This document shows positions 1 to 64,000 of a stretch of DNA of 64,000 nt, piece after piece. The notes under the pieces are model-generated. The model was not told the origin of the DNA and did no database searches. It saw only the letters and a program-made list of their open reading frames with translations. Origin of the DNA: Oceanispirochaeta crateris (GTDB lineage Bacteria; Spirochaetota; Spirochaetia; DSM-2461); contig NZ_CP036150.1 in assembly GCF_008329965.1 (NCBI RefSeq), positions 124,001 through 188,000 of the forward strand. Direction: 5' to 3'. The number at the start of each line of letters is the position of its first letter. The stretch's first letter is position 1. Made by a program: the position numbers and the translations under genes.

Positions 1-678
1 GCTTTGGAAGCCGCTTTGCAAATGCGGGAGCAACACGGTGGATCTGTTACCGCTTTGAGCATGGGACCGCCCTCGGCCATGAAAGCTCTCCGGGAAGCCC
101 TTGCCATGGGATGTGATGACGCCTGTCTTGTGTCTGACAGAAAATTCGGAGGTTCTGATACCTGGGCTACCTCCTATATTATTTCTAGAGCCATCGCCGC
201 CCTGGGTGACTTCGATCTGATTCTCTGCGGGGAACGGGCAACCGATGGCGATACGGCACAGGTCGGCCCCGGCATAGCCGCCTGGTTGGATCTTCCTTTG
301 GCCAGTTATGTTTCCAAAGTTGAGTCTCTGGATGCACAGAAGGGCACTTTGCTGGTGGAACGACTGATCGAAGAGGGTTATCAGCGTTTATCCCTCTGTC
401 TTCCGGCACTACTAACGGTTGTCAAAGAGATTGCCGAGCCTAGACTCCCGACTCTCGAAGGAAAAAAACGATCCATCAACACAGAAATCCCCATCTTAGG
501 TTCGGAAAATATGGACCTGGAGCCTGCCTATCTTGGTCTGAGAGGCTCTCCCACTAAAGTTGTGAAAATTATGACCCCCCAGGTCACCCGGGGAGGTCGT
601 GTTATAGAGGCCGGAGATGATACCCCCGCAGCGGTGGGGGAATTGATCAAATATCTGAAAGAAAAGGATCTTGTATGA
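1..678 (+). CDS. etfB: Electron transfer flavoprotein, beta subunit (5' end cut by window)
   Basis: EtfB pairs with EtfA to carry electrons between flavin dehydrogenases and other carriers in the cytoplasm. The reading frame is open from base 1, so roughly the first 35-40 residues of a ~260-residue protein lie outside the window. The loop DGDTAQVGP (visible residues about 81-89) is the EtfB nucleotide-binding motif, and the fold continues to a normal C-terminus. Its TGA stop overlaps the ATG of the next gene (ATGA), which implies translational coupling to the EtfA-dehydrogenase fusion. With that partner it resembles the Etf half of an electron-bifurcating lactate dehydrogenase (LctB in Acetobacterium). 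Whether it bifurcates cannot be decided from sequence alone. Confidence 0.93.
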   Translation, partial: ALEAALQMREQHGGSVTALSMGPPSAMKALREALAMGCDDACLVSDRKFGGSDTWATSYIISRAIAALGDFDLILCGERATDGDTAQVGPGIAAWLDLPLASYVSKVESLDAQKGTLLVERLIEEGYQRLSLCLPALLTVVKEIAEPRLPTLEGKKRSINTEIPILGSENMDLEPAYLGLRGSPTKVVKIMTPQVTRGGRVIEAGDDTPAAVGELIKYLKEKDLV

Positions 679-3146
679 GTTTTGTATGGACTATAGCCGA
701 ACAGCACAAGGGGATATTGAAGGATGTCTCATTTGAACTTTTAGCCAGAGGACGCAGTCTGGCAGATGAGGTTGATACAAAACTGGCCTCAGTCGTGATT
801 GGATACGGAGTCGGTCAGGAAGAGCTGTCCCGCTTGATTGCCGGGGGAGCCGACGAGGTGTACAGTGTTCAACACCCCGCATTGGAAGAGTTCAGTTGTG
901 AATCCTACAGTGCGGTTTTGCAGAATCTGATTAAAACCTGGAATCCCAGCATCATTCTTGCCTCGGCCACAACCCAGGGACGTACTCTCATGCCCCATGT
1001 TGCTGTCAAAGTACATACAGGCCTCACTGCGGACTGTACGGAACTTGCCATAGAACCCGGGACTGACAATCTGCTACAGACCAGGCCGGCTATCGGTGGT
1101 AATATCATGGCAACCATAAAAACACCCGATCATCGACCACAAATGGCAACTATCCGCCCGAAATCCAACAAGGTTTTGAAACCCGATTCATCCAGGGTCG
1201 GACAAATTATTGAAGTCCTTGTCCTGGAGTCTCTCCTTGACTCAAGGGTTAAAATCATTGGTTATCGAGAGGGTAACACCGGGTTTGTCAACCTTGAAGA
1301 GGCCGATATCGTTGTTGCCGGAGGACGGGGGTTTAAAAAATCCGAAAACTTCAGCATGCTGGACGAAGCCGCAACACGATTGGGCGGGGTGGTTGGCGCC
1401 ACCCGTGATGCCGTCGATAGAGGCTGGATCTCCTATCCCCATCAGATTGGTTTGAGTGGTAAAACCATATCTTCCCGCTTGTATGTAGGCGCGGGAATCT
1501 CAGGTTCTATTCAGCATCTGGCGGGTATAAAAACCTGTGAAACCATCGTTTCTATAAACTCCGACCCTGAGGCAAATCTTCACAAGGTTGCTGATTTTGG
1601 TATTGTGGGCGATCTTTTTGAAGTCATGCCCGAACTGATCAGGCAGCTGGGCGGGAAATCCTCTGATCTGGATATTCCCCAGGAGAAAACGAGTTCTCAA
1701 ACTGAAAAGAAAATATTCCGCACAAGAACTTCGGCATCTCCCTATGCTCGGGTGAATAAGGCTCATGTAAAAGAACTGAAAACCATCGTCGGTCAGGGAA
1801 ATGTCATTGTGGATGAAGAGCGTCTGGAATCCTATTCTCATGATGAGACAGATGCTTCTGAATATGCTGTCATACCGGAAGTTGTGGTATTACCAAGTAC
1901 TACAGAAGAAGTGTCCAAAATCATGAAACTTGCCAACCGAGAGAATATTCCTGTCACTCCCCGGGGGGCTGGATCGGGTCTTTCGGGTGGAGCCATCCCC
2001 TGTTTCGGCGGTATTCTGATTTCTGTGGAGAAAATGAACTCTCTCATAGAGCTGGATGTGGATAATATGGTGGCCGAGGTAGAAGCCGGCATGATAACCA
2101 ATGAATTTGCTCAGGAAGTCCAGGAACGGGGTCTTTTCTTTGCCGGCTATCCCATGAGTCTTGAGACTTGTTTTATCGGAGGGAATATTGCCGAAAATGC
2201 AGGTGGCGGTAAGGCCGTAAAATACGGTGTCACAGGGCGTTATATTATGGGCCTTGAGATGGTCACTCCAACAGGCGACATTGTCCGCCTTGGGGGAAAA
2301 GCACCCAAGGATGTATCGGGTTATGATTTAAAGCAGCTCATTGTAGGGTCTGAAGGCACCCTGGGGATTGTCACAAAGGCGACGATCCGTCTCATAGGAC
2401 TGCCTACGGTCAGTGCGGATCTTCTGGTTTTATTTGACACTCCCCGGCAGGCTATCGATGCCGTACCAGTGATCATAAAGTCAGGCATTGTCCCGACAGG
2501 GCTTGAATTCATGGATCGGCTGTCTGCACAGACAAGCTGCCGGTATCTCAACGAGAGCCTTCCCTATGGTGAAGCAGGGGCTATGCTTCTGATTGAACTG
2601 GATGGGAATAACAGCAAGCAGGTGGAAGCAGATCTTCTAACCGTTGGTGAGCTTTGTATGCAGAGTTCTGCCACTCAGGTTTTTGTGGCGGAGGACTCCA
2701 ATACCAAAGAGAGAATCTGGAATGTCCGGCGTAATGTTGCAGAGGCCTTCAAGGTCTTTAGTCCTGTTCAGTCCTTGGAAGACATTGTTGTTCCTACCTC
2801 CCGAATCCCCGAATTGATTCCGGAATTGGAAAGAGTCAGTCAAAAATACGGTATGCTGATTCCCTGTTACGGCCACGCAGGAGACGGAAATCTCCATGCC
2901 ACCCTGGTGAAAGATCCGGAAATGTCTATGGAGACCTGGAAGGTGAATGAGGATGCAGCCCTGAAGGAAATTTACCGCATAACCATGGGATTCGGCGGGA
3001 AGATAAGCGGTGAACACGGCATCGGTCTGAAAAGAAAATCCTATCTTAAGGATCTCATTGATCCTGTAGAACTGGATTTGATGAGGGGTATTAAAAAAGC
3101 ATGGGATCCAAAAAATATATTGAATCCCGGTAAGATCTTCGATTAG
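675..3146 (+). CDS. Fusion: EtfA (alpha subunit) + FAD-linked 2-hydroxyacid (D-lactate/glycolate) dehydrogenase
   Basis: An 823-residue protein made of two complete enzymes. Residues 1-326 are EtfA: the C-terminal FAD domain shows VAGGRGF (about 213-220), GATRDAVDRGW and GAGISGSIQHLAG. Residues about 327-360 are a polar Ser/Thr-rich linker. Residues about 361-823 are a GlcD/LctD-type flavoenzyme with PRGAGSGLSGG (429-439) for FAD, and GHAGDGNLH (about 733-741) and SGEHGIGLKR near the C-terminus. In Acetobacterium woodii the same parts are separate (LctB, LctC, LctD) and drive lactate oxidation with NAD by electron confurcation. Here LctC and LctD equivalents are one polypeptide, and no N-terminal ferredoxin domain is seen. 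The substrate (lactate, glycolate or another 2-hydroxyacid) is inferred. The start overlaps the etfB stop. Confidence 0.9.
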   Translation: MSFVWTIAEQHKGILKDVSFELLARGRSLADEVDTKLASVVIGYGVGQEELSRLIAGGADEVYSVQHPALEEFSCESYSAVLQNLIKTWNPSIILASATTQGRTLMPHVAVKVHTGLTADCTELAIEPGTDNLLQTRPAIGGNIMATIKTPDHRPQMATIRPKSNKVLKPDSSRVGQIIEVLVLESLLDSRVKIIGYREGNTGFVNLEEADIVVAGGRGFKKSENFSMLDEAATRLGGVVGATRDAVDRGWISYPHQIGLSGKTISSRLYVGAGISGSIQHLAGIKTCETIVSINSDPEANLHKVADFGIVGDLFEVMPELIRQLGGKSSDLDIPQEKTSSQTEKKIFRTRTSASPYARVNKAHVKELKTIVGQGNVIVDEERLESYSHDETDASEYAVIPEVVVLPSTTEEVSKIMKLANRENIPVTPRGAGSGLSGGAIPCFGGILISVEKMNSLIELDVDNMVAEVEAGMITNEFAQEVQERGLFFAGYPMSLETCFIGGNIAENAGGGKAVKYGVTGRYIMGLEMVTPTGDIVRLGGKAPKDVSGYDLKQLIVGSEGTLGIVTKATIRLIGLPTVSADLLVLFDTPRQAIDAVPVIIKSGIVPTGLEFMDRLSAQTSCRYLNESLPYGEAGAMLLIELDGNNSKQVEADLLTVGELCMQSSATQVFVAEDSNTKERIWNVRRNVAEAFKVFSPVQSLEDIVVPTSRIPELIPELERVSQKYGMLIPCYGHAGDGNLHATLVKDPEMSMETWKVNEDAALKEIYRITMGFGGKISGEHGIGLKRKSYLKDLIDPVELDLMRGIKKAWDPKNILNPGKIFD

Positions 3147-3176
3147 AGTGGCATATCGGGGAGGTTGATTCAACTG

Positions 3177-3782
3177 ATGGGTAGACGAGAAGAGAAGGCT
3201 CAAGAAACAAAGAGTCGCCTAATGAAGAACGCATTGCAGCTCTTTCGGGAAAAGGGTTATGACATGGTTACCGTTGAAGATATCACCCGGGCTACGGCTG
3301 TAGCCAAGGGCACTTTTTACAGTTATTTTGAAACAAAGAGTGATATCATAGTGGAGGAATTCTGGAAAATTGACAGGTATTATCAGGACTATGCGTCCCG
3401 AAATCTCAAGCGATATAGTCGGGGTGCGGAAAAACTAAGGGCCTTTACACGGGCCCAGATGCGCTATGTCAGAGATCATGTGGGAGTGAAGAATCTGAAA
3501 ATCCTCTATGCCAATCAGATCCTTACCTCCGAGTCTAATCAGGTTATCATTGATCCTGAAAGGCAATGGTATCAAATCATTCAGGATATTATTGCCGGTG
3601 CTCAGGAAACAGGGGAGTTCCGGAATCTTCAGGACCCAGAGTCCTTGGCTGTTCTGTTCAATCGTTCCATGAGATCCGTCTTCCTGGATTGGTGCATCTC
3701 CGATGGAGAATTGAATCTGGTCAATGAGGGAATCAGGTATTGCGAAGAATGGTTGATTCCGGTGCTTCGGTCGGAACCCTGA
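3177..3782 (+). CDS. TetR/AcrR-family transcriptional regulator
   Basis: A 201-residue repressor-type regulator. The N-terminal helix-turn-helix is typical: SRLMKNALQLF, then VTVEDITRATAVAKGTFYSYF, which is the TetR recognition helix signature. The C-terminal ~150 residues are the variable ligand-binding helical domain. An in-frame TTG lies upstream at 3165, but GGGGAGG at 3158-3164 abuts it, so the ATG at 3177 with a 12-base gap is the better start. It follows the Etf-dehydrogenase gene by 30 bases on the same strand and may control that operon in response to its substrate or an acyl compound; that is inference from position. Confidence 0.88.
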   Translation: MGRREEKAQETKSRLMKNALQLFREKGYDMVTVEDITRATAVAKGTFYSYFETKSDIIVEEFWKIDRYYQDYASRNLKRYSRGAEKLRAFTRAQMRYVRDHVGVKNLKILYANQILTSESNQVIIDPERQWYQIIQDIIAGAQETGEFRNLQDPESLAVLFNRSMRSVFLDWCISDGELNLVNEGIRYCEEWLIPVLRSEP

Positions 3783-3868
3783 TCTTGCTCTAGGATTCTA
3801 CAGGCATCAGAATCATCAAAAGGAAATCTTCTACCTTTTCAATTATACTATTGGGAAGGGGGGACACT

Positions 3869-5131
3869 GTGACTCTCAATCATAAAGAATCTGGTTTGTC
3901 TGTGAGTTCCGGTTTTAGAGCTCCTAGGAATTTCTTTTTTTTAAATGTTTTTCTATTCCAGCTCCGAAGGGGAACAGAACCAGCCAGGTCGCTGATTTTA
4001 AATGGCCTCATCTTTTTCTCTCTTCTTGTTCTATCAGGCAGTTGTTACGCCGATTCCGCCAAAAGTGAAATTGAAGGAAATGCAGGAACCATTCTCCTTT
4101 CTGAAAACTATGGCATGTTTAACGAACCCTGGGCCATGACATTCCTACCAGAGGGAGATCTTCTGATTACTGAGAAGAGTGGAAATCTGATTTATTTTCG
4201 CATGAAGGATCGTTCTAGAATCCGGGTCGGGGGTGTTCCTGATGTTGTCAACCGAGGGCAGGGAGGCTTGGGGGATATCATCCTTCATCCTCAATACCAG
4301 GACAATCATCTGATTTACTTCTCCTATGTTGAAGAGGACGGATCTGGAAACAGCGGTGCCGTGGTGGTGAGGGCCCGTCTTCAGGGGGCTTCAGCAGGGT
4401 ATGAATTGAAAAACATGGAAGTCCTCTGGCGTCAAACTCCAAAAGTTGCAGGGAACGGCCACTTCTCTCACCGTCTGGCCTTCAGTTTTGATGGATCTCT
4501 CTATATAAGCTCAGGTGAACGCCAGAAACAGGCCCCGGCTCAGAGCTGGACCCAAAATCTTGGAAAGATCATCAGGTTAAACGAAGATGGATCTGTTCCG
4601 GAGGATAATCCCTTTCAGGACAAAGGTGAGTTGGCAAAAACATTCTGGACACTGGGGCATCGTAATCTTTTAGGAATTGCTTTTGATAAAGAGGGCCGGT
4701 TATGGGCACATGAAATGGGCCCGAGACACGGAGATGAGTTCAACTTGATTCTCAGAGGGGCTAATTATGGTTGGCCATTGGTTTCCTGGGGTGATCAATA
4801 TTCGGGTGCTTCCATTCCCGATCATGACACAGGTCCCGAGTTTCATTCTCCCGAAGTATACTGGGTCCCCTCTATTGCACCTTCTGGTTTAGTCATCTAC
4901 GAAGGTGCTCTTTTCTCAGCTTGGCAAGGTAATGCCCTTATGGGTGGCCTTGTCTCAAAAGCTCTGATACGAGTCAATATTCAGGGAAGTCATGCCATGG
5001 AGGTTGAACGTTTTGCCATGGAGAAACGAATCCGTGAGGTGGAGCAAGGGCCAGATGGTGCTCTCTGGGTCCTGGAGGATCAAAGAGGCGGTCGTCTATT
5101 GCGGCTCACGCCTATTTCTTCTCAAAGATAA
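3869..5131 (+). CDS. PQQ-type soluble aldose/sorbosone dehydrogenase-like protein, exported
   Basis: A six-bladed beta-propeller of the glucose/sorbosone dehydrogenase family (YliI/Asd type), which oxidises sugars in the periplasm using pyrroloquinoline quinone. Visible family motifs are [21 protein letters not shown] at the start of the propeller, [39 protein letters not shown] and [13 protein letters not shown] followed by GANYGWP. The GTG at 3869 is preferred because GGAAGGGGGG ends six bases upstream. A hydrophobic stretch at about residues 41-57, ending SGSCYA, suggests a secretion signal or lipoprotein anchor after an unusually long N-terminus. No PQQ synthesis genes are in the window, so cofactor supply is unknown. 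Confidence 0.85.
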
Positions 5132-5137
5132 TATTCC

Positions 5138-7141
5138 TTACGGCCCTTCTCTCAGAAGGGCTGTTTTTCCTTTCTGATCCAAAATATCCCGAATTGATCC
5201 TAGGAATTCTTTCATATCGTAGGGCTTCATAATGAACCCTTTTAGACCGATGGATAAGGCTTTTTCTTTATTCATATGAGAGCTGTAACCAGTACAGAGA
5301 ACAATAGGGATTTCCGGTCTGATTTTCAGTGCTTCCAACGCTAGGTTTTCACCGGTTAAATCGGGCATTGTCTGGTCTGTGATGATGAGATCAAAGTCAT
5401 TTGGGGAGGATGCAAAAAGCTCGAGGGCTTCTACGCTCTTCTTTCTGGCCGTGACTTCATAGCCTAATCCTTCCAGACTCCTTCTTGTTATTTCCAGAAT
5501 ACTATCTTCATCATCGACAATGAGGATTTTTTCCGATCCACCTATTGGAACACTGTCTTCCTGTTTTGGTTCAATGGGGTGGCTTTCGACCCTGGGAAAG
5601 TAGATCTTAATGGATGTTCCGGTTCCAAAAGAACTGTCCAGCCTTATACCAGCGTTGATATTCTTGAGGATTCCGGCAACTACAGCTAATCCCATCCCCG
5701 AGCCTTTCCCAACTTCTTTTGTTGTAAAATAAGGATCGAAAATTTTATGGATATCCCGATTTTTGATACCTGTTCCATTATCTTCAATTTGCAGTAGAAT
5801 GTAGGGCCCTGCTGTCAATGACGGGTCATCCTTGAGCTCTGTCTCGCTGAGATAGGCCGTACTCAAACGAACCGTTAAGACTCCACCCTTTTCATCCATA
5901 GCCTGGGCCGCATTGGTGCAGAGGTTCATCATGATCTGGTGAATCTGGGTAGGATCAGCCAGGGTGTTTCCGCATTGAGGATCAAGGTCCTCCTCAATTC
6001 TAATTGTTGAAGGGATGGACGCCCGGATGAGTTTTAAATCTTCCTGAATGATTTCAAAAACATAGACAGATTGGCATTGGCTGCTGTCTTTACGGCTGTA
6101 ATATAGGATCTGTTTTACAAGGTCCCTGGCCCGGAATCCGGCCTTCATTATCTGCTCAATTTGATATCGAACACGGCTCTCATTGGAGAGATCCAGAAGG
6201 GTCAGATCTGCATAGCCGAGAATTGCCGTGAGGATATTATTGAAATCATGGGCAATGCCACCAGCCAGAGTTCCAACTGCTTCCATCTTCTGCGATTGAC
6301 TGAGTTGCGCTTCAAGAGCCTTCTTATTTTCTTCCGCCTGTATCTGTTCGGTTAAATCGAGTCCGAAGGACCAGTTTTGTTCGCCCAGTGTTATGAACCC
6401 CCAGGATACGATTTTCTTGGTCCCGTCTTTACAGCAAACTTCGGTTACTCTGGTCTCAATGTCTGAATGTGTTTCAATGGCCTTTGCGATATCTTTTTGC
6501 CATTTTCCAACGACTTCCTGACGGTATTCCGGGTCTGGATATGCCAGGGGCCACCAATGGCTAGCAGTAGGTATTTCATCAATTGTATAACCGAATAATT
6601 CTGTGAATCTTGAATTTAAGTAGAGGCATTTTTGATCGATTTCTTCTGACATGTAAATGGCCAAGGGAGAAGTCTCTGCAAGAGCTTTGAATCTCATTTC
6701 GCTTTCTTTGAGTGCCTTTTCCGCTTGTTTTCTTTCTTCCACTTCTTTGAGGAGATCTTTTGTATGAAGACGGACAACCCGGTTTAGCATCAGTCTACAA
6801 AAGAGGAAGAACAAGACACATAGGCTAATGCCGCCGATGATTTTCCATAGAATCCTGTGGTTCTCCTGATCTGTTATTTTTTCAAGGGAGCCCATCCATT
6901 TAGAGTATATCCTCTCTTCCTTCTCTGTCGTCATCAGGGCTAACTCTATTTTGTTGTTGACTTCAGATTCTTCTGATATTCCTGTTCTTCCGGAGTTCGG
7001 GGGGGAGGCTGTTTTCTCCCGGAGGGGCAGGGACCCTATTATTGGGAGGGCGTACTCTCCGGTCTGATTCAATGCATAAGAAATATTTCCAATAATGAGG
7101 GAGAAAAGAAGCAAACATAACTGTATCTTTGAATTGAAAAT
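5138..7141 (-). CDS. Hybrid sensor histidine kinase (TM-PAS-HisKA-HATPase-receiver)
   Basis: A membrane sensor kinase of about 667 residues. In order: a signal or membrane segment at the N-terminus, an ~80-residue extracytoplasmic part, a transmembrane helix (WKIIGGISLCVLFFLF), a short coiled coil, a PAS domain (about 145-265), a HisKA domain with phospho-acceptor in GGIAHDFNN, an ATPase domain with NAAQAMD and DNGTGI, and a C-terminal receiver with phospho-acceptor in IITDQTMPDLTG. No DNA-binding output is present, so it probably signals through a phosphorelay. The first usual start codon is a TTG at 7114 without a good ribosome site. An ATT at 7139-7141 lies 5 bases after GGAGG and yields a standard signal peptide (MFNSKIQLCLLLFSL...), so I place the start there. 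Confidence 0.87.
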   Translation of the reverse strand: MFNSKIQLCLLLFSLIIGNISYALNQTGEYALPIIGSLPLREKTASPPNSGRTGISEESEVNNKIELALMTTEKEERIYSKWMGSLEKITDQENHRILWKIIGGISLCVLFFLFCRLMLNRVVRLHTKDLLKEVEERKQAEKALKESEMRFKALAETSPLAIYMSEEIDQKCLYLNSRFTELFGYTIDEIPTASHWWPLAYPDPEYRQEVVGKWQKDIAKAIETHSDIETRVTEVCCKDGTKKIVSWGFITLGEQNWSFGLDLTEQIQAEENKKALEAQLSQSQKMEAVGTLAGGIAHDFNNILTAILGYADLTLLDLSNESRVRYQIEQIMKAGFRARDLVKQILYYSRKDSSQCQSVYVFEIIQEDLKLIRASIPSTIRIEEDLDPQCGNTLADPTQIHQIMMNLCTNAAQAMDEKGGVLTVRLSTAYLSETELKDDPSLTAGPYILLQIEDNGTGIKNRDIHKIFDPYFTTKEVGKGSGMGLAVVAGILKNINAGIRLDSSFGTGTSIKIYFPRVESHPIEPKQEDSVPIGGSEKILIVDDEDSILEITRRSLEGLGYEVTARKKSVEALELFASSPNDFDLIITDQTMPDLTGENLALEALKIRPEIPIVLCTGYSSHMNKEKALSIGLKGFIMKPYDMKEFLGSIRDILDQKGKTALLREGP
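5143..5168 (+). terminator. Rho-independent terminator inside the 3' end of the convergent kinase gene
   Basis: An 8-bp stem, GCCCTTCT / AGAAGGGC, with a CTC loop is followed by TGTTTTT. It ends the sugar-dehydrogenase transcript. The hairpin lies within the last codons of the convergent histidine kinase gene, whose stop is at 5138. Confidence 0.8.
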
Positions 7142-7212
7142 ATGGACCTCCGGAAAAAGACGAAAGGGTCTTCTAAGCTTTCAATTATAGCGCATTCTAA
7201 AGGAGGGGATAA

Positions 7213-7386
7213 GTGGCTGACCCATTCATTTATGGATGTGACAGATATTTTTTTATATCCGTATTCCCTTCATTTGTGATAGGGTATAGAAAACAAGAAG
7301 GGAGTCTTTGGAAGAGATCCTGCCGCAAGGTCAGTCGATCTGGAAAGGTCTCCCTCTTAGCCCTTGCAGCTTCCAGTTTTTTATAA
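7213..7386 (+). CDS. Possible small ORF, 57 residues, unknown
   Basis: A GTG at 7213 sits five bases behind AGGAGGGG (7201-7208) and opens a 57-codon frame ending TAA at 7384-7386. The product would be basic in its second half and has two cysteines; I recognise no family. The strong ribosome site is the only positive evidence. It lies in a 250-base gap between the divergent kinase gene and the convergent NifX-like gene. It may be chance. Confidence 0.22.
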   Translation: MADPFIYGCDRYFFISVFPSFVIGYRKQEGSLWKRSCRKVSRSGKVSLLALAASSFL

Positions 7387-7392
7387 TTCTTA

Positions 7393-7758
7393 TCAGGCTC
7401 GTCGTAAACCGGTGGACTTATTTTTTTCTATCAGTGGCAATTGGTGATTAGACCAGGCCTTAATGGCCGCATTCGCCGTCTTAGATTTTCCTTGTTTGAA
7501 TACGGGAATACCAAATTGTATGAGTGCATCCATTCCCTGTGGACCTACTTCCGGAGCAATGAGTACTCCTGCCCCCTGGTCTACAATCAGTTGAACAGCC
7601 AGTAAACCTGCTCCTCCTGCTTCATCTTTAGCCATATTTTTAAGTGATAAAAACGTTTCTTCTTCTGTGTCGTATATTAAAAAATTCTCACATCGTCCAA
7701 AACGTTCATCCAGTTCACTATCGAGATCCGTACCTTTACTGCATAGTGCCAGAATCAT
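7393..7758 (-). CDS. NifX/NifB-type dinitrogenase cofactor family protein (Orp-like), first copy
   Basis: A 121-residue protein of the PF02579 family, whose members (NifX, NifY, NifB C-terminus, the orange protein Orp) bind metal-sulfur clusters or cofactor precursors. The family start is clear: MILALCSKGTDLDSELDERFGRCENFLIY, in which the D-x-RFGR pattern is the signature. It continues with AGLLAVQLIVDQGAGVLIAPEVGPQGMDAL. Cysteines at the sixth position and in GRCE are unusual additions that could ligate metal. There are no nif structural genes here, so nitrogen fixation is not implied. It is the second gene of an operon with the next NifX-like gene, 115 bases upstream. Start ATG has AAGGAT seven bases ahead. 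Confidence 0.85.
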   Translation of the reverse strand: MILALCSKGTDLDSELDERFGRCENFLIYDTEEETFLSLKNMAKDEAGGAGLLAVQLIVDQGAGVLIAPEVGPQGMDALIQFGIPVFKQGKSKTANAAIKAWSNHQLPLIEKNKSTGLRRA

Positions 7759-7873
7759 TTTTTTTATCCTTCTGGAGTTTTATAGTCATCTCCGGAGACT
7801 TTGAGTTGTTACAGCCCTGGGACCGTTCGGTCATGTGGGTTTATACAATGAGCATCAGGAACTAGGGCCTTTT

Positions 7874-8236
7874 TCAGCCGTGGTCATGGCTGTGATCACA
7901 TACAGATCCGGTGGACTCCAGATCTCCTTTGATAAATGTCTCGAGATTTTCTTCAATTGTTCCAGTTGCTCCTAAAATGACATCGATTCCGTGTCCTTTG
8001 AAAATATCAACAGCCATGCCACCCATACCACCAGTAATGATGGCACTGGCTCCCTGTTCGTGAACAAAGGCAGGGATGACTCCTGGAGCATGCGCTGGGG
8101 GAGTGACATACTCTGTCGCTTCTACCTTTCCATTCTCTAAGGTGCAGAAGACAAATTCCTTGGCATGACCAAAGTGTTCTTCCACATGTTTTCTGTCGTT
8201 ACTCGGGAAGGCTATCTTCATCTTTTTCTGTTCCAT
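7874..8236 (-). CDS. NifX/NifB-type dinitrogenase cofactor family protein (Orp-like), second copy, His-rich tail
   Basis: A 120-residue PF02579-family protein: KIAFPSNDRKHVEEHFGHAKEFVFC, then GASAIITGGMGGMAVDIFKGHGIDVILGATGTIEENLETF. The tail CDHSHDHG is rich in histidine and could bind metal. This form resembles the Orp-type proteins found with MinD-like ferredoxin ATPases in anaerobes. AGGAG lies nine bases before the ATG. It is the promoter-proximal gene of a two-gene operon, divergent from the DUF134 regulator, with a 16-bp palindrome between them that also resembles a site in the second Orp locus at 60475. Expression is therefore probably controlled by DUF134. Confidence 0.87.
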   Translation of the reverse strand: MEQKKMKIAFPSNDRKHVEEHFGHAKEFVFCTLENGKVEATEYVTPPAHAPGVIPAFVHEQGASAIITGGMGGMAVDIFKGHGIDVILGATGTIEENLETFIKGDLESTGSVCDHSHDHG

Positions 8237-8269
8237 AATCGGTTCTCCTCAAAATCGTCTCTTTTAAAA

Positions 8270-8285
8270 ATGTGCATATGCACAT
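8270..8285. promoter_or_regulatory. 16-bp perfect palindrome ATGTGCATATGCACAT, candidate DUF134 operator
   Basis: Two octamers, ATGTGCAT and ATGCACAT, meet head to head to give a perfect 16-bp palindrome, 34 bases before the NifX-like start and about 114 bases before the divergent DUF134 start. On the minus strand it lies just downstream of a plausible promoter (TTGATT, 17 bases, TACATT). The same octamers recur, in the other order and with one mismatch, within the promoter region of the second DUF134 gene (60475-60490). Confidence 0.6.
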
Positions 8286-8399
8286 ATAATGTATCATGAC
8301 GATCTTCGTGAATCAAGTCTGAAGAGTGTGAATTTTGTTTCTTTTCGCTTTGAGTTAACAAACTGAAAAGAATTGATTAGAATGCACAAAGGAAAAATT

Positions 8400-8684
8400 A
8401 TGCCCAGAAGACATAAACAAAGAAATTGCCGCCGCCTTGAAGGAAAAAGAAATTTTAAACCATCGGGGATACCATCGATGAAACTCGAAAAGACTGAACT
8501 CCATTTGGATGAATTTGAAGCCATTCGGCTGTGTGATTATGATGGAATGAGTCAGATCGAAGCATCCCTGTCTATGGGGGTCTCCCGGGCTACAGTCCAG
8601 CGTCTCCTTCTTTCAGGAAGAAAAAAAATTGTAGACGTCTTACTCCATACGAAAGAACTCATTATCAATGAAAAATTGGACTGA
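8400..8684 (+). CDS. DUF134-family DNA-binding protein, first copy
   Basis: A 94-residue member of the DUF134 (PF02001) family, small helix-turn-helix proteins related to sigma-70 region 4 and usually found beside Orp/NifX and MinD-like genes. The family start MPRRHKQRNCRRL and the core LHLDEFEAIRLCDYDGMSQ, then GVSRATVQRLLLSGRKK (the recognition helix), are clear. Start chosen at ATG 8400 (AAAGGA seven bases upstream, and the family begins MPR); ATG 8382 and TTG 8373 are in frame but fit less well. Unlike the copy at 60514 it has no C-terminal zinc ribbon. Likely represses the divergent NifX-like operon and itself. Confidence 0.87.
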   Translation: MPRRHKQRNCRRLEGKRNFKPSGIPSMKLEKTELHLDEFEAIRLCDYDGMSQIEASLSMGVSRATVQRLLLSGRKKIVDVLLHTKELIINEKLD

Positions 8685-8711
8685 TTCTGTCCTCCTAGTC
8701 ATTCTGGTCCT

Positions 8712-9476
8712 TTAAAATTGTATCTGATCAGCTGTGCTTGCCTTGAAAATACCAAATCCATTATAGAAATCGGCCAGAACAGGAAAATCAACACAGTGCA
8801 TGGGGTAGAGAGAACGGGGCGCTTCTTTTTTAAAGTAGGCGATTGTTTTATCCACCGTATGGGGATCATTGCTCATCAAATGAAATCCACCTATAACAGA
8901 AAGCAATGGTTTGCCGGTCAACTCCTTCGCATATTCACAAATGTTGCAAATCCCTGAATGTGAACATCCGGTAAGAACCACGACACCCTCTGAGGTATTG
9001 ATAGCCAGAGCCGTATCATCTTTCATGGGATCATCCTTATACATCCCTCTTTCAAAATTCATTTTCCTGGGAATTTCTCCCAGGAATATAATATCCTCGG
9101 ATATGTAATATGGATTTTTGGACTGGCGGATCTCAAAATCATCCTGAACTGTTCTTCTGGTTTTTTCTGATAATTTATCTAGCAGGTCGGGATGAAACAA
9201 TAATGGCTTTTTACCAACAAAGTTGTGATGGACAATCCCGTCAGTATGATCCCAGTGATAGTGAGAAAAAGCAACAATATTGACCTTCTGCAGATCAATT
9301 TTCAAGGCTTCCGCATTCTTCCAATACAGGTCCGTATGACCTGTATCAAAGAGTACCCGGTGATTTACTGTTTCCAATAAGGCCGAGAATCCCCACTCGC
9401 TTCGGCAGTGCCTGGCACCCTTATGGCCAACCTGGTTTTCACAGAGAATTGTAATCCTAGTATTGCCGTTCATCAT
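8712..9476 (-). CDS. MBL-fold metallohydrolase (dihydropterin/cyclic-phosphate type subfamily)
   Basis: A 254-residue metallo-beta-lactamase fold protein. The metal site motif SHYHWDHTDG (HxHxDH) is present, as are VVLTGCSHSGICNI and the terminal histidine region PMHCVDF. Its overall pattern (ITILCENQ, then GFSALLE and LFDTGHTD near the start) is that of archaeal/clostridial proteins annotated as beta-ribofuranosylaminobenzene 5'-phosphate synthase-like, whose real substrates are mostly unknown. It begins 22 bases after the CobW-type GTPase and is probably cotranscribed with it. MBL proteins of this subfamily often accompany Orp/NifX loci, which fits here; the exact reaction is not known. The gene converges on DUF134. 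Confidence 0.83.
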   Translation of the reverse strand: MMNGNTRITILCENQVGHKGARHCRSEWGFSALLETVNHRVLFDTGHTDLYWKNAEALKIDLQKVNIVAFSHYHWDHTDGIVHHNFVGKKPLLFHPDLLDKLSEKTRRTVQDDFEIRQSKNPYYISEDIIFLGEIPRKMNFERGMYKDDPMKDDTALAINTSEGVVVLTGCSHSGICNICEYAKELTGKPLLSVIGGFHLMSNDPHTVDKTIAYFKKEAPRSLYPMHCVDFPVLADFYNGFGIFKASTADQIQF

Positions 9477-9498
9477 TCATTCAGTATGAACAGGAACT

Positions 9499-10443
9499 TC
9501 AGATGTTATCAACCCTGAACAAAGCTGAAAATCTGTCTTTCAGGAATTTTGTTTCTTCTTTCAGGCAGAAAAATGTCAAAAGGGAATCCCCTTTTGGGAT
9601 TGTATCGGCTGGGGGCGAGTGGAGGCTTGTCTGTTCTCCATCGAATTGCAGGTTCAATACCTTTCCTCTTTGGTAAATAAGAGATTTTAATCGGATTATT
9701 TTATATCTGTTTTCGTTAATGATCGTTTTCATTTCAGCAATCGTGCCAGTAAACCTCCCCTTTAGTGATAGAGATACAATTCCATCCTTACCCGGGTTAA
9801 ATCTATCAAAGTTAGAGAGAGCAGGGCTGCTTGAATTCTCTCGCTTCTGTAATGATGTGGACAACGGTTCGTCCCATATTCCCTTACGGCAAAGGACAGA
9901 TCCCGTCAGTCCAGGATAATGTAGACTGAGTTTCTCTCTTGTCTTGTTCAGCAAACCACCGTCGTACATATCTGCCTTGGTCATTAGAATCAAGGGCTCT
10001 CCTTCAAACTGACGCGAATAGGCAGGAAGGACATCATGATAACGGTCGCACTGACGGGCGTCCACACAGACCAAAACCTGGGAAATAATGATTTTTGCCG
10101 AAGGGAAGTTTTTATCAATCATCTGTTTCATTTCCCAGGGGACAGCTAAACCTGTGGCTTCGATGAAAATTTCATCGGGCTGTTCTTCATTTACGACCTT
10201 TAAAAGTGTGTCCAGCAGCCTTTCCTTCAGACTGCAGCAGATGCAGCCCCCTGTTATTTCTTTTTTGGAGTAGACCCCTTTGGAGATCATCATGCTGTCA
10301 ATATTCACTTCACCAAAATCATTTATAATGACCACGGTTCTTGTTTCCGAATCCAGACTTTGAAGGAGGGTATTGAGAACCGTCGTTTTTCCACTGCCTA
10401 GGAACCCACCTAGGATTGTTGTTTTTATTGGCATTGTATTCAT
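9499..10443 (-). CDS. CobW/COG0523-family G3E GTPase (metal chaperone type)
   Basis: A P-loop GTPase of the CobW/YjiA/ZNG group, which delivers zinc, cobalt or other metals to client enzymes. Visible: Walker A GGFLGSGKTT near the start, the metal-binding CxCC loop GGCICCSLKERL, the switch region IFIEATGLAVPWEM, and the guanine motif LMTKAD. The C-terminal domain is short and divergent. The frame is open to TTG 10524, but the protein family begins at MNTMPIKTT, so ATG 10443 is chosen; neither start has a strong ribosome site. Cotranscription with the MBL-fold gene suggests it may metallate that enzyme, which is inference. Confidence 0.85.
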   Translation of the reverse strand: MNTMPIKTTILGGFLGSGKTTVLNTLLQSLDSETRTVVIINDFGEVNIDSMMISKGVYSKKEITGGCICCSLKERLLDTLLKVVNEEQPDEIFIEATGLAVPWEMKQMIDKNFPSAKIIISQVLVCVDARQCDRYHDVLPAYSRQFEGEPLILMTKADMYDGGLLNKTREKLSLHYPGLTGSVLCRKGIWDEPLSTSLQKRENSSSPALSNFDRFNPGKDGIVSLSLKGRFTGTIAEMKTIINENRYKIIRLKSLIYQRGKVLNLQFDGEQTSLHSPPADTIPKGDSLLTFFCLKEETKFLKDRFSALFRVDNI

Positions 10444-10540
10444 AGTTGGGAGTATAGGAACAGGAGCGCTAAGCTGTAAAGTGGAAACAGACCTAATCGA
10501 TAAATATTGACTGAATTGATACAAAGTCCTATAATTACAC

Positions 10541-10552
10541 TAATAATTATTA
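10541..10552. promoter_or_regulatory. 12-bp AT-rich palindrome between cobW-like gene and lipoprotein gene
   Basis: TAATAATTATTA is a perfect palindrome in the very AT-rich 62-base region between the CobW frame and the lipoprotein gene, with a similar AATAATTATATT close by. It may be an operator or simply AT-rich promoter DNA. Confidence 0.25.
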
Positions 10553-10585
10553 AAAATACAAAAATAATTATATTAGGAGGATTCT

Positions 10586-11299
10586 ATGAAGAAAATAATT
10601 TTATTATCTTTGCTTGCCATATCAATGATTTTCATGGGTTGCGGCAAACCCGCCGCTCCCGCGGCTGCTGCCGCACCAGCTGCGCAGGCTAAAGCCGTTT
10701 CCGACGGGAGCGCAGACCTGGTTATCGATTTCCAGACAAACCTTGCTGCCGATGATGCAGAGAGCCACTTTAACTGGAAAGGTAACATCCGCTACATGGC
10801 TGCAGAAGATTCTTATGATGCCGTAAGTGGAGCTTCCGCTAAGGGTTCTACCCACCTGTTTCAGGCATATCTATATGATGTAGAAGGAAATCCTACAATG
10901 GGAACCGGTCTTAGAGGACTGTTTTTGTATGGTGTAAACGATTTAGCCACAGTTCAGCATGATAATCTGAATGCTTCTAAGGCTGCTGATGGTACCATCA
11001 TGATTCAGTATGTTCACCGCGGTACAGCCTATCGGTTTTTCACAGACTCCGATGGAATTCTTTCTCTGCCTGACGGATCTTTTGAAAGCAGAAAGATTGG
11101 TACTCCTGATGCTATCGAAGCTGCCTTTTCTTCCGATGGAACCGCTTCTGGTGTAGACTTTGATAAAGTATGGGCCAGCGATGTTATGTTTGCCGGTGCC
11201 AGTGACAAAGCCATGTATGTTTTTGACGGTGATCTTCAGGTCACTCTTGAAAATGATATACTTGCCATAAATGGTGTACTAACAGCCGTTGAGCAGTAA
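10586..11299 (+). CDS. Hypothetical lipoprotein with Ala/Pro-rich linker
   Basis: A 237-residue exported lipoprotein I do not recognise. It has a lysine start, a hydrophobic core and the lipobox IFMGC (cleavage before Cys about residue 19), then an Ala/Pro-rich linker typical of surface lipoproteins, and a ~190-residue soluble domain. The domain has repeated short beta-like segments (TNLAADDAESHFNWKGNIR, YDVEGNPTMGTGLRGLFL, GTAYRFFTDSDGILSLPDG) and looks all-beta. AGGAGG stands six bases before the ATG. A strong terminator follows, and the gene is divergent from the CobW-type GTPase, so it is monocistronic. Function unknown. Confidence 0.82.
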   Translation: MKKIILLSLLAISMIFMGCGKPAAPAAAAAPAAQAKAVSDGSADLVIDFQTNLAADDAESHFNWKGNIRYMAAEDSYDAVSGASAKGSTHLFQAYLYDVEGNPTMGTGLRGLFLYGVNDLATVQHDNLNASKAADGTIMIQYVHRGTAYRFFTDSDGILSLPDGSFESRKIGTPDAIEAAFSSDGTASGVDFDKVWASDVMFAGASDKAMYVFDGDLQVTLENDILAINGVLTAVEQ

Positions 11300-11327
11300 T
11301 CTCAAACTTTACTGATTTGAATCATAA

Positions 11328-11356
11328 CCGCTGATCCTTGGATCAGCGGTTTTTTT
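11328..11356 (+). terminator. Strong Rho-independent terminator
   Basis: A 9-bp perfect stem CCGCTGATC / GATCAGCGG with a CTTG loop is followed by seven T. It ends the lipoprotein transcript 28 bases after its stop. Confidence 0.92.
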
Positions 11357-11413
11357 ATAACTGTGAGATTTTATTGGCGGGGATTAATTATAGGGTAGGA
11401 TTTTGACTTTATA

Positions 11414-11445
11414 ATAAAAAAAGGATCACCCGATTGTGATCCTTT
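11414..11445 (-). terminator. Terminator of the first initiator tRNA gene
   Basis: On the minus strand a 10-bp stem AAAGGATCAC / GTGATCCTTT with a six-base loop is followed by a T run. It begins eight bases after the tRNA 3' end. Confidence 0.88.
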
Positions 11446-11452
11446 AAGACTA

Positions 11453-11525
11453 TAGCAGGGGTAGGACTCGAACCTACGGCCTTTGGGTTATGAGCCCAAC
11501 GAGCTGCCAACTGCTCCACCCTGCG
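11453..11525 (-). tRNA. Initiator tRNA-fMet (CAT), copy 1
   Basis: A 73-base cloverleaf, CCA not encoded, anticodon CAT at 11492-11490. All arms pair: acceptor CGCAGGG with CCCTGC, D stem GAGC/GCTC, T stem GTAGG/CCTAC. Three features mark it as the initiator rather than elongator tRNA-Met: the first acceptor position is an unpaired C opposite T72, the anticodon stem carries GGG/CCC next to the loop, and the D stem has the A11-T24 pair. It has its own promoter and terminator. The sequence is identical to copy 2. Confidence 0.95.
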
Positions 11526-11539
11526 ACGTTTGCTTGAAG

Positions 11540-11568
11540 AAGATATGCTGTTTGCACACTAATGTCAA
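11540..11568 (-). promoter_or_regulatory. Promoter of tRNA-fMet copy 1
   Basis: On the minus strand TTGACA (11568-11563), a 17-base spacer, then TATCTT (11545-11540), ending 14 bases before the mature tRNA. Confidence 0.82.
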
Positions 11569-11717
11569 TAAAAGATCAGAAATTATATTTAAAACATAGA
11601 AAAATCTAGAATTTACCTTTGGCATAACTATAAAAATAGATGTTTTTAAGTAATTCCTCAATGGCGTATATTCTTGTTTTCCGTCTTATATAAATGGTGT
11701 ATTTCAAAGGCTTATAA

Positions 11718-11748
11718 ATAAAAAACAGCAAAGATAAATCTTTGCTGT
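11718..11748 (-). terminator. Terminator of the second initiator tRNA gene
   Basis: On the minus strand a 10-bp perfect stem ACAGCAAAGA / TCTTTGCTGT with a TTTA loop is followed by a run of T. It starts ten bases after the tRNA 3' end and separates the two tRNA transcripts. Confidence 0.88.
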
Positions 11749-11757
11749 ATAAACTAT

Positions 11758-11830
11758 TAGCAGGGGTAGGACTCGAACCTACGGCCTTTGGGTTATGAGC
11801 CCAACGAGCTGCCAACTGCTCCACCCTGCG
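11758..11830 (-). tRNA. Initiator tRNA-fMet (CAT), copy 2
   Basis: Identical in all 73 bases to the copy at 11453-11525, with the same initiator marks (C1 opposite T72, GGG/CCC anticodon stem). The anticodon is at 11797-11795. It is separately promoted and terminated, and the flanks of the two copies are not alike beyond a few bases, so the duplication is old while the gene sequence has been kept identical. Confidence 0.95.
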
Positions 11831-11844
11831 ACGTTGGTTTCAAG

Positions 11845-11873
11845 AGAATATATTGATTCTGGATTATTGTCAA
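11845..11873 (-). promoter_or_regulatory. Promoter of tRNA-fMet copy 2
   Basis: On the minus strand TTGACA (11873-11868), a 17-base spacer, and TATTCT (11850-11845), placed as in copy 1. Confidence 0.82.
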
Positions 11874-11918
11874 TAGAATATTTTAAAAAGTTCATTTTGT
11901 TCGCACAGACGGCAATTC

Positions 11919-12620
11919 TCAGACCCTGTAGGCTTCTCTGTCCTCCCGTACGGCCCGGCTCATCAGAGTTCTGGTGTGTCTGTATAAGATCAACAGCAAA
12001 GGGATGACCAACCAGGCAAGCCATGTTTCTGTAAACAGAAAAAAATCATAGAGGCCATGATAGAAGATGGCTAGGAATAACCCGAATGTGCGATTGTCTT
12101 TCTGATCAAATTTGGCTTTGCCTATATAATAGCCCATGAGTCCCGAGGCTAGGCCATGAAGAGGGACCGATGTGATTCCCCTCATAATCAATAGGCTCCA
12201 GGGATTGGAGGAGTTCATGCTGTAGAGGATGTTTTCCATGAAGGCAAAACCAAGACCTGCTGCCATTGTATATACAATTCCGTCATTGACTTCGTCAAAC
12301 TCAGGCAGGGGGAAGATGTACCTGTTGACTACGGCCATTTTACAGCTTTCTTCTACCAAAGCAGCAATCACAAAGGCTTTCACAGCTGCTAAAGCCAGGG
12401 GGGAGAGATTTTCCGGGATTATGCTGGAGAATAGCAGTTCTATAATGAGAGCCGGTAATGTGGCCCCAATGCCCCACAGAAAGGCCTTCGTCACAGTTTT
12501 GCGAGGTTCCGGCCTTGGATCTCTTTTGTAAAAATATCCAAGGAGGACCAATGCCGGAATGAGGGCCAGGAGAAAGTTGATGACCTGGGGAAGCAATAGA
12601 AGAGAAAAAATGAAAAACAC
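11919..12620 (-). CDS. prsW: PrsW-family intramembrane metalloprotease
   Basis: A 233-residue polytopic membrane protein of the PrsW family (Bacillus PrsW cuts the anti-sigma factor RsiW within the membrane). The catalytic motifs are visible: ALVEESCKMAVV (EExxK), GFAFMENILYSM (E in the second motif) and PLHGLASGLMGYY (His), each in a predicted helix, with about seven helices in all. The start is a GTG at 12620 with AGGGA at the end of hisC; only three bases separate the genes, so they are cotranscribed. No anti-sigma factor gene is adjacent, so the substrate is unknown. Confidence 0.88.
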   Translation of the reverse strand: MFFIFSLLLLPQVINFLLALIPALVLLGYFYKRDPRPEPRKTVTKAFLWGIGATLPALIIELLFSSIIPENLSPLALAAVKAFVIAALVEESCKMAVVNRYIFPLPEFDEVNDGIVYTMAAGLGFAFMENILYSMNSSNPWSLLIMRGITSVPLHGLASGLMGYYIGKAKFDQKDNRTFGLFLAIFYHGLYDFFLFTETWLAWLVIPLLLILYRHTRTLMSRAVREDREAYRV

Positions 12621-12623
12621 CTT

Positions 12624-13679
12624 TTATTCCCTAAGACTCTTTAACAGCCGTATGAATTCTTCATTTTGTTCCTGTGTGCCTATGGTGTATCGTATCCAGT
12701 CTTCCATGCCGAAGGAAGCCAGAGGGCGGATTGCCATGCCCTGATCCAGGAAATCATCAAAGACTTCTTTGCTGTCTTTTCCTATCCTTATACATATGAA
12801 ATTGGCCTCGCTGGGATAATAGAAATAATTGTCCCTATCCAATGCCTCGTACAGATACTTCTTTCCTTCAGAACAAAGGTTCAGAGTTTTTTGTATAAAG
12901 TCATGATCGTTTAGGGCTTCAGCCGCTGCACATTGAGCTAAGAGGTTCACATTGAAGGCCTGTTTTGCCCTGAAAATTTCTTGGGTCAATGAGGGGTAAG
13001 CCATGGCGTAACCGATTCTGAGGCCCGCAAGGCCGTAGATCTTTGAAAAAGTTCTAGTGACAATAAGGTTGGGAAAATCCATCACCAGATCACAGCCGGA
13101 ACCAAAATCTTCATGAGTTGCAAATTCTGCATAGGCTTCATCCAGTACCAGTATGACATGATTGGGAAGGCGCTTTAAAAAAGAACGGATTTCATTTTGT
13201 TTTAGAAATGTTCCTGTGGGATTGTTGGGGTTTGCGATAAATACAAGACAGGTCTCGTCTGTGATGGCTGCCAGCATTGCTTCTGTATCAAAAAAGCCAT
13301 CTCTAAGAGCTATCTTGATGACATGTCCACCAAAAAGTAGGCCCGAAAAATTATACTCTGAAAATGTCGAGTCTGCAGTGATGACTTCCTGACCTTCTTC
13401 CAGAAAGGTTCCTGCGATGAGGGCGAATATTTCATCAGATCCATTGCCTACGATGAAGCATTCCGGGGCCAGCTTGTAGTGGTCGGCCAGGGCAGATATC
13501 AAGGTTCCCGATCGTCCGTCAGGATAGCGGTTGAGATGGTTTAATTCCTGCTGTATTGCATTGAGGGCTTTGGGGGATGGGCCCAGGGGATTTTCATTGG
13601 AGGATAGTTTTATTGCACCAGGTTTTGTTTTACCGGCAATATAAGGGGTTACGTTTCTTAGGGTCTTTCGGATTTTCAT
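12624..13679 (-). CDS. hisC: Histidinol-phosphate aminotransferase
   Basis: A 351-residue PLP-dependent fold-type I aminotransferase that converts imidazole acetol phosphate and glutamate to histidinol phosphate and 2-oxoglutarate in histidine synthesis. The family start IRKTLRNVTPYIAGK, the substrate loop KLSSNENPLGPSP, NRYPDG, GNGSDEI, the ANPNNPTGT motif, VLDEAYAEF, and the PLP lysine in TFSKIYGLAGLRIGY are all present. AAGGAG precedes the ATG. It stands apart from other his genes, as is common in spirochaetes, and a broader role in aromatic amino acid transamination cannot be excluded. Followed at three bases by prsW. Confidence 0.93.
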   Translation of the reverse strand: MKIRKTLRNVTPYIAGKTKPGAIKLSSNENPLGPSPKALNAIQQELNHLNRYPDGRSGTLISALADHYKLAPECFIVGNGSDEIFALIAGTFLEEGQEVITADSTFSEYNFSGLLFGGHVIKIALRDGFFDTEAMLAAITDETCLVFIANPNNPTGTFLKQNEIRSFLKRLPNHVILVLDEAYAEFATHEDFGSGCDLVMDFPNLIVTRTFSKIYGLAGLRIGYAMAYPSLTQEIFRAKQAFNVNLLAQCAAAEALNDHDFIQKTLNLCSEGKKYLYEALDRDNYFYYPSEANFICIRIGKDSKEVFDDFLDQGMAIRPLASFGMEDWIRYTIGTQEQNEEFIRLLKSLRE

Positions 13680-13729
13680 GGGTGCTCCTTGTCATGGAAG
13701 GCCTTAATCTTCCCGGGGGTACATATGCG

Positions 13730-15139
13730 TCAGTGCTTACAATATTTATGGAGCATCTGCTTAAGGTCAATAGGACTGACTGGTTTTCCTAGAAAATCAT
13801 TCATCCCTGCATCAGTAATTTTTTTCATATCTTCATGTAGAGCCAGAGCCGTGAGGGCAATAATCGGTGTATTCTCCTGGGTCTCTTTTTCAAGGTCTCG
13901 AATTTCCATAGCCGTTTCATAACCGTCTTTTTCGGGCATCTGTATGTCCATGAGGATTAAATCCGGCTTGTGTTTTTTGTATTCCCTGATGCCTTCGTTT
14001 CCATTTTCTGCGGTGATGACCCTGTATCCTGCCTTTTCCATTGTCCTTACGGCCAATAGCTGATTGATCCTATTATCCTCCAGGAGGAGGATCAGAGGTC
14101 CCAGAGGAAGAAACACATCGGCATCACTTTTGGGGGGAGAATTTTTATGAATCCTGGGTTCTTCCTTGCTTTCATCCGGTAGCAGTAGGGGTAGGAAAAA
14201 TCTGAATCTGCTGCCCTTGCCGGCTGCACTTTTTACATCAATCTGGCCACCCATCCGGCTTGTCAGATAAGCACAAATTGCCAGCCCGAGACCCGTCCCC
14301 CCATATTTTCTTGTTGTTGAGGCATCGACCTGTGTAAAGGACTGAAACAGCAGATGCTGCTTCTCCTTGGGGATGCCAATTCCTGAATCGCTGATAGAAA
14401 AAAACAATCTATGGGGACTCTTCTTTTTATCAATATGGCTAGATAATTCAATGAATCCGTTGGGAGTAAACTTCAGGGCATTGTTTAAAAGATTCTGTAT
14501 GACCTGCCCGATTCTGATGGGGTCGCCCATTATTACCTCGGGTAAATCAGAGGCTGGGTTGTACTTAAAATCAACTCCCTTTGCTTTTGCCTGGGGAATG
14601 AAGAGTTTCACTATGTTTTCAAGCAAACTATGTATGGGAATTGGAATATGCTCAATGCTCAGGTTGCCGGATTCCATCTTGGAAAAATCAAGGATATCGT
14701 TAATGACCCGCATTAAGGAGTCCGCCGACAGGTGTATGATATTTAAGTACTCCTTTAAGACAGGACTTATGTCTTCTTCCAGAGCCAGATCTGTCATGCC
14801 GATGATCCCGTTCATAGGTGTTCTGATTTCATGGGTCATAGCAGCCAGGAACGTATTTGTATCTCCCTCCTGGCTTGTTTTGTTTTCATTATCCACCACA
14901 TTCAAGAGCCACATAATCGGACCGGATACTTCATCTCCGGATATTTTCTTCAGAGTTATTTCTTTTTGTCTGGGAGTCAGAAGGGCATGAATGTGACGTC
15001 CCTTCAGGTCCCCTTCCTCTAAGTTCAGCATTTTCCCGGCAAAGTCATTTGCCGACTGAATCAAGCCGGAATGATCTGTGATAATCAGAGCTGTTTTCAT
15101 ATTGATGAATAATTTTTGTAGCTGGGCTCCTGTGATCAC
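13730..15139 (-). CDS. Cytoplasmic hybrid histidine kinase (PAS-HisKA-HATPase-receiver)
   Basis: A 469-residue kinase with no membrane segment. A compact PAS-like N-terminus (about 1-70, LIITDHSGLIQSANDFAGKML) is followed by HisKA with His in AMTHEIRTPMNGIIGM (about residue 103), an ATPase domain (NNALKFTPNG, DSGIGIP, GTGLGLAI), and a receiver with phospho-acceptor in LILMDIQMPEKDG and KPVSPIDL. GTG start overlaps the stop of the MFS-HEAT gene (GTGA), with AAGGAGGAG upstream, so the two are translated together. That coupling suggests the membrane MFS-HEAT protein is its sensor or partner, as in other transporter-kinase pairs. No output regulator is adjacent. Confidence 0.9.
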   Translation of the reverse strand: MITGAQLQKLFINMKTALIITDHSGLIQSANDFAGKMLNLEEGDLKGRHIHALLTPRQKEITLKKISGDEVSGPIMWLLNVVDNENKTSQEGDTNTFLAAMTHEIRTPMNGIIGMTDLALEEDISPVLKEYLNIIHLSADSLMRVINDILDFSKMESGNLSIEHIPIPIHSLLENIVKLFIPQAKAKGVDFKYNPASDLPEVIMGDPIRIGQVIQNLLNNALKFTPNGFIELSSHIDKKKSPHRLFFSISDSGIGIPKEKQHLLFQSFTQVDASTTRKYGGTGLGLAICAYLTSRMGGQIDVKSAAGKGSRFRFFLPLLLPDESKEEPRIHKNSPPKSDADVFLPLGPLILLLEDNRINQLLAVRTMEKAGYRVITAENGNEGIREYKKHKPDLILMDIQMPEKDGYETAMEIRDLEKETQENTPIIALTALALHEDMKKITDAGMNDFLGKPVSPIDLKQMLHKYCKH

Positions 15140-17331
15140 AGTTCTCCTCCTTTTCTGAGTATCTGATAAGTATAGTACAAAGCGGCAATTGTGTTGGTGG
15201 GATCCGTAAAATTCAGATCAAAACTTTGAATGGAACGGACGACGGGAATCGCGGCTCCTTCAACTCGTCTCTCTTCACTCAATTGCTTCCGGCACCAGGT
15301 CCATATTTCGCTGTATTTCCCTTTACTAAATGAAGAGTCCATATGATCTCTGGCCTGAAAGAAGATATCCATTTCTCTTGTTTCATCCAGAAGAATATGC
15401 AGACCTTCTCCAGATTCCTGGTTATTCATCTGGTAAATCCAAGCTATGGGGGGACTGAGGTTTTGCTGGCGGCAGATCAGGGTAATCACACTCTGTTCGT
15501 AACTTTCTCCCAGCTCTGCCTGTTCCCGGGAGAATGTTTCTTCCAGCCATGGTCCTTGAGGGTCCATATTGTGGAGAGCGATAATATAATTTAAATCACT
15601 GTGGATATTGCCTCTCTTCCCCTGTATGAACTTTTGAAATATGAGGTCTGTTTTTTCTGTGTTTCCGATTCTGCCCAGTGATTTTGCGGCGGTGGATGCT
15701 GTTATGGGATCAGGATCATCGAGGAGTTCGATCAGCGCCTTTTCTACGGCATCCATGGGGTAAGACCCCAGAGCAAAGATGGCGGCGTTTCTGGATAGAG
15801 AATAGACGTTTTGGGCTTCTCGTATTAATTCTGGGACTAGTTCTGGACGTTTTTTGTCAAAGAGTGTTTTCATTATGTCAGATTTTTCTGAGCTTAGAGG
15901 GTTGAGGAACATCTGTCTTATTTCATCATTGGCAAGAGATGAACCAGTATAGGCAAGTGAAAGGATCAGTGTTTTTCTCTTGAGGTTGCTGTTGCCGTTA
16001 TTCAGTCTGGTAATATCCCGGAAGGTCCTCATATGCTCCAGTGAAAATATCATGGCCCAGGTCTTTCTTACAGTTGTACTTCCTTCTTCGCTGAATCTGG
16101 CAGCCGTTATGGCTATGAGTATGCTGAACAGTAGCCCCAGAGAAAAAGTCAGTCCATAAATATTTATATAAGGCAAATTGCCTGCGGTACTGGACAGGTC
16201 CGCCAACCCGCCGGCAAGAAAACCGAGAAGAAGTGCCAGGAAGGAGGTGACCACAATGTCCATGGATGTAAAACTTATGGTGCCTTCATCGGGAATGGTC
16301 TGGACAAAAAGTCTTGCGGACAATAGGGATAAAATATTTTGAATGAAAACGGTTAAAAATCCCAGAATATAGAAGAACTCAGGACTCCTGTCGGGCTGGA
16401 TTCCCATCCATGTAGAAAATATAATGCCCGCCGTAATGGCGGCGGGGAGTATGAAAGGCCGACTTCCCAGTCGGTCAGCAAAGGGTCTGATCAGCAGAGC
16501 TGCAAAGATAGAAGATGTTGTAATGATTAGGGTGTACATGAAAATCTGAGACGTCGAAAACCCGGCGTATTGTCTGAGAAAGGGAATTGTCATGGCTGCG
16601 ATAATCTCAATGGATATGGCACTCCATCGCAGGATGAGAATTGATCTATCTTTTTTCTGTTTCATGGCTTTGACAAAAATCTTGCCCATATGTTCACCTG
16701 GGATATAATCCACAACTTCACGGTTGGGAATTTTTTTAAGATTCAAACTGGCCATTATGTTCATCACAATTCCCAACATCTGCAGGCTAAGTATCCCTGT
16801 CAGTTCGGATAAGAATGTGAGAGATGTCCAAACAAAACTAAAAAATCGTGATAACAGGGCCATCGTGTTGAACCGACTGGAAAGGGTCATAATCACCTCT
16901 CCTCTGGTCCGGCTGGTCGAGACCATCTTCTGTATTGTCTGCTGAACGGCTACTCCTATGGTCCGGACCATACAAAACATGGTATAGGTCGTCAGAATCA
17001 GATAAATAGCCGGGGGGCCGGATAGGAAGGGCAGGGCAAGATAAGCGAGGCAGATGATCCCTCTGAGCTGCCAGGCAATATACCCCACCATCTTGTTTGA
17101 TTTCCCCCTGAACAGACGGGGATATAGAATCAACAGGCCTCCGGTGATGTAGGCCGCTGCAGAAATATAGCCAAGTTGAGTATTGGTAGCGCCATATAAA
17201 ATGGCCAGAAGATAAACCGTGGTATTGCCTAGAAAACTGAAGCCAATGCCGTTGAATGAGGCAAATCTAAAATAATACTTTCTGGCTGTTTCTCTTTCTT
17301 TTTGAGATAGGTATTTAGTTTTCTTTATCAT
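15136..17331 (-). CDS. MFS-like 12-TM membrane protein with C-terminal HEAT-repeat domain
   Basis: A 731-residue protein. Residues 1 to about 430 contain some 12 hydrophobic helices arranged as a major facilitator, including FADRLGSRPF, the typical loop motif of the family. Residues from about 450 onward are soluble and helical, with HEAT-like repeats: RNAAIFALGSYPMDAVEKALIELLDDPDP, then ITASTAAKSLGRIGNTEKTDLIF. Long soluble tails are unusual in MFS carriers and point to a sensory or scaffold role. It is first in a two-gene unit with a cytoplasmic hybrid kinase, with which it overlaps. A transporter-like receptor for the kinase is plausible; the ligand is unknown. Confidence 0.8.
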   Translation of the reverse strand: MIKKTKYLSQKERETARKYYFRFASFNGIGFSFLGNTTVYLLAILYGATNTQLGYISAAAYITGGLLILYPRLFRGKSNKMVGYIAWQLRGIICLAYLALPFLSGPPAIYLILTTYTMFCMVRTIGVAVQQTIQKMVSTSRTRGEVIMTLSSRFNTMALLSRFFSFVWTSLTFLSELTGILSLQMLGIVMNIMASLNLKKIPNREVVDYIPGEHMGKIFVKAMKQKKDRSILILRWSAISIEIIAAMTIPFLRQYAGFSTSQIFMYTLIITTSSIFAALLIRPFADRLGSRPFILPAAITAGIIFSTWMGIQPDRSPEFFYILGFLTVFIQNILSLLSARLFVQTIPDEGTISFTSMDIVVTSFLALLLGFLAGGLADLSSTAGNLPYINIYGLTFSLGLLFSILIAITAARFSEEGSTTVRKTWAMIFSLEHMRTFRDITRLNNGNSNLKRKTLILSLAYTGSSLANDEIRQMFLNPLSSEKSDIMKTLFDKKRPELVPELIREAQNVYSLSRNAAIFALGSYPMDAVEKALIELLDDPDPITASTAAKSLGRIGNTEKTDLIFQKFIQGKRGNIHSDLNYIIALHNMDPQGPWLEETFSREQAELGESYEQSVITLICRQQNLSPPIAWIYQMNNQESGEGLHILLDETREMDIFFQARDHMDSSFSKGKYSEIWTWCRKQLSEERRVEGAAIPVVRSIQSFDLNFTDPTNTIAALYYTYQILRKGGEL

Positions 17332-17419
17332 GAGCAGATGTATCCTGTATTAAGAAAAGTGCCTCTGCTAAAAAATAATAGGTTTTAAATAGGCTCAGGT
17401 AAAGAAGAAACCATAAAAA

Positions 17420-18400
17420 TTATAAGAATAGTATCTGATAAGGAAAAACAATCAGAAAGGTAAAGAGAATCTGTCCGGCCCAGGTCAAAATGCCTGTCAT
17501 AAGGGAGTTCTTTCCCTGCTGTGCCAGTCCCCGGAATGTAATTTTCATTCCAATTCCCGCCATGGCGGTTATGAGTAAAACTTCCCCTGAAAATTGCAGT
17601 GCTTCTGTCATAGACTCCGGCAGGAAACCCGCTGTATTAATTGCCGAGAATAGGATGAATACCAGTATGTATAGGGGAACCTTCGCTCTTGTCTTCTTTT
17701 CCAGGCTGGCAGCCTTTGGATTTCTTATGAACTGGACAATCAGAACCACCGGTGATATCAGGAGTATCCGGCCCATTTTCACAATTACCGCAACCTGGCC
17801 GGTGTCGTTTCCAAGGGAAAATCCTGCGGCTGTTACCTGACCAACGGCCTGTAAGGTATTGCCTATGATCATCCCTTTTATCTGTTGGGAGAACAGGGGG
17901 GTCAATGACAGGAGGAAGGGGAGGATAAAGATCCCGGCAGTTCCCAGTAAATTGATGATAGCCACAGACATGCCCACATTCTTCTCGTTTGTCTTAACCA
18001 CCCCTTGGACAGCCACTATGGCAGAACTACCGCAGACTCCGTTGCCAACTCCAATAAGGAGAGCTTGTTCTTTTTCTATTCCAAAGAGTTTCCCCCATAT
18101 CAGGGCCGTCAAAATGGTGAAGGGGATTCCAAGGAAGATAAGAATCAAGGGTAAAACACCAAAGGATAAAAGGACGTTGTAATTCAGTGAAAAACCCAGC
18201 AGGGCTATGGCAACTGGCAATATCTTCTTTTCACTGAAGCTTATTCCCGGGGTGGCTCTGGAGCTGATTTTGAAGGTATTGGCAAGGAGCATTCCCAACA
18301 GAATTGAAAATGTTACGGCTCCCAATGGTAGAAACAGTCCCAAAGTCCAGGCGATGGTTCCTAATAAAGCACAGATGATGATTCCTGGTAATAATTTCAT
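17420..18400 (-). CDS. yeiH: YeiH/UPF0324-family putative sulfate/sulfonate exporter
   Basis: A 326-residue membrane protein of about 10-11 helices from the PF03601 family (YeiH, YadS-like, often named putative sulfate exporter). Family marks are ALLGFSLNYNVLLSFG, GVGNGVCGSSAIVAVQGVVKTNEKNVG and GNTLQAVGQVTAAGFSLG. It is divergent from a LysR regulator, matching the E. coli yeiH/yeiE arrangement. GAGAGG lies five bases before the ATG. The transported compound has not been settled for the family, so substrate is left open. Confidence 0.88.
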   Translation of the reverse strand: MKLLPGIIICALLGTIAWTLGLFLPLGAVTFSILLGMLLANTFKISSRATPGISFSEKKILPVAIALLGFSLNYNVLLSFGVLPLILIFLGIPFTILTALIWGKLFGIEKEQALLIGVGNGVCGSSAIVAVQGVVKTNEKNVGMSVAIINLLGTAGIFILPFLLSLTPLFSQQIKGMIIGNTLQAVGQVTAAGFSLGNDTGQVAVIVKMGRILLISPVVLIVQFIRNPKAASLEKKTRAKVPLYILVFILFSAINTAGFLPESMTEALQFSGEVLLITAMAGIGMKITFRGLAQQGKNSLMTGILTWAGQILFTFLIVFPYQILFL

Positions 18401-18455
18401 ATAACCTCTCTTGGGCTCAAACTATCATAAGAAAGTAATTAAATATATTTATATA

Positions 18456-18475
18456 TTATTATGTAAACATAATAA
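18456..18475. promoter_or_regulatory. 20-bp palindrome TTATTATGTAAACATAATAA, candidate LysR operator
   Basis: Nine-base arms TTATTATGT / ACATAATAA flank AA. It lies between the divergent yeiH (start 18400) and lysR (start 18506) genes and contains the T-N11-A arrangement recognised by LysR proteins, so it is probably the regulator's binding site. Confidence 0.65.
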
Positions 18476-18505
18476 AAACTTAAGTGTTTGTGTTATCTTA
18501 TAGAC

Positions 18506-19393
18506 ATGTTGGATTATAGAATCATTACTTTTCTAAGTGTTGTAGATCAGGGCACTCTGGCAAAGGCTTCGGACAGATTAGGCTTAACTCAGCCAGCGGT
18601 TTCGCAGCATATCAAGTATTTGGAAGGATATTATGGAATCCCTCTTTTTGATCATATAGGGAGAAGGCTTGTTCTCAATGATGCAGGTCATCTGCTTTAC
18701 AAATTTGCCAGGGAGGCCGAGTCTCTTTTTCTTCAGTTCAGCAGGCAGGCCACCAGTATGACAGAAGGAAAAAAACATTACTCTTTGGGGGCTACCCTGA
18801 CTATTGGAGAGTTCATCCTTCCCAGCTACCTTGGTCAATACAGAACTACTCATCCTGAACTGGAGCTGACCATTCAAATTGAAAATACAATGAACATACT
18901 CCATCTTTTGGATATGAAGAGGATTGATCTTGCCTTAGTGGAGGGTCCCTTCGATAGGACCAGGTATAAGAACCGTCTGTTGCTCCAGGATGAGATGATT
19001 TTTATTGGAGACCGGAGTTTTGTCCCGGAAAGTTCCAAAGCCATCACTTCTGAAGAGTTGGCAGGCAGCAGATTGATTCTTCGGGAAGAGGGCTCCGGAA
19101 CACGCTATTTTTGGGAAGAATACTGTAAAGAACATAACATCCACATTCCCAGAAGTTCTGTGACCATGGAAATTGGGAGTCTCAGTGCCATAAAATCTCT
19201 TGTAGAAGCGGGAGTGGGTTGTTCTGTCATGTCCCGCTGGGCAGTCAGACAGGAACTCCTATTGGGGACTCTCCGATCCAGGCCCTTTGCAGCTGGACCT
19301 CTCAAAAGGAATCTCTACTTTGTTTATAATGAAGACTCTCCCCATACCTTCATACATGCTTTTGCTGATTTCATCGAAAAACATACCTTGTAA
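18506..19393 (+). CDS. LysR-family transcriptional regulator (YeiE-like)
   Basis: A 295-residue regulator with the N-terminal winged helix (MLDYRIITFLSVVDQGTLAKASDRLGLTQPAVSQHIKYLE) and a two-lobed effector domain. EGSGTRYFWEEY and the VEAGVGCSVMSRWAV region are like CysB/YeiE-type members. The ATG at 18506 has no Shine-Dalgarno sequence; TTG 18488 is in frame but also has none. A TATCTT just upstream raises the possibility of a leaderless or near-leaderless transcript. It is divergent from yeiH and probably activates it from the palindrome between them. Confidence 0.88.
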   Translation: MLDYRIITFLSVVDQGTLAKASDRLGLTQPAVSQHIKYLEGYYGIPLFDHIGRRLVLNDAGHLLYKFAREAESLFLQFSRQATSMTEGKKHYSLGATLTIGEFILPSYLGQYRTTHPELELTIQIENTMNILHLLDMKRIDLALVEGPFDRTRYKNRLLLQDEMIFIGDRSFVPESSKAITSEELAGSRLILREEGSGTRYFWEEYCKEHNIHIPRSSVTMEIGSLSAIKSLVEAGVGCSVMSRWAVRQELLLGTLRSRPFAAGPLKRNLYFVYNEDSPHTFIHAFADFIEKHTL

Positions 19394-19566
19394 GCTTCAA
19401 CGAGGAGATATAGCTTGAATTGTATTTACCATGACAATGTTCTGAGCCGATGAGCTGAGTCGTTCGAATTTTTTTTATTTTTTTGTAACCACTTCTTAAA
19501 AGCCTGGTTTCCAAATTGTAGAACAGCAAGAATTCTCCTGATTAAATTGTTTTTTTCATTTTGCTC

Positions 19567-19603
19567 GCCCCCGGGTTTCCTCCTTTTCCCGGGGGCTTTT
19601 TTT
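19567..19603 (+). terminator. GC-rich Rho-independent terminator with CCTCC loop
   Basis: A 9-bp perfect stem GCCCCCGGG / CCCGGGGGC with the loop TTTCCTCCTTTT is followed by seven T. It is 174 bases after the LysR stop. It could end that transcript or a small RNA starting in the T-rich stretch before it. Confidence 0.88.
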
Positions 19604-19625
19604 GCTTCTTTAAAATTAAGGGTCC

Positions 19626-21593
19626 TTAATCTGCTGCGACAATGAAGTTTTGAAATTCGTCATCCGCATCGCGTGAATATTTGACAAGTTCATCATCCGG
19701 GCAGGATGCCATTTCTGCAAAGGTGCAGCTGGCGTCAGTGTCGAGGTCTTCGCTGTGTTTCATATAGGTTGTTTGATACAGGGATAGCTTTTTTTGTGGA
19801 TGGATTCCCATTTCTAAGAGCTTCTGGGCACCTTTTTTTATCAATTTCAGTTTATTGATCAGGTCTTCATGGGATTTAACAGTCCACACACCTAGAAAAA
19901 TCGGTTTGTCATGGTTGTTCATGTCACCAATAAACTCACCCCGCAGGAGTTCTTCTTTTTCCTTACCAAGGTAGGGGGCAAAATCAAGGTGCTCTGCCAG
20001 CTTTCGGTCGGTGGCACGAAAGTCTCCGTTTTCTGGGTCCATTGTGAAGATGATTATATTTTCGTAGGCTTGTCCATAACTTTTAAACATGGCCCCCCTG
20101 TAATCGTTATCCTTAATCACCTGGTTTAACTTATCTTTTCTAGCTTTGATTTCCTGTGAAATCTCCAGTAGCCATGTCTTCATATTTTCATACTCGCATC
20201 TATAGACACTTACTTCCTTTTCCAAGCCCTCCAGGGAAAGGGCTCCTTCAATATAGGATAAGGCGGTTCGATAGACATTTCTTATGTTATGAAATTTGCT
20301 GAACTTGAGGATCAGGTCAAATAGGAATATTTCCATTTTTCGAAGCTGCCAGATAGAGGCGATAATGGCATTCCTGTCGGCTCCTTCATATACTTCCGGT
20401 TTCTCCCAGAGTACTTTAAACTCATTGAGGCGCCTGTCCATACGGACGTACCATTTATTAGCAAATCCGGAAACCTTTTCCAGTTTGATTTTCCAGGTCG
20501 TTCCTTTTCCAAGCTGGCTGGTGACTTCTATATTCCCGGCTCCAAAGGTTGAAAAAATTTGGCGGGTCCCCAGGCCTTCGCCCGTTTTATTTCCCTTTGT
20601 CGTTCTCCCAACGAAGGCAGGAATACCCTCGGAGTTTTTTAATAGTTTCTCCTTGGCCATTCCCTGACCGTTATCTTCCACTTCCAGGTAAATAAAGTCT
20701 TTAATTCTGTATAAGGATATCCTGATGATTCCTTGGCGTTGAGTGTCGGCTATGGCATCCAGGGCATTGGAGACCATATTGACCAGGGCACGGCCCATGT
20801 TGATAAAAGAGCCTGGAACGAGAGCCGATCTTGTTTTTAGCTCAAGATGGAGTTCACAGGGAGTTGTGGACGCCTCAATGTAGGGAACAATACGTTCCAG
20901 TATGACTTCCTGGAGGTTCACATTATGAAGAATCTGCATATTGTCTCTGAATGAATTGAGCATGTTTACCATCGTTGTCGTTTCACGGTTGATGTCTTCG
21001 ATGATTCTGTCTGCATTATCCATGGAGAGCATGTCCACCATATTGGACATGAGGCGGAGTGTCTTTCTGGCATCGTGCCTTGTTTTCCCAATCTCCTCAC
21101 TGGCCGAGGGTGAGAGGGAGTCCTTTTTTTGCCTCTCTATCACCAGGATATCATGTTTATCCGCTAAGAGATGGCTGTATACAAGATTCCTGTACACCAT
21201 GGGCTCACCCTGCCGAAATCCTTTATTCTCGAAGAACTCTATGGTATCTCCCTGTTTCTCCCATATGTACAGGTAGACTCTCCCATTGCCGGGTATTTTT
21301 GAGGCCAGGTATTCCACAAAGGCGGTGCCGATTCCTCTCCCTCTTCCGAAGGGACTTGTGACCAGTTTATAAATATGGAAATTGCGTTTATATCTGTCCG
21401 TATAAACCTGCATGTACCCCAAAATCTCACCTTCATCGATCCAGACGCAGCTGTATTCCCGGCTAATCTCAATATCGGGGTCGCGGATGTAGGGAGAGGG
21501 AATTATGAAGGTATCTATGTTTAGGAGCGGATTCCGTATGACTTGGTCCTCAATGAGCTCTGTCAGGGGTTGTATGTTGGGGAAGCTTTTCAC
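19626..21593 (-). CDS. GNAT acetyltransferase fused to a histidine-kinase ATPase module and an unknown C-terminal domain
   Basis: A 655-residue cytoplasmic fusion. Residues 1 to about 160 are a GNAT fold (YKLVTSPFGRGRGIGTAFVEYL is the acetyl-CoA loop; FFENKGFRQGEPM closes it). Residues about 165-370 hold a dimerisation helix with a possible phospho-acceptor in KTRHDARKTLRLMSNM and a GHKL ATPase domain (NMVSNALDAI, EVEDNGQGMAKE, TGEGLGTRQIF). Residues about 375-655 form an unrecognised mostly helical domain. The combination suggests a kinase that modulates, or is modulated by, an acetylation function. GTG start overlaps the HD gene stop (GTGA), so the two are coupled. Partner response regulators are not adjacent. 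Confidence 0.8.
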   Translation of the reverse strand: MKSFPNIQPLTELIEDQVIRNPLLNIDTFIIPSPYIRDPDIEISREYSCVWIDEGEILGYMQVYTDRYKRNFHIYKLVTSPFGRGRGIGTAFVEYLASKIPGNGRVYLYIWEKQGDTIEFFENKGFRQGEPMVYRNLVYSHLLADKHDILVIERQKKDSLSPSASEEIGKTRHDARKTLRLMSNMVDMLSMDNADRIIEDINRETTTMVNMLNSFRDNMQILHNVNLQEVILERIVPYIEASTTPCELHLELKTRSALVPGSFINMGRALVNMVSNALDAIADTQRQGIIRISLYRIKDFIYLEVEDNGQGMAKEKLLKNSEGIPAFVGRTTKGNKTGEGLGTRQIFSTFGAGNIEVTSQLGKGTTWKIKLEKVSGFANKWYVRMDRRLNEFKVLWEKPEVYEGADRNAIIASIWQLRKMEIFLFDLILKFSKFHNIRNVYRTALSYIEGALSLEGLEKEVSVYRCEYENMKTWLLEISQEIKARKDKLNQVIKDNDYRGAMFKSYGQAYENIIIFTMDPENGDFRATDRKLAEHLDFAPYLGKEKEELLRGEFIGDMNNHDKPIFLGVWTVKSHEDLINKLKLIKKGAQKLLEMGIHPQKKLSLYQTTYMKHSEDLDTDASCTFAEMASCPDDELVKYSRDADDEFQNFIVAAD

Positions 21594-22159
21594 TTCGAAC
21601 CTGCCAGACCAATTTCTTCTGCGGCTGTTTTCATCCCCTCTATGGTCATGGCTATTAGATCTCCAGTTTCCATCTCCAGCATTGAGGCTCCTTTTTCAAT
21701 GACGGCTCTATCTACTCCTGCGGAGAATCCCTTGGCTTTCCATTTCTTCTTTACAGATTTAACTTCCAGATCCAGAATACTTTTTGAGGGTCTAACCAGG
21801 ACCGTAGCCGTAATCAGTCCGGTCAACTCATCAGTGGCATAGAGAACTTTTTCCATCTCATGAACGGGTTCTACGTCACTGCATAAGCCCCAACCATGGG
21901 AGACCACAGCGTGAACGACCTCTTCCGGCCAACCCCGGTCTCTTAATATCTCTGCCGATTTTACACAGTGTTCCTGGGGATATTTTTCATAATCAAGGTC
22001 GTGGATCAATCCAACAATTCCCCAGAACTCTGGGTCGTAGCCTCTGAGTTCCGCGGCATGGCGCATCACCGCTTCTACGGCCAGAGCATGGGTATAAAGA
22101 CTCTCACTCTGGTTGAATTCCCTGAATAATGCGAGGGCTGCTTCTCTGTTAATCTGCAT
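21590..22159 (-). CDS. HD-domain metal-dependent hydrolase
   Basis: A 189-residue HD-fold protein, the type that hydrolyses nucleotides or phosphomonoesters. Metal ligands are visible: TRAHALAVE-like SLYTHALAVEAVMRH, then LIHDLDYEKYP (HD pair), and AVVSHGWG. The start is ATG 22159, where GGGAGATAAAA provides the ribosome site; the frame runs upstream to 22294 inside the sulfatase gene without coding character. It overlaps the sulfatase 3' end by 11 bases and its own stop overlaps the GNAT-kinase start. Proteins of this short class are often annotated as hydrolases without a known substrate. Confidence 0.85.
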   Translation of the reverse strand: MQINREAALALFREFNQSESLYTHALAVEAVMRHAAELRGYDPEFWGIVGLIHDLDYEKYPQEHCVKSAEILRDRGWPEEVVHAVVSHGWGLCSDVEPVHEMEKVLYATDELTGLITATVLVRPSKSILDLEVKSVKKKWKAKGFSAGVDRAVIEKGASMLEMETGDLIAMTIEGMKTAAEEIGLAGSK

Positions 22160-23860
22160 TTTTATCTCCCGTTGTGTGTTTTGATTTAAGCTTTTTCTCC
22201 TTTTCAAGGAGGTCTTTGATCTTCTTATCCTGAAATCCGCCCTCTTTCTGCCATTGTTCCAGATCGAGTTGTTCCAGTTCAACAAGAGGTTCATTTTCTA
22301 TACATTTAAGAACTTCATCCATAAAATTGTTCATACTGGATTTTTCTCTCTCATCCTGAATCTGATCCTGAAAGACCGGGAATGACGGGAGCCGGGGAGC
22401 TTGATTCCCCGAATCTTCCAGAACTACAAAATCATCATCATTCAGGCAACCATCGGGGCCCCAGAGCCTTTCCTGTTCCAGGAGTTTCTCTTTCATCTGA
22501 TTCTTGATCTCAATAATTTCAGCATTGTGAGAACTAAAGAGCAGGTTTCGGCTCTCCGAAGGATCTTCTGTGAGGTTGAAGAGCTCCTCACGTCCCTCCC
22601 TGTAGTAATAATTGTATTTGTAATCCTGAGTCCGGAGGGATATCCACCGTCTTATGCCCGATCCATATTCCACATATTGTAAATTCCGGTTTTTCTTTTT
22701 TGTATCCGTCAGGAGGCTTTCTCCCGGGAGTTTGGTGGTTTTATAGGAAATTTGAATTCCTGCGGCATCCAGTATGGTTGGCATTATATCGTTTAAATCG
22801 ACAAACTCATGCACCTTTTCTCCCGGTTCTATCAGCTCTGGATAACTGAGAATACAAGGAATACGTGTACAGCTGTCGTAGGGCAGGCCTTTGGCAATGG
22901 TTCCATAATCCCCCAGAAGGTCTCCATGGTCACTCACAAAGAGAATGAGTGTATTCCGTCTCTGATTTGTATCTTCAAGAGCATCCAATATCCTTCCAAT
23001 ATTGTAATCGACCTGACTTATGGAGCTGTAATACAGTTCTCTGTAGCGTCTGAACCACTTTTGGGGAATACTCCTAAACTGACGGGCGTTCTCATCTGCC
23101 GCGGGGCTCAATGGGCTTGTTGTCTTCAGGAGTTCAGGGAGTTCTTTATCGCTGTAAAGGTCTGCAAAGCGCCTTGCAGGGTCCTGGGGGGGCGGGGAGA
23201 AATCCAGCTGACCTTCATGAGCCAGGGATGGCGGCCCCTGTTTGTTTCCAGGAAATCCAACGCTCTGTCTGCGACCCAGGTATCATCCTGATGCTGCTCG
23301 GGTAAGAGGGGACTCTGAGGGACGTAGCGGAGAATGTTTTCACATCCGTGAATGTTCAGAATATGTCCCCAACCATTCTCCTTGAGATACATGGCATAGT
23401 CATCCTCTTCTCTGAATGCCGGATTTGATTCCATCAAATGTATCCGGTCGTATCCTCTGTGGCGTCGCCGGGGAATGAATTGATTTTTACCAATGGCTAC
23501 TGTTTCATACCCATGATCAGAAAGAAGCTGGGGGAATGTATTGATCCAACCGGGCATGCCGAAGGTTCTATTGTTTTCCTGATATCCGTGGATTTTTCCT
23601 GTCAGTCCTGTCAGAAGGTTATGACGTGCAGGCATTCCGTCTGGAATGGGGGTGAAGGCATGGCTATACAACCTGCCTGAGGCTGCCAGACGGTCCAGGT
23701 TAGGAGTATACATGAAGTCGGCACCGCTGGCATTTATGGTATCCCATCTCTGCTGATCGGTCATCAGCAAGAGGATGTTTGGCCTTTTTTCACCCTTCTC
23801 ATTGTTTTCATGATCATAGGGAATCGCCGATAGAGAATCTTCTACCTTTGAACTGTCCAT
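22149..23860 (-). pseudogene. Sulfatase-family protein, frameshifted at a seven-C tract and lacking catalytic Cys and His
   Basis: Two frames (23860 to 23126 and onward to 22149) together spell one arylsulfatase/choline-sulfatase-like protein of about 565 residues. The N part has LLLMTDQQRWDT and TPNLDRLAASG; the C part has LFVSDHGDLLGDYG. The break is at a run of seven C on the coding strand (G at 23186-23192): one extra C restores the natural continuation DPARRFADLYSDKELP. In addition, the formylglycine motif C-x-P-S-R reads G-M-P-A-R, and the following GK-x-H motif reads GKNQF, so key active-site residues are missing. Either a decaying gene or a catalytically dead homologue with a sequencing or slippage indel. 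GGAG precedes the ATG at 23860. Confidence 0.83.
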
Positions 23861-24059
23861 GTTGTACTCCTGTTTTGTTCCCCCTCCTTGTCTACAACTC
23901 TGTGGGTCAACATTGAAGATTAAGAAGGGTCTGTTTTTAATATAATACAGGAGATGGGGACTGGGGAGGGTTTTATATCCTAATTTTATTTTTGTCTTCT
24001 AAGATGATGAGGACCTATCGGTACAGAGCCCGCTATGAGATCCTCATGCTTCGCTGTTG

Positions 24060-24926
24060 TTAAACTGCTGTTTTTACTCTCTCCGCATGGCCTTCCTGTC
24101 CATAGCGTGTTGTAAATTCTTTGAATTTCTTCATGATTTCAGCACTGTGAACACCAATCTGCCCATCCCCAATTTGGATATCATCCACCTGAATAACAGG
24201 GACAATTTCTTTATTTGAAGCGGTAATAATAATTTCTTTTGCTTTGGCAATGTCCTCTCTGCTGATATCGCGGAGTTCTACAGCCTGCTGTTCATTCATC
24301 AATTCAATGATGACGGAGCGGGTGATACCAGGAAGAATCCCTGCTCCGGGAGTGACCCATTTGTTATCCAGGTAAAGGAAAATATTGGTTGTTGTTCCTT
24401 CTAGAACTCTTCCGTCTCTGTCTACATAAACTGATTCTACGGCGTTGGATTTGATGGCTTCTTGCTGTGTGAGCACTGCATTCATGTAGTTTGTACTCTT
24501 TGCTTCGGGGATATAGCGTTCAACATCCACAGTTATGATTTTCACTCCCTTTGTATACCACCAGGATGGCAGATCGTGTTTGGGGGTTACCATGACAATC
24601 AGCTTACCCTTGCCTTCCGGGGTTACAGAATCGTGGCTGGTTCCTCCGGTGTAGACAATACGAACGTTAGACTCTTCATTGTCATTCCGTTCCAGAGTTT
24701 CCATGACAATGTCAAAAAGGGCCTCTTTAGTGCAAGGCAGGTTCAGGCCTACTTTCTGTCCTGAATTCACCAGTCTATCAATGTGTTCTTTAAGGTAAAA
24801 AGGTCTTTTATTATAGGTCCTCATAAAATCAAAGATTCCATAGCCTCTCAGCACAGCCATGTCGTTAACAGACAGCACAGCTTTTTCAGAATCTACAAAA
24901 TCTCCATCCAAATAAAAAATGCTCAT
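24060..24926 (-). CDS. Class IV PLP aminotransferase (D-amino-acid/branched-chain type)
   Basis: A 288-residue fold-type IV transaminase. The PLP lysine is in IPEAKSTNYM (about residue 143), the cofactor glutamate in VLEGTTTNIF (about 176), and the phosphate-binding segment in GILPGITRSVI. RGYGIFDFMRTYNKRPF and LKEHIDRL match the N-terminal domain. D-alanine aminotransferase, branched-chain and aminodeoxychorismate enzymes share this fold. Position at the end of a D-glutamate/5-oxoproline operon favours a D-amino acid aminotransferase acting on D-glutamate, but that is inference. AAGGAGAGG stands before the ATG; 24 bases separate it from pxpC. Confidence 0.87.
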   Translation of the reverse strand: MSIFYLDGDFVDSEKAVLSVNDMAVLRGYGIFDFMRTYNKRPFYLKEHIDRLVNSGQKVGLNLPCTKEALFDIVMETLERNDNEESNVRIVYTGGTSHDSVTPEGKGKLIVMVTPKHDLPSWWYTKGVKIITVDVERYIPEAKSTNYMNAVLTQQEAIKSNAVESVYVDRDGRVLEGTTTNIFLYLDNKWVTPGAGILPGITRSVIIELMNEQQAVELRDISREDIAKAKEIIITASNKEIVPVIQVDDIQIGDGQIGVHSAEIMKKFKEFTTRYGQEGHAERVKTAV

Positions 24927-24950
24927 TTTCCTCTCCTTGACTCCATACTT

Positions 24951-25784
24951 TCAGTATTGTCTAAGTTTGTTGATTTCAATATTTTTAAGCCGGGCGACTT
25001 CCCGGGCAACTTCCATGGTTACTTCTTTAAAGTGCAGGACCTGTCCCGGCGCATACTGGGCCAGCAGGTCCACATCGGCGCTGATTACATTGAAGACTCG
25101 CGGATACCCGCCCACTGTCTGGCGGTGTTTTAGGAGGACAATGGGACCTTTCGGGGTGAGCTGAACAGTCCCGTCGCTCACTGCTTCGGAGATCATATTC
25201 CCGGTTGTTTTGAGGTTCAGCTGCTTTTTGCCGCAACTGAGGCGCATTCCCATATCGCTTGTTTCCCGTGTTATGGTCCAGCCTTCATTGATAAAGAGTT
25301 CTGGGTTTTCTAAATCCTTATATTCAGGCCCTCGAATCAATCGAATCTTGTGATCCTTATCCCTCCAAGAGGCAATCGAATCAAAGCTTCCTCTTTCTTT
25401 TCCTTCTATGGTTAAATCCTTCCTGTTTGACCAACACAGATAGGTTCTGAAACCATATTCCCGGGGACCAAACTCAAGGGTCCAGCCTGCATGGGCCTTG
25501 ATCACAGAGCCATGGGGTACTTCTATGGTCCTCTCATCCTTTTTCAGGGTGACCGTGCTGAACTTAGCTCCGGTGAGGATGAAAAATCCTTCTTCTACCA
25601 CCATGAACCGGGGAGGGTAGATCAGTTCCAGAGCAGGGTTGTCAGGAGCATTGTATAAAAGGGCATTTCCCGACTCATAAGCAAAGAGATCCATGGCTCC
25701 TGCCGGGCTGACCCCTCTATCCTGAAGTCCGAATTCGGGAAGCTGTATCTTCTTATAGATTCCTCTGTTCAACTCTTTAAACAT
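24951..25784 (-). CDS. pxpC: 5-oxoprolinase subunit C (biotin-dependent carboxyltransferase-like, KipA family)
   Basis: A 277-residue member of the PxpC/KipA family. With PxpA and PxpB it forms the prokaryotic ATP-dependent 5-oxoprolinase, which opens 5-oxoproline (pyroglutamate) to glutamate. Visible are the family start GLQDRGVSPAGAMDLFAYESGNALL, NPALELIYPP, the region ITRETSDMGMRLSC, and the C-terminal GPIVLLKHRQTVGGYPRVFNVISADVDLLAQ. It starts one base before the pxpA stop ends (TAATG overlap). The three subunits lie in order B-A-C here. Confidence 0.92.
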   Translation of the reverse strand: MFKELNRGIYKKIQLPEFGLQDRGVSPAGAMDLFAYESGNALLYNAPDNPALELIYPPRFMVVEEGFFILTGAKFSTVTLKKDERTIEVPHGSVIKAHAGWTLEFGPREYGFRTYLCWSNRKDLTIEGKERGSFDSIASWRDKDHKIRLIRGPEYKDLENPELFINEGWTITRETSDMGMRLSCGKKQLNLKTTGNMISEAVSDGTVQLTPKGPIVLLKHRQTVGGYPRVFNVISADVDLLAQYAPGQVLHFKEVTMEVAREVARLKNIEINKLRQY

Positions 25785-26530
25785 TATTTTTTACTACCGC
25801 TTTTTTCCCGACCGAATGCTCTTTGGAGCGCCGTCGCCAGGGTGAGGGATATTTCAGAGTCGGAATGGATGCAGATTGTCTGGGCCATCAGAACGGCTTC
25901 TTTCTGTTTGACCTGTCCGTCTGTTTCATAAAAGGCTGTCACCTTCTGATCGTTCATTATTTTCAAGGAGTGCTGGACCGCCTCATCCAACTCGTGGATG
26001 GATGCATAGTCCTTGCTCCGGTTTACCAAAGAGAGTTTACCATTCTGAGGATTTAGGGCATAACGGCGTTCTGCAAAGGCTTCAGCCATGACTGAGATGC
26101 CCAGATTCTCACAGGCAAGGGCCAGTTCTGAATCAAACTGAGTCACAATGCTGTTTATCGAATTCTTTTGGAGCCAGTTTGCCAGCAGTTTGGCCAGGCT
26201 GGCATCGGAAGCTGCGTCATTGTAGAGGGCTCCGTGAAATTTGACCGTTTTGACATCGGCCATGAGGGCATATTGATGATCCAGGGAGTGAAGGAGTTCC
26301 TCCTGTTGGATGTTCATGGTCAGTCTCCCAAAGTTTTGTTTGTCCGGATAGGACAGATGGGCCGTTACATCCACATCAAAGCGATCTGCCAGGGTTCTAA
26401 ATGCCCTTATCGATGCGTTATCTCCCGCATGGCCACCACAGGCTATGTTGGCTATATCTATGTGCTGCATCAGGGCTGTATCAACGGGATGATCAGAACC
26501 TCTTTCTCCGATATCACAATTAATCTTCAT
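25784..26530 (-). CDS. pxpA: 5-oxoprolinase subunit A (LamB/YcsF family)
   Basis: A 248-residue LamB/YcsF protein, the subunit that with PxpB phosphorylates 5-oxoproline. The family motifs KINCDIGERGS, IDIANIACGGHAGD (metal/substrate residues) and DVTAHLSYPDKQNFGR are present, along with TVKFHGALYND and VMAEAFAERRY. The first motif normally reads DxNxDxGE; here it is INCDIGE, close to normal. It overlaps pxpB by 11 bases and pxpC by one. Confidence 0.92.
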   Translation of the reverse strand: MKINCDIGERGSDHPVDTALMQHIDIANIACGGHAGDNASIRAFRTLADRFDVDVTAHLSYPDKQNFGRLTMNIQQEELLHSLDHQYALMADVKTVKFHGALYNDAASDASLAKLLANWLQKNSINSIVTQFDSELALACENLGISVMAEAFAERRYALNPQNGKLSLVNRSKDYASIHELDEAVQHSLKIMNDQKVTAFYETDGQVKQKEAVLMAQTICIHSDSEISLTLATALQRAFGREKSGSKK

Positions 26531-27182
26531 TCAGATTCTCCACATTTTTCATAATTATAATGTCACCCGGTTCCACCTGTTTTAGAAGCTCTGGGTCGGT
26601 CCGTCCAATGAGATTCCACCCCCCCGGAGATTCTTCGGGATAGACTCCTGTCTGTCCCCCTCCTATAGCGACTGCTCCGGCGGGAATCCTGGTCCTCGGA
26701 GTCTCCAGCCGGGGTGTTTCTAACAGAGGGTTGAGCCCAAGAAGGTAGGGGAAGTAGGGTTTAAACCCCACCATGGCTACCATGTAGCGACCCTCGCAGT
26801 GAAGGCGTATCACTTCCTCTTTACTCATGCGGCAATGTCGGGCTACATCCTTCAGATCTTCACCGTCGTATACCACGGGGAAAATGATTTTTTTCCCTTC
26901 TAGAGACGGAATTGTTTTCTCCTGCTCAAGACGAGTCCAGTAATCCCGAATGGCAGAATCCAATTCTCTCTCCATTTTTTCCAAGCCCTCTTTTGAGGGG
27001 GCAAAGTGAAAGGCAATGGATTTATAAGAGGGCACTATGTCATGGATTCCCCACTTTTCAAGGAGGTCCATTTTTTTAAATTTTTTGTAGATAAACAGTG
27101 TTTTCCGGACAAGCTCTTCATCTATTGTCTCTCCAAATGACCAGCAGAGACAGCCATCACCGATGGGATAACAGCTGATCAT
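26520..27182 (-). CDS. pxpB: 5-oxoprolinase subunit B (KipI family)
   Basis: A 220-residue KipI/PxpB protein, the ATP-binding-like partner of PxpA. Signatures are the N-terminal PIGDGCLCWSFGETID, then IHDIVPSYKSIAFHF, IIFPVVYDGEDLKDVARHC, MVGFKPYFPYLLGL and the terminal GGWNLIGRTDPELL that is nearly invariant in the family. The start overlaps the stop of the DUF4392 gene (ATGA), and its end overlaps pxpA, so the complex is made from one tightly coupled message. Confidence 0.92.
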   Translation of the reverse strand: MISCYPIGDGCLCWSFGETIDEELVRKTLFIYKKFKKMDLLEKWGIHDIVPSYKSIAFHFAPSKEGLEKMERELDSAIRDYWTRLEQEKTIPSLEGKKIIFPVVYDGEDLKDVARHCRMSKEEVIRLHCEGRYMVAMVGFKPYFPYLLGLNPLLETPRLETPRTRIPAGAVAIGGGQTGVYPEESPGGWNLIGRTDPELLKQVEPGDIIIMKNVENLNED

Positions 27183-28051
27183 AGGGCCAGCTCCCGAAGT
27201 TCCACTTCGTCGGCCACAAGAAACATTTCATTGTAAATTGCACTTTCCCAGGAGGCGGCGAGGCCATCCACAGTGATGTCCTGTTTCCCGGTGACGCCGT
27301 CTACGGCACCAGCCTCAACGATGTCTCTGATAATATTTTGAAGCACTTCGGTCCTCTGCATCAGATTCTTTTCCATCATGCGTGAAATGAGGGCCGCGGT
27401 GCCATATCCTGCCCAGTTACTGACTCCGGCACAGATGCAGTAGTCAGCTGAAGTACGGCAGCTCAGTTTCTTTTGAATATGCAGGTCTACCGCATCTGAC
27501 ACGAGGCCCATGCCCAGCTCATTTCCCCCGTCACCAATGCCAATGGTGATTATATTTTTTTCTCTGGAGAGTGTAAAAACCTCATCCAATGAGGCATGGT
27601 AGGAACTTATGTCTCTGCCTGCAAAATTGTAGTATTTTCCATCAGCAGCCTTCCCCGGCCGTTCCAGAGCAATGAAATGAGTTGTTTTGTCAGTAAACAG
27701 CTCACTTGAGTCGATCTTTTTCTCAACATCGAGGCTGCAGTAGTTTACTGAACTGTCAATGTATTTCATCCCAGCCTTGAATATTCCTTCGGAATGACTA
27801 TCAAAGAGGATAGTTACTTTTTTGCCGGCTTTCACCAGTGTGTCTGCAAGAATAAGAGCTCCGGGAGGTCCATCTGTTTCGATGGTTTCGGCCTTCAGTA
27901 TATAGAATCCTGTGGCCAGTAAAATATGGTCTCCCCTGAGCAGAGAAAGAGCCGAGGGCAGGATTTGGTTTTGTACGGCCCAGTTTGCCAGTCCTCTGTT
28001 TCCGGGATCCTGCTGTATGCGCTGTTCAATATATTGGGCAATATTTTTCAT
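27179..28051 (-). CDS. DUF4392 protein, C-terminal half of D-glutamate cyclase
   Basis: A 290-residue protein of the DUF4392 family (PF14336). In animals this domain is the C-terminal part of mitochondrial D-glutamate cyclase (DGLUCY), which converts D-glutamate to 5-oxo-D-proline. Characteristic segments are ILLATGFYI, ETDGPPGALILADTL, ITIGIGDGGNELGMG and SNWAGYGTAALI. The gene overlaps both neighbours: ATGA with the DUF1445 gene upstream and ATGA with pxpB downstream. The DUF1445 gene supplies the other half, so together they look like a split cyclase feeding 5-oxoprolinase. Confidence 0.85.
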   Translation of the reverse strand: MKNIAQYIEQRIQQDPGNRGLANWAVQNQILPSALSLLRGDHILLATGFYILKAETIETDGPPGALILADTLVKAGKKVTILFDSHSEGIFKAGMKYIDSSVNYCSLDVEKKIDSSELFTDKTTHFIALERPGKAADGKYYNFAGRDISSYHASLDEVFTLSREKNIITIGIGDGGNELGMGLVSDAVDLHIQKKLSCRTSADYCICAGVSNWAGYGTAALISRMMEKNLMQRTEVLQNIIRDIVEAGAVDGVTGKQDITVDGLAASWESAIYNEMFLVADEVELRELAL

Positions 28052-28827
28052 ATTTTAAAGTCCAGGTCTTTGAGGTCTCCCACAAACATATGTCCGGGGG
28101 CATGTGAAATCACCAAGGGTGGTTTTGCCTGCATCACAGCCATCTGAGGTGTGACTCCGCAGGCCCAGAATACAGGGATTTCTCCCTCCCGCAGGGTGAC
28201 AGCATCACCAAAATCGGGCTGGTTCAGATTTTTTATACCAATTTTTTCAGGAGATCCGATTTGTACTGGTTTTCCATGTACTGCCGGGTATTCTCTTGTG
28301 ATTTCTGCAGCTCTTTCGGCATCGGAGGGTGTAAAGGGTCTCATGCTTACAACCATGGGAACCTCTTTGAATCTGCCGGCGTCACGGCACATGATATTGC
28401 TAATATACATGGGAACATTCCGACCTTCGGTTATATTTCTGACTTCCAGTCCTGCCGATAAAAGGGCCTGTTCGAAGGAGAAGCTGCATCCCAATAGAAA
28501 ATAAACAAAGTCATCCTGCCAAAGGGTCGAAATATCTGTGACTTCTCCCGTGTTCTTTCCGTCTTTGTATACGATGTATTTGGGGATATCCGTTCTGATA
28601 TCTCCGTTTTCGGCCAATATCCGTGTTGAAGGATCTCCTGTCTCTCCCACTTCGAGGATGGGACAGGGTTTGGGATTCCTCTGGGCAAAAAGTAAAAAGT
28701 CATAAGCCCAGTCACGGGGGAGAATCACAAGGTTTGCCTGCACAAAACCCGGTGCTTCACCGCTTGTGGGGCAGGTCCAGGTTTGGTCTTTGATGGCTTT
28801 TCGGATGTCATTTCCTGTTTTATACAT
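28048..28827 (-). CDS. DUF1445 / putative hydro-lyase, N-terminal half of D-glutamate cyclase
   Basis: A 259-residue member of the DUF1445 (PF07286, YcsI) family, annotated as putative hydro-lyase and present as the N-terminal half of animal D-glutamate cyclase. Motifs: GFVQANLVILPRDWAYDFLLFAQRNPKPCP, FVYFLLGCSFSFE, VVSMRPFTPSDAERAAEITREYP, HGKPVQIG, FWACGVTPQMAV and ISHAPGHMFVGD. First gene of the six-gene operon; AGGG precedes its ATG. An AATACGA/TCGTATT inverted pair lies upstream (28843-28890) and could be an operator, but no regulator gene is in the operon. Confidence 0.87.
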   Translation of the reverse strand: MYKTGNDIRKAIKDQTWTCPTSGEAPGFVQANLVILPRDWAYDFLLFAQRNPKPCPILEVGETGDPSTRILAENGDIRTDIPKYIVYKDGKNTGEVTDISTLWQDDFVYFLLGCSFSFEQALLSAGLEVRNITEGRNVPMYISNIMCRDAGRFKEVPMVVSMRPFTPSDAERAAEITREYPAVHGKPVQIGSPEKIGIKNLNQPDFGDAVTLREGEIPVFWACGVTPQMAVMQAKPPLVISHAPGHMFVGDLKDLDFKI

Positions 28828-28842
28828 GATAACCCTATATAT

Positions 28843-28890
28843 AATACGATAAACGATGAATTTGTACGGTAAATGTACTAATCTCGTATT
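28843..28890. promoter_or_regulatory. Upstream region of the D-glutamate/5-oxoproline operon with inverted AATACGA / TCGTATT
   Basis: Seven-base inverted arms (28843-28849 and 28884-28890) enclose a GTAC-x7-GTAC repeat. It lies just before the first gene of the operon and overlaps a TATTAT promoter-like box on the minus strand. Possible binding site for a regulator not seen here. Confidence 0.3.
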
Positions 28891-29026
28891 TGAAAATAAA
28901 ATAACATATATGCTTAAAAGAGCTCAATAGTTTTGATTTTATTTTGTCCTCTCAAAGGATGATATTCTTAATCAAAAATGTCTTTCATCTCTTTACAAGA
29001 TCACGTTTATAAACAAGTATTTGATT

Positions 29027-31267
29027 ATGAAAAAAATCTTCTTAGTGCTGGCTCTACTGCAATTTGTATCAACCATGGTTTTGTGGTCCCAGGATATAAA
29101 ATCAGGTTCTGTTGATCTCTCATCCTATCCTTGGGAAGAAGGACCCGTTGCCTTGAATGGGGAGTGGGAACTGGCATGGGAAAAGCAGATAACAAGGCCG
29201 GAAGGTTCCGGTTTTTTTGCCGAAGTTCCTGCTAACTGGAATAATTACAAACCCGATGGAGAGTCCAAAATTGGCAGTACAGGCTTCGGAACTTTTAGTC
29301 TAACCGTTGTTTTGGCGGAGGATAGCCCTCCTTTGGCACTTGAGATCAACAAATTATACAATGCTTACAATTTATATATAAATGGAGTTTATAGCGGTGG
29401 TGCCGGTATCGCCGGTACTGATAAGGCTACAACATTACCTCTGTACGATAGCGAAATTTATCCTATTCCTCCAGGAATCACACGCTTGGAAATCAGTATA
29501 CAAGTCAGTAATTTTCACCAATATACCGGAGGATTTCAGGAAGAGATTTTTCTGGGAGAATATAAAAATATTAAGAGCCGCTGGGATCTTGGGCGGGGGA
29601 TGGAAATGCTCCTGATTGGGGTCTCTCTGGCTCTGATGCTTTATTATCTTGTTTTGTATCTTTTTATGAGAGAAAAGACATTTTTGTATTTTTTTATATT
29701 CACAATGACTGCTCTTATCAGGTCCCTTGTCACAGAATCCATGTTCCTTCAGGAACTTTTTCCTTTTATAAGTTGGAATGTGACAGTTCATCTGGAATAC
29801 CTTACATTCGCCTTCTTGGGTATTGCCATGATCGTCCTCTTGCGCAGCCTTTACCCCGAGGATGTCGGAAAACCTCCTCTGCTTATTTTTGGTGTACCTT
29901 CCGTACTCTATGGTGTGCTGATCCTCTGTACTTCTCCTTTGTTCTTTACGTCTTTTATATCGATTCAGCAAATCATGCTCACCTTTGAAATCCTCTATAT
30001 CATGTATGTAGGTGTTCTCGTAACGGTTCGAAAACGCAACAGTGCCATCTATACCCTTGTGGCTGTTTTCTTCCTTCTCATCAGCTTTGTCAATGATGTG
30101 CTTAATGCCCTGTTAATCATTCATTCGGGAGCCATCCTCAGTTATGGTATGCTTGGTTTCCTCTTGAGCATGGCTTTTCTATTAGCCAGAAGGTTCACTG
30201 ATGATAAAAAGGAGAGTGATCGGCTGAGGAAGGAACTTGAGGTTTCTTCAAAGCAGCTTGAAGATTTATTCCATGAAATCAGAGAAGCAGGTGGCTCTTT
30301 ATCCCAATCGGGAGAAGCCCTGAGCCAAAGCATGGTCACTGCCGACAGAGTTGTCGACGAAATCACCGAGCATATCAATGAGGTGAATCAGGAAATTGTA
30401 TCCCAGAATCAGGGATTGAAAGAGACGGGTGAGGCTTCTGCCTTGTTGAATGAGTTTCTAGGTGGCCTGGATGTGGGGATCAAGAGACAATCGGGAGAAA
30501 CTGAAAAGGCCGCAGAAACCATTTCGTTCCTCTTGGAAGAAACAGGACAGCTTATCAGCCGCTTTAAGGATATGGAAAATTCCTTTTCTTTTCTTTCTTC
30601 TTCCAGTGAGAAGGGCGAAGTTCTAATGGAAGGGTTGAGCCAGTTGGCAACGGCAATCAGCAGACGGTCTGAAAATCTGGTGGAAACGAATGACCTGATT
30701 TCCGGTATATCGAGCCAGACCAATATGCTGGCCATGAATGCAGCCATAGAGGCGGCTCATGCCGGAGAGGCGGGGAAGGGCTTTTCTGTTGTGGCCGAAG
30801 AGATTAGAACACTGGCAGAACAGACGGCTTTACAGTCTACCGAGTCGGATAAAGAGCTGAAGGAAATATTGTCTGAAATTAAGAATATGGTAGATACTTC
30901 TGGATCTGTAGAAACCAGTTTCAGAGATATTCATTCAGGAATTCAAGCATTTCAGGATACCATAGAGAAAATGAAAACAGTCCTGGATGAACAGAGCACT
31001 ATGGGAGATGCAATCCGGGGCAGCCTTTCATCGGTACAGATGGAATCGGACTATGTTATCCGGGAATCCGGTGAAATCAGAGGTAGCAGTGAAAAGTCAC
31101 AGCAGAGTCTGGATCAGCTCAGGACCTTGAGTGACAGGGTGAATGAGCGGGTGAAGGAGATGCTGGGCAGTACTGAAAAGCTCAATTCCGCATTGACCAC
31201 TGCCCGGGATATGGAACAGTCCACAACCCGGGCCATTTCCCGGCTGATTGCTCTAACCAAGACTTGA
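29027..31267 (+). CDS. 7TMR-DISM receptor fused to a methyl-accepting chemotaxis signalling domain
   Basis: A 746-residue receptor. It has a signal peptide (about 1-20), an extracellular 7TMR-DISM jelly-roll (about 28-180: [23 protein letters not shown], then VPANWNNY and [10 protein letters not shown]), seven transmembrane helices (about 193-390), a coiled coil, and an MCP signalling domain with the hairpin tip [20 protein letters not shown] followed by [22 protein letters not shown] domains bind carbohydrate-like ligands in other receptors; here the output is CheA-controlled motility. ATG 29027 is chosen; TTG 29021 is in frame, and neither has a clear ribosome site. Its stop overlaps the end of the convergent MFS gene by 15 bases. 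Confidence 0.9.
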
Positions 31268-32599
31268 CGCTTTCCGTTTATGCAGTAGAAAGGGCAGGCT
31301 GATCATGCCGATGAACCCGGCGGCATAGACTCCCAGCCAACCGGTCTGCCTGTAGTCTCCCCATATTTTTTCCATGAGGCTGAATCCCCAGGGACCCAGG
31401 GCGCTGCCGGCGACTATAAAACTCATGGCCATGCCAGAAATGGCTCCCAAGTGTTCCCGTCCGTACAATTTTGGCCAGGTGACGGAGTTTAAAACACCGA
31501 ATAGACCGCCTGCAATGCCGAAGCCAATGATCAGAAGGGCTGCGGCCCCACCTGTATAGGGTAGAGTGAGAGCATAGGCCCCTGTAATGATGGACAGGAT
31601 CGTCAGGTAGTAGTGGTATTTTAAATCGATTATATCGCTGAGCCAGCTTCCCAGGAAACGAAACCCCAGAGATAGGATGGATATGGGCAGGAAGATTGCC
31701 ACAGCCTGTGCTGTTGTTTTTCCCTGTGATCCGAAAATGGATGTGATATGAAAGGTGAAACCCGTATTGTAGAGGGCCCAAAAAAATAGGAGGAGCATAT
31801 AACACCAGAGTTTAGGGTCTCGCCTGGCCTCTCCCAGCGTGAGGGATACCTCCGGGTCAGCGCCCTTTTTCCGGCTTCCAGTCTTAATTTTCATTCCCTT
31901 TTCCATTTCTATGCCACACTCTTCTGGGCTGTCTCTGAAAATGGCAAATATAAAAGGAGCAATCAGGACGATCATAACAATACCCATAATCATCCAGGAG
32001 CGGTCCCAGCTGGACAGGTCTATCATTCCCTGAAGAATCCGGGGGGCATAGGAGAATCCAAAGGAAGTGAAGATTCCCATCAGGGCGGATGCATAGCCTC
32101 TGTGTGAGTCGAACCAGCGCATCACCATCCCTCTGGATACCAGTGTCAGAACACCTTGACCAAAGAATCGGATGCCGAAAAATCCGACAATCATAAAAGA
32201 AAAGGCCATTTTCTTGGATGAGATCTTCAGGAGGGCAGAACTTAGGGCCGTCACTTGAACCGATCGGGAGAGCAACATCAAACAGAGGCCCAGACCCATG
32301 GCTGAGCCGGCCGCTGCAATTCTGGCTCCGAAGCGATCGTAGAACATCCCAGCGCGGGTCATGACCAGCGAGCTGATCAGGGTCCCTATCATATAGGCTG
32401 TGGAAATTTCTATACGGCTGAGGTTCAGGTTTTCAATGAGATGATCCGTGTAGACCGAGACGCCCATGGTTTGACCGGGAATGCTGAAGAGGATTCCCAT
32501 GGCACCGGCTACTAAAATGATCCAACCATAATAAAAGGGAACTTTCCTTGGTGAAAATGGAAAATCTCCCGGAATGAAGTGATTTTTTTCTGTTTTGAT
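31253..32599 (-). CDS. Major facilitator superfamily transporter (OFA/monocarboxylate type)
   Basis: A 12-helix MFS carrier of about 448 residues. The N-terminus [37 protein letters not shown] and [17 protein letters not shown] (loop 2-3) are typical of the oxalate-formate/monocarboxylate group, and [18 protein letters not shown] is the equivalent in the second half. The frame is open to TTG 32641 with no ribosome site, whereas AAGGAG (32611-32606) lies six bases before an ATC at 32599-32597 that gives MKTEKNHF. An ATC start is rare, so this choice is tentative. Substrate unknown. It converges on the chemoreceptor gene. Confidence 0.85.
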
Positions 32600-32725
32600 A
32601 AGAAACTCCTTAAAAACGATGCCTATTATACATAGATTCAAGATCTATTGAAATCTATCAATCCCCTCATTTTTAAAGCCCGTATATTTTCTAAACAAAA
32701 CAGTTTTTAATTTTTTCACTCCTTC

Positions 32726-32774
32726 TTGACATATTTTTGATTAATGGTTAGCTTGCTAAAGATTAGTAAGCTAA
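32726..32774 (+). promoter_or_regulatory. Promoter with MarR operator (12-bp inverted repeat)
   Basis: TTGACA (32726-32731), a 17-base spacer and TAGCTT (32749-32754). Overlapping the -10 is TTAGCTTGCTAA (32748-32759), AGA, TTAGTAAGCTAA (32763-32774): an inverted repeat matching at 11 of 12 positions, well suited to a MarR dimer that represses the marR-ABC operon. Confidence 0.75.
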
Positions 32775-32789
32775 TCTAGGGGGCCTTAC

Positions 32790-33227
32790 ATGGATAACAC
32801 CGGATCAATATTTACCGATACTGCCCGACTTCATCACCGTTATCATCATAATATCTTCATGTCTTATGATCTTTATCGGGGACAAAACAGACTATTTGAT
32901 AAGCTCAGTGAATCTGGGGAGGTCAGTCAGACAGAACTGGCCCGGAAAATGAATATAGCTCCAGCGACTCTGACTAGAATGGTGCAGAATATGGAAAAAA
33001 AAGGCTATATCACCCGGAAAAAAGACAAGCTCGATCAGAGAATCACTCTCATTTCATTAACGCCCAAGGGACAGAACACCCGGTCTTCCATCAACCAAAA
33101 GCTGGAAGATATAGACCAAAGAATTTTCAAGAACTTTACTGAAGATGAACGCAGAATCCTCAAAGATATGCTCTTGCGCATTCAGGATCATCTGCTAAAG
33201 GAACTTAAAGATGAAAACAATAATTAG
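32790..33227 (+). CDS. MarR-family regulator of the ABC exporter operon
   Basis: A 145-residue winged-helix regulator. The DNA-binding core reads VSQTELARKMNIAPATLTRMVQNMEKKGYITRKKDKLDQRITLISLTPKG, a textbook MarR domain with the DxR wing. AGGGGG precedes the ATG. Its end overlaps the start of the first ABC gene by 17 bases, so it is cotranscribed with the exporter, and a palindrome spans its promoter. Probably an autorepressor released by a toxic compound that the exporter removes. Confidence 0.9.
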   Translation: MDNTGSIFTDTARLHHRYHHNIFMSYDLYRGQNRLFDKLSESGEVSQTELARKMNIAPATLTRMVQNMEKKGYITRKKDKLDQRITLISLTPKGQNTRSSINQKLEDIDQRIFKNFTEDERRILKDMLLRIQDHLLKELKDENNN

Positions 33228-34950
33228 CTATTTAAAAAAGTATTGGATTTTTGCCACTATCGCACCACTGCTCATGTTGCTCGAAGTTTTTATGGATCTC
33301 ATGCTCCCTGCTATCATGGCAGATATTGTGGATATCGGGATTGTTAATCAGAACCTGAATATGGTTCTCAACCTGGGTCTCCGCATGATCCTGGTCACCA
33401 TGGTGGCTTTTATCGGAGGAGGGGGATGTGCCATCACTTCCAGTTTTGCTTCAACGGGTCTGGGGGCTGATCTTCGCCATGATCTATATAAAAAGGTTCA
33501 AACCCTCTCCAGCAAGAATATGGATGAACTGGAAACGGGAAATCTGATCATTCGCCTGACCAATGATGTTTCGCAAATAGAAGAAGTTTCACTCATGATG
33601 CTGAGGGTCATGGTCAGGGCCCCTCTCCAGATCATAGGGAGTCTTGTCATGGCTATCATTATAAGCCGACAGCTCTCACTGCTTTTTGTTGTGTTTACTC
33701 CCCTGTTGGTCATCGTCATGGTGGTGTTGATTAAAAGAGCCTATCCTCTATTTTACCGGGTTCAATCCAAACTGGATGAACTCAATATCCGCCTTCAGGA
33801 AAATCTTGCGGGAAAGCGGCTGGTGAAAGCCTTTGTCAGAGAAGAGTATGAAGAGGACAAATTTAAGAAGGCCAATGAGGATCTGACCGATGTCAATGTG
33901 GGGGCGTCTCGCACTGTCTCCATTATGAACCCGGCCATGCAGATCCTCTTAAACGGGGCCATCATTGCAGCACTCTGGTTTGGGGCAGAATTGATTGATG
34001 TAGGAGTCCTGAAAATAGGGGCTCTTATTGCCTTTACCAATTACCTGAGGCAGTTGCTGTTCTCGCTTATGATGTTCAGCAATCTTTTAATGAGATTTTC
34101 AAGGGCTCAGGCTTCATCCGTAAGAATTCAGGAAGTATTAAACAGTGTCTCGGATATTCAGGAAGACAAAGACCCCATCCAGAATACTGAATTCAAGGGA
34201 AAGATTGAGTTTAAAGATGTCAGTTTTTCATACACTCATCAGGGAAATCCAGTCCTCAAAAATATAACATTTACGGTAGATTCTGGAGAAACTGTCGCTC
34301 TTATCGGAGCGACCGGTTCGGGTAAAACAAGTCTGGCCGAATTGATTCCGCGATTTTATGATCTGGATTCAGGAGAGATCTTGATAGATGGTAAGAATAT
34401 AAGGCATATGGCTCTGGACAATCTGCGGAATCAGATCGCCTTTGTTTTTCAGAAGACCATACTTTTTTCAGGGACTGTCATGGATAATATTCTCTATCAT
34501 TATGATAGTTCTGACAGACAGGATTTAGTACCGCTCATGAAAGACTCAGCCAAGGACGCCAATATTGACGGGTTTCTAGATCAGCTCCCTCATGGCTATG
34601 AGACGGATATCAATCAAAAGGGAGTGAACCTCTCAGGGGGGCAGAAACAGCGTATAGCCATAGCCCGGGCCCTTGCCAAAGAGGCACCCATCCTTGTTTT
34701 TGACGATGCAACAAGTGCCGTGGACACCGCAACGGAGAAGGGAATCCGGAACTCGTTGAGGGAGCGGGGCTCAGGAAAAACTGTCCTTATCATTGCTCAA
34801 AGGATCAGCAGTGTTATGGATGCCGATAAAATCATTGTTCTGGATGATGGTGAAATCTCAGGCATGGGGACCCATGAGGAACTTCTTGTTAAAAACTCCC
34901 TCTATCAGGAAATCTATTATTCACAAATTGACAAAGAGGCTGTTTCATGA
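33211..34950 (+). CDS. ABC exporter half-transporter with degenerate Walker B (BmrC/LmrC-like)
   Basis: A 579-residue fused membrane-ATPase protein: six helices (about 1-310), then a nucleotide-binding domain with Walker A GATGSGKTS, signature LSGGQKQRIAIA and Walker B ILVFDDATSAVD. The catalytic glutamate after Walker B is aspartate, the mark of the degenerate subunit in heterodimeric multidrug exporters such as BmrCD or LmrCD. It begins inside the marR gene with AAAGGAA ahead, and ATGA joins it to the partner. Probably exports drugs or lipids; the substrate is unknown. Confidence 0.92.
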   Translation: MKTIISYLKKYWIFATIAPLLMLLEVFMDLMLPAIMADIVDIGIVNQNLNMVLNLGLRMILVTMVAFIGGGGCAITSSFASTGLGADLRHDLYKKVQTLSSKNMDELETGNLIIRLTNDVSQIEEVSLMMLRVMVRAPLQIIGSLVMAIIISRQLSLLFVVFTPLLVIVMVVLIKRAYPLFYRVQSKLDELNIRLQENLAGKRLVKAFVREEYEEDKFKKANEDLTDVNVGASRTVSIMNPAMQILLNGAIIAALWFGAELIDVGVLKIGALIAFTNYLRQLLFSLMMFSNLLMRFSRAQASSVRIQEVLNSVSDIQEDKDPIQNTEFKGKIEFKDVSFSYTHQGNPVLKNITFTVDSGETVALIGATGSGKTSLAELIPRFYDLDSGEILIDGKNIRHMALDNLRNQIAFVFQKTILFSGTVMDNILYHYDSSDRQDLVPLMKDSAKDANIDGFLDQLPHGYETDINQKGVNLSGGQKQRIAIARALAKEAPILVFDDATSAVDTATEKGIRNSLRERGSGKTVLIIAQRISSVMDADKIIVLDDGEISGMGTHEELLVKNSLYQEIYYSQIDKEAVS

Positions 34951-36794
34951 AAAAAGAACCACAGGAAATAAATACACCCATATTGGTTCCAGGGCCCGGT
35001 GCCGGTGGTCCTGGAGCGCATTTTGCCAAACCAAAAGAAAAGGCCAAAGACAGCAGGGAAACCTTAAAAAAATTATGGGCTTATCTCAAAGCGGATACAT
35101 TGGGAATACTTCTGGTGCTGTGTATCGTTCTCATAACGACAGCCTTGAATATTGCCGGACCCTATCTCATGAAGTATGCCATCGATCATTACATAACCAC
35201 GGGGATTAATCTTTCCGGTCTTGCTAGGATACTTCTTGCCATGGTGGTTATATACTCCTTTGCCGCCTTATTCACCTTTGTGCAGCAGTGGATCATGATT
35301 GCGGTCTCCCAAAAAGCCATAAAAGCCCTAAGACGGGATATTTTTCACAAGTTTCAGACCTTGACCATACACTTTTTTGACACAAGATCCGCAGGTGAAC
35401 TGATGAGCCGGGTCACAAACGATATTGATAATATCAGTAATACCGTGTCCAATAGCTTTTTAGAAATTGTTTCTGCTGTACTTACCATTGGGGCAGTAGC
35501 GGTGGTTATGCTTGCCATCAACTGGCAATTGGCCCTCATCTGTATCTGTGTGATTCCTCTGGTGATCATTCTGACTAAACGGGTCGGTCATCATACAAGA
35601 AAGGGCTTCCGGGACAAGCAAAAACATCTGGGTGATTTGAATGGGATCATTGAAGAGAGTATTTCGGGACAAAGAGTTGTTAAGGCCTTTACCAAAGAGA
35701 GTGAACTGCTAAGGGATTTCTCCAAGAAGAATGTGCTTTTGAAGAACGCTTCCAACAAAGCCAATATTTCATCGGGCCTGATGGGCCCACTCATGAATAT
35801 GATGAACAATCTGAACTATGGAATCACCACCTTTGCCGGTAGTGTCCTCGCCATTCATGGATTAGTTTCTGTGGGTACCATTGCCGCTTTTTTGAACTAT
35901 ACAAAGCAATTTTCAAGACCCCTCAATCAGATAGCACAGCTTTATACCACCATTCAATCGGCCCTGGCTGGAGCCGAAAGAGTTTTCGCCATCCTGGAAG
36001 AGGAACCAGAGTTTGAAGACGATGAGAATTCTCTCTCCCTGAAGGACCTTAAGGGAGAAGTTGTTTTTCAAGACCTTCACTTTGGCTATTTGTCCGATGT
36101 ACCCATCATTAAAGGAATCGAAATTCATGCTCAGCCGGGGCAGACCATTGCTCTTGTGGGACCAACCGGAGCGGGAAAGACCACCATGATCAATCTTCTA
36201 GCTCGTTTTTATGACTTCCATAAGGGAAGCATTACCATTGATGGATTGGATATTCGCAGCATCAAAAAGAGAGACCTCAGAAGCAAGCTGGGGATTGTTT
36301 TGCAGGAAACGTTTCTCTTTTCCGACACGGTCAAGGAAAATATCCGCTATGGCCGACTGGATGCTACAGATGAGGAGATCATCACAGCGTCCAAACTGGC
36401 GAATGCCCATCAGTTTATTCATCGTATGCCCCAGGGGTACGATACCCTGGTATCCGAAGACGGGGCTAATTTAAGTCAGGGACAGAAGCAGCTCATTGCC
36501 ATTGCCCGGGCAATACTCTCAGAGCCTTCAATCCTTGTTTTGGATGAAGCCACATCCAGTGTAGACACCCGCACAGAGATTCAGATCCAAAAGGGCATGC
36601 TCAGGCTGATGGAAGGCAGAACCAGTTTTGTCATAGCCCACCGTTTGAGTACCATTAAAAATGCCGATCAAATTCTGGTCATGGATGGAGGTCGGATTGT
36701 TGAAAGGGGCAGCCACAAGGAGTTAATGAGTGCCCAGGGATTCTATTACAAGCTCTATCATAGTCAGTTTGGTTCTCAGGCTATGACCGGATAG
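34947..36794 (+). CDS. ABC exporter half-transporter, canonical ATPase (BmrD/LmrD-like)
   Basis: A 615-residue partner of the preceding gene. A ~50-residue polar N-terminal tail (VPGPGAGGPGAHFAKPKEKAK) leads to six helices and an ATPase with Walker A GPTGAGKTT, signature LSQGQKQLIAIA and Walker B ILVLDEATSSVD with the normal glutamate, plus the switch HRLSTIKNAD. LSQGQ replaces LSGGQ, which is common in this subunit class. Together the two genes make one complete heterodimeric exporter with one active and one impaired ATP site. Confidence 0.92.
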   Translation: MKKEPQEINTPILVPGPGAGGPGAHFAKPKEKAKDSRETLKKLWAYLKADTLGILLVLCIVLITTALNIAGPYLMKYAIDHYITTGINLSGLARILLAMVVIYSFAALFTFVQQWIMIAVSQKAIKALRRDIFHKFQTLTIHFFDTRSAGELMSRVTNDIDNISNTVSNSFLEIVSAVLTIGAVAVVMLAINWQLALICICVIPLVIILTKRVGHHTRKGFRDKQKHLGDLNGIIEESISGQRVVKAFTKESELLRDFSKKNVLLKNASNKANISSGLMGPLMNMMNNLNYGITTFAGSVLAIHGLVSVGTIAAFLNYTKQFSRPLNQIAQLYTTIQSALAGAERVFAILEEEPEFEDDENSLSLKDLKGEVVFQDLHFGYLSDVPIIKGIEIHAQPGQTIALVGPTGAGKTTMINLLARFYDFHKGSITIDGLDIRSIKKRDLRSKLGIVLQETFLFSDTVKENIRYGRLDATDEEIITASKLANAHQFIHRMPQGYDTLVSEDGANLSQGQKQLIAIARAILSEPSILVLDEATSSVDTRTEIQIQKGMLRLMEGRTSFVIAHRLSTIKNADQILVMDGGRIVERGSHKELMSAQGFYYKLYHSQFGSQAMTG

Positions 36795-36864
36795 TGATAA
36801 ATTACTCCTGCATGAAGGACCGAACACTTTTGATGAATTTCCAATTCTGATAAACTGCAATATA

Positions 36865-37665
36865 ATGATTAATTTGAACGATGCTCAGGCTTTCCTGAGA
36901 GACATTATTAAAGAAGCCGGTGCACTGACTCTTCAGTACCGTGAGAATATCAAGACTCTCCGGGTAGAACAGAAAGGAACAGACAAAGATCTGGTCACAG
37001 AGGCCGATCAGGCCGTGGAATCCATGTTGAGACAGCGGATTTTGGAGCGCTACCCCGATCATGCGATCCTGGGAGAGGAGGAAGGTGAGTCGGGTGCACA
37101 TGCCTGCCGCTGGATCATCGACCCCATAGACGGGACGATTTCCTATCTTCACGGGCAGTATCAATACTCCGTATCCATAGCTCTGGAAGTCAATGGTCAC
37201 TTAGAACTGGCTGCTGTGTTGGCACCCGCCCTGGATGATCTGTATACAGCCAGGAGAGGGCAGGGCGCCTTTCTCAATGGCGTACAAATGAGGGTATCAA
37301 ACACAACAGTTCTGGGTGATGGGGTTCTCTCTACGGGTTTTGCCTGTATTCGTGCGGGCTTGAGTGAAACAAATCTGCCCCTCTTTTGCAGTATGATGCC
37401 CCGAATCAGAGATATCCGCAGAGGAGGTTCGGCCGCCTTAGACCTCTGTATGGTCGCGTCAGGTCAGTTGGACGGCTATTGGGAAAAGCATATCAATTTG
37501 TACGATATTGCCGCCGGGATGCTGATTCTGAAAGAAGCGGGAGGCCGGGTTTCCGATTACAGAGGAGGAGATGACTTTCTTCCCCAAGAGATCCTTGGCA
37601 CAAATGGTCTGATTCATAGAGAATGCATGGATGTGATCAAATCCTTTATCAAAACGGAGACCTAG
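36865..37665 (+). CDS. Inositol monophosphatase family phosphatase
   Basis: A 266-residue Mg-dependent sugar phosphatase of the SuhB/IMPase family. The metal site is present as GEEEGES, then WIIDPIDGTISYLHG (usually DPLDGTTNF) and LYDIAAGMLILKEAGG near the C-terminus. The TISYLHG sequence after the aspartates departs from the TTNFVHG of true inositol phosphatases, so substrate could be another sugar or nucleotide phosphate. There is no good ribosome site. It overlaps the convergent EcfA/EcfT-type gene by four bases. Confidence 0.88.
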   Translation: MINLNDAQAFLRDIIKEAGALTLQYRENIKTLRVEQKGTDKDLVTEADQAVESMLRQRILERYPDHAILGEEEGESGAHACRWIIDPIDGTISYLHGQYQYSVSIALEVNGHLELAAVLAPALDDLYTARRGQGAFLNGVQMRVSNTTVLGDGVLSTGFACIRAGLSETNLPLFCSMMPRIRDIRRGGSAALDLCMVASGQLDGYWEKHINLYDIAAGMLILKEAGGRVSDYRGGDDFLPQEILGTNGLIHRECMDVIKSFIKTET

Positions 37666-38585
37666 AGCCCTAGAAGAGCCCTCCAGCACTGATGTTCCAT
37701 GACAATCAAAAATATCAAAATAAACCCTGTGAGAAGAGGCAGGAATAGATCTGTTTTTTTGAAATAGACATCCTTTAAATAGGTCCGTTTCTCCTTATAT
37801 CCAAAGGCTCTGCATTCCAGGGCATCGGCTGTGACCTCGGCTTTTCTGATGCCGTTTACCAGGATCGTGAAGACATAGCGCTGCCAGAGTTTAAAGCGAT
37901 GGGCCAGACCGGACCCCGTGGTTCGTCCCCTTATGGAGTGGGCTGCCTTGACGGCTTCAGCAATGAAATCATCCAGTTCCCGTGTGACCAGGAGAATGGT
38001 TATCCCTTCATTTCGCAATTTCAGAATCAATTCATGAACTTGCCGGGTCGCCGCAGGGTCCAGGTTAGCCGTGGGTTCATCCAGGATGATCAATCTTGGT
38101 TTCATGGCCAGAACTGCAGCCAGTCCTAATTTCTGAATCTGACCTCCCGATAGATTCCATACGAGGTTGTGTCTGTACTCTTTGATGCCTGCCATGTCCA
38201 GAAGTTCTTCCACACTCTGGTGAATCTCTTCCTTTTCAAATAACAGGTTTTCAGGACCGAAGGCAATTTCATCTTCTACGGAAAGGGTGGCAAACATGGA
38301 TTCCGGATTCTGGAATACATAACCAACTTTACAGGCCAGATCTTTCATTTGAGTATCAGCTGTGGCCTTTCCCTCAATCAGAACTGTTCCTTCCAGTATT
38401 CCTCCCATCAGCTGGGGAGTCCTTCCATTGAAAAGATCGCAGAGAGTCGATTTACCGCTTCCGCCGGGGCCAACCAGAATATTAAAACTGCCCTGTTCCA
38501 GATTGAAGCTTATATCCTTTAGAACGGGTTCACTCTGTTCATCGTATCGATAGAAAACATTTTTGAATTCGACAGAATTGGGCAT
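37662..38585 (-). CDS. Chimeric ECF transporter gene: EcfA ATPase joined to the C-terminus of EcfT
   Basis: A 308-residue hybrid. Residues 1 to about 210 are an ECF/YkoD-type ATPase: Walker A GPGGSGKST, VGYVFQNPESMF, signature LSGGQIQKLGLAAVL, Walker B LIILDEPTANLD. At ITILLVTRELDDFIAEA the sequence changes directly into the end of an EcfT membrane subunit (VKAAHSIRG, then LVNGIRKAEVTADALECRAFGYKEKRTYL), followed by one helix. The rest of the ATPase, any second ATPase and the front of EcfT are missing, as after an in-frame deletion. The start is ATG 38585 with AGGAGA; the frame upstream to 38819 lies antisense in the S-component gene. Likely nonfunctional as a transporter motor. Confidence 0.8.
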   Translation of the reverse strand: MPNSVEFKNVFYRYDEQSEPVLKDISFNLEQGSFNILVGPGGSGKSTLCDLFNGRTPQLMGGILEGTVLIEGKATADTQMKDLACKVGYVFQNPESMFATLSVEDEIAFGPENLLFEKEEIHQSVEELLDMAGIKEYRHNLVWNLSGGQIQKLGLAAVLAMKPRLIILDEPTANLDPAATRQVHELILKLRNEGITILLVTRELDDFIAEAVKAAHSIRGRTTGSGLAHRFKLWQRYVFTILVNGIRKAEVTADALECRAFGYKEKRTYLKDVYFKKTDLFLPLLTGFILIFLIVMEHQCWRALLGL

Positions 38586-38653
38586 GCTGTTTCTCTCCTG
38601 AGAAAAATTACAGGGCTGAATTATATAAAATATTTCCGCCCTGCTTGGTGATC

Positions 38654-39295
38654 TTATTTTTTCCGGGATGATCGGATCAAACCGGTTTTGGCCAGACGGG
38701 ATGCCAGTGCATAGCCAAGGACACCGCTGAAAATGGCTCCTGAGATCGTATTCACGGGAACAGACATCCAGACATCTCTTGAATACGCGGGGTCCCATCC
38801 GAAGAATACGGAACTCCAAAGAGTCCCAAACTGTGATGCCGCTGCTCCGGCCATGATGTCGGTGATGAGGCCAAACCTTGAGTAACTGACACAGATTAAA
38901 ACCGCTTCGATGGCGAGTCCCTGAGAGATCCCCCAGCCTAGAGTTCCGATTCCTGCCGCATTTCCAAGAAGAACTTCTGTTGACGCTTCAATCAATCCGA
39001 ACATCAAGGCTATTCCGGGTTTCCGGACAATGAAGACTGCCAGAATATAGGCCCACATGAACATTCCCTGAATCAGTGCACCACCCAGTGGTCCCAGGGA
39101 TGTGTTTGCCAGGTACCAGATATTCCCGACACCTGTGTTGATCACACCGGCAATGGCGGCCAAAACGGCAACGATTACCAGATTTTGTGTGGAATAGCCG
39201 CCTTTTTCCTTGTCGACCTTATTCTTGTCTGTAAAACGGGCAATGAGACCCAGCAGGACAACAATAAGCACATTAAAGATAGTGTAAAATGTCAT
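38654..39295 (-). CDS. ECF transporter S component, YkoE-like
   Basis: A 213-residue membrane protein with about six helices. NLVIVAVLAAIAGVINTGVGNIWYLA, then LGPLGGALIQGMFMWAYILAVFIVRKPG and ALMFGLIEASTEVLLGN match the YkoE family (PF09819), the substrate-binding component of a thiamin/hydroxymethylpyrimidine-type ECF transporter. AAGGAGAAGG precedes the ATG. It follows the MtmB-like gene by 50 bases and precedes the chimeric EcfA/EcfT gene by 68. With its own motor damaged, it may borrow the EcfAA'-EcfT module at 47660-49922. I see no TPP riboswitch upstream. Confidence 0.82.
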   Translation of the reverse strand: MTFYTIFNVLIVVLLGLIARFTDKNKVDKEKGGYSTQNLVIVAVLAAIAGVINTGVGNIWYLANTSLGPLGGALIQGMFMWAYILAVFIVRKPGIALMFGLIEASTEVLLGNAAGIGTLGWGISQGLAIEAVLICVSYSRFGLITDIMAGAAASQFGTLWSSVFFGWDPAYSRDVWMSVPVNTISGAIFSGVLGYALASRLAKTGLIRSSRKK

Positions 39296-39345
39296 AATTC
39301 CTTCTCCTTGAACAATATAATCCGGTATGAAATACCAGTGGATAC

Positions 39346-40716
39346 CTAGAGCTTGATTCCCATATCTATTAGATCCTTCTTCACCATTTCATAGAGAGAC
39401 AGCCATTCCGGCCTTGGCTGGACTGTGAGTAGGTCATAGGCCTCTTCGATGGATTTTCCGGGATTGCCTCCCTCTGTTTCAAAAATATGTTCATATTTAT
39501 GAAGCAGTAACTGAATGATGCGGTTTCCTTCCAGAAGAGACATATTCTGTCTGGTGACTGCATGGGCCACTTCAGCCATGAGACGGACTTCAAGACCGGT
39601 TCCATGAGGCTTGCTGCCATCGGCAGAACCCACTCCTTCAAGATGTCCTCCGCTCAGGGATATGGCAATTGTATTGGCGGTAACTTCATAGAGCAGTTCC
39701 TTGGTGAGAGCCCCGCTCTTTGGATAGATATCGCAGACAATAACCGCAGGAGCATTCCTGGCAAAAGCCTGACACACTATGCTCTGAAGCCACATACAGC
39801 CGCGGGCTGAGGTGGCAACATAACGGATATGGATAGGATGGCAAAGATGGTAATCGGCCAGGCAGACGATATTGGCTGCCAGAAAGGAGGCTACCTGTAC
39901 AACAGCTGCCCCTGGAGCATCTCCTGCCAGTCCTCCCACCATCACCGTTGCCAGGGAGGCATTAGCCATTCCGTAGAAAAGAGAGTTAGCCGCTCTAAGC
40001 ATATTTCCCTGATCGATCATCAATTCGTTAAACATGGCTACCAGGTGAGAGTCACAGGGACGTAGCAGGTCGGGATGGGTCGCTGCCAAATCTCCAATTT
40101 CGGTCACGCTGCTCTCGGCGGCGAGCATTCCAAGACCGGGGCGTCCGACCTCTTCCCTGACCTGTCTCAGGTAGGATAATTCACGTCTGGAGGCTATGAG
40201 TTCACTCAGTTCACCTGAGACGACGTTCACGCCATCCACATCTACCAGGGAGCCACAGGTGATAAGATCAACGAGTGGTTCCTGAGCCCAGCTTTTAACA
40301 GAGGCTTTGAATATCCTTTCTGGTGTGGGAACCCCCGGGTTCCCGGCCCATATGGTGGGAGGGGTGGTATCCAGGATTTTCCGGGGTAGGAGAATGCAGG
40401 CATCTTTTCCTTCGCCCATACTCAGAGGTCTATCCATCTTATGAATACCTTCAAGAATTTCCTGTTCCGAGAGTTCTATGATGCGGCCTTTGTTCAGGGC
40501 ATAGACCCCTATGTCCAGGATGAGTTCCTTTCCGGCAGCAAAGACTCTGTCCGCCAGATCTGGATGATCGGGAGTTATGACTTGATCGTCCCAGGCAAGT
40601 TCGTATTTTTCTACCAGAGCTTGAACTTTTTCGATGATTCTAAAGTCCCAGTCTTCTTTGGAAAGTGTCTGACCCGTTCGGGCGCGTTCAGAAATGTCTA
40701 GGTAATTGTGTATCAT
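39346..40716 (-). CDS. Monomethylamine methyltransferase (MtmB)-family protein without pyrrolysine
   Basis: A 456-residue protein colinear with methanogen MtmB (458 residues), the corrinoid-dependent enzyme that moves the methyl of monomethylamine to a corrinoid protein. Shared landmarks run throughout: the N-terminal DWDFRIIEKVQAL, LILDIGVYALNKGRII, VGRPGLGM, HPDLLRPCDSH then FNELMID, CHPIHIRYVATSARG, and GTGLEVRLMAEVAHAV near the end. The frame has no in-frame TAG; at the place of MtmB pyrrolysine 202 (GRPGMGV-Pyl-GPETS) it has Leu198 in GRPGLGMLAAESS. It may be a non-Pyl methyltransferase acting on another methylated substrate, as MtgB relates to MttB. AAGGGG precedes the ATG; first gene of an operon with YkoE. 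Confidence 0.85.
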   Translation of the reverse strand: MIHNYLDISERARTGQTLSKEDWDFRIIEKVQALVEKYELAWDDQVITPDHPDLADRVFAAGKELILDIGVYALNKGRIIELSEQEILEGIHKMDRPLSMGEGKDACILLPRKILDTTPPTIWAGNPGVPTPERIFKASVKSWAQEPLVDLITCGSLVDVDGVNVVSGELSELIASRRELSYLRQVREEVGRPGLGMLAAESSVTEIGDLAATHPDLLRPCDSHLVAMFNELMIDQGNMLRAANSLFYGMANASLATVMVGGLAGDAPGAAVVQVASFLAANIVCLADYHLCHPIHIRYVATSARGCMWLQSIVCQAFARNAPAVIVCDIYPKSGALTKELLYEVTANTIAISLSGGHLEGVGSADGSKPHGTGLEVRLMAEVAHAVTRQNMSLLEGNRIIQLLLHKYEHIFETEGGNPGKSIEEAYDLLTVQPRPEWLSLYEMVKKDLIDMGIKL

Positions 40717-40965
40717 TGTGATTCCCCTTATGGATAAAAAGGTTCACTCAAAAACAAATGTGATAAATATTTGATGGACTGTGGCTGAGAGTAAAAGACC
40801 TGTAAATCCCGCACAGAAACTCAAAACATTATCTTCGTGTTTTTAAGTTTATTGCGCGACCCCGATACCATTTGGTATGTACAGGCTTCCCGTCCTCAAT
40901 GTCTGCGCTCGGAATTTTCAATTCAGTATTATAGGGCCAGAGGATGTCTGACCTTTCAAGTATAA
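40717..40965 (-). ncRNA. Long structured 5' leader of the mtmB-like operon (candidate cis-regulatory RNA)
   Basis: The 359 bases between the methyltransferase genes hold no ORF. On the minus strand a promoter-like TTATAC box (40965-40960) would start an RNA of about 230 bases before the mtmB-like ATG. Its middle forms a stem GCGC(A)GAC (40908-40901) / GTCGCGC (40860-40854), seven pairs with one bulge, enclosing an inner hairpin ATACCA-AA-TGGTAT and the segment GGACGGGAAGCC. It matches no riboswitch class I know (checked against TPP, cobalamin, glycine, THF, GEMM, SAM consensus from memory). Bases 40966-41075 are AT-rich with nothing else seen. Confidence 0.4.
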
Positions 40966-41075
40966 TAACCAAAAAAAATAAAAAAACACAATAATCCTGA
41001 TTGGATTCTTAGGAAATGAGGCGTTGAAAGGTACTTTTGAATTAAATACCTACGAAAATGTAGGATTATGAAGGG

Positions 41076-41825
41076 TTAGATTTTTCTGGCAATGTAGAAA
41101 ACATATCCGTAATAATCTTTATATTTCTTAAAAAGATCTATCTCATGCTGCTCCTCTTTGACCAGATCTTCGGCATTTTTATCTTCTTGATGCCGCTTGA
41201 GAAAATCCGGAATACGGGAGAGCATGGGGGTGTAATAATTATCAAGCCAGCTGTTTTCTGATATTGTAAAATTGCCCACCAGTTCATAGCCACAGTTTTT
41301 GAGCTGATCTTTCTTAACTTCCAGGGAGTGCATTTCAGAATAAGTACCAGACCAGAATTGTTCCAATTCGGGTGGTCTATCCTCTTTTAACCATGTGATC
41401 TCGGATACGGCAATGTATCCCCCGGGTTTTAGGAATTTTCTCCATGCCAGAAGTCCCTTTTGGAATCCCATGTTGTAAATGGCGCCTTCCGACCAGATGA
41501 GGTCCAGCGATTCTTCCTCAAAAGGCAGATCATCCATGGAACACTGAAGTGTATTGATTCTCTCTTTATACCCTTCTTCTTCAGCATATTCCTTTACTTT
41601 CTCCAGGAATTCCGGAAAAAGATCGACCGCAATGATTTTTCCCCTGGTCAATCGGGCCAGCTCCAGAGTCTGTGCTCCGCTTCCGCATCCTATGTCTGCT
41701 ATTTTCAAATCCTCTGATAGGTTCAGATTCGTCAGTTTCAGGGCTTTTCCTGTTTCTTCAGAACTTCCGGGCCCGAGGCGCAGGGCTCCCTTGTGAAGGT
41801 CAATTATCAGTTCTAAATCATCCAT
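41076..41825 (-). CDS. Class I SAM-dependent methyltransferase
   Basis: A 249-residue cytoplasmic methyltransferase. The SAM loop is ADIGCGSGAQTLELA, motif II VDLFPEFLEKVKEYAEE, and LDLIWSEGAIYNMGF then LKPGGYIAVSEITWL complete the Rossmann core; the C-terminal ~90 residues are a substrate lid. It resembles small-molecule methyltransferases of the UbiE/arsenite-methyltransferase broad group without the cysteine set of the latter. The gene is alone, with no neighbour clearly linked; substrate unknown. GAGGAG lies 11 bases before the ATG. Confidence 0.87.
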   Translation of the reverse strand: MDDLELIIDLHKGALRLGPGSSEETGKALKLTNLNLSEDLKIADIGCGSGAQTLELARLTRGKIIAVDLFPEFLEKVKEYAEEEGYKERINTLQCSMDDLPFEEESLDLIWSEGAIYNMGFQKGLLAWRKFLKPGGYIAVSEITWLKEDRPPELEQFWSGTYSEMHSLEVKKDQLKNCGYELVGNFTISENSWLDNYYTPMLSRIPDFLKRHQEDKNAEDLVKEEQHEIDLFKKYKDYYGYVFYIARKI

Positions 41826-42087
41826 GTTCGTTTCAGACTCCTCAGCTTATTGAATTCTGATCATTTTTGCTCGCAAGTCAGATGGCGTACATAGCAGAAT
41901 CAGTTCTAATTCTTCCTATCCTCAAAGGGTAGTTTATGGTGTTTCCTTCTTAAAAAATACTCATTTTACTGGAGAATGGAAAGAATTATATGTTTTTACA
42001 ATATTAGGATATTCTGGGAAACCGAGGCATTCTATGCTTGAAATTTTTATTTCAAGGCCTGTCATATCTGGGACGGGAGGCCTGAAG

Positions 42088-42681
42088 TTATACTGGTTTT
42101 AGTTTCTGCATGTAATCTTTTATTTTTTCCAATTTCTTCTCCTGTTTTCCCCTAGGACTTTCCATGGAACCAAATTCAAAAAACTTCACTTTTTTAATAC
42201 CCACAAAATTAAAAATTGCCTTTTTCATCAAAACCTTATGGGCATTCCTCAATACCAGGGCAGGATAGCCCTTTGGTCCTTTCATTGTGGAAACGCAGAT
42301 TACCCGCTTTCCCTTTAAGAGACCTTCGGGTAGGATTTTTCCTTCCGTCTGTTTATAAGCGAAACCCGATGACAGGACCTTATCAAAAAAACCCATCAAC
42401 ATGGCGGGAGGACGACCCCACCATAAGGGATAGATCAGTAGGATGGTATCAGCTCTTTGAATCATTTTTCTATAGGATTCAAGTTCTGGGTCTTTAGACA
42501 TACTTCGTCTTCTTTTTTCATCGTTGAAGACAAGAGCCGGGTTGAAATTCTCTTTGTAGAGATCCAAAACTTCAACACTGTCTGAGCCCATATTAGAGGA
42601 CAATCCCTCCATTGCCGAATTCAAAAAGCTTCTGTTCAGACTTTCTGGAGCAGGGTGGGTAAAGATGATGAGTGTCTTCAT
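42088..42681 (-). CDS. NAD(P)H:quinone oxidoreductase-like flavoprotein (MdaB/KefF/NQO family)
   Basis: A 197-residue flavodoxin-fold enzyme that transfers two electrons from NAD(P)H to quinones or similar electrophiles. The FMN/FAD-binding start KTLIIFTHPAPESLNRSFLNSA, the loop ADTILLIYPLWWGRPPAMLMGFFDKVL, and the FAYKQTEGKILPEGLLKGKR segment are diagnostic. AAGGAAG precedes the ATG. It is divergent from a MarR regulator, with a palindrome lying on its promoter, so it is probably induced by a quinone or other electrophile sensed by MarR. A small hairpin CTTGAAAT-TTTT-ATTTCAAG lies after it at 42037-42056. Confidence 0.9.
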   Translation of the reverse strand: MKTLIIFTHPAPESLNRSFLNSAMEGLSSNMGSDSVEVLDLYKENFNPALVFNDEKRRRSMSKDPELESYRKMIQRADTILLIYPLWWGRPPAMLMGFFDKVLSSGFAYKQTEGKILPEGLLKGKRVICVSTMKGPKGYPALVLRNAHKVLMKKAIFNFVGIKKVKFFEFGSMESPRGKQEKKLEKIKDYMQKLKPV

Positions 42682-42697
42682 TTGTCTTCCTTGTTAG

Positions 42698-42739
42698 TTA
42701 TCATATGATAAATATATGAAAGGGTATTATAGTTGTCAA
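42698..42739 (-). promoter_or_regulatory. Promoter of the NQO-like gene with TTATCATATGATAA operator
   Basis: Minus strand TTGACA (42739-42734), 17 bases, TATATT (42716-42711). A 14-bp perfect palindrome TTATCATATGATAA (42711-42698) begins at the last base of the -10 and covers the start of transcription. A MarR dimer bound here would block the NQO-like gene; the divergent marR is the obvious candidate. Confidence 0.75.
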
Positions 42740-42824
42740 TAGATAAGTATTTAAAGATAATAATTGTATAAACTTGCATTTGAATATTGTATTTGGGAAG
42801 GTTGGAGGGTAATCTGGTTCCATT

Positions 42825-43262
42825 ATGACCGAAGATGATGTATTTCGAAGGGTTGTCGCCTTTATATCCAATATCCACTCCATTGAGTCCGATCTGGCAC
42901 AGCTGATCCAGGACCAGGAACTCACCCCTTTGCAGCAGAATATACTGAGAATCCTCTACTTTTCGGGTCCTAAGAACCTGAGTTCTCTCAGTCAGTGTAT
43001 GAATATGAACCTTCCAAACAGCAGCCGTGAGGTTAAGCGCCTGAGTGAAGCCGATCTGATTTTAAAAGGGTCTTCACCCTTTGATAAGCGTGTTACCCAG
43101 TTGACTCTCACTGATTCTGGTAAAAGAAAGGTCGAAGAAGGGCTGAAATTGATGAAAGAGAGCCTTTTTTCATCCTCGGGGGAATGGACTCCCCATCGAA
43201 TAGAACGTGTCCTCACCAGTTTGACCATACTGGAAAATGAACTTTTTCCTTCTCATCATTAA
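42825..43262 (+). CDS. MarR-family regulator
   Basis: A 145-residue winged-helix regulator: LTPLQQNILRILYFSGPKNLSSLSQCMNMNLPNSSREVKRLSEADLI, then SPFDKRVTQLTLTDSGKRKVEEG, where the DKR wing is characteristic. It has a single cysteine in the recognition region (SQCMN), which could act as an oxidation switch as in OhrR-type MarR proteins, though that is speculative. Divergent from the NQO-like gene and followed 19 bases later by an alcohol dehydrogenase on the same strand, so it likely governs both. Confidence 0.87.
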   Translation: MTEDDVFRRVVAFISNIHSIESDLAQLIQDQELTPLQQNILRILYFSGPKNLSSLSQCMNMNLPNSSREVKRLSEADLILKGSSPFDKRVTQLTLTDSGKRKVEEGLKLMKESLFSSSGEWTPHRIERVLTSLTILENELFPSHH

Positions 43263-43280
43263 TTCAAGGAGTCACCCTAT

Positions 43281-44324
43281 ATGAAAGCCGCCTATTACGA
43301 ACAATTTCAGCAGCCTCTGAGTCTCAAAGACTTACCTCAGCCTTCACCGGCAGACCATGGCGTTGTTGTAAAAGTGGAAGCATCCGGTCTGTGCAGGAGT
43401 GACTGGCATGGATGGATGGGGCATGATCCCGATATTCATCTGCCTCATGTTCCGGGTCATGAGCTTGCCGGTACAATTGCAGAACTGGGAAAGGATGTCC
43501 GCCATTGGAAGCTTGGAGACCGGGTGACGGTCCCCTTTGTCTGTGCTTGCGGACACTGTCCGGAGTGTGCTAGCGGGAACCAGCAGATATGTGATAAGCA
43601 AACTCAGCCGGGGTTTACTCATTGGGGTTCTTTTGCGGAGTATGTGGCTTTAGATTATGCCGATATCAACCTTGTGGCCCTGCCTGAGTCCATGGATTAT
43701 GTGACTGCCGCCAGCCTGGGATGCCGTTTTGTCACCTCCTTCCGGGCTGTGGTTGATCAGGGCCGTCTCCGTCCGGGAGAATGGGTGGCTGTTCACGGAT
43801 GCGGAGGAGTGGGCCTTTCGGCCATCATGATTGCCAAGGCTCTGGGCGCCAGGGTCATCGCCATCGATATAGCTGAGGATAAACTGGGTGCGGCTGGGAG
43901 TTTAGGGGCGGAACATCTGATCAATGGGCTGTCCTGTCCCTCCGTGATAGAGGCTGTTCGAGAGGCCAGTGGTGGGGGAGTACATCTTTCCCTGGATGCT
44001 CTGGGCAGCCGAGAAACCTGCTTCAATTCCATATCGGGACTCAGGAAACGGGGCCGCCATATTCAAATAGGGCTGATGCTGGCAGAACATAGCCGTCCGG
44101 AACTGCCCATGGATATTGTCATCTCCAGAGAACTGGAAATCCTGGGCAGCCATGGCATGCAGGCTCATAGATATCCTGAGATGCTGGGCATGATTGCCTC
44201 CGGTTTACTGTCTCCCCAGCAGCTGGTAGGGGCCAGAATCACTCTGACAGAGTCATTGACGGCTCTGTCAGATATGAACAGTTTCAGAGGGACCGGAGTG
44301 ACCGTAATAGACCGGTTTTATTAG
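43281..44324 (+). CDS. Zinc-dependent medium-chain alcohol dehydrogenase
   Basis: A 347-residue MDR-family dehydrogenase. The catalytic zinc site is [11 protein letters not shown] then GHELAGTI, the structural zinc cysteines are in [17 protein letters not shown], and the NAD(P) loop is [38 protein letters not shown] closes the protein. The closest named types are AdhP-like or threonine/sorbitol dehydrogenase-like enzymes; the substrate is not decided by sequence. AAGGAG precedes the ATG. Cotranscription with marR and proximity to the NQO-like flavoprotein suggest a common response to reactive aldehydes or quinones. Confidence 0.9.
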
Positions 44325-44326
44325 CC

Positions 44327-47300
44327 CTATACCATGGGCTCCACTGTACCGAATAAGTGGGGTCTTTGTGATAGTAGAGTCTCAAAGAGCTTGTAAAACC
44401 GTTCTTTATCCGGATCACTCGTGGAATCATCCACAATACAGCCTTTCTTCAGAGGCTTCAGGCTTACAGAGCCTTTGAATCTGATTTTGACCAATTCTCC
44501 CTGGATCAACCAACCAGGATTCTCACTGTTTTCAAAATCTTCAGCCTCACTGAAGATGGTGGGTTTATCAATATAGGGCCGTCCCTCCCAGGGACAGAAA
44601 TGACCGCAATCTCCGCATTCGTTACAGTAGGCGTCAATGTGAATGATTTGGTAGGGATCATTGAACAGTGACAGATCTCCCACAGGAAGAGCGATGTTGG
44701 CTCTATTGGGACAAACATCAACACATTTGTTGCATACATAATTGCATTCGAGACAACGGGTCAGCTCCGTTTCTCCGAATTGGATTATATCGCTGTAGGT
44801 TCTGGCATTGGGTTTCTGAAAAATATACCCTTTCTTATCCTGAATCTCCTCTTCTCTTTTCCGGGAATCAACTAAGGGAAGTCTCTCCTGTCTTGACCAT
44901 TGGGGATCATCTTTTCGAGTGATGGCATCAGCGGTTCTTCTTCCTTCTGCAATGCATCTAACGATGGTGGAAGCCCCGGTCCGGCTGTCTCCGCTGAGGT
45001 ACACATTCTCAATATTCGTCTCACCATTTTCTCCGGTGATGACCAATCCCCACTGGTTGGTTTTCAATCCAATTTCTTTCATCAGCATTTCATCCGGATC
45101 ATCGCCTATGGCATAGATCACGGTATCTACATTCATCATTTCTACTTCATCTGTGGCAACGGGACGCCTTCGGCCGGAATCATCTTTCTCTCCCAGTTCC
45201 ATGACTCTGAGAGTCAAGTTGCCCCGGGAGTCAAAACCTTCGGGACTCCTTAACCAGTGAAAGGGAATGCCTTCGTCCCGGGCATCTTCGTACTCTTCAC
45301 GGCTTGCAGGCATTTGCGAAAAGGCCCGCCTGTACACAACGGTTACTTTTTCGGTTCCGACACACCTCTTGGCCGAACGGGCACAATCCATGGCGGTATC
45401 ACCGGCTCCTATAACAACAACATTCTTCCCCAGTCTCATTCCTTGGGGATTCTGGTTGAATTCTGTGAGAAATTTTAGGGAGGGGAGGATGTTTGTATTA
45501 TCCCCTTCGATGGGCAGTTGCCTTGTCTGGTAGGTTCCCAATCCCAGGGTAATATAGGTATAACCCTCAGCCTTCAGGGAGTTTATATTTATCTTTTCAT
45601 CACAGTTAAAAACGAAGGAGACTCCCTGCCTTCGGATGTGATCTACATCGCTTTCGATCGCTTCTCTGGTAATCCTGAAATGAGGCACCACGTATCGAAT
45701 GACTCCTCCCGCATCGGCTTCTCTTTCAAAAACGGTAACGTCAAAACCCTCGCGGGCCAGAAAATACGCGGTGGATAGTCCTGCTGGACCAGCCCCTATT
45801 ACGGCACATTTGGAAGATCGGGTGACCTTGGGTTTTTCCCAGGTCTTGAGAAAGCCTTCCATGCCCTGCTCCACGGCAATTTTCTTTATCTCTCTGATAT
45901 TGAGGCATCCTTCATAATCCAGACGGGTACAGTGAAGCTGGCATTGGTTGTCACAGATGTTTCCTGTCATGGAGGGGAGAGCATTTCGTTCATAGATGAC
46001 CTCCAGAGCCTCGGCATAGCGCTGCTGTCCAATGAGCCTTATGTATTCAGGGATATGCTGATGAATGGCACAGGCCGTGATACAGGGGGCCACATAGCAG
46101 TCATAAAGGGGGAGGGGACCGGCTGTTCGGACTTCATCATTCCCTCTGAAATCTTTATGAAAGGTGGAATCATCTAAAGAGCTGGCAGCTAACTTTTTGA
46201 GAACATCCACTTTGATGGATTTTATATCCCACTCTTCTATCTCCTCCAGGGCTTCTGCCATTTGAGTCTGTCTGACATAGCCTCCCGGTTTCAGTAAATC
46301 CGTACACAAGGTGATGGGACGAATTCCTGTTTGAAAAACCTCCCGGACATTATGGATGGAAATCCCTCCGGAGTAGGAGATGGGAAGATCTCCTTCAAAG
46401 TATTCTGAAAGCTTTGATGCCAGGTTGAGAGAGAGGGGGTAGAGGGCTCGACCGGACATATACATTTCATCTCCGGGCAGTTCCTCCCTATTGTTCAATG
46501 AGGCCAGTGTATTTGTCAGTTTGACACCGAAAAGACGGCCTTCCTTCTTGGCTGTTTCGCGTAATCTTTTGAGTATGGCCAGAGCATCTTCATATTGCAG
46601 GTCATGTTCAAACCCCTCAGAATTGAGAGAGACATAATCGTATCCCAGGACATCGAGAATTTCCCTCACTCTGGCATAGCCAAGCAAGGTGGGGTTGAGT
46701 TTTACAAAAGTATCCAGTCCTTTCTCTGCGATCATGTAATGACAAATGGCCTCAATTTCCTGAGGCGGACATCCATGCATGGTAGAGAGGGTGACACTGG
46801 AGCATATCTTTCCCGGTATCCGGTCTTTTATCGTTATGATCTTGTCGATTTTGCCTTCAAGACCGGTTCCTTCCAGAAGGGGGGGGACAATCTTTTCTAT
46901 CTCTTCTAACCATCCTTGAAACTGCTCTTCTTTGGAAGAATCCATCATCCGGTTCAGGTAGGTCTGCATCTTTTCGGTCTTTATACCTTTTAGGTCATAT
47001 CCGACACTCATGTTGAAAGAAAAAGAACGGGTCGTTTCACTTGGATTAAAGCCCCATAATTCTTCCACAATATGCAGGAGTATCCAGCTTTTGGCGTACT
47101 CTTCCCAGGCTTTCTGGAGGCTCAGTTCGGTGGACCATTCTGTGTTGAAACCTTCATCATAAGCGTCAATGCAGGGCTTCTCAATTTCAAGGGCATCCAG
47201 GACCTGAACTGTTTTCAGTTCGATAAATCGGCTGCCTGTCAAATAGGAGGAGACGATATTCTGTGACAGCTGGGTTTGAGGACCTGCGGCCGGGCCGAGA

Positions 47301-47461
47301 ACGGTGGCACAGCTATCCCCGAAAATATCAAGGCTGCGCTTATCAGCTTTTCGATACCATCGATCCTCTGGCAGATCGAACAAACTTTTTTGCGTTTTGT
47401 ATTCTTCGAACATTCTCACCAGCAGCTCCCCAAAGGGAACCAGTCTCATTTTATCACCCAT
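44327..47461 (-). CDS. ygfK: YgfK-like multidomain iron-sulfur flavoprotein oxidoreductase (putative selenate reductase subunit)
   Basis: A 1044-residue protein close in length and order to E. coli YgfK (1032). The N-terminal ~430 residues form a dihydroorotate-dehydrogenase-like barrel (CATVLGPAAGPQTQLSQNIVSSYL, SGGISIHNVREVF). A GltD-like module follows: iron-sulfur cysteines in CITACAIHQHIPEYIR and NICDNQCQLHC, FAD loop GAGPAGLSTAYFLAREG, and NADPH loop GAGDTAMDCARSAKR. Two ferredoxin-type cysteine groups close it (CLECNYVCNKCVDVCP, CNECGDCGHFCP). In E. coli it belongs to a purine/selenium-related cluster; here no xanthine dehydrogenase genes are adjacent, so the role is open. AAGGAG precedes the ATG. 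Confidence 0.9.
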   Translation of the reverse strand: MGDKMRLVPFGELLVRMFEEYKTQKSLFDLPEDRWYRKADKRSLDIFGDSCATVLGPAAGPQTQLSQNIVSSYLTGSRFIELKTVQVLDALEIEKPCIDAYDEGFNTEWSTELSLQKAWEEYAKSWILLHIVEELWGFNPSETTRSFSFNMSVGYDLKGIKTEKMQTYLNRMMDSSKEEQFQGWLEEIEKIVPPLLEGTGLEGKIDKIITIKDRIPGKICSSVTLSTMHGCPPQEIEAICHYMIAEKGLDTFVKLNPTLLGYARVREILDVLGYDYVSLNSEGFEHDLQYEDALAILKRLRETAKKEGRLFGVKLTNTLASLNNREELPGDEMYMSGRALYPLSLNLASKLSEYFEGDLPISYSGGISIHNVREVFQTGIRPITLCTDLLKPGGYVRQTQMAEALEEIEEWDIKSIKVDVLKKLAASSLDDSTFHKDFRGNDEVRTAGPLPLYDCYVAPCITACAIHQHIPEYIRLIGQQRYAEALEVIYERNALPSMTGNICDNQCQLHCTRLDYEGCLNIREIKKIAVEQGMEGFLKTWEKPKVTRSSKCAVIGAGPAGLSTAYFLAREGFDVTVFEREADAGGVIRYVVPHFRITREAIESDVDHIRRQGVSFVFNCDEKININSLKAEGYTYITLGLGTYQTRQLPIEGDNTNILPSLKFLTEFNQNPQGMRLGKNVVVIGAGDTAMDCARSAKRCVGTEKVTVVYRRAFSQMPASREEYEDARDEGIPFHWLRSPEGFDSRGNLTLRVMELGEKDDSGRRRPVATDEVEMMNVDTVIYAIGDDPDEMLMKEIGLKTNQWGLVITGENGETNIENVYLSGDSRTGASTIVRCIAEGRRTADAITRKDDPQWSRQERLPLVDSRKREEEIQDKKGYIFQKPNARTYSDIIQFGETELTRCLECNYVCNKCVDVCPNRANIALPVGDLSLFNDPYQIIHIDAYCNECGDCGHFCPWEGRPYIDKPTIFSEAEDFENSENPGWLIQGELVKIRFKGSVSLKPLKKGCIVDDSTSDPDKERFYKLFETLLSQRPHLFGTVEPMV

Positions 47462-47503
47462 ATTCTTCTCCTTGAAAAATCCTAACTCGTTTTAGAATAT
47501 ATC

Positions 47504-47536
47504 CATATAGGCAAGTTCACAAGCTTTTCCTATATG
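47504..47536. repeat. 8-bp inverted repeat CATATAGG / CCTATATG upstream of ygfK
   Basis: Perfect eight-base arms around a 17-base loop that can itself pair AAG with CTT. It lies 43 bases before the ygfK start, so it could be an operator or a hairpin in the leader RNA. The rest of the 198-base gap to the ECF genes holds nothing I recognise. Confidence 0.4.
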
Positions 47537-47659
47537 ATCCCGTCAAATTCAAAACCTCGAGTTTGGCCGCTCAAGGTCTTTTGATTTGTATTCCTGATTT
47601 GTTCCCGCATTCGAATCCGGTACTTGTAAAGAAGCTTAGGGCCTGACTATACTGGCCTC

Positions 47660-49150
47660 ATGATCAACGCCGAAAAGCAGCCCCTCTTGAGTATCCGGGA
47701 CTATCATTTTGAGTTTCCTTCTTACCCGGGTCTGCAAAACCAGGCTCTTTTCAAGGGATTGAATTTTACTCTGAACAGGGGTGAGTTTTGGGTTGTCTTG
47801 GGAGCTCCTGAGAGTGGCAAAACCACACTGGGACGATGTTTGACCGGGGTTTATCCAGGATTGACTCAGGCTGAAACATCGGGAGATATATTCATAGACG
47901 GTGAACCCGTGAGTACGCGGTCGGCTTGTGATTGGATAGAAAAAACGGGAATCGTATTCCAAAATCCTGATGAGCAGATTGTCAGCACTCGATGCGATGA
48001 TGAAGCGTCATTGGCCCTTGAGTCCCTTGCTTTTGAAGCTCATGAGATACAAAAGAGGCTCAGCGCTTCATTTGGACGCTTTTCCATTCTGGGGAAGGAG
48101 AGGAGGAATCCCGTTTCGCTCTCGGGAGGAGAGAAAAAACGGCTCCTCATTGCTTCCTTGGAGATGCAGAATCCGGACCTCTGGATACTGGATGAATCTA
48201 TGGATGAACTGGACCATGACGGACAAGAATTTCTCATGAACTACCTAGGGGAAAAAGCCCATAATGAGAACAAAGGCATTCTGTTGTTTGCTTCCAAATA
48301 TAAGGATCTCTTTCAAGACTCAGAAGTAAAACTGGCTTTATTATCCGCAGGTCAGATGAACATTCAGGAGAATGACCCCCATCATTTTGAGGCACTCCTC
48401 GAAGCAGATGGTCTGAGTTTGACCGAGAACCAAGGGTATAAGGCTTCCTATTCTCCTCCCGCTGATCAAACATGTTTATTTGAAATGCATAATGTAAAAT
48501 ATAAATACCATGGTAATACCGATTTTTCCCTGGATATTGAGCATTTTGAATTGAAACAGGGGGAAGTCCTGGCACTTGAAGGACCCAACGGATGCGGGAA
48601 AACGACTCTGGCTAGGATCGTCAGTGGATTGATAGATCCTGATAAAGGAGACCTTACCCTATTTGGAGCTTCCGTCGGGAGAGCTCAGCTGAACAAAAGC
48701 TGCGGCTATTTATTTCAAAATCCTGACTACCAGCTCTTTTTACCGACTGTGGCCGAAGAATTGGCTCTGGGACTTAAATTCTCAGGTCTTGATAAAAAAC
48801 TTAGGAATTCCAGGATCAGCCAGGCCATTGACTTATTCAGACTGCCCAGTTCCGATGCTCCTCCAGCTTTGATGAGTTTTGGAGCCAGAAAACGCCTGCA
48901 GGGGGCCATCTACTATCTCCTGGACAAGCATATTTATATTCTGGATGAGGCTGACTCTGGGCTGAATTTTAGGGATTTTATCAGCATTGTCAGTGAATTG
49001 AGGACTAAGGCCGCGGCCCTCATCGTGATTAGTCATGACAGCAATATTCAAAGCCTCGGTGCGGATAGGGTCTTGAGAATGGACCAGGGACGCATCTTTG
49101 AACAAGAGAGCGGAATGAGCTCTAAAAGAGGGGACAACCCCCATGATTGA
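47660..49150 (+). CDS. ECF transporter tandem ATPase (EcfA-EcfA' fusion)
   Basis: A 496-residue protein with two ATPase domains. Domain 1 has Walker A GAPESGKTT, QNPDEQIVS, signature LSGGEKKRLLIA and Walker B LWILDESMDELD; domain 2 has GPNGCGKTT, QNPDYQLFLP, a degenerate signature MSFGARKRL and Walker B IYILDEADSGLN. This is the YkoD-like fused motor of energy-coupling-factor transporters. It overlaps EcfT by eight bases. No S component is beside it, so it probably serves those at 38654 and/or 59671. The ATG has no strong ribosome site. Divergent from ygfK. Confidence 0.9.
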   Translation: MINAEKQPLLSIRDYHFEFPSYPGLQNQALFKGLNFTLNRGEFWVVLGAPESGKTTLGRCLTGVYPGLTQAETSGDIFIDGEPVSTRSACDWIEKTGIVFQNPDEQIVSTRCDDEASLALESLAFEAHEIQKRLSASFGRFSILGKERRNPVSLSGGEKKRLLIASLEMQNPDLWILDESMDELDHDGQEFLMNYLGEKAHNENKGILLFASKYKDLFQDSEVKLALLSAGQMNIQENDPHHFEALLEADGLSLTENQGYKASYSPPADQTCLFEMHNVKYKYHGNTDFSLDIEHFELKQGEVLALEGPNGCGKTTLARIVSGLIDPDKGDLTLFGASVGRAQLNKSCGYLFQNPDYQLFLPTVAEELALGLKFSGLDKKLRNSRISQAIDLFRLPSSDAPPALMSFGARKRLQGAIYYLLDKHIYILDEADSGLNFRDFISIVSELRTKAAALIVISHDSNIQSLGADRVLRMDQGRIFEQESGMSSKRGDNPHD

Positions 49151-49922
49151 TACCCTGTATAGGGAAGAGAGAAGTCTCCTTCACGGCTATGATTGCCGCT
49201 TGAAACTGATAGTGCTTCCTCTCCTGGTTGTGTTCTATTTTCTGCCTCAATCCCTGCTCATCAATGGTGGACTCACACTTTTACTATTGATTCTTACCTT
49301 GTTTATTCTGGGGGTAAAAGACCTGTATGCTCCTCTGAAAATGATATATCCTCTGCTGATTCTTATTTTCATTCTGACTCCTCTGTTTCATAAAACCGGA
49401 GCTGTGTATATAAGCACTGGGAGTATGATTTTTGTGACGAGTCACGGAATCATGGAAGCCCTCCACTATGTATTCCGTCTGACGGGCATCAGTTTCCTTT
49501 TCTTTCTCTTTTTCCGGACGACAGCCATGGAAGATATTCTGTTGGGCCTCAGCTGGTTCCGCCTCCCCTATGTGGTGACCCTTGTGATCTCCATCTCCCT
49601 GCGTTATATTCCTCATCTAGCGGGTTTGTATGAGCAGATTAAGGCCGCTCATGGTCTTCGCTGCGGGGTGAATGATATCTCTGTTACAAAAAAAAGGTGG
49701 ACCAAAGTCAGAGGGTTGTTTCCTATTTTGGTGTCTCTCATGATTCAGAGCGTAAAGACCATACCCTTGTTGACTATGGCCCTGGAATTGAAGGGTATCG
49801 GCCGAGACAATCGGCGGACCCGCCTCAGGGGGCTCCCTCAGGTTCATTCTGTGAAGCAGCAGCTTGTTGTTTCCCTTCTCATACTAACAGTGCTGGCTGG
49901 TCTTTTAATCCGATTCCGATAA
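49143..49922 (+). CDS. ECF transporter transmembrane subunit EcfT
   Basis: A 259-residue membrane subunit with about six helices that couples the ATPases to S components. KLIVLPLLVVFYFLPQSLLINGG and RLKL near the start, then TMALELKGIGRDNRRTRLRGL containing the second of the two Ala-Arg-Gly-like coupling motifs (here LKGIG) and IKAAHGLRCG as the first, match the family. GAGGGG precedes the ATG inside the ATPase gene. Complete, unlike the truncated EcfT piece at 37662-38585. Confidence 0.87.
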   Translation: MIDTLYREERSLLHGYDCRLKLIVLPLLVVFYFLPQSLLINGGLTLLLLILTLFILGVKDLYAPLKMIYPLLILIFILTPLFHKTGAVYISTGSMIFVTSHGIMEALHYVFRLTGISFLFFLFFRTTAMEDILLGLSWFRLPYVVTLVISISLRYIPHLAGLYEQIKAAHGLRCGVNDISVTKKRWTKVRGLFPILVSLMIQSVKTIPLLTMALELKGIGRDNRRTRLRGLPQVHSVKQQLVVSLLILTVLAGLLIRFR

Positions 49923-49937
49923 TTCCTTCTTGTGATG

Positions 49938-49975
49938 TAAAAAAAATACCTTAAAGCCTAAGCTTTAAGGTATTT
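49938..49975 (-). terminator. Terminator of the sugar importer operon (possibly bidirectional)
   Basis: A 13-bp stem AATACCTTAAAGC / GCTTTAAGGTATT with loop CTAA (centre 49960). On the minus strand it is followed by eight T, and it lies 25 bases after the sugar-binding-protein stop. On the plus strand it could also slow transcription from ecfT. Confidence 0.85.
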
Positions 49976-49999
49976 CATTCATCTCTTACTTAAAGTTAA

Positions 50000-51187
50000 T
50001 TATTTGTAAGGTGAGAAATCGATATCACCAAAGTCTGGGTTCATTTCTGATTTGTAACCCGTTGCAAAAATTGTGTCATAAGTCAGCTGTGGATTTGTTG
50101 CCAGCAGTGTATCAATGGGAGAATAAGCTGTTTTTGCTCCATCAATAGAAGGTCCGCTTGTTAATCCGGTCAAACCGTCTATACCATCAACAACATTTTT
50201 AGCAATGGCAACAGAATCTTTTACTAATTTTGAAACATCTTTAAATACTGTCATGGTTTGTGTTCCTTTACCGGTAACAGTATCACCCATCAGGCTAGCC
50301 AATGTCACATTAGAAGCATCCTGACCTGTTGTATAGTACTTGGCATAAGGAGTTGCCATTTTAGCAAATTCCTGACGTATTGCTGCAGAAGTATCATCGT
50401 TTGGAGCTAATACAAAGATCGTGTCTGAGGTCTTTTTAATCTGTGCTACAACACCTGCGGCTTTGATCCCGGCAGTTTCAGGATTCCAGTCTGTGTCGAT
50501 GGGAAGCATGGCAGCCTGTAATGCATCTTTCGCAGAGTCATCGAATGTGGCTTCTGTGTATTTTTTCAGTGCCAGAAATGGAGCTGGATTTTGATTTACA
50601 ATATTGAACATTGACAGATTAGGCTGTAATTCTTCAAATGCACCACCAAAGAAGTAAGTCGCATTGGGCCAGTCAACGACACGGCCTGCGAAAATAGCTA
50701 AATCGGCTTTATTACTGGCAGAAAAACCGGCGGCTTTTGCAGAGTCCACTAGATGTTTACCCATAGCCTTACCAACATTCCAACTGTTAAAAGTTGTATA
50801 ATAGTCTGCGACGTCTGATGCGGATTTTGCCATCCTGTCATGGGCTACGACTACAACATCTTCCGCATGGGCGGCTGCTACAGATGCTCCACCATTTCCA
50901 TGGGCTGTGATAATAATAACCTTCGCACCTTTGGCAATGAGGGCTTCGACATTTTGCTTTTCTTTTGATTCATCACCTTCAGAAAATAAAATCTCAAATT
51001 CGTAACCTGCTCCTAATTTTTCCAATTCTGTTTTAAAGAAGGCTCCATCCTGATTAGCCCATCTTTCTTCAGATGCATCGGGCAAAACTACACCGATTTT
51101 GATACCTGAAGCTCCTTTCTGGCCATTCGCAAAAACAAGACCTGACATTACTACCAACAACAGTAGTAAAAACGAAAAACGTTTCAT
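50000..51187 (-). CDS. chvE: Sugar-binding protein of a ChvE/MmsAB-type ABC importer
   Basis: A 395-residue exported periplasmic sugar-binding protein with signal peptide MKRFSFLLLLLVVMSGLVFA. The mature part has the type-I fold of ribose/galactose/xylose-binding proteins: KIGVVLPDASEERWANQDGAFFKTELE, GAKVIIITAHGN, VVAHDRM and LAPNDDTSAA. It resembles ChvE/GguC-linked multi-sugar binding proteins. AGGAGG precedes its ATG. Last gene of the importer operon (ATPase 52793, permease 51240), which runs from the sensor cluster. The specific sugar is not decidable; ChvE-type members take aldopentoses and galactose-like sugars. Confidence 0.9.
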   Translation of the reverse strand: MKRFSFLLLLLVVMSGLVFANGQKGASGIKIGVVLPDASEERWANQDGAFFKTELEKLGAGYEFEILFSEGDESKEKQNVEALIAKGAKVIIITAHGNGGASVAAAHAEDVVVVAHDRMAKSASDVADYYTTFNSWNVGKAMGKHLVDSAKAAGFSASNKADLAIFAGRVVDWPNATYFFGGAFEELQPNLSMFNIVNQNPAPFLALKKYTEATFDDSAKDALQAAMLPIDTDWNPETAGIKAAGVVAQIKKTSDTIFVLAPNDDTSAAIRQEFAKMATPYAKYYTTGQDASNVTLASLMGDTVTGKGTQTMTVFKDVSKLVKDSVAIAKNVVDGIDGLTGLTSGPSIDGAKTAYSPIDTLLATNPQLTYDTIFATGYKSEMNPDFGDIDFSPYK

Positions 51188-51239
51188 AAATTCCTCCTGT
51201 GAAATATTAAAAAATGCAGTTAATTACAATCTGCAAAAT

Positions 51240-52676
51240 TTACTCTGTAAGAAAATCCGCTTCGATACTCACCCTGATTTTGTCTCTGATTTTATTGAAT
51301 ACTCCCTGGGCGTTTGTAAAATTATATTCGTATTCGATAAGGTCCTGTTTATTTGCTTTTTGAGCTTCTCGCAGATTCCTTTTCGCTTTGATAAAATTCT
51401 CCCTTGCAAGGGTGAACTCAGCCTTATATTGCTTTTTGGCATAGTACATACCGACTAAGTCAACTGGCATAACATTCCTCGTGTAGATGTCAAATACGAC
51501 TGCCAGCAACAAGACTGATCCTAAGATGATGGGTTCAATGTTTGCATCTATTCCAGCTAGGGACATCCCGTTTTTTAGTGAGATGATTACCACTGCTCCA
51601 ACCACAGCATTCACTACTTTCCCTATCCCGCCCTTAGCACTGGTACCACCGATAAAGACGGCGGCAATGGCATATAACTCCCAGAATGGGCCATGTTTTG
51701 GTGAAGCATTTTGAAGTCTTGTCACATACATAATCCCGGCAATCATGGCTGTGATTCCCATGGAAATAAAAACAATAATTATGGTTTTTTCAACGTTGAT
51801 ACCGGATAATTCAGCCGCTTCAGGATTTCCCCCTACGGCGTAGATTCTGCGGCCAAGTGTGGTTTGTGTCGTCATAAAATGATAAATTGCAACGACGACC
51901 ACAGTGATGAGCAATAGGTAGGAAATTCCCTTATTGGCTGCAAATGTATACGTTAGGTATCCGATAACAACAGATAGGATCACCAGTTTTGTGATAAATA
52001 GTTCTACCTTCTCACTGGGGATGCCAAGTTTTCTATGCTTCTTGCGTATTATGATTCCTGAGGTAATGGCAACAATCATAATGACAGCACCGGACATTAA
52101 GGAAATCAGATCATAACCGGCAATTTCATAGGTCGGTAAGTATCCAATGCCCACTTTTATGAAGAAATCATTAGTTGTAGAGATGGTTCTGTTGTTAGTT
52201 TTAAAGAATAGTAACCCCTTGAAGATAAACATTCCGGCCAGGGTGACTACGAAGGAAGGTACTTTGATTTTTGCCACAAAATAACCCTTGATGATTCCAA
52301 CAATAATCGTAAGAACCAGTGCTCCAAGCAGTGCAACTATGACTGTCTGTCCGCCTGTTTCAACGGCGACCACAACATAGGCTCCAAGGAAAGCCCCAAG
52401 ATACCCTACGGATAAATCAATTTGCTGGGTCACAATGACCAGAGTCATTCCGACGGCCAGTACGGCAACATAGGCCGACTGATTCAATAAATTTGTAAAG
52501 TTGAATGCTTTTAAGAAAATCCCGCCCGTCATAAACTGAAAAATGACAAAGATAACTATCAAAGCAATAAACATTCCATAATCTCTGATGTTTGTTCGTA
52601 GCATTGAGATCAGCGTCAGGAAATACTTATATATTACCCATCCAATCTTTTGGAATAAATTTTGATCCTTTCCCAT
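51240..52676 (-). CDS. mmsB: Sugar ABC importer permease (MmsB/GguB type)
   Basis: A 478-residue inner-membrane permease of the ribose/xylose class. About ten helices are predicted; GMTLVIVTQQIDLSVGYLGAFLGAYV, LPTYEIAGYD and AVGGNPEAAELSGINVEKTII are family motifs, and FIGGTSAKGGIGKVVNAVVGAVVI the next. A soluble, charged ~75-residue tail (YYAKKQYKAEFTLARENF onward) follows the last helix; it is helical and coiled-coil-like and unusual for the family. Start ATG 52676 has AAGGAGAGG; the frame upstream to 52715 runs into the repeat region. Between it and the ATPase gene are two 43-base repeats. Confidence 0.9.
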   Translation of the reverse strand: MGKDQNLFQKIGWVIYKYFLTLISMLRTNIRDYGMFIALIVIFVIFQFMTGGIFLKAFNFTNLLNQSAYVAVLAVGMTLVIVTQQIDLSVGYLGAFLGAYVVVAVETGGQTVIVALLGALVLTIIVGIIKGYFVAKIKVPSFVVTLAGMFIFKGLLFFKTNNRTISTTNDFFIKVGIGYLPTYEIAGYDLISLMSGAVIMIVAITSGIIIRKKHRKLGIPSEKVELFITKLVILSVVIGYLTYTFAANKGISYLLLITVVVVAIYHFMTTQTTLGRRIYAVGGNPEAAELSGINVEKTIIIVFISMGITAMIAGIMYVTRLQNASPKHGPFWELYAIAAVFIGGTSAKGGIGKVVNAVVGAVVIISLKNGMSLAGIDANIEPIILGSVLLLAVVFDIYTRNVMPVDLVGMYYAKKQYKAEFTLARENFIKAKRNLREAQKANKQDLIEYEYNFTNAQGVFNKIRDKIRVSIEADFLTE

Positions 52677-52697
52677 TTCCTCTCCTTGGTTGCATTT

Positions 52698-52784
52698 GAG
52701 TTCGTTCCTCGGCACATCTGCCTGCGGTACGACTCATTGGTGAGCTCGTTCCTCGGCATAGATGCCTACGGTACGACTCATTGG
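52698..52784. repeat. Tandem 43-base hairpin repeats between mmsA and mmsB
   Basis: Copies at 52698-52740 and 52742-52784 differ at only five places. Each folds back on itself: GAG/CTC, TCGT/ACGA, CC/GG and GGCA/TGCC. Most differences fall in the loop, leaving the paired arms intact. They lie in the transcribed space between the ATPase and permease genes, so they may stabilise one segment of the message or slow ribosomes and polymerase. Confidence 0.8.
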
Positions 52785-52792
52785 CAAACAGC

Positions 52793-54313
52793 CTAAACAG
52801 TTGCCTTTTCCATTATCTTCTCAGGTGTTGCATCCTGAATGTCAAATTCAGCGGTTTGAACACCCTCAGCGATAACATAAACTCTGTCACACATTCCTAA
52901 AATCTCAGGTAACTCTGAAGAAATGATGATTATACTCATGCCCTTAGCGACCAGATCATTGATGATTGTGTAAATTTCATATTTTGCACCCACATCAATA
53001 CCACGAGTTGGTTCATCTAAAATCAATATTTTGGGATTTGCAAATAACCACTTACTCACTTGAACTTTTTGCTGATTTCCACCGCTCAGGTTTTTAACCT
53101 GTTGCAAAACAGAAGGAGTCTTTATATCTAAATCGTTTACATATTTCTCAGCAAAAAAATTCTGAGTCAGGAAGTTGATAATTCCTATTTTGGATATCTT
53201 TTTAAGTGAAGAAATGGTTATATTCTGTCCGATTGTTTCTTCAAGGATTAATCCATCTTTTTTTCTATCTTCAGAAACATAGGCTATTCCATTTTCAATG
53301 GCTGCCTTAGGGGAATTCAGCTTGACAGCTTTCCCAAATACAATGGTCGAACCGGAAATTTTGTAATTCTTTGGATTTCCAAAAAGGCTATGGGCTAGCT
53401 CAGTTCTTCCTGCTCCCATCAACCCTGCAATTCCTACAACTTCACCTTTACGGACCTTGATATTTGAATTACTTACAATGTAACGGTTTAGACTAGGGTC
53501 AAATGCATTTAGGTGAACTGTTTCAAGCACAACCTCTCCCCCGGTATACTGAGGCCTTTTGGGAAAAATATCCTCAATATCACGGCCGACCATATTTTTG
53601 ATGATTGTCCGCTCGTTGATCTCATTTTTGGCCATCCTGGCTACTGTCTTACCATCCCGTAAAACAGTGAGAGAATCTGCGATGGCTTCGACTTCCTTTA
53701 GTTTATGTGAGATCATAATTGAAGTGATTCCCTGCTTCTTGAGATCCACAAGTAGTTTCAACAAATTATCACTATCGTCTTCATTTAACGCTGCAGTTGG
53801 TTCGTCTAAGATTAATAGTTTAACATTTTGGCTTAAGGCCTTGGCAATCTCTACCAATTGCTGTTTCCCTACACCAAGTAGGCCGACAAGGCTGTAAATA
53901 TCAACATCCAAGCCTACCATATCCAGATATTTTTTGGCTTCCTTTTTTGTTGAATCCCAATTCATGATTGATAAATTGTTGCGGATTTCATGTCCAACAA
54001 AGATGTTTTCATAGACACTGAGATTTGGAAAAAGCTCCAGTTCCTGATTGATAATGACAATGCCGTCAGAAACAGAATCTTTGATTCCGTGAAAATGTTT
54101 GATTTGGCCGTCAAAAATGATATCTCCATCGTAATCACCATAGGGATATATACCGCTTAGAACTTTCATTAATGTTGATTTTCCGGCTCCATTTTCACCA
54201 ACAATAAAATGAATCTCACCTTTTTCAACCACGATATTGACTTCATCCAGGGCCTTCACTCCCGGGAAGGATTTTGTGATCGATTTCATCCGTAACATTG
54301 TATTGTTTTCCAA
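52793..54313 (-). CDS. mmsA: Sugar ABC importer ATPase (MmsA/GguA type), two tandem ATPase domains
   Basis: A 506-residue ATPase with two domains. Domain 1: Walker A GENGAGKSTL, signature region LGVGKQQLVEIAKAL, Walker B LLILDEPTAAL. Domain 2: the modified Walker A GLMGAGRTEL, LSGGNQQKVQVSKWL, and ILILDEPTRGIDVGAK. This is the RbsA/XylG/MmsA pattern in which the second site is atypical. The start is TTG 54313 with AGAGGTG; ATG 54298 is possible. First gene of the importer operon, about 150 bases after the sensor lipoprotein gene. Confidence 0.92.
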   Translation of the reverse strand: MENNTMLRMKSITKSFPGVKALDEVNIVVEKGEIHFIVGENGAGKSTLMKVLSGIYPYGDYDGDIIFDGQIKHFHGIKDSVSDGIVIINQELELFPNLSVYENIFVGHEIRNNLSIMNWDSTKKEAKKYLDMVGLDVDIYSLVGLLGVGKQQLVEIAKALSQNVKLLILDEPTAALNEDDSDNLLKLLVDLKKQGITSIMISHKLKEVEAIADSLTVLRDGKTVARMAKNEINERTIIKNMVGRDIEDIFPKRPQYTGGEVVLETVHLNAFDPSLNRYIVSNSNIKVRKGEVVGIAGLMGAGRTELAHSLFGNPKNYKISGSTIVFGKAVKLNSPKAAIENGIAYVSEDRKKDGLILEETIGQNITISSLKKISKIGIINFLTQNFFAEKYVNDLDIKTPSVLQQVKNLSGGNQQKVQVSKWLFANPKILILDEPTRGIDVGAKYEIYTIINDLVAKGMSIIIISSELPEILGMCDRVYVIAEGVQTAEFDIQDATPEKIMEKATV

Positions 54314-54463
54314 GAAGCACCTCTGAACTTATTAACTTATAATCAAGTATTTTGATTTATGTTATTACGGTTTCTGAGAAGCAGATATAGGATTTTTATG
54401 CGAAGGATAGATCATTTTTGATATGAGTTGTTTTAGAGAAAAAGTTATAGCACAATCTTGTGG

Positions 54464-55495
54464 TTAGTTTTGTGCTGTAGCGTTCCGGTAGACATCTTCT
54501 TGAGAATGAAAACCGTCACCGATAACAGTCGAATCCAGTGTTTCTCTATAGACAGGGACAGGTGTTTCCACATAAAAAGGGATCTCCTTTCCGCTGTTAT
54601 TATCTATATACCTATCGGGTTCAGGGATTTCTTTTTTTGCCATGGATACAGCCAAACCCGCGGCCCTTGCGGCAAGTTGTTGTATCGGTTTGTATACAGT
54701 CATCAATTGAGTCCCCTCAACAATGCTCTGACAGGATACCAGGTCGGCATCCTGTCCAACGACAGCCACTTTTCCTGCCAACTGTCTTTCCGATAGGAGC
54801 CTGATAGCTGCCTGAGCGATGAGGTCATTGGCTGCCGAAATTGCCTGTATTTCTTCTGTTCGCTCTAGAACCTTGCCTATCTCCACAAGGGCTTCATCAT
54901 AGCTCCAATGTTCAAGCCAAATTTCATCAATTAAGTATACATCCCCCTTTGCAATTAAGGGGTCCAGAATCTCGTGGAGGCCATTGTTTACCTGAAAGCT
55001 GTTGTTGTCGTGAATTGAACCGTTGACTATCAAATAGTTGCCCACAGGGACCCGGGAGATCAGGGCCGACGAAAGGAGTCTACCCACTTCATGGTTGTCA
55101 AAAGAGACATATCCTGTGATGGGGACATCCATGATGGGTCTGTCGTAAGAAAGAACCGGAATCCCACGATCTATCGTCTTTTGAATAACTCCTCCGAGGA
55201 GGACCTTATCCTGGGGTATGACAACGAGTACATCGATGTCCTGCTTGAGCAGATATTGAATCTGAGGGATCTGATCCAGGGCATTTCCGGGAGACTTGGC
55301 GAATATAACCTCCGCTCCGAGCCCCCGGGCGGTATGCATAAATATCTTTATATCGCGGTCCCATCTCTCTAGTAAAAATGTCTCGGATGCAGCGGAAAAT
55401 CCAATTCGGATTGTTTCTTTTTCTGAATCCTTTTTAGCTGAGCAGGAGAGTAGGAAAATAACAGTCAAGAAAATTGCAGTCATTTTTTGCAGCAT
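54464..55495 (-). CDS. Periplasmic sugar-binding lipoprotein (sensor-associated)
   Basis: A 343-residue type-I sugar-binding protein anchored as a lipoprotein (lipobox FLLSC at residues ~14-18). The fold is seen in IRIGFSAASETFLLERWDRDIKIFMHTARGLGAEV, DIDVLVVIPQD, PVLSYDRPIMDVPITGYVSFDN and AVVGQDADLVS. It resembles xylose-binding proteins (XylF). It sits directly after the AraC-type response regulator (17-base gap), separate from the importer's own binding protein, so it probably presents sugar to the kinase or feeds the importer as a second receptor. AAGGGG precedes its ATG. Confidence 0.87.
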   Translation of the reverse strand: MLQKMTAIFLTVIFLLSCSAKKDSEKETIRIGFSAASETFLLERWDRDIKIFMHTARGLGAEVIFAKSPGNALDQIPQIQYLLKQDIDVLVVIPQDKVLLGGVIQKTIDRGIPVLSYDRPIMDVPITGYVSFDNHEVGRLLSSALISRVPVGNYLIVNGSIHDNNSFQVNNGLHEILDPLIAKGDVYLIDEIWLEHWSYDEALVEIGKVLERTEEIQAISAANDLIAQAAIRLLSERQLAGKVAVVGQDADLVSCQSIVEGTQLMTVYKPIQQLAARAAGLAVSMAKKEIPEPDRYIDNNSGKEIPFYVETPVPVYRETLDSTVIGDGFHSQEDVYRNATAQN

Positions 55496-55512
55496 GACGA
55501 ATTGCCCCTTTT

Positions 55513-56988
55513 TTAAAGATCAGATGGAGATATGCCCATTATTTTACGGAATATCCTGCTGAAGTAGTTTGGGTTCTGGTAGCCCACCATAAATGATGCC
55601 TCTTTGATGGAAATATTTTTATCCCTCAGCAGGAGGACAGCCTGATTCACTCTGTATCTGTTTAAGTAGTCAATAAATTTTGTATCCAGATGTTCTGTAA
55701 ACAAGCGACTCAAATAACTGCCTGTCACGGAACACTCTTCCGCAACAGTTGTTAGTTGCAGTTGATGATTATAGTTTCCCGCAATATAAGAAAGTGCCTT
55801 CTTCAATGGTTTCGGGTAAGTTTGGCTTTTTTGTAGATCTAGGAGATTGAAGAGTTCTGTCATGGCCGAGGCCGCCCATAGCTCCCACTCTTCCATGGAC
55901 TTGAGGGGCATGATCTCCTCGGCGGGATCAATGTTAAAATTACTCCTGATTAGTAGATGATTTTCAATTTCATGAAGGATCAGGGTAAAAAGCGCAACCA
56001 TTTTTCCTTTGGCTACATTAAACTCATCCTGTTTGAACTTGGATACCCAGAAATTCTCAAACAGCTCTTCACCCTTTGTTCTATCATTTGTAAGAATCCC
56101 TTTCAGAACAGAAAATATCATCCTCTGTTCTTTGTTTCTCCTCTCTTCATTCTCTTTGGGATCGGAAAAGGGTAGGAATGCCTCAGAAACAGATTTTGTG
56201 ATTTCAGAAAAATGATAAGACCCTCCCAGCCCAAAGACTAAATTCACTTTATGCACTTCATTGGTCATCTGTCTCAATTGTTTCTCAAGGTCTTTTATCT
56301 CCCTTTCTTCAGGGAAAAAGAGGATCAATTTATCCCCCAGTTCTGTGGAGAAACAATTGTATTTGTAATGAATTTTTTGGACTAGAGATCCAAATATTTC
56401 TCTTCTTATTTCCTCCGAAACCGATGAAATCCCACCTATGAGACAGATGGCCGCTTTCTCACAATTTATGGAAGAGAGATGGCAGAAATCGTTCCATGAA
56501 TCAACATCCGGATTTTTCCAAATAAGACTTGTTAGAAACTTATTCAATTTTTCATTCTGGGTTCTTTTGAGAAACTGTTCTTCCTCTAGTAGTGTTTCAT
56601 TTTCCTTTTTTCTCTTGTCCAGATCTTCTTTTACCAAGCCCAGCACTTCGAGAATCTTGTTTTTGGATACAGGCTTAACAAGGTAATTGAATACTCCCAG
56701 TTGAATCGCCTTCTGGGCAATATCAAAGCGTTCATAGGCCGTAGCCAGAATAAAAATAATATGGGGGAATAGAGGCTGAATTTGACGAATTGTCTCTATG
56801 CCGTCTATCCCCGGCATTTGTATATCCATAAATACCACATCGGGATTTTTATCCTTAATTTCTTTTAAGGCCTCTGTCCCTGTTCTGGCTTTGCCGCAGA
56901 GTAGAAAGTCATGGGCATATTTCTTTAAGATAAAACTAAAGCTGTCCAATACGGGTTCTTCATCATCAACAATCATAACTCGATACAT
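55513..56988 (-). CDS. Response regulator with AraC-type DNA-binding domain (YesN-like)
   Basis: A 491-residue cytoplasmic regulator. Receiver domain 1-120 has the acidic pair DDEE and phospho-acceptor in VVFMDIQMPGIDG, with KPVSKNKI after. A central ~250-residue helical region follows, then the AraC double helix-turn-helix: KALSYIAGNYNHQLQLTTVAEECSVTGSYLSRLFTEHLDTKFIDYLNRYRV and MVGYQNPNYFSRIFRKIMG. Cognate kinase is the next gene, which ends 16 bases inside this frame. Likely activates the downstream importer operon in response to sugar. AGAGGTG precedes its ATG. Confidence 0.92.
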   Translation of the reverse strand: MYRVMIVDDEEPVLDSFSFILKKYAHDFLLCGKARTGTEALKEIKDKNPDVVFMDIQMPGIDGIETIRQIQPLFPHIIFILATAYERFDIAQKAIQLGVFNYLVKPVSKNKILEVLGLVKEDLDKRKKENETLLEEEQFLKRTQNEKLNKFLTSLIWKNPDVDSWNDFCHLSSINCEKAAICLIGGISSVSEEIRREIFGSLVQKIHYKYNCFSTELGDKLILFFPEEREIKDLEKQLRQMTNEVHKVNLVFGLGGSYHFSEITKSVSEAFLPFSDPKENEERRNKEQRMIFSVLKGILTNDRTKGEELFENFWVSKFKQDEFNVAKGKMVALFTLILHEIENHLLIRSNFNIDPAEEIMPLKSMEEWELWAASAMTELFNLLDLQKSQTYPKPLKKALSYIAGNYNHQLQLTTVAEECSVTGSYLSRLFTEHLDTKFIDYLNRYRVNQAVLLLRDKNISIKEASFMVGYQNPNYFSRIFRKIMGISPSDL

Positions 56989-58478
56989 GGTTTCACCTCT
57001 GTATTAATATTGATGATGATATCTGTTCCTCTACCAATTTCGCTATGAATTTCCACCACATCTTTCTCATCAGGGTAGAAAAAATAACAGCGTTGAATAA
57101 CATTTTCTAATCCCATGACTTTGGAACTGAGTTGATAGTCATGGGTATGGGGTGTCAAAAGGGCCTTGACTGTTTTTGGGGGAATTCCGATTCCATCATC
57201 TTTCACGGATATCTGTAAAAGAGGGTGATTGTATTCTATGGAAACTGAAATGGTGCCAATTCCCTCTTTGCTTTTAAAAGCATGCAAGACAGAGTTTTCT
57301 ACAATGGGTTGCAGCACCATGGCTGGGCAAGAGAAGTCATCGAGTAGTTCCTCATTGATGTTCAACTCCAAATGGAGGGTTTTGGGAAACCGAATCCTCA
57401 AGATATTGAAATAGGACCTTAACCCTTCGTATTCGTGGCGCAGGGGAACAAAGAATTTCTTCTCTCTGATATTATAACGGAAAAGGGCTGCAAGATTTTC
57501 CATGAAGTCCGCTGTTTTCTCCGCTTCTTCTACAATGGCGAGCTGAACACCAGTGTTAATGGTATTGAAAAGAAAATGGGGATTCATTTGGGCCTGCATA
57601 GTGTAGAGCTCCATTCTCTTGAGAAGCTGCTCCATATTGAGGTTCCGCACTCTCTCTGCCATCATTTGCTGCTCAATATCCTTTTGTTTTTTCAATTCAT
57701 TTATGTAATGGCTGATGCTGTTTTTCATTTCATTAAAGGCTGATGCAACATGATTGATCTCATCAACCGAGTCAAATTGGATGTCCTCCATGTCAAAATC
57801 TCCTGCCGAGATTTTCCCTGCCATCAGAGAGAGCTGATGAATGGGGTAGGAGATGGTGTTCACATTTTTCATGAGCAGTGAGAAAGAAAATGCCAGAATT
57901 AACACTATGAGAATGAGGCTATACATTTGAATGGCCCGGAACAATTCAAGGAAACTCCTGTATTCTCCCAATTGACTTCTAAAACCCTTCAGGCTTACTT
58001 CGTTGATTTTATCGGTTATATAATTGTATAGGATGAACAGATCTTCAAAACCCTGGGTGTATCCGGGAACATTCCTTCCCCGTTTCATTTCGATCACCTG
58101 ATTCATTTGAATCAGGTAGGAGTCAATGAGGTAGTAGATCTCTCTTTTGAGTAATTCAGATTCATCATCGATGATGATTCTTTTGTCGGGAAGGATATCC
58201 TTGATTGTTTCTGCAGTATAAAGGAGCTGAGCCAGGGAGGAGGACGAGTAAAAGCCAAGATAGCTTTCGATTGGTTCCTGTATTCCATCCAATTGTTCTT
58301 GAAGAACATGAAGGGATTGTTCGTCTTCAAAACGTTTGTCGGCAATATCCTGCAGAGAGAGGGATAAAATGAGGATGATGCCGAAGGAGACCATTGTAAA
58401 TGACATGGAGAATATTGAGTAATAGAACAATTTTGCCCGAAGAGAATTGCTTATGCGGAACCTGTTCTTCTGATTCAT
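56973..58478 (-). CDS. Sensor histidine kinase, LytS/YesM-type (HPK-7-like)
   Basis: A 501-residue membrane kinase: helix at about 14-40, an extracytoplasmic segment of about 135 residues, a second helix (SLILIVLILAFSFSLLM), HAMP (about 205-260), coiled coil, then the His_kinase domain with phospho-acceptor in QAQMNPHFLFNTINTG and a GHKL ATPase (QPIVENSVLHAF, VKDDGIGIP, GLENVIQRC). This is the YesM pattern, which always works with AraC-type regulators. It overlaps the binding-protein gene upstream (ATGA) and the regulator downstream, so sensing, transduction and output are one unit. Confidence 0.92.
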   Translation of the reverse strand: MNQKNRFRISNSLRAKLFYYSIFSMSFTMVSFGIILILSLSLQDIADKRFEDEQSLHVLQEQLDGIQEPIESYLGFYSSSSLAQLLYTAETIKDILPDKRIIIDDESELLKREIYYLIDSYLIQMNQVIEMKRGRNVPGYTQGFEDLFILYNYITDKINEVSLKGFRSQLGEYRSFLELFRAIQMYSLILIVLILAFSFSLLMKNVNTISYPIHQLSLMAGKISAGDFDMEDIQFDSVDEINHVASAFNEMKNSISHYINELKKQKDIEQQMMAERVRNLNMEQLLKRMELYTMQAQMNPHFLFNTINTGVQLAIVEEAEKTADFMENLAALFRYNIREKKFFVPLRHEYEGLRSYFNILRIRFPKTLHLELNINEELLDDFSCPAMVLQPIVENSVLHAFKSKEGIGTISVSIEYNHPLLQISVKDDGIGIPPKTVKALLTPHTHDYQLSSKVMGLENVIQRCYFFYPDEKDVVEIHSEIGRGTDIIININTEVKPCIEL

Positions 58479-59434
58479 TTCTCTTTATCACCCCCTGTAA
58501 TGATGCTGATCCCCGTATCAACATAGGCAGAGGTATACCCATTGGTGCTAATATCCAGTAAGGATAAAACAGAACTGAATCCTATGAGAAAGGGATCTCG
58601 CACAATCGTTCCCAGGACCAGCCCTTTATTAATGTATTCTTTGATCCGTTCATCATCGCCGAATCCAATGACCTGGATCTCTCCTACGAGGTTCATGTCT
58701 ACAATTGCCTGAACTGTTACAAGAGTATCATTGGGATCGGTCAGGACTATGACATCAACTGGTTTCTCCTGCCTGATCAGCCTGTAGGTGAGACCTTCCG
58801 CATCTAGAGGATTTAAAGTTGTATATTCGTTCTGGATGTTGGCTACACGATAGCCTAGGGTTGATCTTAATCCTAATTCCAGCAAATTCGCCTTTGTCAT
58901 TAGTCCTGGATTCTTTTCACTGTAGACAACCGCCAGGTTGATCTCCTCTTTCCTGGATTTAAGCGCCAGTTTGCCAATGGCCTTTCCTGAATCAAAGTTA
59001 TTTGTACCAATGAAAATTGTTTTTTCGTCTCGGACTATTTCATTTTCTATTTGAATTATAGGAATGCCTGCATCAGAGATTGCCGCAAGATTGGCCAGAG
59101 TATTGGAATCTTCCTTGTAAGCATATACTCCTATACCATCCAATCCGGAGAAGGGGACCATTTTAAGACTCAAGGGGTCTGTATCTATTTCATGAAATGA
59201 AATGGAGCAATCCATAGACAAGGAAGCGTTTAAAGCTCCCTCTTTCAATTGTTTGAAAAAGGTATAGTCTGAAGCTGGAAGAAAAAAGGCGTAGTGATAT
59301 GTTTTTTCCTCGAGGTCTGTAGAATTGTCTCTAAAGAAAAAAGGACTTTTCAGCATTGTATATAAAGAAAGGATGAGAACGACAATGAATATAGAGGCAA
59401 ATATGTATGGTGCAAATTTCAAAAGTCGATTCAC
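58475..59434 (-). CDS. Membrane-anchored periplasmic sugar-binding protein linked to the kinase
   Basis: A 319-residue protein with an uncleaved-looking N-terminal helix (FAPYIFASIFIVVLILSLYTML) and a type-I sugar-binding fold: YHYAFFLPASDYTFFKQLKEGA, VYAYKEDSNTLANLAAISDAGIPIIQIEN and KPVDVIVLTDPNDTLVTVQAIVDMNLVGEIQVIGFGDD. The GTG start at 59434 has no good ribosome site. It overlaps the YesM-type kinase by four bases and is therefore probably its ligand-binding partner in the periplasm, in the manner of ChvE-VirA or the binding-protein-kinase pairs of Firmicutes. First gene of the cluster. Confidence 0.88.
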   Translation of the reverse strand: MNRLLKFAPYIFASIFIVVLILSLYTMLKSPFFFRDNSTDLEEKTYHYAFFLPASDYTFFKQLKEGALNASLSMDCSISFHEIDTDPLSLKMVPFSGLDGIGVYAYKEDSNTLANLAAISDAGIPIIQIENEIVRDEKTIFIGTNNFDSGKAIGKLALKSRKEEINLAVVYSEKNPGLMTKANLLELGLRSTLGYRVANIQNEYTTLNPLDAEGLTYRLIRQEKPVDVIVLTDPNDTLVTVQAIVDMNLVGEIQVIGFGDDERIKEYINKGLVLGTIVRDPFLIGFSSVLSLLDISTNGYTSAYVDTGISIITGGDKEK

Positions 59435-59543
59435 ATCACAATTTTATGGTCATATATTCAAATTGTAAAGAAATCATTTTTTAAGGTTTTCACTCTTGAG
59501 TTGCCTTACTTCTTTCACTTCCTCCATGGAAAATAAGCATTGG

Positions 59544-59621
59544 TACTGAGGGATGAGGAGGGTGTTAAAGGTTTTAGTCTTAAAAGGATGCTTGTCTTCC
59601 TTACTCGTCCTCTGGTATTAT
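59544..59621 (+). promoter_or_regulatory. Promoter region or structured leader of the ECF S-component gene
   Basis: TACTGAGGGATGAG (59544-59557) can pair with CTCGTCCTCTGGTA (59604-59617) at 13 of 14 positions counting G-U pairs, enclosing a 46-base loop. The same stretch holds a promoter-like TTGTCT (59592-59597), 18 bases, TATTAT (59616-59621); if used, the hairpin's 5' arm would not be transcribed. Either a riboswitch-like leader or a promoter. No TPP or riboflavin element recognised. Confidence 0.3.
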
Positions 59622-59670
59622 TTGTTTATATATTCGGGTACGTCATCTTCATCAGTTACTGGGAGACATC

Positions 59671-60219
59671 ATGGATCATAAAATGAAATCATCAAAGCAG
59701 AATCTGGCTTTTCGCATTGCCGCTGTTGCCGTTCTCACAGCTGTGACCACTGTTTGTACTCTTATCGTCCGAGTTCCTGTGACACCCACCAAGGGGTATA
59801 TCAACCTGGCCGATGTCGCCATTTTTTTTACGGCTCTAACCTTTGGGCCTTTTACTGCACTGGCATCCGGCGGTCTGGGAACGGCTCTAGCCGATATAAT
59901 GGGCGGATATGCTCAATGGGCTCCCATTACCTTCTTTGCCCACGGTGTTCAAGGGCTTTTAATCGGCCTAATTTTTAAGGCGACAGATGTAGAAAAGAAA
60001 GCCTCTATGATCTTAGCCTTGATCCTCGCCTTTCTGGCAGGAACTATTTTTATGGCTGGTACCTATTTTATGACCGCTGGCATGATGTATGGCTTTGCTG
60101 CCGCAGCAACCGAAATCCCAGGCAATATTCTGCAGAATGCCGCTGGTGTCATCATAGGTTTTCCCCTTTATTTGGCAGTCAAAAAAGCCTATCCTCCCAT
60201 TGCAGGTTTTCGCTGGTAA
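59671..60219 (+). CDS. ECF transporter S component (PF07155-like vitamin-type substrate binder)
   Basis: A 182-residue, six-helix membrane protein: LAFRIAAVAVLTAVTTVCTLIVRVPVTPTKGYINLADVAIFFTALTFGPFTAL, ASGGLGTALADIMGGYAQWAPITFFAHGVQGLLIG. The N-terminal Ala-rich helix and the AxxxA pattern are those needed to dock on EcfT. It belongs to the riboflavin/hydroxymethylpyrimidine-type group (DUF1393-like); the ligand is not certain. It stands alone, so it must use a shared motor; the complete EcfAA'-EcfT set at 47660-49922 is the obvious one. GGGAG precedes its ATG. Confidence 0.85.
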   Translation: MDHKMKSSKQNLAFRIAAVAVLTAVTTVCTLIVRVPVTPTKGYINLADVAIFFTALTFGPFTALASGGLGTALADIMGGYAQWAPITFFAHGVQGLLIGLIFKATDVEKKASMILALILAFLAGTIFMAGTYFMTAGMMYGFAAAATEIPGNILQNAAGVIIGFPLYLAVKKAYPPIAGFRW

Positions 60220-60467
60220 ATTAAAAAAATCTTTTGATTTTTTTCTCCATATTCAAGGACCTTCCATTTTCTTCCCAGACTTGAATTCCCACTCAATTAT
60301 CCTCATTACATCCTCGTCATTGGATCTCCGTAGCAAGAGGGATTCAATCATGAGGAATTTCCAATTTCAGAAGAGGCTACATCGAAGAATTCTAGTTTTC
60401 TCAAGGAGGGCGTTTCCCCTTTGTTTCAAATATTTCTAATATCAGTATAAATCTCTTATTGTTTATC

Positions 60468-60500
60468 TTGACTTATGCACATAAGTGCATTAACTTTAAT
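60468..60500 (+). promoter_or_regulatory. Promoter of the second DUF134 locus with ATGCAC-ATAA-GTGCAT operator
   Basis: TTGACT (60468-60473), then the inverted repeat ATGCAC-ATAA-GTGCAT (60475-60490) in the spacer, then TAACTT or TTTAAT (60491-60500) as -10. It can be read as octamers ATGCACAT and AAGTGCAT, the second with one mismatch to ATGTGCAT. These octamers form the palindrome at 8270-8285 in front of the other NifX/DUF134 locus. Confidence 0.65.
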
Positions 60501-60513
60501 TTAAGGATAGTTT

Positions 60514-60969
60514 ATGTCACGACCAAAAAAAGAACGTGTTGTTTACCAGCCGCCGTTGCATGCAGATTTTAAACCCCTGGGGATACAAAGGCAGAAGCTG
60601 GAGTCTCTTCCTCTGGGACTGGATGAGTTTGAAGCCATAAGATTGGCCGATTATCTGGGTTTAGAGCATTCTGAGGCTGCTGCGGAGATGGAAATTTCCC
60701 GTTCGACTTTTACTAGGCTGATTGAAAAAGCCAGGCGAAAGATTGCCAAATTTCTTGTGGAAGGAAAACATCTTCATATAGAAGGTGGGAACATTCATTT
60801 CCGAGGGAACTTGATACGTTGTCATGATTGTGGCCATATGTTCAATATTGGTTTTGACTTAGATATTGGCAGTTGTCCAACCTGCGGATCTGGAAATTTG
60901 ATAGATCTTGCCGGGGGATTCGGTCATGGAAACTGCTGTCGTGGACATGGACATCAAGGCAGGAGGTAA
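60514..60969 (+). CDS. DUF134-family DNA-binding protein with C-terminal zinc ribbon, second copy
   Basis: A 151-residue regulator. The N-terminal DUF134 domain (about 1-95) reads MSRPKKERVVYQPP, then LGLDEFEAIRLADYLGLEHSEAAAEMEISRSTFTRLIEKARRKIAKFL. The C-terminus adds a zinc ribbon, CHDCGHMFNIGFDLDIGSCPTCGSG, and a Gly/His/Cys tail. Such longer forms are common in Orp/MinD clusters. AAGGAT precedes its ATG. The palindrome in its promoter suggests autorepression and cross-talk with the locus at 8270. First gene of the cluster up to 63853. Confidence 0.9.
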   Translation: MSRPKKERVVYQPPLHADFKPLGIQRQKLESLPLGLDEFEAIRLADYLGLEHSEAAAEMEISRSTFTRLIEKARRKIAKFLVEGKHLHIEGGNIHFRGNLIRCHDCGHMFNIGFDLDIGSCPTCGSGNLIDLAGGFGHGNCCRGHGHQGRR

Positions 60970-60973
60970 CATT

Positions 60974-61321
60974 ATGCCAAAAGGTGATAGAAGAGGTCCT
61001 AATGGAATGGGTCCAATGACTGGACGAGGTGCCGGGTTCTGTAATGGTTCGAGTACTCCAGGTTTTATAAATTCAGGATTTGCCGGTGGATACGGTTTGG
61101 GCCGAGGAGCCGGAAGAGGTCGTGGTTTTGACAGATCTTACGGTGTGGGTTTTGGCCGTGGAATGGGGCGCGGCCTTGGGATGGGCTATCAAGCTTATTC
61201 TGCAGCGCCGGAATATTTAAAAGACAATGAAAAGGGTTATTTAGAGAATGAGGTGTCTTATTTGAAAGACCAGCTCAAAACCCTGGAAAACAGGCTTTCT
61301 GAAATAAAAGAGGAAGAATAG
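60974..61321 (+). CDS. DUF5320-like Gly/Arg-rich small protein
   Basis: A 115-residue protein starting MPKGDRRGPNGMGPMTGRGAGFC, the invariant beginning of the DUF5320 group. A Gly/Arg-rich middle with many GRG repeats is followed by a coiled-coil helix at the C-terminus (LENEVSYLKDQLKTLENRLSEIKEEE). Such proteins sit beside NifX/MinD genes in anaerobes and have no known function. The ATG at 60974 has a near-perfect AGGAGGT; the frame upstream to 60908 lies in the DUF134 gene. A terminator follows, which probably limits read-through to the ATPase genes. Confidence 0.85.
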   Translation: MPKGDRRGPNGMGPMTGRGAGFCNGSSTPGFINSGFAGGYGLGRGAGRGRGFDRSYGVGFGRGMGRGLGMGYQAYSAAPEYLKDNEKGYLENEVSYLKDQLKTLENRLSEIKEEE

Positions 61322-61326
61322 TTTTT

Positions 61327-61352
61327 AAGGGCGATTTCCAGTCGCCCTTTTA
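61327..61352 (+). terminator. Terminator between the DUF134 pair and the ATPase genes
   Basis: An eight-base stem AAGGGCGA / TCGCCCTT with loop TTTCCAG is followed by TTTAT. The short T run and the downstream cotranscribed cluster suggest partial termination. Bases 61353-61480 hold no gene. Confidence 0.65.
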
Positions 61353-61480
61353 TGACCTTCACTTAGAAGGTCCGTTTCTTCCCATGAAAATGATGTTTAT
61401 AACGAATATGGTCTCCCTTGAGACTAAAGCAGAAATCCAGATGATCAGACTGGAAATATAGATGGAAATAGGGTTATTTA

Positions 61481-62356
61481 ATGAAAATTGCAATCGCCAG
61501 CGGAAAGGGTGGGACTGGTAAAACGACTCTGTCTACTAATTTGGCATCCTATATAGCAGAGAATAGAGAGTGTATTTTGGTAGATCTTGATGTAGAAGAA
61601 CCCAATTCAGGACTTTTTATAAAAGCGGAGCTTCTCCATGAGGAAGACATGTTTAAGAAAATTCCAGAGTGGAACGAAAGTACATGTGAGCTGTGCGGGA
61701 ATTGTCAAACAGTCTGCAGCTTTAATGCAGTCATGAAGATGGGAAAGATGATCATGGTATTCCCTGAAATGTGCCATGGTTGTTTTGCTTGTTCAGAACT
61801 CTGTCCCACAGGGTCTCTTCCTATGAAATCGAAGAAAATGGGAGAGCTGAAATCCTACAAATCCGGGAATCTTAATTTTATCGAAAGCCGGTTGATTATT
61901 GGTGAGGAGCAGGCTGTCCCTCTTATCAAACAGACTCTGGATTATGTAGATGCAAACTTTTCAGAAGATAGGATAACCATTCTTGATTCACCTCCAGGTA
62001 CATCCTGCCCGGTCATTGAGGCAACCAGGGATGCTGATCTTGTTATTCTTATTACAGAACCAACCCCCTTTGGTTTACATGATCTGAAACTCGCCGTCGA
62101 AACGGTTCGCCAAATGGGAAAACCGTTTGGAGTTGTCATTAACAGAAATGGAATTGGGAACGATGGGGTAGAACAGTATTGCCGTGAAGAGAGCCTTGAC
62201 ATCATTGCATTGATCCCCAATGACCGATTGATTGCCGAAACCTATTCTGCGGGGAATCTGTTGTATCCAACAGTCCCTTCTGTAAAAAATGCAGTGAGTC
62301 ATATAGAGAGTTATATTGAAAAAATAAATGAAAAGATGAAGAGAGATACAGTGTGA
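61481..62356 (+). CDS. MinD/Mrp-type ATPase with inserted ferredoxin domain, first of pair (Orp-type)
   Basis: A 291-residue P-loop ATPase with the deviant Walker A SGKGGTGKTT, like MinD, Mrp and NifH-like ATPases, and an insert of two 4Fe-4S groups: CELCGNCQTVC and CHGCFACSELCP. ILDSPPGTSCPV is the switch II region, NRNG the nucleotide site. Pairs of these, with NifX-type proteins, form the Orp complexes of Desulfovibrio and many anaerobes, thought to load metal-sulfur clusters or act in cell-division positioning. The GTG of the next gene overlaps its stop. AGGG lies seven bases before its ATG. Confidence 0.92.
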   Translation: MKIAIASGKGGTGKTTLSTNLASYIAENRECILVDLDVEEPNSGLFIKAELLHEEDMFKKIPEWNESTCELCGNCQTVCSFNAVMKMGKMIMVFPEMCHGCFACSELCPTGSLPMKSKKMGELKSYKSGNLNFIESRLIIGEEQAVPLIKQTLDYVDANFSEDRITILDSPPGTSCPVIEATRDADLVILITEPTPFGLHDLKLAVETVRQMGKPFGVVINRNGIGNDGVEQYCREESLDIIALIPNDRLIAETYSAGNLLYPTVPSVKNAVSHIESYIEKINEKMKRDTV

Positions 62357-63228
62357 AAGAGATCGTCGTCATATCAGGAAAAGGTGGAACTGGTAAAACA
62401 TCCATTACTGCCTCTCTGGCATACTTGGGTGGAGAAGATTTGATTGTGGCTGATTGTGATGTGGATGCTGCGGATATGCATCTGCTCCTTTCTCCCGATT
62501 TCGGAAATCCGGAGGAATTTTACAGTGGTGAACTTGCCGTGATTAATCAGGATGTATGCATTCAGTGTGGCAAGTGTCAGGAAGTCTGCAGGTTTGATGC
62601 CATCTCGGTCGTAAACAATCAGTATTTTGTGGATTCATTAGGGTGCGAGGGCTGTGGGTATTGCGCCCGGGTCTGTCCTGCAGAGGCTATTACTAACGAA
62701 CGGCCCGGTGTAGGCCAAGTCTTTGTTTCTAACATCCGAACAGGTTCTGCCATGGTTCATGCCCGACTGAATATCGGTGCAGATAATTCCGGAAAATTGG
62801 TCGCCAAGGTTAAAAAAGATGCAAAATCTCTTGCTGAATCAAAGAACAAAACTGCCGTTTTGGTGGATGGTTCACCAGGATTAGGATGTCCTGTTGTCTC
62901 TTCTCTATCAGGGGCTAACTTTGTGGTTCTGGTGACAGAATCTACTGTTTCCGGGATTCACGACCTGAAAAGGGTCTATGAGCTCGTTGAAAAGTTCGGG
63001 ATTAAAGCTGGATGCATTATCAATAAGGCGGATCTTAATCCCGGAGTCACGGACAAGATAAAAGGTTTTCTCGATGCTTCCGGAATTGTTCTTCTCTCGG
63101 AGATTCCATATAACGAATCCTTTACTAAGGCCATGACAAACGGGAAAACAATTGTGGAATATGACAAAGAATTAGGAGCCATAATCAGCGGGAGCTGGGA
63201 ACAGATAAAAGAACTGTGTGAAATATAA
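62353..63228 (+). CDS. MinD/Mrp-type ATPase with inserted ferredoxin domain, second of pair (Orp-type)
   Basis: Also 291 residues and paralogous to the preceding ATPase: Walker A SGKGGTGKTS, ferredoxin insert CIQCGKCQEVC and CEGCGYCARVCP, switch region LVDGSPGLGCPV, and NKADLNPGV. The GTG start overlaps the first ATPase stop (GTGA), so equal amounts are expected and a heterodimer is likely, as in known Orp pairs. Followed 13 bases later by the NifX-type protein that may receive the metal cluster. Confidence 0.92.
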   Translation: MKEIVVISGKGGTGKTSITASLAYLGGEDLIVADCDVDAADMHLLLSPDFGNPEEFYSGELAVINQDVCIQCGKCQEVCRFDAISVVNNQYFVDSLGCEGCGYCARVCPAEAITNERPGVGQVFVSNIRTGSAMVHARLNIGADNSGKLVAKVKKDAKSLAESKNKTAVLVDGSPGLGCPVVSSLSGANFVVLVTESTVSGIHDLKRVYELVEKFGIKAGCIINKADLNPGVTDKIKGFLDASGIVLLSEIPYNESFTKAMTNGKTIVEYDKELGAIISGSWEQIKELCEI

Positions 63229-63241
63229 GGAGAACAGGGAA

Positions 63242-63580
63242 ATGAAAATAGTCTTTACAGCAAAAGGGAACAATATGGATTCCCTCATAGATCCACGATT
63301 TGGAAGAACTGAGTATTTTGTGATTTATGATGAAGATTCTAAGAATCTTGAATCCTATGATAACAGAGCTATTGAATCTGAAGCCCATGGGGCTGGTCCC
63401 AAGACTGCCCAGAAGTTAGTGGAGTTAGGGGCAGAAGTTCTCATCACTGGAAATGGTCCTGGAGGCAATGCTTCCGGTGTTCTGAGTACCACCGGAGTTG
63501 AGGTTTATGTCGGAGCCGGAAACATGACTGTGGAAGAGGCTTATGATGCCTATAAAGCCGGATCTTTGAAAAAGTCCTGA
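63242..63580 (+). CDS. NifX/NifB-type dinitrogenase cofactor family protein (Orp-like), third copy
   Basis: A 112-residue PF02579 protein: KIVFTAKGNNMDSLIDPRFGRTEYFVIYDED, with the D-x-RFGR family signature, then HGAGPKTAQKLVELGAEVLITGNGPGGNASGVL. No cysteine or histidine-rich tail, unlike the copies at 7393 and 7874. ATG 63242 has GGAGAACAGGGA ahead; the in-frame 63218 start lies inside the ATPase gene. Likely the client of the two ATPases. Confidence 0.88.
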   Translation: MKIVFTAKGNNMDSLIDPRFGRTEYFVIYDEDSKNLESYDNRAIESEAHGAGPKTAQKLVELGAEVLITGNGPGGNASGVLSTTGVEVYVGAGNMTVEEAYDAYKAGSLKKS

Positions 63581-63594
63581 GGTCTTGTGTTTGC

Positions 63595-63853
63595 ATGGAT
63601 CAATTTATTACAGCCTTCGCAAGTGATGATGGGAAATCCTTTATAGACCGCCATTTTGGAGATGCAGATTATTATGATCTCTATGGTTGTTTCCCATGTT
63701 TTTGGGCCAAACCTGAAACAAATCAAGAATAAGTTCTTTTGTGTCCTTGCCGAAAATATGGATATTGCTCAAAGCATAAGAATACTTCAGGATAAAATCT
63801 CTCTTTCAATAGATGAGGGGCAAGATCATTTAAAGGATGTTTTTAAACTTTAA
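63595..63853 (+). pseudogene. Remnant of a fourth NifX-like gene, with internal deletion and frame change
   Basis: From ATG 63595 the frame starts like a NifX-type protein (FITAFASDDGKSFIDRHFGDADYYDLY) and stops at 63730. From about 63680 another frame continues with FGPNLKQIKNKFFCVLAENMDIAQSIRILQDK, the typical C-terminal half, to 63853. The middle (about 40 residues of a normal ~115) is gone and the frames do not match, so it is a decayed gene. The two halves are clear; the family identity of the remnant is less so. Confidence 0.65.
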
Positions 63854-64000
63854 AATAAGTGAGGACCCGGTTTATTACATTCCAATTTTTCTCTCAAAAC
63901 CATCTTTCATTCTCCCAATCATCGGCGTAGTTTCAATATTTTACTTTTTCATGAAAACTATATAGAATAACAATCCGTTCATATGTAGAATGAATTAAAA
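63854..64000. other. Window end without recognised gene
   Basis: These 147 bases are AT-rich with no ORF, hairpin or repeat I can support. A gene may begin past the window edge. Confidence 0.5.

Follow-up and report, generated by a model that had tools for sequence, protein, structure and literature searches.

We analysed 64,000 nucleotides of Oceanispirochaeta crateris (contig NZ_CP036150.1, positions 124,001 to 188,000), a stretch referred to below as the window. Its central subject is a gene of the MtmB family of methyltransferases that encodes leucine where pyrrolysine (Pyl) would be expected, and that is followed downstream, after a gap of 50 bp, by the gene for an ECF transporter S component. 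The features to which we refer are the following:

39346..40716, minus strand: non-pyrrolysine MtmB-family methyltransferase gene, 456 aa (PF05369, 312 bits; full-length match to 1L2Q/1NTH; purifying selection)
40108..40146, minus strand: landmark GRPGLGMLAAESS, residues 191-203, aligned with GRPGMGV(Pyl)GPETS of MtmB1
40123..40125, minus strand: codon 198, CTC (Leu), at the Pyl202 position of MtmB1 by alignment; Leu in 64/64 family members
41076..41825, minus strand: SAM-dependent (Methyltransf_11) protein upstream of the methyltransferase, a neighbour conserved in the genus only
38654..39295, minus strand: YkoE-type ECF transporter S component, 213 aa, matching PF09819 and YkoE (5EDL)
37662..38819, minus strand: ECF remnant that joins EcfAA' residues 1-211 in frame with EcfT residues 166-264, by comparison with locus L148
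47660..49922, plus strand: second, intact ECF ATPase and EcfT pair of the same window

The methyltransferase and its pyrrolysine position

The gene starts with an ATG preceded by a Shine-Dalgarno-like AAGGGG and ends in a normal terminal TAG, and its frame is free of internal amber codons, as the preliminary description of the window had stated. PF05369 (MtmB) is its sole Pfam match, well above the cut-off of 25 bits and spanning positions 4-450 of the 450-position model, and phmmer aligns residues 6-454 of the protein with residues 10-456 of MtmB1 from Methanosarcina barkeri (1L2Q/1TV2; E 3e-59), so that the full-length colinearity proposed earlier is borne out. PF06253, the MttB superfamily, has no match in the protein, and no PF06253/MttB gene was found in the window genome. 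An AlphaFold2 model (pLDDT 93.7) superimposes on MtmB with a Z score of 57.0 and an rmsd of 1.6 over 451 residues at 30% identity, on MttB with a Z score of 25.7 over 331 residues (25-26 across MttB-type structures) and on other barrels with Z scores of about 17 or less; a barrel with a better match than MtmB, named beforehand as the refuting outcome, did not turn up. Comparisons with same-genus orthologues give dN values of 0.07-0.14 at dS above 1, with dN/dS within the genus well below 0.1, and we therefore consider the gene to be under strong purifying selection and kept by it. There is thus good support for an intact, conserved relative of MtmB, and hence for a protein of this class of methyltransferases.

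The position of pyrrolysine was assigned in two ways. In the phmmer alignment, the X (pyrrolysine) of MtmB1 lies opposite the Leu of GRPGLGML, and in a separate MAFFT alignment of the window protein with 77 other sequences Pyl202 and Leu198 share one column, with no other column for Pyl; both agree with the placement made in the preliminary description. This column holds Leu in 64 of 65 rows, including all 64 full-length members of the tight family to which the window protein belongs. Throughout the family, Glu229 and Glu259 of MtmB1 are also replaced by Leu and Gln333 by Asp, while Trp293 is Tyr in the non-Pyl family; these four MtmB residues are the ones that we take to surround pyrrolysine. 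The family also represents a natural series with a hydrophobic site in place of pyrrolysine.

A genome scan yielded 68 loci, 67 of which form one family at 48-82% identity, the remaining one (L102) being a 30% relative. Carriers are found in the Spirochaetota, in many Lachnospiraceae and other Clostridia, in Planctomycetota and Chloroflexota, and in two deltaproteobacterial lineages, so that at least five phyla have retained the family; it is common in gut Lachnospiraceae, and its relatives live in gut and sediment. Within the window's own phylum, a PF05369 gene of any kind is present in only 8 of the 393 genomes sampled, and an orthologue occurs in 4 of 6 genomes of the genus (82-100% identity). 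The sequences at L064, L071 and L083 form the sister clade of the window's Spirochaete clade (support 98/89). No relatives were found in PLSDB plasmids or, with close-match patterns, in IMG/VR. More distant non-Pyl MtmB homologues were also observed, three of them in tandem in a Spirochaetota bin (L102 / L024, G016:C87:1559-5971; 29-31% identity) and others beside corrinoid protein genes in the genomes G432 and G428.

Importers and adenine genes around the family

The preliminary description placed the methyltransferase at the head of an operon that includes an ECF S component. This order is right, and the ATPase/EcfT gene that comes next is internally deleted in this genome. At the same-genus locus L148 the intact order is methyltransferase, S component, a 584-aa dual ATPase and a 264-aa EcfT, and relative to L148 and L149 the 385-aa remnant frame of the window is missing about 1.6 kb; the window genome thus has the methyltransferase and the S component together with a broken ECF motor. 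The fusion at 37662-38819 is either a strain-specific loss or an assembly error. The intact ATPase/EcfT pair at 47660-49922 might drive the S component instead. Elsewhere in the window, we weighed a YgfK-like gene (TIGR03315; 44327-47461, minus strand) as an indicator of purine use and set it aside, since the syntenic loci L035 and L147 do not have it, and a sulfatase-like gene (22149-23860, minus strand) appears to be split into two frames (23126-23860 and 22149-23111), possibly by a frameshift.

The S component of the window is a homologue of YkoE (PDB 5EDL; E 2.5e-15). In the Bacillus subtilis protein, thiamine is contacted by Glu77 and Gln95 at the pyrimidine, by Trp49 through stacking, and by Tyr46 and Asp131 at the thiazole (PMC5037267). 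The pyrimidine-binding Glu77 and Gln95 are kept in all eight methyltransferase-linked S components, whereas the stacking and thiazole contacts are replaced in every one of them (Trp49 by Phe, Tyr46 by Gln and Asp131 by Ser or Thr). Judged from these residues, the linked S components would fit an aminopyrimidine-like ring without a thiazole, such as adenine, and they are probably not thiamine transporters. At the Rfam gathering level, no riboswitch, TPP included, was found in the window or in 13 related loci, a T-box before an unrelated gene excepted.

Importers accompany the family well beyond this genus. A tblastn census of the neighbours of the 68 loci found an importer on the same strand as the methyltransferase, mostly directly adjacent, in 59 of them, and these importers are of three unrelated kinds: a Bmp/PnrA-type ABC transporter (26 loci), a permease of about 525 residues (28 loci) and the YkoE-type ECF cassette (5 loci plus the window). 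The nine loci without an importer match include truncated contigs and L102. Since three unrelated importers accompany one enzyme, its substrate is probably imported, as had been suggested from the window alone. The further suggestion of a vitamin-like substrate fares less evenly: the S component is indeed of the YkoE (thiamine) type, but its thiazole contacts are replaced and the neighbours of the relatives point to adenine metabolism.

The permease lies directly downstream of the methyltransferase in its 28 loci (e.g., L095:9447-11024 and L039:9432-10985). It has no Pfam family at a useful score, no NCBIfam match and no sequence match in the PDB. Its structural model, of moderate confidence only (pLDDT 67), has a UraA/SLC26/NAT fold and was matched as well by SLC26 anion carriers as by NCS2 proteins. 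Profile comparison with NCS2 gave a weak match (probability 66%, E 5.5e-5) with in-register TM8 Glu and TM10 PNT motifs, which suggests a distant relationship to NCS2; the same comparison with an AzgA-like sequence gave no support. Bmp receptors, which belong to the other frequent importer, are known from the uptake of purine nucleosides.

Adenine genes recur in these neighbourhoods. An adenine deaminase gene (ade) lies near the methyltransferase in eight loci (L039, L041, L043, L051, L064, L067, L078 and L080), which fall on five separate branches of the methyltransferase tree, and the enzymes of all five loci scanned pass the TIGR01178 cut-off. The Blautia loci have a contiguous run of ade, ATPase, permease, permease, Bmp and methyltransferase genes, with ade first. 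At L038, an adenine phosphoribosyltransferase gene (apt; TIGR01090, above cut-off) heads the operon, 13 bp before the Bmp-type transporter, and at L064 the row reads GntR, corrinoid protein, methyltransferase, adenine deaminase and xanthine dehydrogenase-like genes. As a rough estimate that assumes 0.6% per locus, at least five independent adenine hits in 68 loci would arise by chance with a probability of 6e-5. No adenine gene lies within reach in 58 of the 68 loci, and the window genome encodes three adenine deaminases, none of them near the methyltransferase. The deaminase could, in some operons, belong to the transporter rather than to the methyltransferase.

Corrinoid protein and reductive activator

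Neither a corrinoid protein gene nor an adenine gene adjoins the methyltransferase in the window genome. In the sister clade, a corrinoid protein gene (PF02607 and PF02310) lies 9-18 bp from the methyltransferase gene at L064, L071 and L083, with RACo next to it in the latter two, and all 12 carrier genomes tested encode a free-standing MtxC-type protein. The search for corrinoid and RamA-like genes elsewhere in the genome, which the preliminary description had proposed, found one RACo, PocR/AraC regulator and MtxC cassette in the window genome (G000:C1:2120927-2125154, L021), 2 Mb from the methyltransferase, in which a PF14574 reductive activator of the RACo/RamA type stands beside the corrinoid protein. 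There is no methyltransferase gene beside this cassette; another genome of the genus conserves it at 61-89%.

Within the taxonomic family, an orthologue of the corrinoid protein is present in 7 of 8 carriers of the methyltransferase versus 7 of 17 non-carriers, two of them in pieces, a weak co-occurrence (one-sided Fisher p = 0.038). Close to the corrinoid cassette or gene, two carriers encode an MtgA-like pterin-binding protein; in the window genome this family is represented by FolP and MetH only, and no stand-alone methyl-THF methyltransferase was found there. The window genome also has 11 matches of the URO-D type, and these proteins may share the same corrinoid protein. One copy of the URO-D family (G000:C1:2286769-2287584, L105), located near another URO-D gene, contains three in-frame stops and looks like a pseudogene.

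Proposed function and known systems

Because the relatives stand beside importers and adenine-processing genes, the methyltransferase probably strips a methyl group from an imported, methylated adenine-like compound. Computation shows to which family and fold the protein belongs, that Leu fills the Pyl site, that the gene is conserved, that the genome encodes a corrinoid protein and an activator, and that relatives are linked to importers and adenine genes; that a methyl group is transferred, to which corrinoid protein and from which substrate, is what we infer. In our leading proposal, which we hold with about even confidence, a pyrrolysine-free TIM-barrel enzyme of the MtmB family depends on a corrinoid to demethylate a methylated aminopurine that the cell imports. 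The compound, most likely an N-methyladenine or its nucleoside, would be taken up and bound in the barrel. There, Leu residues occupy the places of Pyl and of its acidic neighbours, and Asp329 could act as a partner for the cationic N-methyl heterocycle. A separate corrinoid protein of the MtxC type, kept reduced or reactivated by the RACo/RamA-like ATPase, would then accept the methyl group on its Co(I) by SN2 transfer; the group would finally enter one-carbon metabolism through THF or methionine, while the freed adenine would go to salvage by APRT or to adenine deaminase. Several observations speak against this reading: neither the UraA fold nor the Bmp receptors pin down the substrate, relatives that lack the methyltransferase can have the corrinoid cassette too, one of eight carriers does not have it, the ECF cassette is damaged in the window genome, and most loci have no adenine gene.

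Among the alternatives, each of which we regard as unlikely, the foremost is a quaternary-amine methyltransferase like MtqB, acting on tetramethylammonium, choline or similar compounds, with the adenine genes adjacent by coincidence. Quaternary amines are the substrates of the only characterised non-Pyl homologue of MtmB (PMC13044021), and other non-Pyl enzymes, those of the MttB superfamily, act on them as well; yet none of the recurrent importers, which are of the Bmp and YkoE types or a permease with a UraA fold, is a betaine or choline carrier, and the adenine genes recur on five branches. It is improbable, too, that the substrate is an O-, N- or S-methylated 4-aminopyrimidine other than adenine, e.g., an HMP/thiamine-like compound or bacimethrin. 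The YkoE (thiamine) type of the linked S component, with its pyrimidine-binding Glu and Gln kept, would agree with such a compound, but purines are indicated by the operons in which ade or apt accompanies Bmp genes and by the Chloroflexota locus with ade and xdh, and neither the window nor the 13 related loci have a TPP riboswitch. Slightly more doubtful is another methylated purine as the donor (5'-methylthioadenosine, 7-methylguanine or methylxanthines), with the adenine genes marking general purine use; the purine nucleoside uptake for which Bmp receptors are known and the xanthine dehydrogenase-like genes beside ade at L064 would fit this, but it is the adenine-specific ade and apt that recur while xanthine-type genes occur once only, and neither an MTA nucleosidase nor an MTR kinase is among the annotated neighbours, which are part of all neighbours. 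Very improbable, finally, is a monomethylamine methyltransferase with Leu for Pyl and an unchanged substrate, or a decayed, non-catalytic relic, since, although MtmB provides the closest solved structures, Pyl and both acidic residues of its site are uniformly Leu, dN/dS is well below 0.1 in the genus and the family persists in at least five phyla.

Returning to the methylated aminopurine, we propose, more tentatively than for the window enzyme itself, that a widespread bacterial family of corrinoid methyltransferases N-demethylates methylated adenines from RNA and DNA turnover. If so, gut and sediment anaerobes would gain adenine and a methyl group from an oxygen-free demethylation of methylated nucleobases, corrinoid methyltransferases would count methylated purines among their substrates, and one-carbon metabolism would be connected with the turnover of nucleic acids in anoxic habitats. 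In the open-licence literature we found no paper in which methylated purines are demethylated with a corrinoid, nor one that connects MtmB with adenine.

Among known systems, MtmB1 of M. barkeri (1L2Q/1NTH) shares with the window protein its full-length fold, the GRPG landmark and the DSH motif, but has Pyl202, Glu229, Glu259 and Gln333 where the latter has Leu198, Leu, Leu and Asp, and monomethylamine is therefore an unlikely substrate. The non-Pyl enzymes of the MttB superfamily (MtgB and relatives, PF06253) follow the same logic of a TIM barrel and corrinoid methyl transfer, but constitute a separate sequence family, with fold Z scores of 25-26 versus 57 for MtmB. Non-Pyl homologues of MtmB are numerous, but we found a demonstrated function for one alone, MtqB of Methanococcoides methylutens Q3c, described in 2026 as the first such case and active on tetramethylammonium and choline (PMC13044021); the preliminary description, whose author was aware of no characterised non-Pyl MtmB, needs correcting on this point, and an MtmB without pyrrolysine is thus a kind already known. 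MtqB resembles the window protein in belonging to the MtmB family without pyrrolysine, but, as described, it is archaeal and methanogenic, is encoded next to MtqC and has another gene context. What is new here is a coherent non-Pyl MtmB family whose gene neighbourhoods predict a different class of substrate, and do so in a concrete and testable form.
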